IMG/VR virus record: IMGVR_UViG_3300048592_001229
Coordinates: 1 to 26,330 of that record
Reading direction: 5' to 3' (one strand)
DNA: 26,330 bases
From: a virus
Shown here in pieces: positions 1 through 26,330 of this stretch. A model generated the notes under the pieces. It saw nothing but the letters and a program-made list of their open reading frames with translations. It did not search any database and was not told where the DNA came from. Positions within the stretch are counted from its first letter, which is position 1. Each line of letters begins with the position of its first letter. The translations under genes and the position numbers were made by a program.

Positions 1-527
1 TCCCCTCCCCCCCTGCCCGGGGGGGTAGGGGGGGTACTTGGGTTCTCTGGGTTCGGGGGGCCAAAACGGCCCGGGTTGGAGTCCGAATCGGCCCGGGTTG
101 GCGCTCCAACGGGGGCCGATTCGTCCCGGGACGATCCGGCCCGGGTTGGCTCGTCATCGGGGGCCGATCCGGCCAGGGTTGCAGGCTCAACGGGGGCCGA
201 TTCGTCCCGGGACGAATCGGCCCGGGTTAGGACCTGGCCGAGGGTCCCGTGGGCGACCTCGGGCGCCAGCTCGTAGCGCCTCGCGACTCGCCCCCGGGAC
301 CGGTGGAGGCACCGGATCACGCCCATCTCCTCGAGGTCGCGGAGCGCGCGGCGAGTGTGCCGCTCGTCGACCCGCGCGAGCTCGGCGATCCGCTCGACGG
401 TCGGCCAGGCCACGCCGTCTCGGGAGTGGATCGTCAGCACCCACAGCACGCGCAGCTGGCGCGCCGTGAGGTCGGCGAAGCGGTCGTCCGCGACGATCGC
501 GGCCATGCGGTCCAGGACTCCGATCAT
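1..527 (-). CDS. Replication initiator-like winged-helix protein (partial, C-terminus off the window)
   Basis: The frame is open from ATG at 527 to the left edge, giving 175 visible codons. Residues about 20-86 form a winged-helix DNA-binding domain: LTARQLRVLWVL, then ERIAELARVDERHTRRALRDL, then a wing ending in RRYEL. A repetitive acidic/Ser-rich linker follows (about 99-155), then a Pro/Gly-rich stretch (NPSTPPTPPGRGGG). A winged helix plus a low-complexity proline/glycine linker is typical of phage replication initiators such as the lambda O type. The start overlaps the upstream gene by ATGA (524-527), so it is the last visible gene of the leftward early operon. The linker DNA carries iteron-like repeats, which fits an origin inside the initiator gene. 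The replication role is inferred; a transcription regulator is the alternative. Confidence 0.7.
   Translation of the reverse strand, partial: MIGVLDRMAAIVADDRFADLTARQLRVLWVLTIHSRDGVAWPTVERIAELARVDERHTRRALRDLEEMGVIRCLHRSRGRVARRYELAPEVAHGTLGQVLTRADSSRDESAPVEPATLAGSAPDDEPTRAGSSRDESAPVGAPTRADSDSNPGRFGPPNPENPSTPPTPPGRGGG
19..60 (+). other. G-quadruplex-type motif
   Basis: Five runs of three or more G occur on the plus strand (19-25, 28-34, 40-42, 49-51, 55-60) with loops of 2, 5, 6 and 3 bases. This satisfies the usual G3+N1-7 pattern. It sits next to the iterons. It also encodes, on the minus strand, a proline-rich linker, so codon composition alone could produce it. Confidence 0.45.
63..230. 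repeat. Five iteron-like repeats with two 30-bp palindromes inside the initiator gene
   Basis: Five 17-bp units close to GAatCGGCCCGGGTTGG (plus strand) start at 63, 85, 133, 166 and 214, with start-to-start spacing of 22, 48, 33 and 48 bp. Between units lie a perfect 30-bp palindrome (194-223, centred on CCCGGG) and a near copy (113-142) with two mismatched pairs. They encode the repeated peptide element ADSSRDESAPV of the initiator linker. Iterons within an initiator gene are the known design of the lambda origin; origin function here is an inference. Confidence 0.6.
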
Positions 528-1030
528 GCTCTCCTCCGGGTCTGGAGCCGCTCTCGGCCCTCGGGCGTCACCTCGGCGACCATGTCGGTCTGGACCGAGC
601 ACAGCACCTCCGCGGCGAGCTTCGAGACCGTCTTCCGGGCGTGGCGCCGATCCGGCCGCGAGGGCGGGCACCAGGCGCCGTCGTCCCACAGCAGGATGCC
701 GTGCTGCACCAGGTCCTCGAGGGCCGCGGCCTGCTCTGGGGTCAGCTGCTTCCTCTGCGTCGACGAGGCCAGCGCAGCCGGGGCGTTCCAGCGGCCGGGC
801 GTCGACGTCGACCCGAGCTGCCGCCTCCCGGCCTCGGTCAGCGTCACGACCATGCAGCCCTTGGCGACCTGCCGGGACGCGAGCTTCCCCTCGACCAGGG
901 CCGCGATCGCGCGGACACCGATCACGACGCCTGGGGCCCGGTAGCAGCTGTCGAGGTCGACGCGCTGGAGATGGCCGTGCTGCTGCATCGCGCGGAGCGC
1001 GCGCAGCCCGGTGTCGGTGAGACGCTTCAT
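524..1030 (-). CDS. Unknown protein made of two similar winged-helix-like halves
   Basis: This 168-residue protein starts at ATG 1030, overlapping the upstream stop by ATGA, and ends in an ATGA overlap with the initiator gene. The two halves look alike. Residues about 8-72 run from ALRAMQQHGHLQRV to VVTLTEAGRRQL; residues about 100-163 run from ALEDLVQHGILLWDDGAWC to AEVTPEGRERL. The ending with TxEGRxxL is common in wings of winged-helix proteins that stop with a beta hairpin and a terminal helix. Placed just ahead of the initiator it may be a regulator or replication accessory protein. The function is not recognised, and the duplication is judged by eye only. Confidence 0.65.
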   Translation of the reverse strand: MKRLTDTGLRALRAMQQHGHLQRVDLDSCYRAPGVVIGVRAIAALVEGKLASRQVAKGCMVVTLTEAGRRQLGSTSTPGRWNAPAALASSTQRKQLTPEQAAALEDLVQHGILLWDDGAWCPPSRPDRRHARKTVSKLAAEVLCSVQTDMVAEVTPEGRERLQTRRRA

Positions 1031-1245
1031 CGACTGGTCCTCCGGCTGTGGCGCGCCGCGTGCGGGCACGTGGCGAAGTGCGACACGTGCGAGGCGGGCG
1101 CGCGGATCGCCACCGCCTGGCCGCTGTCCGGGTCGAGTTCGAGCTCGTAGACCGGGGCGACCAGGTCGAGCGGGATCACCTTTCCCTCGGGCGTCCGGGC
1201 GAACGTCAGCTCGCGACCGCAGGACTTGCAGGGGCGGCGCGTCAC
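1027..1245 (-). CDS. Small phage zinc-finger protein
   Basis: This 72-residue protein starts with GTG at 1245 (GTGA overlap with the upstream gene). It has a probable zinc site of Cys6, Cys9, His56 and Cys60 in the contexts CKSCGRELTFA and HVSHFATCP. Between them lies a beta-rich stretch (GKVIPLDLVAPVYEL). Small proteins with CxxC at the start and HFxTCP at the end are frequent in phage early regions and are usually annotated only as zinc-finger or hypothetical proteins. A DNA- or protein-binding adaptor role is likely but not shown. The tail RHSRRTSR is basic, compatible with nucleic acid contact. Confidence 0.7.
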   Translation of the reverse strand: MTRRPCKSCGRELTFARTPEGKVIPLDLVAPVYELELDPDSGQAVAIRAPASHVSHFATCPHAARHSRRTSR

Positions 1246-1874
1246 GTTCCGACCTTCCTGAGTGGCTGAGGCCGACGAAGCACCTCTCTCACGGCTTCCG
1301 CCCAGGTGCGACGATGGCCGTCCTCAACCACAAGATCGAGGATCGCACTCAGACGTGCGCATTTCTCCGCGCGTACGAATCCGGTCCACGCCACGAGCTC
1401 CTGGACAATCGACTTCTCCGGCACGATATCGACAGCAAGGCAGACTCCGACGTCGCACGGATCCATCTTGTTAGATCGGCGGGGTTCGGTCACCAGCAGG
1501 AAGACCTGTGGCAACACCACGTCATCGACACTCGCATTGGGGTCCCCGGCCGCAGGAACGCCCTTCCGGAATTCATCGAACGCATAACCCTCGATCCCAG
1601 ACTCCGGGCGCTCGCCGCGGACCAGCCGCGGCTCCTTCATCTGGTAGAACGAGCCATCAATCAGGACACGGTTCGTCCCGTCGCGGACCTCGATGACGCC
1701 GTCGATGCCCTTCTGATCCAGCGCGCGAGAGCACACGTGCAGGCGGACGTCGACGTCGGGCATCTCCGGAAGCTGGCGCTGGAGCTTGTTCGCGAGGTCC
1801 ATCGACCTCGCTATGCGCCGCTCCTTCACCTGGGGATTGTGAGCGAACGACCACGACAGCTGCTTATTCTTCAT
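1242..1874 (-). CDS. Unknown protein in a lower-GC segment, paired with the ParB-like gene
   Basis: This 210-residue protein starts with ATG at 1874, 11 bases inside the end of the ParB-like gene. I do not recognise a family. It is predicted soluble, with mixed alpha/beta character, a central stretch DGVIEVRDGTNRVLIDGS and a later hydrophobic strand (VVLPQVFLLV), but no clear catalytic motif. Base composition is visibly less GC-rich than the tail genes, and codons such as AAT, ATT, TTT and AAA appear that are rare elsewhere in the window. This suggests that it and the ParB-like gene were acquired together. A nuclease or DNA-binding partner is possible but I see no PD-(D/E)xK or HNH signature. 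Confidence 0.6.
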   Translation of the reverse strand: MKNKQLSWSFAHNPQVKERRIARSMDLANKLQRQLPEMPDVDVRLHVCSRALDQKGIDGVIEVRDGTNRVLIDGSFYQMKEPRLVRGERPESGIEGYAFDEFRKGVPAAGDPNASVDDVVLPQVFLLVTEPRRSNKMDPCDVGVCLAVDIVPEKSIVQELVAWTGFVRAEKCARLSAILDLVVEDGHRRTWAEAVREVLRRPQPLRKVGT

Positions 1875-2913
1875 CTGCCCTTACCCCCTTCCGTGTTTCG
1901 CTAAGTGCCTTCCACACGCGCTGCAAGACGGCCTCCTTGTGCCGCAGCTCCAGATCGCGGTGCGCCCGGACCTGACGCAGCAGGGAGACGAATTGCAGGG
2001 CGAAACCATCGACGATCCGTGCTGCGCGCTCCTCCGGATCGACTTTCTGCTTGCCCTTTGGTGGTTCAGTCGCCGATGTGATCGCCTCCGCCCACCGCTG
2101 CGCCGCCAACTCCAGCTGCTCCTCCTTCTTCGCCTGGAAGTCGACGGCTCCGGCCTCCTGGATCTCCTTCGCGCGTTGTTCCCGCGTCCGCTTGCGATCG
2201 TCGGCCGCGATCCTGATGGCAATCTGATCAACGAGAGCCATCTCGTGGTCTGCGACCTGCTGTGCCGATTCAAAGGGGACGCTCAGAGAGTGCGCTGCCG
2301 ATTCCCGAAGCGGTTCGTCGAGCTCCTGCCCCGCAGCGCGCACCCCGACCGTCTCGCCGCCGTGCGCGGTCTTGCGGACACCCCACTTGGTGCCCGGCGT
2401 GGCCGCGGCGACCAGGCGGTCGAGCCCTGAGGCCGTGCGCTCATCCAGACGAACACGTCGCGCGACGTCGGTCCGGGCAGGTTTGTATTCCGATACAACC
2501 TCCCCCGGCCACCCGTGCCGAAGCCGCAGGTAGGCGGCGACGCGGTCGCGCCAGGGTGCGTCCTTGCGGTTGAAGTTGGCGTCGAGGATGTAGCCCTCGA
2601 CGTGCTGCTCGTCCCAGTCGGCGGGCAGGTCAGCGGTCTTCGGCTCGATGCCCAGCTTCGCGCACGCGCGCGCTCGATGCCGGCCGTCGACGATCATCCC
2701 GTGCCACAGGGCCACGGGGACGTCCTGCCCGCGCTCGGAGATGGACTCGGCGAGTCGATCGACGGCCGCGTTGTCGATCGCGAGGACGTCGAGCAACGGA
2801 TGCACAGGCGTACCAGCGATATCGCTAAGCGGCTTCACGCTGGGCGAGGCTTGGCCACGGATCTCGGCCTGCTTGCGCTCCACGGCCTTCCGGAGTTCGT
2901 GGATCTCAGCCAT
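1864..2913 (-). CDS. ParB-like nuclease-domain protein
   Basis: This 349-residue protein starts with ATG at 2913. Residues about 36-100 match the ParB/sulfiredoxin fold: PLLDVLAIDNAAVDRLAESI, then DVPVALWHGMIVDGRHRARACAKLGI, which holds the GRHRxxA nucleotide-binding box. A helical middle region follows, then a long charged, coiled-coil-prone C-terminal half (about 215-349). There is no clear parA next to it, so plasmid-type partition is unlikely. Phage ParB-domain proteins act as DNA-binding or nuclease-like regulators, and CTPase activity is known for several families. GC content is lower than flanking genes. It overlaps the 210-residue unknown by 11 bases, so the two probably work together. 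Confidence 0.8.
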   Translation of the reverse strand: MAEIHELRKAVERKQAEIRGQASPSVKPLSDIAGTPVHPLLDVLAIDNAAVDRLAESISERGQDVPVALWHGMIVDGRHRARACAKLGIEPKTADLPADWDEQHVEGYILDANFNRKDAPWRDRVAAYLRLRHGWPGEVVSEYKPARTDVARRVRLDERTASGLDRLVAAATPGTKWGVRKTAHGGETVGVRAAGQELDEPLRESAAHSLSVPFESAQQVADHEMALVDQIAIRIAADDRKRTREQRAKEIQEAGAVDFQAKKEEQLELAAQRWAEAITSATEPPKGKQKVDPEERAARIVDGFALQFVSLLRQVRAHRDLELRHKEAVLQRVWKALSETRKGVRADEE

Positions 2914-3118
2914 CGTGATCCCCTCCTGTCGCGGCGGTCGGCTGGACGACCTGCGGGCTGGGCGCCGTGCACTTCCGGTGCTCGGCGACGAACTCGTCAC
3001 CGACCTTGGTCAGCAGCCGGGCCGAGCAGGGGAACGACACCTGGACGTAGGCGGCGCAGACCTCGCACTCGAACCGGTGGCGGATCGTCGAGAAGACGAT
3101 GTGGGCCGGATCAGCCAC
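2906..3118 (-). CDS. Mini zinc-finger protein, paralogue A
   Basis: This 70-residue protein starts with GTG at 3118. The start lies in GTGGCTGA, which also contains the stop of the upstream gene. Probable zinc ligands are Cys18, Cys21, His47 and Cys50 (CEVC and AEHRKC). It resembles the next gene upstream in order and spacing of ligands and in the preceding strand (HIVFSTIRHRFEC against HVVYSRTGNLLRC). A tandem duplication is the simple reading. The role is unknown; small phage zinc fingers of this kind may bind host RNA polymerase, nucleases or DNA. Confidence 0.65.
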   Translation of the reverse strand: MADPAHIVFSTIRHRFECEVCAAYVQVSFPCSARLLTKVGDEFVAEHRKCTAPSPQVVQPTAATGGDHDG

Positions 3119-3347
3119 GCTGCACCTCCGCGGCCGCGGCCGGCTGGGCGGTCTCGAGCGCGTGGCGCGCGCGCTCCGCGCAGTCCTGGTGCTCGGCGTG
3201 GAACTGCCGGGAGACCTCGGCGAGGAACCCCAGCGGGATCTGCTCGCGCCAGGCGAGCCGGAGGAACCCCTTGCAGGCCCGGCAGCGCAGCAGGTTCCCG
3301 GTCCGGGAGTAGACGACGTGCTCGGCGGCCTCGATGCGCTCAGCCAA
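3111..3347 (-). CDS. Mini zinc-finger protein, paralogue B
   Basis: This 78-residue protein starts with TTG at 3347, inside TTGGCTGA shared with the stop of the gene before it. No ATG or GTG gives a better start, and the MAER/MADP beginning matches its paralogue. Probable zinc ligands are Cys22, Cys25, His53 and Cys56, in CRAC and AEHQDC. The sequence between them (GFLRLAWREQIPLGFLAEVSRQF) should form a short strand and helix. The function is unknown. The A/B pair differ enough that they probably have separate partners. Confidence 0.65.
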   Translation of the reverse strand: MAERIEAAEHVVYSRTGNLLRCRACKGFLRLAWREQIPLGFLAEVSRQFHAEHQDCAERARHALETAQPAAAAEVQRG

Positions 3348-3588
3348 GGTCCACCCCCAGCGCCACGAGCGCGACGGCGGCGAGCAGGGCGAGGACGACC
3401 AGGCTGCCGACCGCGAGGATGCCGACCTCGGCGCGCCGCTGCCGGTCGGCGCTGGCCGCGATCTCGCGCTCGAGAGCCTCGCGCTCCCGGCGGGCCCGGA
3501 TCAGGGACAACTGCGCGGCGTGGCGCGCGGCGTACTGCAGGCGAACATCGCGCAGGCCCGCACCATCGCGGTCGGGGTGAGCCGTCAT
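3340..3588 (-). CDS. Small protein with C-terminal membrane anchor
   Basis: This 82-residue protein starts with ATG at 3588 (ATGA overlap with the gene before). Residues 25-53 are a charged helix, probably coiled coil (RARREREALEREIAASADRQ). Residues about 55-78 are one hydrophobic membrane helix (VGILAVGSLVVLALLAAVAL) ending four residues before the stop. There is no N-terminal signal, so it is tail-anchored with the helix facing the cytoplasm. It is the third of three consecutive genes with this topology. The function is not recognised. Confidence 0.6.
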   Translation of the reverse strand: MTAHPDRDGAGLRDVRLQYAARHAAQLSLIRARREREALEREIAASADRQRRAEVGILAVGSLVVLALLAAVALVALGVDLG

Positions 3589-3929
3589 GCGCCACCTCCG
3601 AACACGAGCCAGCTCAGGCCGGCGCCAGCGAGGAAGGCGAAGAACGCGACCACGGCGATCGCGACCAGGCACATCGACCCGACCGCGTCGTCGGTGATCT
3701 CCTGGGCCGAGCGGCCCTGGCCGCCGGCGACGAGCGGCGGCGCCACCGCCCCCTGGGGTGCTGGCGAGTCGTCGTAGCCCCAGCGCGGGTAGCCGATCAG
3801 CGGCAGGTCCGGCGGCACGAGCCGCGGCCGGTGCGGCAGGACGACGTAGCCCTGACCGAGGCAGGTCTCGCAGCCGACCTCGGTGTCGAGCTCGCCCGAG
3901 CAGGACGGGCAGGTGGTCAGGTGCGTCAT
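3585..3929 (-). CDS. Zinc-ribbon protein with C-terminal membrane anchor
   Basis: This 114-residue protein starts with ATG at 3929, ATGA-coupled on both sides. An N-terminal zinc ribbon uses Cys7, Cys10, Cys20 and Cys23; the second pair (CETCLGQG) has the DnaJ-type CxxCxGxG form. A proline-rich linker (about 35-70) leads to a single hydrophobic helix at about 86-108, ending shortly before the C-terminus. The zinc ribbon should face the cytoplasm. The same CxxCxGxG form appears in the integrase insert and in the tail chaperone of this phage. The function is unknown; membrane-attached adaptor or exclusion protein are possibilities. Confidence 0.65.
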   Translation of the reverse strand: MTHLTTCPSCSGELDTEVGCETCLGQGYVVLPHRPRLVPPDLPLIGYPRWGYDDSPAPQGAVAPPLVAGGQGRSAQEITDDAVGSMCLVAIAVVAFFAFLAGAGLSWLVFGGGA

Positions 3930-4852
3930 GCGGCACCTCCGCCCCAGACGAAGGCCAAGCCGATCGCGACGACCAGCAGGGTGTTCGCCACCATCACCAG
4001 GCGCAGCGCCAGCCGCAGCCGGTGGACCTGCAGCTCCAGCTGGTCCACCCGGCTGGGCAGACGTTCCATCCAGATCCGGTGCACGCGGTTGCCGGCGGCG
4101 CCGGTGCGCTCCTGGAGATCGGCCAGGTCGCTGCGCAGCCGCTCGACGTCCGCCGAGAGCGCCGCGGTGACGTCGTCGTCCTCGCCACCGAGACGATCGC
4201 CGGCGACCGGCGCCGCCGGGTCGAGGTGCTGGTCGGGGGCGGCGGCGCGCGCGAGGTTCCGCCGGGCCGCGAGCCACCAGTCGAAGCGGAACCCGGGCTC
4301 CGGCTGATCGGCGCCGATCCGGAACACCCGGAACCGGTAGGAGTGGGGTGTCGAGCCCGGGACCATCTGGCCGACGCGGCCGTTCTCGGACCCGTACCGA
4401 TCGAGCGCCTTCACCTCGGCGTCGGCGCGGCTGGCCGCCACCAGCTGAGGAGGGATCCTCAGATCGAACTCGCCGTCGCCAAAGTCATCCACGTCACCGT
4501 GGTGCCAGCGGATCCCGGCGAGCGGCCAGCACTCGACGTCGACCAGGCGGCCACCGACGACCCGAGCCCTGGTCTCGGACGGCCAGGCACCCATCGGAAT
4601 CTCCTCGCCCTCCCTCGAGCCCCACACCTCGACGCTCCTGCCGTGCCAGGTGGGGACCTCGGGAGCCGACCGCGCGGCGGCGGCCGGCGCCGGCGACACG
4701 TCGCCCCCGAGACCCCTCAGCCGGCCGAGCCGGCTCTCGAGTTCGAGCTCGTGGCGCTCGATCGGCGACGTCGAGGCACTCGGGTCCGTGGTGAGGATGG
4801 AGTGCGGAACACGGCTCTCAGAGCCGCTCTCAGGGGCATGGTTGCGCTGCAT
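3926..4852 (-). CDS. Large tail-anchored protein, first gene of the leftward early operon
   Basis: With ATG at 4852 the protein has 308 residues. An internal ATG at 4594 has a much better ribosome-binding site (GAGGAG six bases upstream) and would give 222 residues, so the start is uncertain. The middle contains a Trp/aromatic-rich region (ECWPLAGIRWHHGDVDDF) and the element RFDWWLAARRNLARA. A coiled-coil-prone stretch follows at about 230-280 and a final membrane helix at about 283-303 (LVMVANTLLVVAIGLAFVW). No family is recognised. It overlaps the zinc-ribbon anchor gene by ATGA, and the two together with the next gene form a run of three tail-anchored proteins. Confidence 0.6.
   Translation of the reverse strand: MQRNHAPESGSESRVPHSILTTDPSASTSPIERHELELESRLGRLRGLGGDVSPAPAAAARSAPEVPTWHGRSVEVWGSREGEEIPMGAWPSETRARVVGGRLVDVECWPLAGIRWHHGDVDDFGDGEFDLRIPPQLVAASRADAEVKALDRYGSENGRVGQMVPGSTPHSYRFRVFRIGADQPEPGFRFDWWLAARRNLARAAAPDQHLDPAAPVAGDRLGGEDDDVTAALSADVERLRSDLADLQERTGAAGNRVHRIWMERLPSRVDQLELQVHRLRLALRLVMVANTLLVVAIGLAFVWGGGAA
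4786..4795 (+). promoter_or_regulatory. Possible repressor half-operator near the early operon start
   Basis: CCGTGGTGAG is identical to ten bases of the palindromic operator candidate at 7512-7527. It lies between the two possible starts (4852 and 4594) of the first gene of the leftward operon. No convincing promoter hexamers surround it and the inverted half is missing, so this is a lead only. Confidence 0.25.
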
Positions 4853-4939
4853 GGGAAACGCAGCCTGCCGGACTCAACTCGTGCTGGCGAAGACGCTTGG
4901 GGTGCGCTACAGTGGCACGTCGCGCGCGTGACGCTCACA

Positions 4940-4981
4940 TTCCCAAGCTGGATGTCGAGGGTTCGAATCCCTTCGCCCGCT
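4940..4981 (+). other. attP: Phage attachment site: 3' part of a tRNA-Gly(CCC) gene
   Basis: The block reads as the 3' part of a glycine tRNA. It has anticodon loop TTCCCAA (4940-4946), anticodon-stem 3' strand GCTGG, variable loop ATGTC, T stem/loop from GAGGG (4957) to CCCTT (4973), acceptor 3' strand CGCCCGC and discriminator T at 4981. The bases just upstream (TCACA) cannot pair with GCTGG and no D arm or 5' acceptor strand is present, so this is not an intact tRNA. Integrating phages carry exactly such 3' tRNA copies so that integration restores the tRNA. The stretch 4853-5148 holds no other gene; a TACAGT hexamer at 4908 with a poor -35 is the only promoter hint. Confidence 0.85.
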
Positions 4982-5059
4982 TACGCAAGTCCTTGCGGCT
5001 GCCTCGGTTGGTAGTCTCCGGGTGCGCGGGGATGAGTGCTCCGGCGCTCGTCTCCGCGA

Positions 5060-5070
5060 ACCGTGGTGAG
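5060..5070 (+). promoter_or_regulatory. Possible repressor half-operator upstream of the integrase
   Basis: ACCGTGGTGAG matches eleven consecutive bases of the operator candidate between the repressor and Cro-like genes (7516-7526). It lies about 80 bp before the chosen integrase ATG. The second half is only weakly mirrored (AACC to GGTT). Repression of int by the lysogeny repressor would be logical, but binding is unproven. Confidence 0.3.
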
Positions 5071-5148
5071 GTTTGGAACGTGGGAAGAAGCACGAACGGA
5101 CGTTCCGGGTCGCCGAAGCAGGCGAGGCCTGGCCGTCGCCCTGCGCGC

Positions 5149-6390
5149 ATGGCGAAGGGCATCGAGATCCGCTGGTCGGCGGGTCGATGGGTGTTCCGCG
5201 CGCGGCTGGAGATCGGCGCGCGGGTGATGACCGGACCCTGGCACGAGCGCCAGGAGCTGGCCGTCGAGGATCGTCGTCAGCTGATCCTGAACCGGGAGCG
5301 GCTCCCGGACCGGGTGCTGACCTTCGGGGACGCGCTGGCGCGGGTGGTGGCCGATGCGCGGGAGCGCGGGCTGCCCGAGGCGACGGTGCGGAAGCACTAC
5401 GTCTGCCACACCGACTACCTGTCCCGGGTCTGGCGCGTCGACCTGCGGATGGTCGAGATCGACGCGGCGCAGGTGCGGATGTTCGTCCGCCAGGCCGTCG
5501 AGGAGTGGGGCCGCTCGCCGAACACGCTCCGGCAGAAGGACCTCCCGATCCTCGAGCAGTGCTACCGGGCGGCAGGGCTGAAGAGCCCGGTCGCCGCGGT
5601 CCGCGCCGAGATGCGAAGCCTGCTGAAGCCCCGGCCGCCCCGGATGAAGTTCTTCGAGCCGGCCCAGGTCGTCGAGCTGATCGACCGGATGCGGAACGCG
5701 GAGCTCTGGCACCCGAAGCCCTGCGAGGGGTGTGAGAAGCTCGACGAGGCGGCGGCGGCCGGCTGCCAGGTCTGCGGCGGCTGGGGCACGGTCGACGATC
5801 ACGATCGGCCGCCGCGGTCCCTGCCGGCCCGGGAGGCGGACGCCGACCTGGTCGAGTTCCTGGCGAGCACCGGCGTCCGGTCGGGCGAGCTCGGCCGGGT
5901 GCGCCTCGAGGACGTCGACCTCGAGCGCGGGGCCGTCCACGTGGCGGTCCCGAAGGACAAGGGCAACCCGCGCGACCTGGTCGTGCCGCCGAGCCTGGCG
6001 CCGGTCGTCGAGCGGCTGGTGCGGCGCGCCGAGGGCCTGGCCGCGGAGGGGGCGAACCCGGGCCGGCTGCTGGTGCCGAGCGTCGAGTCGTGGCTCGGGA
6101 ACATCGGCCGCCGCTGGCAGGTCCGACTCCGCGACCGCCGGCTGAGCGGCCGGGCCCTGCGCCACACCTTCGTCACGGGGCTGCTCGTCTCGGGCGTGAA
6201 CCCGAACGACGCCCGCGACCTGGCAGGGCACAAGAGCCTGAAGACGACCGACCGGTACACCCATCTCGTCAGCGGCCGGCGCGAGAGCGCCGCGAAGAAG
6301 TGGTCGGAGCACCTCGAGCTGCTGCGGGAGCAGCAGCGGCCGCCGGCACCCGCCGACGACGAGGATCCTGAGGACGGACCGAGTCCGTGA
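5149..6390 (+). CDS. int: Tyrosine-type phage integrase with inserted zinc ribbon
   Basis: This 413-residue protein from ATG 5149 catalyses site-specific recombination between attP and the host tRNA-Gly gene. An N-terminal arm-binding region (about 1-50) precedes a SAM-like core-binding domain (about 57-155) and a catalytic domain (about 165-392). Visible active-site residues are Arg244 (TGVRSGEL), Lys271 (beta-hairpin KGNPRDLVVP), Arg338 (ALRHTF), His361 (AGHKSL) and Tyr370 (DRYTHL). The first His of the usual HxLRH box is Arg335. Residues 192-209 add a CEGC...CQVC zinc ribbon not found in standard integrases. No strong ribosome-binding site marks the start; in-frame GTG 5080 or ATG 5032 are alternatives. 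It lies directly beside attP and converges with the excisionase gene, overlapping its end by 122 bases. Confidence 0.93.
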   Translation: MAKGIEIRWSAGRWVFRARLEIGARVMTGPWHERQELAVEDRRQLILNRERLPDRVLTFGDALARVVADARERGLPEATVRKHYVCHTDYLSRVWRVDLRMVEIDAAQVRMFVRQAVEEWGRSPNTLRQKDLPILEQCYRAAGLKSPVAAVRAEMRSLLKPRPPRMKFFEPAQVVELIDRMRNAELWHPKPCEGCEKLDEAAAAGCQVCGGWGTVDDHDRPPRSLPAREADADLVEFLASTGVRSGELGRVRLEDVDLERGAVHVAVPKDKGNPRDLVVPPSLAPVVERLVRRAEGLAAEGANPGRLLVPSVESWLGNIGRRWQVRLRDRRLSGRALRHTFVTGLLVSGVNPNDARDLAGHKSLKTTDRYTHLVSGRRESAAKKWSEHLELLREQQRPPAPADDEDPEDGPSP

Positions 6391-6613
6391 CGGCGGCGGC
6401 GAGGGCCTGCATGTCGCCCTCGCGCTGCCAGCTGCCCTCCTCCCAGCGCTGCACGTCCGCGGCCCGGAACCGGACGATCCGGCTGCGGAGGCCGCCGACG
6501 CGGAGTGCTGGGGGGAACAGGCCGCGGTCGACCAGGCGCATCACCTGGCGGCGGGTGATCCCGTAGCGCTGGCAGACCTGCTCGAGCGCGACGAACTCCT
6601 GGGTCTCGGTCAT
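6269..6613 (-). CDS. Excisionase-like MerR/AlpA-type DNA-binding protein
   Basis: This 114-residue protein starts with ATG at 6613, ATGA-coupled to the gene before. Residues about 8-62 form a MerR/AlpA-like winged helix: ALEQVCQRYGITRRQVMRLV, then LFPPALRVGG, then RSRIVRFRAADVQRWEEG. This is the common form of phage excisionases and AlpA regulators that bend attachment-site DNA. The last about 45 residues are Ala/Arg-rich low complexity and lie antisense to the end of the integrase gene, so they may be unstructured. Its place in the Cro-like operon, opposite int, supports a role in excision. Confidence 0.75.
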   Translation of the reverse strand: MTETQEFVALEQVCQRYGITRRQVMRLVDRGLFPPALRVGGLRSRIVRFRAADVQRWEEGSWQREGDMQALAAAVTDSVRPQDPRRRRVPAAAAAPAAARGAPTTSSRRSRAGR

Positions 6614-7050
6614 GCCGCTGGCTCCTCGTGCAGCTCGCGCAGCGCCCGCTCGATGGGCTCGGCGAGTAGCTCGATCGGGATCTGGCGGTCCGGCCAGGCG
6701 GCCTGGCGCCGCAGGACGACCTCGAGCGCCGAACGGACGGACTCGGCGAAGGCCGCGTGCCGCTCGAGGCGCTCGGCGACCGGCCGCAGCCGGACGAGCC
6801 GGGCGAAGACCATCGCGAGCCAGCCGGCGCCGTCGACGCACTCCTGGGCGGCCTCGTCGAGCAGCTCGACGGCGGTCGCGGACGTCCAGCTGCGCTCGCC
6901 GTACTCGACCGCGCCGACCTCGCTCCGCGCCCGGGCCTGGGCGGCGAACTCCTCGACGGCGGCCGGCTCGGCGCCGCGGCGCGCCGCGACGCCATCCAGC
7001 GCGGCCAGGAACGCGTCCAGGAGCGCCCGGCGGTCCTCGACGGCGATCAT
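6610..7050 (-). CDS. Unknown helical phage protein of the Cro-like operon
   Basis: This 146-residue protein starts at ATG 7050, which has a good ribosome-binding site (GGGAGG); a longer start at 7095 lacks one. It is all-helical in appearance. Residues 47-85 read VGAVEYGERSW, then a helix with spaced acidic residues (LLDEAAQECVDGAGWLAM). The YGxRSW plus ExxxE/D pattern recalls phage MazG-like or related all-alpha nucleotide pyrophosphohydrolase-fold proteins, but the metal-binding residues are not clearly complete, so I leave it unnamed. It overlaps both neighbours by ATGA and should be made together with the excisionase. Confidence 0.65.
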   Translation of the reverse strand: MIAVEDRRALLDAFLAALDGVAARRGAEPAAVEEFAAQARARSEVGAVEYGERSWTSATAVELLDEAAQECVDGAGWLAMVFARLVRLRPVAERLERHAAFAESVRSALEVVLRRQAAWPDRQIPIELLAEPIERALRELHEEPAA

Positions 7051-7187
7051 CGGCGGCCTCCCGCGGAAAGCGACAGCGCCGCCGGCCAGCACCATGCAAG
7101 CCGGCCGGCGACGCCATCACACCCGCGCGCGGTTCGGTCAGAACGCGCGGGCACCACCATCAGGGAGTTCGGGAGCGACCGGGTCAT
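7047..7187 (-). CDS. 46-residue protein embedded in a coupled operon
   Basis: The frame runs exactly from an ATGA overlap with the Cro-like stop (7184-7187) to an ATGA overlap with the next start (7047-7050). This is the main reason to believe it is translated. The product begins MTRSLPNSLMVVPARSD and has a short hydrophobic stretch with two Trp near residues 31-40 (LAWCWPAALSL). No family is recognised. If not functional as a protein it still serves to carry ribosomes from the Cro-like gene to the next one. Confidence 0.5.
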   Translation of the reverse strand: MTRSLPNSLMVVPARSDRTARGCDGVAGRLAWCWPAALSLSAGGRR

Positions 7188-7444
7188 GCCGAGGCCTCCG
7201 CGCCGGTGCGGGGCTGGGTGCCCCGGATCCGCGTGCACTCGATCGCGGCGCGCAGCTCGGGCGGCGTCACGTGCAGCGCCTGGCCCAGCGCGCGCCACAG
7301 CCTCGGGTGCGGCCGGAAGTGGCCGGCCATCCAGCGGCTCAGCGTGCCCTGCGAGACGCCCACCTCGGCGGCGATCTCGCCCAGCAGGCAGGCCCTCCGG
7401 GCCGCCTCGCCCTCCACCAGGTCGCGCAGGGAAACGTCGCTCAT
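7184..7444 (-). CDS. Cro-like helix-turn-helix repressor
   Basis: This 86-residue protein starts with ATG at 7444. Residues 20-41 form a helix-turn-helix (LLGEIAAEVGVSQGTLSRWMAG) followed by helices RLWRALGQALHV and PPELRAAIE. It is divergent from the larger repressor gene, with an operator palindrome between them, the classical lambda-type lysis/lysogeny switch. There is no ribosome-binding site at a useful distance from its own ATG. The strong AAGGAGG lies 25 bases upstream, in front of a six-codon leader ORF whose stop overlaps this start (ATGA), so translation is probably by coupling. It heads the operon that ends with the excisionase. Confidence 0.8.
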   Translation of the reverse strand: MSDVSLRDLVEGEAARRACLLGEIAAEVGVSQGTLSRWMAGHFRPHPRLWRALGQALHVTPPELRAAIECTRIRGTQPRTGAEASA

Positions 7445-7461
7445 GTGCTGGGAAATACCAT
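7441..7461 (-). CDS. Six-codon leader ORF coupled to the Cro-like gene
   Basis: ATG at 7461 encodes MVFPST and stops at 7441-7443, overlapping the ATG of the Cro-like gene as ATGA. The perfect AAGGAGG (7476-7470) is eight bases from this ATG. A GTG three bases upstream of it is in the same frame. Such a leader would deliver terminating ribosomes to the next start and could tune Cro-like output. Confidence 0.5.
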   Translation of the reverse strand: MVFPST

Positions 7462-7484
7462 CACCTGCGCCTCCTTTCCACCCC

Positions 7485-7527
7485 TTGACGAACTTTCCCG
7501 TCCGAGTATGGTCTCACCGTGGTGAGA
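7485..7527 (+). promoter_or_regulatory. Repressor promoter with overlapping palindromic operator
   Basis: Rightward -35 TTGACG (7485-7490) and -10 TATGGT (7507-7512) are separated by 16 bp, pointing at the repressor gene. A perfect palindrome TCTCACCGTGGTGAGA (7512-7527) covers the expected transcription start. On the other strand a weak -10 CATACT (7510-7505) and -35-like TGCCGC (7533-7528) would place the same palindrome in the spacer of a leftward promoter for the Cro-like operon. Additional TCACC/GGTGA half-sites lie at 7461-7465 and 7566-7570. Confidence 0.65.
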
Positions 7528-7569
7528 GCGGCAGGAAACGCTTTTGTGCGGGATGTAGCGTGCACGGTG

Positions 7570-8007
7570 ATGCCGCACCCGTCCCCCAGCAACGCTCGGA
7601 TCGCGCGCAGACTGATCGCCGCCCGCGGCAAGCGCACCCAGCTCGATGTGGCCCAGGCGCTTGGCGTCGATCGCGGGACGATCCGGTCCTGGGAGACGGG
7701 TCTCAGCTCGCCGAAGGCCACAGATCTCGTCCGACTCGTCGAGATCTACGGCTGCTCGGCGGATTGGCTGCTCGGCCGCGACATCGGGCACGAGATCGTC
7801 GCTATCGTCGACGCGGACCTCGAGGCCGAGCTCCACTCCACCGACGACCTCGAGTACGCGCTGGCGCTCCTGCCTCGGCTGAGCGTGAGGATCAGCGACG
7901 GACTCGTGGTCGTGCCCGACAAGCACGAGCTCGCCGCGAGGATCGCGGCGGCCAACCGCCGGATCCGAGAACTCCAGGCACGAGACGAGCACCGCGGGAC
8001 ACGGTGA
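7570..8007 (+). CDS. CI-like lysogeny repressor without peptidase domain
   Basis: With ATG 7570 the protein has 145 residues. Residues about 8-65 are an XRE-family helix-turn-helix: ARIARRLIAARGKRTQLDVAQALGVD, then RGTIRSWETG, ending with CSADWLLGRD. The remainder (about 75-145) is a beta/helix segment with a terminal charged helix (AARIAAANRRIRELQARDE), probably for dimerisation. There is no S24 peptidase Ser/Lys pair, so RecA-stimulated self-cleavage is not expected. A GTG at 7519, at the predicted transcription start, could give a leaderless 162-residue form, as in lambda cI from PRM. It is first in a five-gene rightward operon. Confidence 0.82.
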   Translation: MPHPSPSNARIARRLIAARGKRTQLDVAQALGVDRGTIRSWETGLSSPKATDLVRLVEIYGCSADWLLGRDIGHEIVAIVDADLEAELHSTDDLEYALALLPRLSVRISDGLVVVPDKHELAARIAAANRRIRELQARDEHRGTR

Positions 8008-8435
8008 AGACGATGAAGCAGAGCGGGGAGATGCGATCCAGCGAGGAGCGGCCGTCGAGCTCGCCCGACTTCGTGCTGCAGACGCTGCTCAGGTCGCCCC
8101 CGCCGCGCCGCCGGCGGCCGCTGCCGCAACGACCCGCCAGCCAGCCGCCTTGGCTCTTCGCGGCGTCTGTGGCCTGCGCCCTGGTGTCCCTGGTCTCCGC
8201 GGGTGTCGCCCACGTCCAGGCCGGTGCGGCGGACGTGACCATGCCCCAGGAAGAGGCCATCCGGACGCTGAGGACGCTCGAGGACCGCCAGCTGCGGCTC
8301 GCGGCGATCGAGTCGCTGCGCCGCCATGCGATCCAGGCGGTGCGACGCCTCGAAATGACCCGGGACGTCGACATATTCGTCGGCGACCACGCCGCTGAGG
8401 CGCTCGCCTCGATCCAGCAGGAACTGCAGCGATGA
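8004..8435 (+). CDS. Single-pass membrane protein, repressor-linked
   Basis: This 143-residue protein starts with GTG at 8004 overlapping the repressor stop (GTGA); ATG 8013 is the alternative. The N-terminal 48 residues are Ser/Pro/Arg-rich and basic (PPPRRRRPL), suggesting a cytoplasmic tail. A membrane helix follows at 49-71 (WLFAASVACALVSLVSAGVAH). The C-terminal 70 residues are helical and charged (EEAIRTLRTLEDRQLRLAAIESLRRH) and should be periplasmic. No family is recognised. Cotranscription with the repressor means expression in the lysogen, so a superinfection-exclusion or surface-modifying role is plausible but inferred. Confidence 0.65.
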   Translation: MKTMKQSGEMRSSEERPSSSPDFVLQTLLRSPPPRRRRPLPQRPASQPPWLFAASVACALVSLVSAGVAHVQAGAADVTMPQEEAIRTLRTLEDRQLRLAAIESLRRHAIQAVRRLEMTRDVDIFVGDHAAEALASIQQELQR

Positions 8436-8704
8436 CCGACGAAGAGGCCCCCCTACGCATCTCTGTGTACCCCGACCCCGTGCACCGGGGCGACACCATT
8501 GAGGTCTGCTACGACTTCTCCGGTCTGCAGATCGGCCAGGCGACGATCTACGTGAACTTCGACCCACCCGACGGGTCGCAGGGCTTCCCGATCTCGCCGA
8601 ACGACCCGTGCTTCGAGATCCCGATCCCGAGCACGGCCCAGGGCGTCGACATCATCGACCAGCCACGCAACAGCCAGCCGTGGATCTCCACGATCCTCCC
8701 ATGA
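8432..8704 (+). CDS. Small beta-rich protein, repressor-linked
   Basis: This 90-residue protein starts with ATG at 8432 (ATGA overlap) and ends in another ATGA overlap at 8701-8704. It has no signal peptide or membrane helix and looks like a compact beta sandwich: LRISVYPDPVHRGDTIEVCYDF, then QATIYVNFDPPDGS, then FEIPIPSTAQGVDIID. Such a pattern is seen in Ig-like or fibronectin-like modules. Two Cys are present (in VCYDF and PCFEI). No family is assigned. Its place between two membrane proteins suggests that the three form one complex or pathway. Confidence 0.6.
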   Translation: MTDEEAPLRISVYPDPVHRGDTIEVCYDFSGLQIGQATIYVNFDPPDGSQGFPISPNDPCFEIPIPSTAQGVDIIDQPRNSQPWISTILP

Positions 8705-9039
8705 TCGCCAAGCTCGCACTCTTTCTGTTCTGGGCCTGGACGCTGATCTGCGTCGGATGGGTAGGCCTGATGTTCTGGACCACCCGCGAGGTCAACGAAA
8801 AGTCTCTGTCAGACCTCGCGCAGCGCCACCAGAGAGGCGAGGTAACTGCGCAGGTCGTTTATGAGCAGATCCAAGTTCAGCAGGGAGCCAGTGTCATCGC
8901 GAACGGCGGCAACTGCCTGCTGACGGGGTCGGTCTGGGCCGGGCCTGCAGCCGTGTTGATCATCATCTACCTGCTGGCCAGACCGAAGACCGTCGTGGTA
9001 GTGGAAAGGAGCCCTCGCAGTGGACGCACCAAGACCTGA
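8701..9039 (+). CDS. Two-helix membrane protein, repressor-linked
   Basis: This 112-residue protein starts with ATG at 8701. Membrane helices lie at about 4-26 (KLALFLFWAWTLICVGWVGLMF) and about 73-93 (LTGSVWAGPAAVLIIIYLLA). They are joined by about 46 polar residues (SLSDLAQRHQRGEVTAQVVYEQIQVQQG) and followed by a basic C-terminal tail (RSPRSGRTKT). By the positive-inside rule the tail, and therefore the N-terminus, are cytoplasmic and the loop periplasmic. Small two-helix proteins expressed from prophage repressor operons are frequently superinfection-exclusion factors; here that is inference from position and topology. Confidence 0.65.
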   Translation: MIAKLALFLFWAWTLICVGWVGLMFWTTREVNEKSLSDLAQRHQRGEVTAQVVYEQIQVQQGASVIANGGNCLLTGSVWAGPAAVLIIIYLLARPKTVVVVERSPRSGRTKT

Positions 9040-9256
9040 TTGCCCCCAGCATCACGGCGAGCTTCGCCGCGTCGGAAAAGGTCTCGACATGGCCGTCGTC
9101 GCGCTGCATTGGTGTGAGGACACGCGCGCTGCGGAAGATCACCTACTCGGCCCGGAGCGAATCAACCAGCTGTTCGCGGCTGGTCCTCTGCCGTGCGGCG
9201 GAATGCGCGCAGCCTGTCCGCTCGCCGAGTCGCAGCGGGACTCGGATCAGACCTGA
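9020..9256 (+). CDS. Small Cys/His-containing protein, last gene of the repressor operon
   Basis: This 78-residue protein starts with GTG at 9020, eight bases after a good ribosome-binding site (AAAGGAG, 9005-9011), and overlaps the previous gene by 20 bases. It has Cys and His clusters (DCPQHHGELRRVG, LHWCED, LPCGGMRAACPLAE) that could bind a metal ion. There is no membrane helix. No family is recognised. The stop lies inside the hairpin that ends the operon, so the gene and terminator overlap. Confidence 0.55.
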   Translation: MDAPRPDCPQHHGELRRVGKGLDMAVVALHWCEDTRAAEDHLLGPERINQLFAAGPLPCGGMRAACPLAESQRDSDQT

Positions 9257-9278
9257 TCCGGAGCCTGCGGCTGCTTTT
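9243..9278 (+). terminator. Terminator-like hairpins between convergent operons
   Basis: CGGATCAG and CTGATCCG form a perfect inverted repeat (9243-9260) with a very short loop. A second small hairpin (AGCC/GGCT, 9262-9272) is followed by TTTT at 9275-9278. It overlaps the last codons of the rightward operon and lies just before the end of the leftward late operon. The T run is short, so efficiency is uncertain. Confidence 0.5.
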
Positions 9279-9281
9279 CTG

Positions 9282-9770
9282 TCAGTGCTTGAGGCGCTTT
9301 CGCGCGTCGTCCGGCTTGCCAGCCTCGGTGTAGTCGAGGCCCTGCCGGTCGCCTGGCTCGATGATATCGCCGTCGAACGAGCCGTGGGCGGCCCGCGCCA
9401 GGTGGGTCCACGCGACGAGCTCCTCGCCGACGAGCCAGAGCCGCAGGTCCTGCGGCCCGCACTCCGGGGCCGTCGCACGGACGTCCGCCGACCAGGCGTA
9501 GCGGTCGAAGTCGGTGATCCACGACGTCCGGTAGCTCCCCTTCCCGGGCTCGCCGATCTCCAGGATCGACCAGCCGAAGGTCGGGAGCTGCTCGCGCAGG
9601 ACGCTCCAGGCTCCGGCCTCGACGGCAGCCGCCGTCGGCGGCGGGCCGAGCTCGGCCAGCAGGATCGTGCGGAGCGCCGGCGTCGGGCGCCTGGTGTCGC
9701 GGATCAGCGCGTCGCAGCTGGCCAGGATGGCGGCCAGGCAGCAGACCACCGTGCGTGCAGCGTTTCCCAT
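9282..9770 (-). CDS. Lipoprotein of unknown function, last gene of the late operon
   Basis: This 162-residue protein starts with ATG at 9770. A lipoprotein signal peptide ends in the lipobox LASC with Cys19; the following Asp20 is, in enterobacteria, an inner-membrane retention signal. The mature part has a mixed fold with WSILEIGEPGKGSY, DLRLWLVGEELVAWTHLARAAHG and a basic C-terminus (DDARKRLKH). I recognise no family. As the distal gene of a transcript carrying tail and lysis-like genes it could be a late accessory or lysogenic-conversion lipoprotein. A 62-bp gap with no visible signal separates it from the gene before. Confidence 0.65.
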   Translation of the reverse strand: MGNAARTVVCCLAAILASCDALIRDTRRPTPALRTILLAELGPPPTAAAVEAGAWSVLREQLPTFGWSILEIGEPGKGSYRTSWITDFDRYAWSADVRATAPECGPQDLRLWLVGEELVAWTHLARAAHGSFDGDIIEPGDRQGLDYTEAGKPDDARKRLKH

Positions 9771-9832
9771 GCCGGCAGCCTACGCGCCCCGGCTGGGGGG
9801 ATTCGACCGCCGTCCAGGATCCGGACTGCCGT

Positions 9833-10111
9833 TCAGGAGAGCGCCAGGTCGAGCACCCGGCCGGCGATCCGGCGGATCAGGCCGTCATAGGCCTGCCAAC
9901 CCCTGATCTCGACCGCGCCGGCGATCTGGAGCGCTCGGGCCCGGACGTGCCGGAGGTGGCCCTCGACGTCCTCGCCGGCGAGCGCGCGCGCCGCGAGCAG
10001 GACGCCGTCCCGGACGCACTCCTCGAGCGCGGCCTTGTCCTCCGCGGTGAAGGCTGCCCTGGCGTCGGCCAAGAACCGGTCGACCTCGCCGGGGATGTCG
10101 AGCCGGCTCAT
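9833..10111 (-). CDS. Small helical unknown protein in the lysis-like cluster
   Basis: This 92-residue protein starts with ATG at 10111, ATGA-coupled to the lipoprotein gene before it. It is all-helical and charged: EVDRFLADARAAFTAEDKAALEECV, then VEGHLRHVRARALQIAGAVEI, then YDGLIRRIAGRVLDLALS. It has no membrane helix or signal peptide, so it is cytoplasmic. It could be an antiholin-type or regulatory protein by position, but nothing in the sequence proves this. Confidence 0.6.
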   Translation of the reverse strand: MSRLDIPGEVDRFLADARAAFTAEDKAALEECVRDGVLLAARALAGEDVEGHLRHVRARALQIAGAVEIRGWQAYDGLIRRIAGRVLDLALS

Positions 10112-10380
10112 CGGCCCGCCTCCACCTGCTCCGGCACCGGCAGCCCCAGCGCCAGGCCGGTCGCGTCGAGCCGCGCGCGCCAGGCGACCAGGTTCTTCAA
10201 GCGCAGCTCCTTGTCCTCCGGACGCATCGCCGGGTCGGCCTCGACGTAGGCCCACCACTCGACGCCGATCGAATCGTACTGGGCCCGCTCGGCCTGGTAC
10301 TGGGTGACGGTGGTCGGGGCCGAGCACGCGGACAGCGCGCACAGGACCGCGAGGGACAGGGTCAGGATCGTCTTCGTCAT
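10108..10380 (-). CDS. Small lipoprotein, candidate outer-membrane spanin (o-spanin)
   Basis: This 90-residue protein starts with ATG at 10380 (ATGA overlap). The signal peptide MTKTILTLSLAVLCALSAC has lipobox LSAC with Cys19 followed by Ser, which allows sorting to the outer membrane. The mature chain of about 71 residues is short and mostly helical (PAMRPEDKELRLKNLVAW). It directly follows a gene for a protein with one N-terminal membrane helix plus coiled coil, which is the Rz/Rz1 pattern of two-component spanins in phages of Gram-negative hosts. Ordinary phage lipoproteins are the alternative. Confidence 0.55.
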   Translation of the reverse strand: MTKTILTLSLAVLCALSACSAPTTVTQYQAERAQYDSIGVEWWAYVEADPAMRPEDKELRLKNLVAWRARLDATGLALGLPVPEQVEAGR

Positions 10381-10679
10381 CGTTGCTGCCTCACGTGTTC
10401 GTCGAGCCGCTCGCGCAGCTTGTCGACGCTAGCCTTCGCCTCGCCAAGGCCGAGCGATACCCGCTCGACCCGGTCCGTGATCTGGCTCGTGACCTTCTCG
10501 TGGGCGGTGGTGATCCGGTCGAGCGACTCCCGGAAGTCACCGCGCTCCGCGGCCCGCTCGGTGCGGACCTCCTCCCGCATCTCCTTCAGGCTCCGCAGGA
10601 ACAGCACCACGACCACGATCACCGAGGTCGTCGCGCCGCCTGCCGTCAGGAGCCGTAGAACGCTGTCGTCGAGTCCCAT
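10377..10679 (-). CDS. Membrane protein with coiled coil, candidate inner-membrane spanin (i-spanin)
   Basis: This 100-residue protein starts with ATG at 10679 (GGAG upstream). It has one N-terminal hydrophobic helix at about 12-29 (TAGGATTSVIVVVVLFL), followed by a long charged coiled coil up to the C-terminus (RAAERGDFRESLDRITTAHE, then DRVERVSLGLGEAKASVDKL). With the ATGA-linked lipoprotein behind it, this resembles an i-spanin/o-spanin pair. The same topology is also seen in some small holin-like phage proteins, so the call is provisional. It follows the beta-helix gene after 23 bases. Confidence 0.55.
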   Translation of the reverse strand: MGLDDSVLRLLTAGGATTSVIVVVVLFLRSLKEMREEVRTERAAERGDFRESLDRITTAHEKVTSQITDRVERVSLGLGEAKASVDKLRERLDEHVRQQR

Positions 10680-10702
10680 TAGGTTGCTCTCCACCGATGT
10701 AA

Positions 10703-13351
10703 TCACTCGCCCAAGAACCTCACCACCACCACCGCGGTCGGGTCCACTATCTCGGATCCAGACAGGACCACGAACCACTGATCGCCCGGCTCAAGATTCA
10801 CTTCCGCCGACCACTCCCCATGCACGAGCACGAGACCTGGTGATACCAGCACCTGCGTGGGGATCACCATCACCGCAGGCAACGCAGCCGCTGGAGCGAT
10901 CGTCTGCGCGACAGCTGATACTGCTTGGGCGGGCAGTGGAGCGGTCGCTCCTCCGGCCACCGCAGGGGACAGGCCTTGGACCCTTCCGCTGGTCGTCTGA
11001 GTCGGCAGGGCCGGCAAGGCTGCCCCGGCAACCACAGGGGACGTAGTGTGCCCCAGGCCTCCGCTGGTCTGGGAGGGACTGCCGGGTCTCGCGGTCCCAG
11101 CACTCGCTGGGACGAGGCCGTGTGCTCCCCCTCCGGTGACCTGCACAGGCAGGGGCGGGAGGAAGAGACCAGCGATCGCCGGGGACAGAGTGACGCCGAG
11201 AGGACCGACGGTGACCGTCAGTCCAGGAGGTGCTGCGAGTCCGGTGGTGGCCGGACTGGCGACCTGGGCGACCGGGCCGAGAGACTGGATCGGTGCCACA
11301 CTGGTGGCGAGCCCACCGGTCGCGATCGAGAGGGTGTGCCCGATCCCCCCAAGGGTCTGGGAGGGTGCCGCGGGGGCGGCGGGGGCGCTCGAGGCGCCCG
11401 CGGTGTGCCCGATCCCCCCGAGGGTCTGGGAGGGTGCCGCAGGGGCGGCGGGGGCGGCAGCCGAGGGACTGGTGGTCTGCTCGGTCCCAGCCGAGACCAC
11501 GACGGCCTCGTCGTAGGCGCCGATCGACCAGAAGGACCGAGCGTTCCCGGCGATGTCGTCGTCGATCCGCAGCGAGAACCGCCGCGAGTTGCCGTCGAGA
11601 TCGCTCTCGGCGAGCGGGCGGAAGTCGCCGCCATCGGCATCGACGAACGATCCGGCAGGGGTCGCGTTCAGCCAGTAGGTGGTGCCGGCGACGAACTCCG
11701 AGGTGTCGGTGCCGCTGACCACGATGTAGTCGAGGGCGCCGGGGCCGGCGTTGATGTAGATGACCGGCTCGACTGAGTTGAGAGCGCAGTCGATGAACGC
11801 GCAGTTGTAGCAGAAGAAGCCGCCCTGGCCGGTGCGCAGTCCTGGGCCGCCTGTGTTATAGGCGACGCAGTTGTAGGTGCGCGAGTAGCTGGGCAGGGTG
11901 TAGCCGGTGACGGTTCCAACGCCGTTGCCGTGGACGATGCAGTTGCGGATGCGGGCCCAGTTGGCGGCAGGGAACGAGCAGTTGATTCCGCCCTGGGTCC
12001 ACCCGCCGACTGCGATCGCGTTCGACTTCAGGTAGACGCCTTCGAGGACCTGGTAGAGGGCCTCGAGGCTGATGCCTCGCTCCATCCCTGCGCCGGTCCA
12101 CGTCGCGATGACCCCGAAGTGGCCCATCTCGCCGAAGGCCTCCAGGTTGGAGACCGGCCTCCGGGCGAGCGCGAGGTCGAACACAAGCTTGGTGCCGGTG
12201 TCAGCTGCAGGGTCATACCCAGCACCTTCCAGACGTCGGTAGCGTGCCGTGTCGACAGTGGCACCACTGATCGTGAACGAGTCAGTGTAGCTGAACGTCT
12301 CGGCCGCCATGACGCCGATGTGGCGCTCGTCGGCGGTCACGAGGTCGTCGTCGGTGTCGGCCTCCCACAGCTGCGGGGTCGCGTAGTAGCCGGCGGATCC
12401 GATGGTCCTCGACACCACAGTGGCACTCTCGCGGTCGATCGCTCCGTAGGCCCAGGCCTCGCGCGTATCACCGTAGATGTCGGTGGTGAATGAGGCCGAC
12501 AGGTCTGACGCACCTGAGGTCAGTGGTCCCAGCCTGAGAGGCCTCAGGTCCAGGTTGTCAGGGTCCGAGTAGCACGCCGCCGCCGTCTGCGAGGTCAGAG
12601 AGCCCGTGCCCGTTGCCGTGGCGTCGTAGGAGACGTTGTAGCTCTGGGTGATGGTCCCGTTGAACGCTGCGGTGATCGCGCTGAGGCAGACGCTGTTGAT
12701 GACCGTCGCCGTCCCAGAGGACCGATGGAACCCGTAGCGTAGCAGGCCGTGGGCCGTGCAGTTCTGGGCGGTCTGCGTGCCGTAAGTCAGGACAAACCCG
12801 TCGATCACGGTGTTGTTCGCCGATACCCCGTAGCCGACGGCCACCGAGTTCCGAACTGTCGAGTCCTGCGACGCGTCGAGGTGGAAGCCGCTCGCGGTGA
12901 CTGCCGTGCTCGAACTGTTGGTGATCATCACCGTGCAGCCGTCGATCAGCTGCCCGACCGGTGACAGGTCGTAGTAGACCTGGATCCCGCGCACCCCGCT
13001 GACCCCGTTGACGTCGACATCTACTCCGATGCCACGCAACGTCAGGTAGGCCTCCCTCATGCTGATGCAGGCTGAATTAACCGAACCAGCCTTGAAGTGG
13101 AACACTACCCCGGACTGCGTCCGCGGGTCGCACCTCACACCATCCGTGGTCAGCGTCCGGTTGCGAGTCGCGTCGGTGGTGGCCCCCGCGATGACGAGCG
13201 ACGAGGAGGTCGGCCCGTAGGCCTGCGAGGCCACGAGCCCGAAGTGCTGCTGATCGAGCGTGACGAGGTCGTTGTCGGTGTCCGCCTCCCAGTTCGTCGC
13301 GTTCGAGTAGGTCTTGCCCGATCCGATCGTGCTGTTCACCACCGTGACCAT
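10703..13351 (-). CDS. Beta-helix tail-associated protein with two similar domains and a Pro/Ala repeat tail
   Basis: This 882-residue protein starts with ATG at 13351 (TGATG overlap). Two related right-handed beta-helix domains occupy about 1-310 and 311-614. Each begins with an almost identical element (TIGSGKTYSNATNWEADTD, and TIGSAGYYATPQLWEADTD), then DLVT..(Q/E)(Q/R)H(F/I)GV, typical of a family of phage and bacterial beta-helix proteins. Residues about 615-850 are Ala/Pro-rich repeats of about 23-30 residues with the motif PSQTLGGIGHT. The final 30 residues are a short beta domain. It is probably a late exposed structural protein, either receptor-binding spike or decoration. No catalytic lyase residues could be assigned. 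Confidence 0.75.
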   Translation of the reverse strand: MVTVVNSTIGSGKTYSNATNWEADTDNDLVTLDQQHFGLVASQAYGPTSSSLVIAGATTDATRNRTLTTDGVRCDPRTQSGVVFHFKAGSVNSACISMREAYLTLRGIGVDVDVNGVSGVRGIQVYYDLSPVGQLIDGCTVMITNSSSTAVTASGFHLDASQDSTVRNSVAVGYGVSANNTVIDGFVLTYGTQTAQNCTAHGLLRYGFHRSSGTATVINSVCLSAITAAFNGTITQSYNVSYDATATGTGSLTSQTAAACYSDPDNLDLRPLRLGPLTSGASDLSASFTTDIYGDTREAWAYGAIDRESATVVSRTIGSAGYYATPQLWEADTDDDLVTADERHIGVMAAETFSYTDSFTISGATVDTARYRRLEGAGYDPAADTGTKLVFDLALARRPVSNLEAFGEMGHFGVIATWTGAGMERGISLEALYQVLEGVYLKSNAIAVGGWTQGGINCSFPAANWARIRNCIVHGNGVGTVTGYTLPSYSRTYNCVAYNTGGPGLRTGQGGFFCYNCAFIDCALNSVEPVIYINAGPGALDYIVVSGTDTSEFVAGTTYWLNATPAGSFVDADGGDFRPLAESDLDGNSRRFSLRIDDDIAGNARSFWSIGAYDEAVVVSAGTEQTTSPSAAAPAAPAAPSQTLGGIGHTAGASSAPAAPAAPSQTLGGIGHTLSIATGGLATSVAPIQSLGPVAQVASPATTGLAAPPGLTVTVGPLGVTLSPAIAGLFLPPLPVQVTGGGAHGLVPASAGTARPGSPSQTSGGLGHTTSPVVAGAALPALPTQTTSGRVQGLSPAVAGGATAPLPAQAVSAVAQTIAPAAALPAVMVIPTQVLVSPGLVLVHGEWSAEVNLEPGDQWFVVLSGSEIVDPTAVVVVRFLGE
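11334..11456. repeat. 69-bp tandem duplication in the Pro/Ala-rich tail
   Basis: Two copies of a roughly 54-bp block starting GTGTGCCCGATCCCCCC begin at 11334 and 11403, exactly 69 bp apart (23 codons), with two visible mismatches. They encode the repeated peptide APAAPSQTLGGIGHT. The high similarity at DNA level implies recent duplication or ongoing unit-number variation. Confidence 0.8.
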
Positions 13352-13722
13352 CAGACCCTCGCTTCCAGGTAGTCCCTGATCCAGCGCATCTGACTGGTGG
13401 TCAGCTCGATGTCCGTGCGGTCACGCACCGCGTCCACGATGATCTTCCGAGCCTGCGCGGGCATCGCCGCGAGAGCGGCATCGATGCGCCACTTCTTCGC
13501 GCGGCGACCGATCTCACTGCCCTCGACGAAGTCCTGCAGCTGTGAGGCTGGGACGCCAGGGAAGTTGATCGCGAGCAGCCGGGGGCTGGCGGTGACTCCG
13601 GGGCCAGGGTGCTCGTCGGCCACATCGACGATGTCTCCACGCTGCCACAGCTGGCGGCGCTGCTCTGGGGATGCCGTGGCAACCTGATGGTTGTCCACGA
13701 TCCGCAGCGTGACCCAGCACAT
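13351..13722 (-). CDS. Unknown small late protein
   Basis: This 123-residue protein starts with ATG at 13722, sharing TGATG with the previous stop, and ends the same way at 13351. It begins with a beta-rich part (VTLRIVDNHQVATASPEQRRQLWQRGDIVDVADEH) and ends helical (RKIIVDAVRDRTDIEL, then MRWIRDYLEARV). Proteins with a RRGDIVDVxD element occur next to tail fibre genes of many siphoviruses but have no firm function. It is probably a minor structural or assembly protein; this is from context only. Confidence 0.6.
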   Translation of the reverse strand: MCWVTLRIVDNHQVATASPEQRRQLWQRGDIVDVADEHPGPGVTASPRLLAINFPGVPASQLQDFVEGSEIGRRAKKWRIDAALAAMPAQARKIIVDAVRDRTDIELTTSQMRWIRDYLEARV

Positions 13723-14207
13723 CAGGCGGTCGGGAACTGCAGGAGACCTTCGGCGTTCGGAGTGACCGTCAGGTCCGAGCCGTTGGTCGTCAGGGGCAGG
13801 GTCCCCGACGCGAGGGTGTCGATGTAGGCGATCAGGCGGGTGGTCGTGTCGTTCGCCCCGCCTTCCTTGACGACGACGTAGGCGGCGATGGTGGCGTTGG
13901 TGGCACCGCCAAGGGCGGTCCACGAGAAGGCCGCGCAGTTGAACTCGACCCGGTCGTTGGTCTTGTCGACCGTGAGGGTCTTGCTTGCGAGCGTCTTGCG
14001 CCCGGCCCCGCCCCAGCCACCGGTGTAGTTGGTCGCGACGATCTCGGCGTCCACGACGTCCGACGCACCGCCGGCATCCGCGACGTCGTCGTCGCGGTTC
14101 GCCACATACGTGGAGGTCACCGGGATCACCTTGATGGTGTCGGCAACCAGGTCGATCGTGCCGGCGATGATCTCGCCCAGCGCGGTGTTGTAAATGAAGT
14201 TTGCCAT
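13722..14207 (-). CDS. Tail-fibre-region structural protein of a common phage family
   Basis: This 161-residue protein starts with ATG at 14207. The beginning resembles a widespread phage structural family: short N-terminus, GTIDLVADTIKVIPVTSTYV, a variable Asp-rich loop, a tract starting GGWGGAGRKTLASKTLTVD, AAFSWTALGGATNATIAAYVVV, and LIAYIDTLASGTLPLTTNGS. In other siphophages such proteins are coded between the tail tip and fibre genes and are thought to decorate or link fibres. It is beta-rich with no membrane or signal segment. Confidence 0.68.
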   Translation of the reverse strand: MANFIYNTALGEIIAGTIDLVADTIKVIPVTSTYVANRDDDVADAGGASDVVDAEIVATNYTGGWGGAGRKTLASKTLTVDKTNDRVEFNCAAFSWTALGGATNATIAAYVVVKEGGANDTTTRLIAYIDTLASGTLPLTTNGSDLTVTPNAEGLLQFPTA

Positions 14208-14211
14208 TGTG

Positions 14212-14607
14212 TCAGACGGCGAAGTTGAACTCGGCTATGGCGGCCGTGACGCCATCCCGCGTGCGAAAGAAGGTCGCCGACCACTCGCCGGCTCCCGCTG
14301 ATGCGTGGCGCATGGCAATCGCTATGTAGACCGATCGCCTAGCAGTTGTCACCGGAATTGCCAGATCAGCGCTTGGAGTAACACCTCCCACGCTTAGCGG
14401 GATGGATGTCGCCCCACCGATCGCCGATCCGGCGAGCACGGTCTCAGTTGCCCGCAGCTCTCGGAACGACACGATGCCAGCCTCCTCCACCACGATCGAG
14501 CGCGGCCGCGTGTCGAGGGTGACGCGGCCGGCGCTGTTCTCGACGGCGGGTGCCACGAGGACGTAGTCCTCGCCGACCACGATCGGGTTGCCGTTCCGGT
14601 CGACCAT
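14212..14607 (-). CDS. Small beta-rich structural protein
   Basis: This 131-residue protein starts with ATG at 14607, sharing TGATG with the previous gene. It is composed mostly of predicted strands (IVVGEDYVLVAPAVENSAGRV, then SVYIAIAMRHASAGAGEWSA) and a C-terminal AAIAEFNFAV. I recognise no family. Base composition between about 14280 and 14420 is slightly less GC-rich than neighbours. Position in the block after the tip protein suggests a tail-fibre or accessory module. Confidence 0.55.
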   Translation of the reverse strand: MVDRNGNPIVVGEDYVLVAPAVENSAGRVTLDTRPRSIVVEEAGIVSFRELRATETVLAGSAIGGATSIPLSVGGVTPSADLAIPVTTARRSVYIAIAMRHASAGAGEWSATFFRTRDGVTAAIAEFNFAV

Positions 14608-15212
14608 CAGTCCGCCCTGGCGTAGACCTCGACGGCCAGGAGCACCCGAGCCGCGGCGAGCGACGTCGGGACGCCGTTGGCCGTCACCCGGACCTCGAGA
14701 ACGGTGTCGGCGGCGATCGTGGCGTTCTGGTCCGGGGCCCAGAGCTTCGGCGTGTCGACGGCGAGTTCGTCGCCGTTCGTGCTCGGCAGCACTGAGAAGA
14801 GGCTTTGCGCGTTGGTGACGTCGTAGATCTCGAACGTCCAGTTGTTCGTGCCGTCCGAGGCCGCGGTGGCCGTGTCGGAGAGCACGCAGAGGTTCGTCAC
14901 CACGAGCTTCGTCGGCTGAGGCGGCACGAAGAACGCCTCGCCGCCGGCCAGACCCGCGGCCTGGTCGTTCACCGGGACCCGCCTGGCGCTGCCGTTCGCC
15001 CAGATCGGGCCGATGACGACCCAGCTGGTGCCGTTGTGCTGCTTCAACGTGCCGGCGCCACTGTCCGCCCAGAGCTGCCCCGAGACCGGGTCCGGAGGCT
15101 CGCTCGCGCCCAGGCAGACCGCCTGGAGCGACCGGATCGCGGTCGGGAACAGGGTCGTGAGGGCGGTTGCCTTGGTCACGTTGGTGGTGTCGACGTCGAT
15201 CGTCTGGCTCAT
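14607..15212 (-). CDS. Tail-tip-linked accessory protein
   Basis: This 201-residue protein starts with ATG at 15212 (ATGA overlap with the J-like gene). The N-terminal third has the phage motif SGQLWADSGAGTLKQHNGTS, a form of the GxLWxDxxxxxLKxxNGTxW element seen in many tail fibre and spike proteins. The C-terminal two thirds are beta-sandwich-like (PTKLVVTNLCVLSDTATA, then NWTFEIYDV, then AADTVLEVRVTANG). Translational coupling to the tip protein suggests that it is incorporated at the tail tip or is a fibre adaptor. Confidence 0.62.
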   Translation of the reverse strand: MSQTIDVDTTNVTKATALTTLFPTAIRSLQAVCLGASEPPDPVSGQLWADSGAGTLKQHNGTSWVVIGPIWANGSARRVPVNDQAAGLAGGEAFFVPPQPTKLVVTNLCVLSDTATAASDGTNNWTFEIYDVTNAQSLFSVLPSTNGDELAVDTPKLWAPDQNATIAADTVLEVRVTANGVPTSLAAARVLLAVEVYARAD

Positions 15213-18200
15213 GCGAATGCCTCCGCCCGGAGGTGCGTCACCACCCGGAGCTGGTCCTGGTCGATGCGGTCGAGCTTCAGCCGGACCGCGAGGGTCTGGG
15301 CGCGCCGCCGGCCCGGGACGAACGGCTCCCAGCCGCCGCCGTCCCAGGAAACCTCCACCGCGGCGCGCGACAGCTCGCCGAGGGTGCCCTCCGGACCCGT
15401 GCAGAGGGTCCGGTCGTGGGCGCACAGCTCGGTGTCGCCGGCGATCGCGTCCTGGTCGAAGTCCCAGCAGCCGGGTTGCCGGCGCGATGGTTCCCGGCCG
15501 TGGACCTCCTGCCACTGGTTCTCCGGCTCCCCGCAGAGGCTGCCGTCGTCGAACTCGCAGAGCTCGCCGGAGGTCGCGTGGGTGCCGAGCACCAGGCGCC
15601 AGTCGGCGGTGACCGATTCACCGAGGTCGATCAGGTCCGCGGTCGGCTGCCAGGTCCCGGAGTAGGCGCCATCCTGCAGCTGCAGGATCCCCGACGCGTG
15701 CTCGGTCCGAGCGAAGGTCCCGATCGACAGGTCCGCGGTCGCAGTGGCCAGGCGGTGCTCGTGCGGCCAGACCGCCCGGGTCACCTCGAGCTGGTCCCAG
15801 CGCTGCGAATAGAGCCCGCCGGCGAAGCGCGCCCGGACCATCAGATCGTGGGTCCCGGTCGGCAGGTGCTCGAGCAGGACCTCGGGCGCCTCGACCCGGG
15901 CGAGGACGGGGGCTCCGGTCCAGACCGTGCCGCGCCGGACCTCGTAGTACAGCAGGTCCTCGGCGACCGCCGGCCGCCAGGTCAGCAGGACGCCCGTCGG
16001 GGTGTCGAGGGCCTCGACCGACGAGAGCCGCGAGGAGTCGACCGGCCGGAACTCCGGCGCCCGCAGCGTCGCCGAAGCAGCCAGACCGGGCGAGTCGAAG
16101 GTGCCCTCGTCGTCCTCGACCGCCACGGCGATCGTCAGCTGATCGTCGGGGTCGACCGGCGCGGTCATGCTGTCCCCGACGACCTCCCCGATCAGCTCGA
16201 GTGGCCGGCCCGGCAGGGCCGCGTAGACGCGGGCCCGCTTGCCGCGCTTGCCGCGCGGCATCGTCCAGCGGATCTCGGTCATCCCGGCCGCCTTGGCCGG
16301 CACCAGGCTGATCTCCGTGGCGTCCGGGACGTAGTCCGAGCTGCCCAGGTCGGTCGAGGCGGACTCCGCGCCGAACCCGAGCAGGCCGGGGTCGACGTCG
16401 TAGGCCGACGGGGTCCAGAGCACGGCGTGCAGCTCCCGGCGCATGTCCCCGGTGAGGCTGCAGCCGACCACGACGTAGTCCTCGACCCCGTACGCGCTGG
16501 CCTCGTCCGGAGCCATCGTGTCGCCGTCGTACTCGCCGACCACCACCACCGCATCGACGTCGATCGTCACGGGGGCGTGCGTCGCCAGGACCGTCCCGGC
16601 CGGGTAGGTGCCGTTCGGCTCGTCGATCAGCCAGAAGCCCGGCAGCCCGCCGCTGGCCGCGGCCTGGGGTGCCTGCACCGCGACCGACCTGGCGCCGGCG
16701 CTGATCTCGAGGTCGACGTCGAGGACGATCTCGGCCACCGCCGCCGAGGCCCTGGCGGTCCGGCAGCTGAAGTAGATGCCACGGTCGCCGAACGGCCGGT
16801 AGGCGTCGTGCTGGACGCCGACGATGTCGCCGATCTCGACGGGCAGCTGGTCGGGGCCCGCGACGCAGCGGATCCGCTTCCGGACCAGCCTGGCGAGGGC
16901 GTGCTGGAACAGCGCCTCCCGCCGCGCCTGGCGCGGCCGGGTCACGCCGTACATCTCCAGAGTCTGCTTCCGGACCTCGTCCGGGACGGCCTGGGTCGGA
17001 TCGTTGGTCTCCGCCTCCGGGTCCTCGACAGGGATCAGGTCCTGCTCGTAGTCGAGGTCCTCGTTCAGGATCTGGACGTCGAGGATGTTCGGCCGGCGCC
17101 GCGTCGGCATGTAGCTGACCTCGAACTCGTCGAGGTTGCTGGTCGCGACGATGGACACCCTGGACCGTGACGGGACGGTGTTCGTCCCCCGTCCGTGGGC
17201 GTCGCGGAACTGATAGACCGGCTTGATCAGGTTGCCGGTCAGGACCGGCACAGCGCGACCCGCCCGGAACACGCGGAGCAGCGCGTCCCAGGCATTCATG
17301 CCCTTGTCGAAGACGACGTCGCAGCACATCAGCGCCTGGCCGTCGTCGTTCTGGTCGCAGAAGTCGGCCCAATCACGGAACGCCGCCGCGTCGAGGTCGA
17401 GGTCGCGGAACGCGTGTCCCAGCGCGAAGTCGCTCGTCAGCAGGTCGGCGGCGATCCAGGCCGGATTGCGACCGGGCGGGAAGATCCAGATCCCGACGTA
17501 CGGATCGCCCGCCTCATCGCCGGCCCGCGGCTGGGCCCAGTAGCGCTCGCTCGACCAGCCGGCAGCCTCATCCCAGACCCGGACCTTCCGCCACTTGCCG
17601 CGAACCTGCCACTGCGGCTGCCCGCCCTGCATCTTCTCGGTGGCCCGCAGCCTGACCGCGAGCTGCGCCAGGCGCGGGTACGACAGCGTCCGGTCGATGA
17701 TGTATTCGATGTCGCGCCAGATCGCGTAGTCGATGATCCCCGCGTCGCTGGGAGCCACCACCGCGCCGTTCGGCGTGATCCGGACGACGCGGACATCGAA
17801 CGCAGTTGGCGCCGGCGACGGGGACGGGAGAGCCACCTCGTACCACGTGGAGAACGATCCTCGCCTCGGTTCCGGCGGCGCCACGACGAAGCGTGACGCG
17901 GTCGACCACGGCCCGTTGTTCCACCGGAAGTCGATGTCGAACTCGCAGCGGTGGCGGTTGTAGTTGCCGTTGTGGACCGTGTACAGGCCCTGCGGGAACT
18001 CGACACGGACCGCGAAGCGATTGGCCTCGCCGGTCGGGATCTGCTCGATCGCGCGCGCGAACTCGTCCTCGAGCTCGACGTTGACGGCGACCGAGTTGCG
18101 GACGTCGGCGAACGACGGGATCGGCGGTTGGAAAGCCGACCCGAGCCGGACGAAGCACTGCGCGACCGAGCTTCCCAGCACGTTGCCGTTCACCCGGACG

Positions 18201-18817
18201 TTGGTCGGGAACCTCGCGTTCGGGTTGAAGTCCGGCGCGACCCCGCCGAGGTAGTCGGCGTCCCGGTCGATGTCGCCGATCGAGTAGACCGGCCCCTCGC
18301 AGAGTGCCAGACGCGTCGCGAGGACCTCGGTGTTGCTCACCTGCGCGAGCGGCTCGACCGAGGTCTCGATCACCTGGCCGCCGAGGTCGTGCAGACCGTA
18401 CGCGACCGGGATCCGGAACCCGGAGCCGTAGGTCGTGCCGATGCCCTGCCAGCTGTAGGTGGCGCTGGATTCGTCGCCGCGCTGCTGCGGCATCTCCGGG
18501 GGCGGCGCAAGCAGCGACCACAGGTACGAGATCGCGACGGCGATCGCCGCCGGCAGCAGCACATTGGCTGCGATCCACCCGAGCACCGCCAGGAATCCCG
18601 GGTGCGGGGCGATCAGCACCTCGGTGTCGTGCAGCGGCTCGTCGAGCGCCGAGCCCTCCAGGATCCGTGCGAGGCTGGTCACCAGGACCTCGTCGCCCCA
18701 GTCCTCCGGGGCGTACAGCCGCATCAGCTCGCGGCCGGTCATCCCGTCGCGGGCGCACGAGACGGATCGCACGATGGTCGGACCGACCACGGAGGAGCAG
18801 ACCACGACGCGGATCAC
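15209..18817 (-). CDS. J: Tail tip attachment protein, gpJ-like with gpI-like N-terminus
   Basis: This 1202-residue protein starts with GTG at 18817; GGAGG lies five bases upstream and the start overlaps the gpK-like stop (GTGA). In lambda-type tails gpJ forms the central tip and binds the receptor. Residues about 72-103 are very hydrophobic (GFLAVLGWIAANVLLPAAIA), as in gpI/tail assembly proteins. Then comes the tip hub (YSWQGIGTTYGSGFRIPVAYG), a long beta-rich core, a fibronectin-III-like segment at about 910-1010, and a Cys-containing C-terminal receptor-binding region. No separate gpI gene exists between K and J, so I and J functions seem fused. It runs in the late operon behind gpL and gpK. 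Confidence 0.88.
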   Translation of the reverse strand: MIRVVVCSSVVGPTIVRSVSCARDGMTGRELMRLYAPEDWGDEVLVTSLARILEGSALDEPLHDTEVLIAPHPGFLAVLGWIAANVLLPAAIAVAISYLWSLLAPPPEMPQQRGDESSATYSWQGIGTTYGSGFRIPVAYGLHDLGGQVIETSVEPLAQVSNTEVLATRLALCEGPVYSIGDIDRDADYLGGVAPDFNPNARFPTNVRVNGNVLGSSVAQCFVRLGSAFQPPIPSFADVRNSVAVNVELEDEFARAIEQIPTGEANRFAVRVEFPQGLYTVHNGNYNRHRCEFDIDFRWNNGPWSTASRFVVAPPEPRRGSFSTWYEVALPSPSPAPTAFDVRVVRITPNGAVVAPSDAGIIDYAIWRDIEYIIDRTLSYPRLAQLAVRLRATEKMQGGQPQWQVRGKWRKVRVWDEAAGWSSERYWAQPRAGDEAGDPYVGIWIFPPGRNPAWIAADLLTSDFALGHAFRDLDLDAAAFRDWADFCDQNDDGQALMCCDVVFDKGMNAWDALLRVFRAGRAVPVLTGNLIKPVYQFRDAHGRGTNTVPSRSRVSIVATSNLDEFEVSYMPTRRRPNILDVQILNEDLDYEQDLIPVEDPEAETNDPTQAVPDEVRKQTLEMYGVTRPRQARREALFQHALARLVRKRIRCVAGPDQLPVEIGDIVGVQHDAYRPFGDRGIYFSCRTARASAAVAEIVLDVDLEISAGARSVAVQAPQAAASGGLPGFWLIDEPNGTYPAGTVLATHAPVTIDVDAVVVVGEYDGDTMAPDEASAYGVEDYVVVGCSLTGDMRRELHAVLWTPSAYDVDPGLLGFGAESASTDLGSSDYVPDATEISLVPAKAAGMTEIRWTMPRGKRGKRARVYAALPGRPLELIGEVVGDSMTAPVDPDDQLTIAVAVEDDEGTFDSPGLAASATLRAPEFRPVDSSRLSSVEALDTPTGVLLTWRPAVAEDLLYYEVRRGTVWTGAPVLARVEAPEVLLEHLPTGTHDLMVRARFAGGLYSQRWDQLEVTRAVWPHEHRLATATADLSIGTFARTEHASGILQLQDGAYSGTWQPTADLIDLGESVTADWRLVLGTHATSGELCEFDDGSLCGEPENQWQEVHGREPSRRQPGCWDFDQDAIAGDTELCAHDRTLCTGPEGTLGELSRAAVEVSWDGGGWEPFVPGRRRAQTLAVRLKLDRIDQDQLRVVTHLRAEAFA

Positions 18818-19203
18818 CGGAACCTCCAGATCGAATGCAGGCGCGCGCGGACCATGTCGACGCGATCGCGACGGACGCCACGCGGCGTCATCGACACCAG
18901 GACGCCCGGGCACTCGACCCAGCACACGTGCTCGACCCGGCTCAGGTCTTCGGCCATCAGCCAGGCGACGTCGCCCATGCGCTCCTCGCCGAGCCGCACG
19001 GTCTCGCCGGGAATCGCCGGGAGCTCGCGCAGGTCGCGGTCCTCCGACCACCAGGCGCGCACGATCTCCGTCAGGTCCGGGCACGGGGTGCCGGCCGCGG
19101 CCGCGAGCCAGAGGACCGCGCCGTAGCAGTCGAGCCCCTCGACGGTCCTCCCGTGGCGCTCCCAGCGAGGCTGGAGAGCCATCAGCCGATCGACGGGCCT
19201 CAC
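18814..19203 (-). CDS. K: Tail assembly protein gpK-like, NlpC/P60 peptidase
   Basis: This 129-residue protein starts with GTG at 19203; GAGGAGGG five bases upstream decides for it over ATG 19182. The NlpC/P60 nucleophile is Cys26 in GLDCYGAV, with His92 (VEHVCWV) as candidate catalytic His. In lambda the K protein has an NlpC-type domain and a JAB-like domain; only the NlpC part is present here. The family cuts peptidoglycan stem peptides or acts in tip assembly. Position between L and J matches the lambda order. It may assist DNA entry through the cell wall. No separate endolysin is visible in the window. Confidence 0.85.
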   Translation of the reverse strand: MRPVDRLMALQPRWERHGRTVEGLDCYGAVLWLAAAAGTPCPDLTEIVRAWWSEDRDLRELPAIPGETVRLGEERMGDVAWLMAEDLSRVEHVCWVECPGVLVSMTPRGVRRDRVDMVRARLHSIWRFR

Positions 19204-19880
19204 CGGACCCTCCTCGGGATGCCCGGGAAGCCGCCGTACTGGGCCGGGTGCTGGCGCACGATTCCGCGCGCGGCCTCGTCGTCGCCGCGCAGCACACAGT
19301 CGGCGAAGTCCTTCCGGCAGGTCTGGTAGTTGGCGCCCAGGGTCGGGTCCGGCTCGTAGCCGCACTCCGGGCCGCGGAACCTCCACCGGCAGCGGTCGCG
19401 CATGTAGGCGTCCCGCGGGACCTGCGCGTCGAGGAACGCGCGGGACTCGAGCTGCAGGACGACGGCTGCGGCGTCGAGCTGGGCGCCTGAGATGATCCAG
19501 CGGAACGGGATCCGCTGGTCGATGGACGCCAGGTGCGCCCGGTGGACCGTGGCGAGCACCGCCGTCCGGTCCATCAGGCCCTGCCCCTGCTCGAGGTACA
19601 GGGCCACCTCCCGGCGGATGTTGGCGATCGTCAGGGTGGTCCGCGGCACTCCGGCCTGGTCGTCCCACTCGATGTCGCCGCGCGCGCACGGGAAGGGCTG
19701 GTAGACGGGAGCCGTCGGGTCGCCGGACGGGAAGCGGATCGGCTCCGGCGCGTTCGTGATCGCCAGCACCACCCGAGCGGTCGTGCTCACGTCGATCTCG
19801 ATCTGCCAGAGGTCGAGCCACGGGTCCGGGTTGTGCACCCGCCGCGACTCGGCCAGAAGCTCGGGCGTCAGCTCGCGCAT
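19200..19880 (-). CDS. L: Minor tail protein gpL-like with four-cysteine motif
   Basis: This 226-residue protein starts with ATG at 19880 (TGATG overlap). The N-terminal half resembles tip-ring proteins (ELTPELLAESRRVHNPDPWL, LWQIEI, VARGDIEWD-like strands, TTLTIANIRREV). The C-terminal half has Cys164, Cys173, Cys188 and Cys195 in DRCRWRFRGPECGYEPD and YQTCRKDFADC. This is the four-cysteine layout of lambda gpL, which holds an iron-sulfur cluster in the tail tip. Gene order gpL, gpK, gpJ is conserved. Here it should connect the distal-tail ring to the J-like hub. Confidence 0.85.
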   Translation of the reverse strand: MRELTPELLAESRRVHNPDPWLDLWQIEIDVSTTARVVLAITNAPEPIRFPSGDPTAPVYQPFPCARGDIEWDDQAGVPRTTLTIANIRREVALYLEQGQGLMDRTAVLATVHRAHLASIDQRIPFRWIISGAQLDAAAVVLQLESRAFLDAQVPRDAYMRDRCRWRFRGPECGYEPDPTLGANYQTCRKDFADCVLRGDDEAARGIVRQHPAQYGGFPGIPRRVR

Positions 19881-21742
19881 CAGGGCCCTCCCCCGAACCA
19901 GACCAGCTCGACGACCTCGACCTGGACACTCCAGATGCCGCCGCCGACCGACTCGTAGCTCAGGCTCGAGCCGTTGACGACGAAGGCCGTCAGCGTGTCG
20001 GTCAGCGGGTGCTCGAGGGCGAAGGCACCGTCGTCGAGGCCGAGGATGTCTGCCAGGACCTCGTCGCGCCGTGGGATCTCCGCCTGAGCGGATCCGATCC
20101 GCGTCCGCCAGCGCAGCGTCCAGGTGTCGCGAGGCTGCAGGAACGCGCCCCAGGTGATCGGGCGGCCGTCGAAGGTCAGGATCTTGGCGCTGCGGTTGAG
20201 CCGCCGGCCGGACAGGACCCCGGACGGCTGGTGCCGCAGCCGCGGCAGGTTCGCCGGCGACAGCGACTCGCCGTCCTGGAGCAGGTAGACCGTCGGGCCG
20301 ACGGCGTCCTGGTCCTGTCGCTTGGCCAATCCACCGATGGCGGCGTCGAACGCGAGCACCAGGTGTGGGCCGGCGAAGAAGCGGCGCTGCTGCGTGATCC
20401 TCGTCGGCTGCTGCAGGACGTCGATCGGATCGTCGAGCGGGTTGATCTGCCCCTCGTGGCTGATCTGGTAGCCAGCCGATCCAGCCCGGTACGGCGCCGT
20501 CTGGTAGTCCGGCATCCGATCCTTGCGGTCCGTCTGCAGGACGTAGAGCTGCGGCTGCTCATTGGCAGCGAGCTGCAGGGCTCCGTTCAGCTTGACCGAG
20601 CCCGCGAATCCGATCGACAGCTCCGGCAGGTGCTCGTTCAGCGGGACCGCCCAGCCCATCGCGACCCGCTCCTGCCCGATCTCCGGGACGTGCAGTGCGG
20701 TGGCCGGATCCTGCTGGTTCGCGCTGGTCCCGTGGACCGGGGCGTAGAGCCGCTTCGCTGGCACCGTGCCTATGTCCGGCGCCGCGGCCTCGTACCAGAC
20801 TGGGTCCAGGTCGTCGATCCGCACGTACCCGACGAACGCGTAGCGCACGATCGAGGCCTTGGCCGTGGCGCTCGGGGCGAAGGTGTCCAGGCCGCGCAGA
20901 TCCTGGGTGACCGCTCCCGCCGTCGACGGCACCTCGAGGACGTTGGCGCCGGCGTGGACGTGCCGCATCGGGTTGGTGGCCGTCGGGACGTCCGCGCGGG
21001 CGTGCGTGCCCCAGGTCCCGGTCGCCTTCGTGACCCCGCTGAACTGCTGCCGGAACGTGGTCGGGTCGTGGGGGCTCCCGGCCTCGTACGCGGCGCAGCC
21101 GTAGGTCAGGTATGTGGCCGTCCCGGAGCCGGGGACCGGGATCGCGTGCGAGGCGAGGCTGGCGCTGCTCTCGGTCAGCGTGATCGGCGAGACCGTCCAG
21201 AACTCCCCGTGCTCGATCCCCTCGGCGTCGAGCGCAGCCAGGTTCCAGACCGTCAGAGTGACGTCCTCGATCTCGACGCTGATCGGCAGGTCGAAGGAGA
21301 ACCCGGGCTGGGCTCCGATCCGGGTCGCGACCTGGATCACCGGCTGGCCCGAGGACAGCGGCTGCACGCCCTGACGCCAGACAGCGCAGTACGTGATCGC
21401 GTTGTCCTGCTGCTCGCCGACCATCGGCGGGATCGACCAGTCGCCCTCACGCAGCATCCAGCGGCCGTTCGCCAGGCCCTGAAAGTGCGGCCAGGTCGGC
21501 CGGATCTCCATCTGGGCAGCGCGCGTGCCGGCACCCAGCAGGCCGGAGAGGTCCACGTTCCCGAACCGCACGTGCAGCACGCACAGCAGGGTGTCGGTCC
21601 CGGACGGACTGCCGACGTCGGCCAGCTGCACGGCCATCAGCGGCTGCCACGGCGCCGACGCGAACGAGGTCGTGCCGATCGCCGTGAAGCGCCGCGGACC
21701 GCGCGCGTTGAACACGTAGCAGAGCTTCCGAGGAGCCGCCAT
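19880..21742 (-). CDS. Large minor tail protein, distal-tail candidate
   Basis: This 620-residue protein starts with ATG at 21742 (TGATG with the tape measure). It sits where lambda has the small gpM, between tape measure and gpL. It is a beta-rich, soluble protein with no membrane segment. Recognisable stretches are the start (KLCYVFNARGPRRFTAIGTT), a central set of measured-looking repeats of strands, and the C-terminal WGAFLQPRDTWTLRWRTRIG followed by GGGIWSVQVEVVELVW. This last part resembles the closing strands of distal-tail proteins. I infer a baseplate/distal-tail hub role with added peripheral domains, possibly sugar-binding; no specific family is proven. Confidence 0.6.
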   Translation of the reverse strand: MAAPRKLCYVFNARGPRRFTAIGTTSFASAPWQPLMAVQLADVGSPSGTDTLLCVLHVRFGNVDLSGLLGAGTRAAQMEIRPTWPHFQGLANGRWMLREGDWSIPPMVGEQQDNAITYCAVWRQGVQPLSSGQPVIQVATRIGAQPGFSFDLPISVEIEDVTLTVWNLAALDAEGIEHGEFWTVSPITLTESSASLASHAIPVPGSGTATYLTYGCAAYEAGSPHDPTTFRQQFSGVTKATGTWGTHARADVPTATNPMRHVHAGANVLEVPSTAGAVTQDLRGLDTFAPSATAKASIVRYAFVGYVRIDDLDPVWYEAAAPDIGTVPAKRLYAPVHGTSANQQDPATALHVPEIGQERVAMGWAVPLNEHLPELSIGFAGSVKLNGALQLAANEQPQLYVLQTDRKDRMPDYQTAPYRAGSAGYQISHEGQINPLDDPIDVLQQPTRITQQRRFFAGPHLVLAFDAAIGGLAKRQDQDAVGPTVYLLQDGESLSPANLPRLRHQPSGVLSGRRLNRSAKILTFDGRPITWGAFLQPRDTWTLRWRTRIGSAQAEIPRRDEVLADILGLDDGAFALEHPLTDTLTAFVVNGSSLSYESVGGGIWSVQVEVVELVWFGGGP

Positions 21743-23604
21743 CAGCCCTGCACGAGCCTCCGGAACGACGGCTGTCGCCGCACCCCGTCCATCACGATCT
21801 GCTTGATCGCCTCCTTCTGCTGCTCCAGCACGCGCCGGACGGACGGGCCGTCGACCGCGTTGATCGTGATCGCCACGTGGGCCTCCGACGCACCGCCGCC
21901 GCCACCGCCGAAGGAGGAGCCGAGGAACTGGCCACCGCCGCCGCCGGCCGACCACGCACCGAGGTTGGCCCCGCCGCCCGGCTTCCGGAATCCAGCGTCA
22001 GCCGCAGCATCCCCACCGCCGCCGCCTCCACCGCCGACGAGCCCGCCGATCGCTCCGCCGATGGCGGCCTGCAGGAACTGCAGCACGATGAACCTGGCGA
22101 TCAGGCGCTCGATCTCGAGCAGGATCGCCCGGGCGGCCTCGCGGAAGGCGTCCTTCCACGACCGGGTCCGGTTGATCGCGTCGACCAGCGCTCCGGTCAG
22201 CTGGGAGTCGATCGCTCCGGTCAGCTGCTGCACGCCGTCCTGTGCCTGCTGGGTCAGGTCCTTCAGCCCGTCGACCCAGCTCTTGAAGCCGCGTCCGATC
22301 GTCGCGAAGTATTTCTCGAACGCTGAGGTGGTCGCCTCGACCTCGGCGGGCTTGGGCAGGAGCCCCACGCCGTCCAGGTCGGAGAGCGCCTGCTGTCGCG
22401 TCTCGCCGTAGAGCTCCCGGAAGCGCTCGACCAGCTTGCCGACCGTGTCGAGGAAGCCGTCGGCGCTGCCCTCCGACTGAGCCAGCGCCGCGGCGAGCGC
22501 GGTCTGGAGTGCGAGTTCCTCCTGCACCTGCTGGATCCGCTGCCGCACCGGCTGGTTCTCCGGCTCGAGCGTCTGCGTCCGGCGCAGCCCCTCGAGCTCC
22601 TCCCGGAGCATCCGCACCCGCTCGGCCGCCCCGTTCGCGCCCTCGCTGAAGCTCGACATCCCGTCGCGCGCGCCGGGGATCCAGGCGCTGACCAGGTCGA
22701 AGACCTCGCGGATCTTCCGCGCGACCTCGACGATGAACTGCACCACCCGCGCGACCGCCGAGACGACGAGCGCGATCACCTGGGCGACGAGGGCGACGAT
22801 CGCGTCCCGGTTCTCCGCGATCACCCGCGCGATCGTGCGAAGGGTGGCGATGATGTCGGCGCCGAACGTCGCGAGGAACTGCCGCTTCACCCCGGCCACG
22901 GCCCGGTCGAGGTCAGCGAACGCGTTGCGGACGCCCACCGCGGCCTGGGCCTGGCGATCGCTGACGATGCCGAGTTCCTCCGCGAGCTGCTTCCACTTCG
23001 CGATCGCCTCGGGCCCCTTCGACAGCAGCACCGACAGCAGGTTCTCGCTGCCGCCGATCAGGTCCTCGGTGATCAGGACCAGCTCCTCGGTCCGGCCCTC
23101 CCGCTGGAAGCGCTGGTAGGCGGCCGCGAGCTCGTCGATCAGGTCGACCGCGTTCTTCAGCCCACCGTTCGCGTCCAGGGTGCTGATCCCCAGCCGCTCG
23201 AACTGCTCGGCCTGCGTCCGGGTGCCGCGCTGGGCGTCGTCGAGCCGCTCCTGCAGCGTCTTCAGACCCTCGACGATCACGTCGAACGACAGTCCGTTCT
23301 GCTCGGCGGCGTACGACAGCCGGTCCAGCTCGCCGACCGTCGTCCCCAGCTTCTGGGCCCACAGGTCGTACTGGGCGGTCGTCGTCGCGATCTCGCGGGT
23401 GTGGTTGACGATCGCCCTGCCGCCCAGGTAGGCGAAGACCGACGCCAGCGCACCGCGGACCGAGAACAGCTGCCGCCCGAGATTGCGGAAGCCCTGGAGC
23501 GTGCGGTCGAAGAAGCCGCGGAAGCCGTTCTGGATCGTGCGGACGGTCCGGGTCATCTGATCCCGGACGCTCGCGACGATTTCCAGTCGGGTTTCGGCCA
23601 TCAC
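21742..23604 (-). CDS. Tail tape measure protein
   Basis: This 620-residue protein starts with GTG 23604 or ATG 23601, overlapping the chaperone stop. The N-terminus is a helical tape region (FRGFFDRTLQGFRNLGRQLF, LYAAEQNGLSFDVIVEGLKT-like repeats, ERLGISTLDANGGLKNAVDL). The middle has hydrophobic helices (ENRDAIVALVAQVIALVVSA), then coiled coil. The end is Gly-rich (GGAIGGLVGGGGGGGGDA) with a terminal helix EQQKEAIKQIVMDGVRRQ, as in lambda gpH-type proteins. Using the usual 0.15 nm per residue, a tail of about 90 nm follows. It is placed correctly between G/GT and the distal-tail genes. Confidence 0.9.
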   Translation of the reverse strand: MMAETRLEIVASVRDQMTRTVRTIQNGFRGFFDRTLQGFRNLGRQLFSVRGALASVFAYLGGRAIVNHTREIATTTAQYDLWAQKLGTTVGELDRLSYAAEQNGLSFDVIVEGLKTLQERLDDAQRGTRTQAEQFERLGISTLDANGGLKNAVDLIDELAAAYQRFQREGRTEELVLITEDLIGGSENLLSVLLSKGPEAIAKWKQLAEELGIVSDRQAQAAVGVRNAFADLDRAVAGVKRQFLATFGADIIATLRTIARVIAENRDAIVALVAQVIALVVSAVARVVQFIVEVARKIREVFDLVSAWIPGARDGMSSFSEGANGAAERVRMLREELEGLRRTQTLEPENQPVRQRIQQVQEELALQTALAAALAQSEGSADGFLDTVGKLVERFRELYGETRQQALSDLDGVGLLPKPAEVEATTSAFEKYFATIGRGFKSWVDGLKDLTQQAQDGVQQLTGAIDSQLTGALVDAINRTRSWKDAFREAARAILLEIERLIARFIVLQFLQAAIGGAIGGLVGGGGGGGGDAAADAGFRKPGGGANLGAWSAGGGGGQFLGSSFGGGGGGASEAHVAITINAVDGPSVRRVLEQQKEAIKQIVMDGVRRQPSFRRLVQG

Positions 23605-24415
23605 TTCCTCGCTGCTGCCTCTCGCCTCTGCTTCTCGATCCGCTCCCGCTCAGCGGCGACCAGCCGCAGAGCACCCAGGAACTGCTCGCTCTGCTCGAGC
23701 ACGCCGCCGTCGGCCGGCCAGCCCAGGCCCTCGAGCGCGATCACCGCGAGCTCGACGGTCTGCCCAGCCCAGGCCTCGATCACCGCCCCGGGGCAGCGGC
23801 GCAGCTCCCAGCTCCCACCGCCCCGGCAGACCGGGCAGGCCGTGTCCCGCCCGTCGCAGGCGTAGCACGGCAGCTCGATGCCGGTGCCCTCGGGAACGTC
23901 CACGGTGCAGCCGAGCCAGGCCTGCTCCTCCTCGGAGAGCGTGTGGCAGTGGCCGCACCGCGAATCGCCTGCGCCGCCGAGGGTCCGCGCACAGGCGATC
24001 AGGAGTTTTTTCGGTCGGTGGCATCTAGCCCTCCGCAGTTGCGGCCGATCACGTGCTCGCCGATCCGCATCGCCGCCGCCGGCGGGAGCAGGTCGAAGAC
24101 GTCGTGCCGGACCACGGTCTCCCGGCTGCCCTGGATCGTCTCGAGCGCGAGCTCGCAGCCGAGTTCCGACCCGTCGGAGGCGGTCACGTTGCGCCAGCCA
24201 CGGATCGCCAGACGGGCCGCGTCGGCGAAGACGTCGGCCGGGCCGTCGTCCTTCGCCGTGTCGACCCGCATCAGGCGGTTCGTCAGCTTCCGGACGTGCT
24301 TGGCCGGCAGCGGGCGCAGCTCGAACTCGGACCGATCCGGGTGATCGGGCGGCAGCTGCTCCTCGTCCGGCAGCGTCCAGGGGTAGGTCTCGTTGGGGTT
24401 GATCGCTCGAACCAT
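23601..24415 (-). CDS. GT: Tail chaperone GT fusion made by -1 frameshift, with zinc-ribbon T domain
   Basis: The second reading frame (23601 to about 24010) has no good own start and continues in the -1 frame of the G-like gene. Slipping on A AAA AAC (24011-24005) gives about 271 residues: KKLLIACARTLGGAGD, then Cys-rich SRCGHCHTLSEEEQAW, CYACDGRD and CPVCRGGGSWEL, then a helical end (LEQSEQFLGALRLVAAERER). The CxxC pairs form one or two zinc sites, one DnaJ-like (CPVCRGGG). T parts recruit the tube protein to the tape measure. The zinc-ribbon form differs from lambda T. Confidence 0.78.
23999..24415 (-). CDS. G: Tail assembly chaperone G-like
   Basis: This 138-residue protein starts with ATG at 24415. 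It is mixed alpha/beta and begins ETYPWTLPDEEQLPPDH, with ELRPLPAKHVRKLTNRLM and the C-terminal LLPPAAAMRIGEHVIGRNCG. It lies between the tail tube and the tape measure. The last codons (CGA AAA AAC TCC TGA) contain the slippery heptamer used to make the longer GT product, exactly as in lambda. The chaperone coats the tape measure during tail assembly and is absent from the mature tail. Confidence 0.82.
   Translation of the reverse strand: MVRAINPNETYPWTLPDEEQLPPDHPDRSEFELRPLPAKHVRKLTNRLMRVDTAKDDGPADVFADAARLAIRGWRNVTASDGSELGCELALETIQGSRETVVRHDVFDLLPPAAAMRIGEHVIGRNCGGLDATDRKNS
24005..24011 (-). promoter_or_regulatory. Programmed -1 frameshift site (AAAAAAC)
   Basis: On the minus strand the heptamer A AAA AAC is in the correct phase of the G-like frame (X XXY YYZ), six bases before its TGA (24001-23999). 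The -1 frame is open for about 135 further codons and encodes the T-like domain. A stop so close behind the slip site is typical. Confidence 0.85.
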
Positions 24416-24430
24416 GCAGCCTCTCGTGTC

Positions 24431-26098
24431 TCAGCGGGTCAGGATCAGGAGCTCGTCGTCGCCCTGGATCTGGCGGCACTTCGCCTCCACCTGGACGGTC
24501 AGGCGCCCGCCGTCCTCGCCGTCCTGCGCCGAGACCAGCTGCAGGCGCGGACAGGCGATCGCGATGATGTTTCCGGCCGTCGTGCCGAGCTTGAACCCAG
24601 CGGTCCGCCAGGTGCCGTTGGTGATCGCGTTCTCGATCTGCCAGCCCGCGTGGCCGGGACGCTGGACGGTGAAGCTCAGGGTCGGGTCGCGGTCGCCGAT
24701 CGAGAACCCGACGGTGCCGTCGGACGCGTTCGCGTCCTGCTCCCGCTCGATCGTGTTGCCCGGGGTCAGGGTTGCCGCGAGCGTTCGGAGCGGGATGCCG
24801 AGGTAGTCGGCCCGGGCGCCGGCCCAGCGCGGCGCGACGGTGGACGGGAACGAGATCCCGGTCGGGTGCGGCTGGGAGTCGCGGCCGCTCGGCCGGCCCT
24901 GCAGCTCGAACGTCATCCGGCCCGGGTTGCCGGCGGTCAGCTCGATGCTCCAGTTGCTCCGGCAGCCGACCGCCCGGCGCAGGAACCCGTCGCGATACAG
25001 CCAGGCCGTCGAGCTCTTGCCGGCGACCTGGGTCGGGTCCGCGGTCAGGGTCGCGTTGCTCGCGGTGGTCGCCGAGTAGACCGTGTCGCCGCTGTTGAAG
25101 GTGCCGTAGTAGACCGCGACGGTGATGTCCGATCCGTCCACGGCGACGACCTGCCCAGCCGCCCGCCACTGGCCGGGTGCGTTCTGCCGGATCAGCTCCT
25201 CGCCGGCGGCCGGGGTCGCCCCGGACCAGGCCGAGACCGGGAACTGGATCAGCTCCTGGCTCTCGGGGTGCCAGACGTAGCCCTCGGTCGTGACCGTGCC
25301 GCAGGTCGCCTCCACGCCGTTCTGCTGGCCGACGATGCGGTCGCCGGTCGCGAAGGTGCCCTGGACCTCGTAGCCCCAGAGGTTGCCGGTGAACGCCCCG
25401 TCGTTGTGCTCGAGGTCGGCGACGAGCAGGACCGGCGCGTCGTCGGCCACCGTCATGTAGCCGCCGGGGCCCTTGAGCACCCAGCCGGCCCGGATGCGCG
25501 ACGTGGTCGCGATCGGCCGGATCAGGATCGTGGTGCCGGAGATGTACCGCACGATCCCCGTGAACGGTGCCGTGGCCTCGTCGGTGCCCGACGGGTAGGC
25601 GGTCACGGTGTCGCCGACCAGCGGGGCCAGGCCGAGGCCGTCGCCGGACTCCGCCACTGAGTCCCAGGTGGCCGAGTCGAGCGTGTTCTGCCCGACGACG
25701 GTCTCGCCGGCGATGTAGTTGCCGCCGTTCACGTAGCCGCTGCCGTCCCCGACCGTGTCGTGGCGGACCAGGGTCAGCGGCAGCTTGCGGGCGGCCTCGC
25801 GGGCCATCATCGCGGTCTCGAGCGCGCGCGCGAACTCGGGCACGATCGCAGCCGAGCCGGCCCCGCGCATCTGGAGCGCGAACGAGTGGCTCGCGACCTG
25901 GCTGCCGACCGCCGTGACGTCGCGCGACAGCGACCCGCCGTAGACCCGGTCGTCGATCTGCTCCCAGGTCTCCTGGGGAGTCAGCTCGACCACCGCGAGC
26001 GCCTGCCGCTTGCGCGCGTCGTCCGACAGCGCCAGCAGCGCGTCCGTGCCGTAGTTGCTCTCGGTCCCGAGCATCAGGACCGTCTTCCGTGCCAGCAT
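24431..26098 (-). CDS. Tail tube (major tail) protein, oversized
   Basis: This 555-residue protein starts with ATG at 26098. The N-terminus (RKTVLMLGTESNYGTDALLA), PQETWEQIDDRVYGGSLSRD, and SFALQMRGAGSAAIVPEFARAL match the tail tube pattern of many siphoviruses (RKxxxLxKxExxYGTDA, R....LG, FxxELxGSG). The C-terminal third (WSIELTAGNPGRMTFELQGR, then GNTIEREQDANASDG, GDRDPTLSFTVQRP, VQVEAKCRQIQG) is the second tube half. Usual family length is about 300; here about 250 additional beta-rich residues (about 125-370) are inserted, perhaps a surface domain. It lies directly before G/GT and the tape measure. Confidence 0.78.
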   Translation of the reverse strand: MLARKTVLMLGTESNYGTDALLALSDDARKRQALAVVELTPQETWEQIDDRVYGGSLSRDVTAVGSQVASHSFALQMRGAGSAAIVPEFARALETAMMAREAARKLPLTLVRHDTVGDGSGYVNGGNYIAGETVVGQNTLDSATWDSVAESGDGLGLAPLVGDTVTAYPSGTDEATAPFTGIVRYISGTTILIRPIATTSRIRAGWVLKGPGGYMTVADDAPVLLVADLEHNDGAFTGNLWGYEVQGTFATGDRIVGQQNGVEATCGTVTTEGYVWHPESQELIQFPVSAWSGATPAAGEELIRQNAPGQWRAAGQVVAVDGSDITVAVYYGTFNSGDTVYSATTASNATLTADPTQVAGKSSTAWLYRDGFLRRAVGCRSNWSIELTAGNPGRMTFELQGRPSGRDSQPHPTGISFPSTVAPRWAGARADYLGIPLRTLAATLTPGNTIEREQDANASDGTVGFSIGDRDPTLSFTVQRPGHAGWQIENAITNGTWRTAGFKLGTTAGNIIAIACPRLQLVSAQDGEDGGRLTVQVEAKCRQIQGDDELLILTR

Positions 26099-26102
26099 GT
26101 GA

Positions 26103-26330
26103 TCAGACCTCGCTCGTGAACGACTCTCGGATGGTGACCTCGGCGACGCCGCGCGCTCCCGCGAGGGACCACACCGGCTGGCCGTCGTAGACCGCAGCGA
26201 CCGACGCCGACTCGCCGGGCGGCGTCCAGCGGAACGGCCTGGTCTCGCGGTGGGCGTCGAAGTGCATCAGCAGCCCGCGCAGCCGCCCCCTGCTGATCGG
26301 CGACCACCGGACCGACCAGACCCTGGGGCG
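26103..26330 (-). CDS. gpM-like minor tail protein (partial, N-terminus off the window)
   Basis: The frame is open from the right edge to TGA 26103-26105, giving 75 residues. It ends VRWSPISRGRLRGLL, HFDAHRETRPFRWTPPGE, then VYDGQPVWSLAG, VAEVTIRESFTSEV. The FxWTPPxE element between a helix and closing strands is characteristic of lambda gpM, the distal tail protein family. A gpM-like gene before the tube gene is not the lambda order (there it follows the tape measure). Only the C-terminal part is visible, so the call is moderate. Confidence 0.6.
   Translation of the reverse strand, partial: RPRVWSVRWSPISRGRLRGLLMHFDAHRETRPFRWTPPGESASVAAVYDGQPVWSLAGARGVAEVTIRESFTSEV

What the first reader, a model, noticed from the sequence alone, without database searches (positions are those of the whole stretch)
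8004..9256. Four-gene repressor-linked operon: candidate new immunity or exclusion system
A single-pass membrane protein, a beta-sandwich protein, a two-helix membrane protein and a Cys/His protein are coupled directly to the repressor and closed by a hairpin, so they should be made in the lysogen. None has a recognised family. Genes in this position in temperate phages often block superinfecting phages or alter the cell surface. This is the strongest candidate for an undescribed system in the window.
Basis: partly seen in the sequence, partly recalled or inferred. Interest (0 to 1): 0.75.

Follow-up and report, generated by a model that had tools for sequence, protein, structure and literature searches.

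The report
Repressor-linked orphan genes of temperate phage
An unknown temperate phage carries three (perhaps four) small genes of no known family in one transcription unit with its repressor, the place where lambda keeps its rexAB exclusion genes, so they are probably made in the dormant state and may protect or alter the host, but nothing here shows that they do.

Summary
The arrangement is real. A CI-like repressor gene (7570-8007, +) lies opposite a Cro-like gene (7184-7444, -). It is followed by overlapping genes 8004-8435, 8432-8704 and 8701-9039, and by the strongest hairpin-plus-T4 site in the window (9229-9278). Gene 1 encodes a single-pass membrane protein. Gene 2 encodes a small acidic protein modelled as a seven-strand beta sandwich. 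Gene 3 encodes a two-helix membrane protein. The fourth "Cys/His gene" (9020-9256) is doubtful: it has a good ribosome-binding site but no coding signal, and an open frame of that length is expected from 31% of start codons in shuffled sequence.

No relative was found in Pfam, PHROGs, NCBIfam, PADLOC, 50,697 phage records, plasmids (genes 2-3), IMG/VR, or GTDB (genes 2-3). The IMG/VR and GTDB scans only reach close relatives. The operon is therefore orphan, and co-occurrence elsewhere could not be tested.

Position and strand match lambda cI-rexA-rexB, and prophage defence genes are known there. The best reading is a lysogen-expressed accessory operon acting at the envelope, superinfection exclusion first. 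It is not RexAB: there is no four-pass RexB-like protein and no sequence match. Defence itself is inferred from position and topology only. The organisation is ordinary for a temperate phage and the contents are unknown.

The parts
7184..7444 (-). Cro-like HTH gene (86 aa), divergent from the repressor and first of the leftward early genes
   Evidence: Pfam HTH_31 E 1.9e-7 and HTH_3 E 2e-6; coding frame score 0.33
7485..7512 (+). promoter-like site TTGACG-16-TATGGT, the only one found in 6900-9900 on either strand
   Evidence: expected 0.1 per shuffle
7512..7527 (.). perfect palindrome TCTCACC-GT-GGTGAGA at the expected transcription start; candidate operator
   Evidence: 90 of 2000 shuffles of the intergenic region hold a palindrome this good
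7570..8007 (+). CI-like repressor, 145 aa, N-terminal HTH, no peptidase domain detected (start could be GTG 7567; the GTG at 7519 is not backed by codon signal)
   Evidence: Pfam HTH_3 E 1.9e-11; NCBIfam DicA-like 1.1e-9, below cut-off; coding signal from about 7560
8004..8435 (+). gene 1: 143 aa, Arg/Pro-rich N-terminus, one membrane segment, helical C-terminal part; predicted N-in/C-out
   Evidence: no family above cut-off
8432..8704 (+). gene 2: 90 aa, acidic (13 D/E, 3 K/R), no signal or membrane segment, modelled as a seven-strand FN3/Ig-like beta sandwich
8701..9039 (+). gene 3: 112 aa, two-helix membrane protein, predicted N-in/C-in
9020..9256 (+). gene 4 (doubtful): 78-aa Cys/His-containing ORF with AAAGGAG upstream of its GTG
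   Evidence: no coding signal in any frame; length expected by chance
9229..9278 (+). terminator-like hairpin (core GGATCAG-ac-CTGATCC) followed by TTTTCTGT, between the operon and the convergent late gene ending at 9282

Best explanation
This is the lysogeny operon of a temperate lambda-tailed phage: a CI-like repressor followed in the same transcript by a cassette of three (perhaps four) orphan accessory genes. Shown by sequence: strand, overlaps, opposed Cro-like gene, promoter-like site, terminator-like hairpin. Inferred: the genes are made in the lysogen together with the repressor. Inferred, and less sure: proteins 1 and 3 sit in the cytoplasmic membrane, protein 2 is a soluble partner, and together or singly they change the envelope or respond at it so that other phages are excluded, by blocked DNA entry or, Rex-like, by a membrane effector with a cytosolic trigger.
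For: Overlapping stop-start junctions and codon signal. HTH domains of the two divergent regulators. The larger regulator points away from the replication and early genes, as lambda CI does, and the smaller points with them. One promoter-like site upstream of the repressor and no other in 6900-9900. Strongest hairpin-T4 site of the window at the end of the operon. Same gene order and opposition as lambda cI-rexA-rexB (70). Precedent: P. putida prophage defence genes PP_5643-5644 lie just downstream of a Cro/CI repressor, with two further genes between (PMC12894663). Sbash, CarolAnn and Butters pair a cytoplasmic and a membrane protein, expressed in the lysogen in Sbash and Butters (PMC7542560). 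[quoted passage not shown]
Against: No homologue of any of the genes, so no co-occurrence, covariation or functional transfer. Membrane proteins in this position could do many other things. Gene 2 has no recognisable sensor or enzyme domain. No PADLOC match. The host is unknown and no transcription data exist.
Confidence: 0.42

Rival explanations
1. Lysogenic-conversion cassette with no anti-phage role: the membrane proteins alter surface, transport or stress behaviour of the host to the benefit of the lysogen.
For: Same position and expression argument; two of three clear proteins are membrane proteins.
Against: Nothing specific favours any such trait; no family hit.
Confidence: 0.25
2. Regulatory appendage of the lysogeny switch: one or more of the proteins control the repressor (the 145-aa repressor has no detected self-cleaving domain, so induction needs another trigger), for example a membrane-bound sensor that releases or destabilises it.
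For: Translational overlap of gene 1 with the repressor; no peptidase domain found in the repressor.
Against: No sensor, protease or DNA-binding domain found in proteins 1-3; many short repressors work without such partners.
Confidence: 0.15
3. Abortive-infection pair of Rex type with gene 3 as pore-forming effector and gene 1 or 2 as trigger.
For: Position equals lambda rexAB and P. putida RexAB; soluble plus membrane partner.
Against: Gene 3 has two membrane helices, whereas RexB and its known analogues have four; no BLASTP match to RexA or RexB beyond chance; no DNA-binding domain in proteins 1-3.
Confidence: 0.1
4. Mostly non-functional or transient sequence: recently acquired orphan frames that matter little.
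For: Gene 4 shows no coding signal; no relatives anywhere searched.
Against: Genes 2 and 3 have codon scores as good as the structural genes, with tight stop-start overlaps.
Confidence: 0.08

Closest known systems
lambda cI-rexA-rexB operon
   Same: Accessory genes follow the repressor on its strand, opposite cro and the early genes; includes a membrane protein.
   Different: RexA is 279 aa and RexB a four-pass protein; here 143, 90 and 112 aa with one, none and two membrane segments; genes overlap here; no sequence match.
P. putida prophage P1 RexABpp (PP_5643-5644)
   Same: Defence genes downstream of a Cro/CI repressor, with further small genes in the same stretch (PMC12894663).
   Different: [quoted passage not shown] no such domain here. 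No direct sequence comparison was made.
Sbash gp30/gp31, CarolAnn gp43/gp44, Butters gp30/gp31
   Same: Small cytoplasmic plus membrane protein of a prophage (PMC7542560).
   Different: Membrane partners have four helices; no tblastn match of our proteins to any of 50,697 phage records.
Membrane superinfection-exclusion proteins (T4 Imm, P22 SieA)
   Same: Membrane-associated proteins that stop DNA entry; topology of gene 3 would suit (T4 Imm and Sp block DNA injection, PMC11436027).
   Different: No sequence match; resemblance is of kind only.

Membership tests
RexAB-type abortive infection | position downstream of the CI repressor, same strand | tested here: met
RexAB-type abortive infection | four-pass membrane effector (RexB) | tested here: not met
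   protein 3 has two hydrophobic segments, protein 1 one; RexB analogues have four
RexAB-type abortive infection | RexA-like DNA-binding trigger or sequence similarity to RexA/RexB | tested here: not met
   no Pfam, PHROG, NCBIfam or PADLOC hit above cut-off; BLASTP at chance level
RexAB-type abortive infection | growth arrest or depolarisation on activation | not testable with these tools
   needs expression in a host
Superinfection exclusion protein (inner-membrane type) | membrane localisation | tested here: met
   hydrophobicity of proteins 1 and 3; prediction only
Superinfection exclusion protein (inner-membrane type) | sequence similarity to a known exclusion protein | tested here: not met
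Superinfection exclusion protein (inner-membrane type) | blocks entry or plating of other phages | not testable with these tools
   needs plating assay
Lysogeny-expressed accessory (moron) operon | co-transcription with the repressor | tested here: inconclusive
   anatomy agrees (promoter-like site, overlaps, hairpin); no transcript data
Known anti-phage defence systems (PADLOC-DB 2.0.0) | profile match of a system protein | tested here: not met
   only the repressor's HTH matched HTH-bearing models
FN3/Ig-like beta-sandwich domain (gene 2) | seven-strand sandwich fold | tested here: inconclusive
   AF2 single-sequence model pLDDT 71, pTM 0.58; best Foldseek E 0.02, TM 0.45-0.60 to FN3 domains; no sequence match

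The most novel reading that the evidence does not exclude
Genes 1-3 form a previously undescribed three-part exclusion system: a soluble FN3/Ig-like protein that works with two small membrane proteins, expressed from the repressor operon of a phage lineage with no close sequenced kin found here.
Probability: 0.12. Interest if true: 0.65.

Novelty: new member of a known kind. Interest (0 to 1): 0.3.

Why it matters
Genes linked to prophage repressors have repeatedly turned out to be defence or conversion genes. A three-gene orphan cassette in a phage without close sequenced relatives is a reasonable candidate for a screen, no more. If it proved to be defence, it would add a beta-sandwich plus two-membrane-protein design, unlike RexAB, to the systems encoded next to repressors.

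Tried and rejected
Relatives of each protein in IMG/VR: none. The two hits to protein 4 (L002, L003) are chance: one 21-residue stretch in a gene whose product looks like the exonuclease part of a T7-type DNA polymerase, and one stretch antisense to a sigma-factor-like gene. Relatives of genes 2+3 in GTDB: none. A GTDB scan with a tail protein to learn the host: none. Kin phages through tail fibre J, tape measure, repressor and integrase in IMG/VR: none. tblastn of all four against phages and of genes 2+3 against plasmids: none. Searching cellular genomes was not possible because no host or genome handle could be reached. Rfam on 7000-10000: nothing. tRNA genes as a clue to the host or attachment site: none. 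Weak Pfam hits to DUF7555 and TMEM127 are below their cut-offs and were discarded. Foldseek of protein 2 against viral models gave no confident match. The lysis-cassette reading (a two-helix protein like a class II holin) was rejected because the operon is coupled to the repressor and opposite the late genes.

Full report
Setting. The window is a linear 26,330-base virus record, about 70% G+C, with lambda-type tail genes on the minus strand (J, an L-like minor tail protein, tape measure), a tyrosine integrase on the plus strand ending at 6390, and replication-initiator-like and ParB-like genes on the minus strand at the left. Its host could not be found. J, tape measure, repressor and integrase have no relative in IMG/VR by the scans available, a tail-protein scan of GTDB found none, and there is no tRNA gene (29).

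Anatomy. A CI-like gene (7570-8007, +; HTH_3 E 1.9e-11) and a Cro-like gene (7184-7444, -; HTH_31 E 1.9e-7) diverge. The larger one points away from the replication genes and the smaller one points with them, as in lambda. The only sigma-70-like site found in 6900-9900 lies upstream of the repressor (7485-7512). A perfect 7-bp-arm palindrome, TCTCACC-GT-GGTGAGA, covers the expected transcription start (7512-7527); 4.5% of shuffles of the intergenic region hold a palindrome as good. The repressor's stop codon overlaps the GTG of gene 1 (8004), and genes 1/2 and 2/3 overlap by ATGA. A long hairpin followed by TTTTCTGT ends the unit just before a convergent late gene. Of six TTTT sites in the window it has the strongest adjoining hairpin, although its energy is not remarkable for its composition. 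This is good anatomical evidence for one transcript carrying repressor and accessory genes; transcription itself is inferred.

Are the genes real? Codon scores trained on the phage's clear genes favour genes 1, 2 and 3 in their own frames (0.27, 0.45, 0.28 bits per codon; best other frame 0.08, 0.04, -0.11). The sliding view shows the frame change at each junction, with the Arg/Pro-rich start of gene 1 less clear. A 24-base tandem repeat, a whole number of codons, lies in gene 1 (8304-8349). Gene 4 is different: no frame in 9040-9256 scores as coding, and 31% of start codons in shuffled sequence open at least 78 codons. Its ribosome-binding site (AAAGGAG) is the only argument for it, and its last codons fall inside the terminator stem. 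I treat it as doubtful.

What the proteins are. Protein 1 (143 aa) has one membrane segment after an Arg-rich start, so N-in/C-out by the positive-inside rule (established knowledge). Protein 2 (90 aa) is acidic, lacks a signal or membrane segment, and was modelled from its single sequence as seven strands (pLDDT 71, pTM 0.58). Foldseek lists FN3 and Ig-like domains first, but at E 0.02 and TM 0.45-0.60, so only the fold class is suggested. Protein 3 (112 aa) has two membrane helices (model pLDDT 65) and a basic C-terminus, so N-in/C-in. None has a family above cut-off in Pfam, PHROGs, NCBIfam or PADLOC. tblastn against 50,697 phages at E up to 1 found nothing, and plasmids nothing for genes 2 and 3 (67). 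IMG/VR and GTDB scans found no relative, but those scans need exact eight-residue words and would miss distant relatives.

Function. Lambda keeps rexA and rexB in this very place. P. putida prophage P1 has a RexAB-type system downstream of its Cro/CI repressor with two further genes between (PMC12894663). Sbash, CarolAnn and Butters pair a cytoplasmic with a four-pass membrane protein (PMC7542560). In Pseudomonas phage Shamal, which has a weakly similar repressor, the genes after the repressor are again unannotated. Position plus membrane topology makes superinfection exclusion the single most likely function, but the inference is a prior. The operon fails two RexAB features (four-pass effector; similarity or a DNA-binding trigger), so it is not filed there, though a Rex-like mode of action is not excluded.

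Verdict. Repressor-linked orphan genes are common in temperate phages (general knowledge), so the organisation is of a known kind. What is unusual is the complete lack of relatives, which reflects an unsampled phage lineage at least as much as a new system.

Noticed in passing
10703-13351 (-): 882-aa late protein with two similar N-terminal blocks (both with a WEADTD(N/D)DLVT motif), a weak right-handed beta-helix match and a Pro/Ala-rich repeat stretch (SQTLGGIGHT); likely tail fibre or spike. No PHROG match.
   Followed up: partly
9282-9770 (-), 10108-10380 (-), 10377-10706 (-): Two lipoprotein-like genes (LASC and LSAC boxes) and a membrane-anchored coiled-coil-like protein after the fibre gene: possible spanin/holin cassette, suggesting a Gram-negative host; no endolysin recognised in the window.
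   Followed up: no
4897-6390 (+) and 6269-6616 (-): The integrase gene lies against the direction of the early genes, and its 3' end overlaps an AlpA/HTH_17-like gene (possible excisionase) on the other strand.
   Followed up: no
7441-7470 (-): A short leader frame (GTG-ATG-GTA-TTT-CCC-AGC-ACA-TGA) with GGAGG upstream overlaps the start of the Cro-like gene by ATGA; possible translational control of Cro.
   Followed up: no
L006 (MZ417522.1): Record of Mycolicibacterium phage J1 is filed under Microviridae but is 25 kb with a repressor-like gene weakly similar to ours; the taxonomy looks wrong.
   Followed up: no
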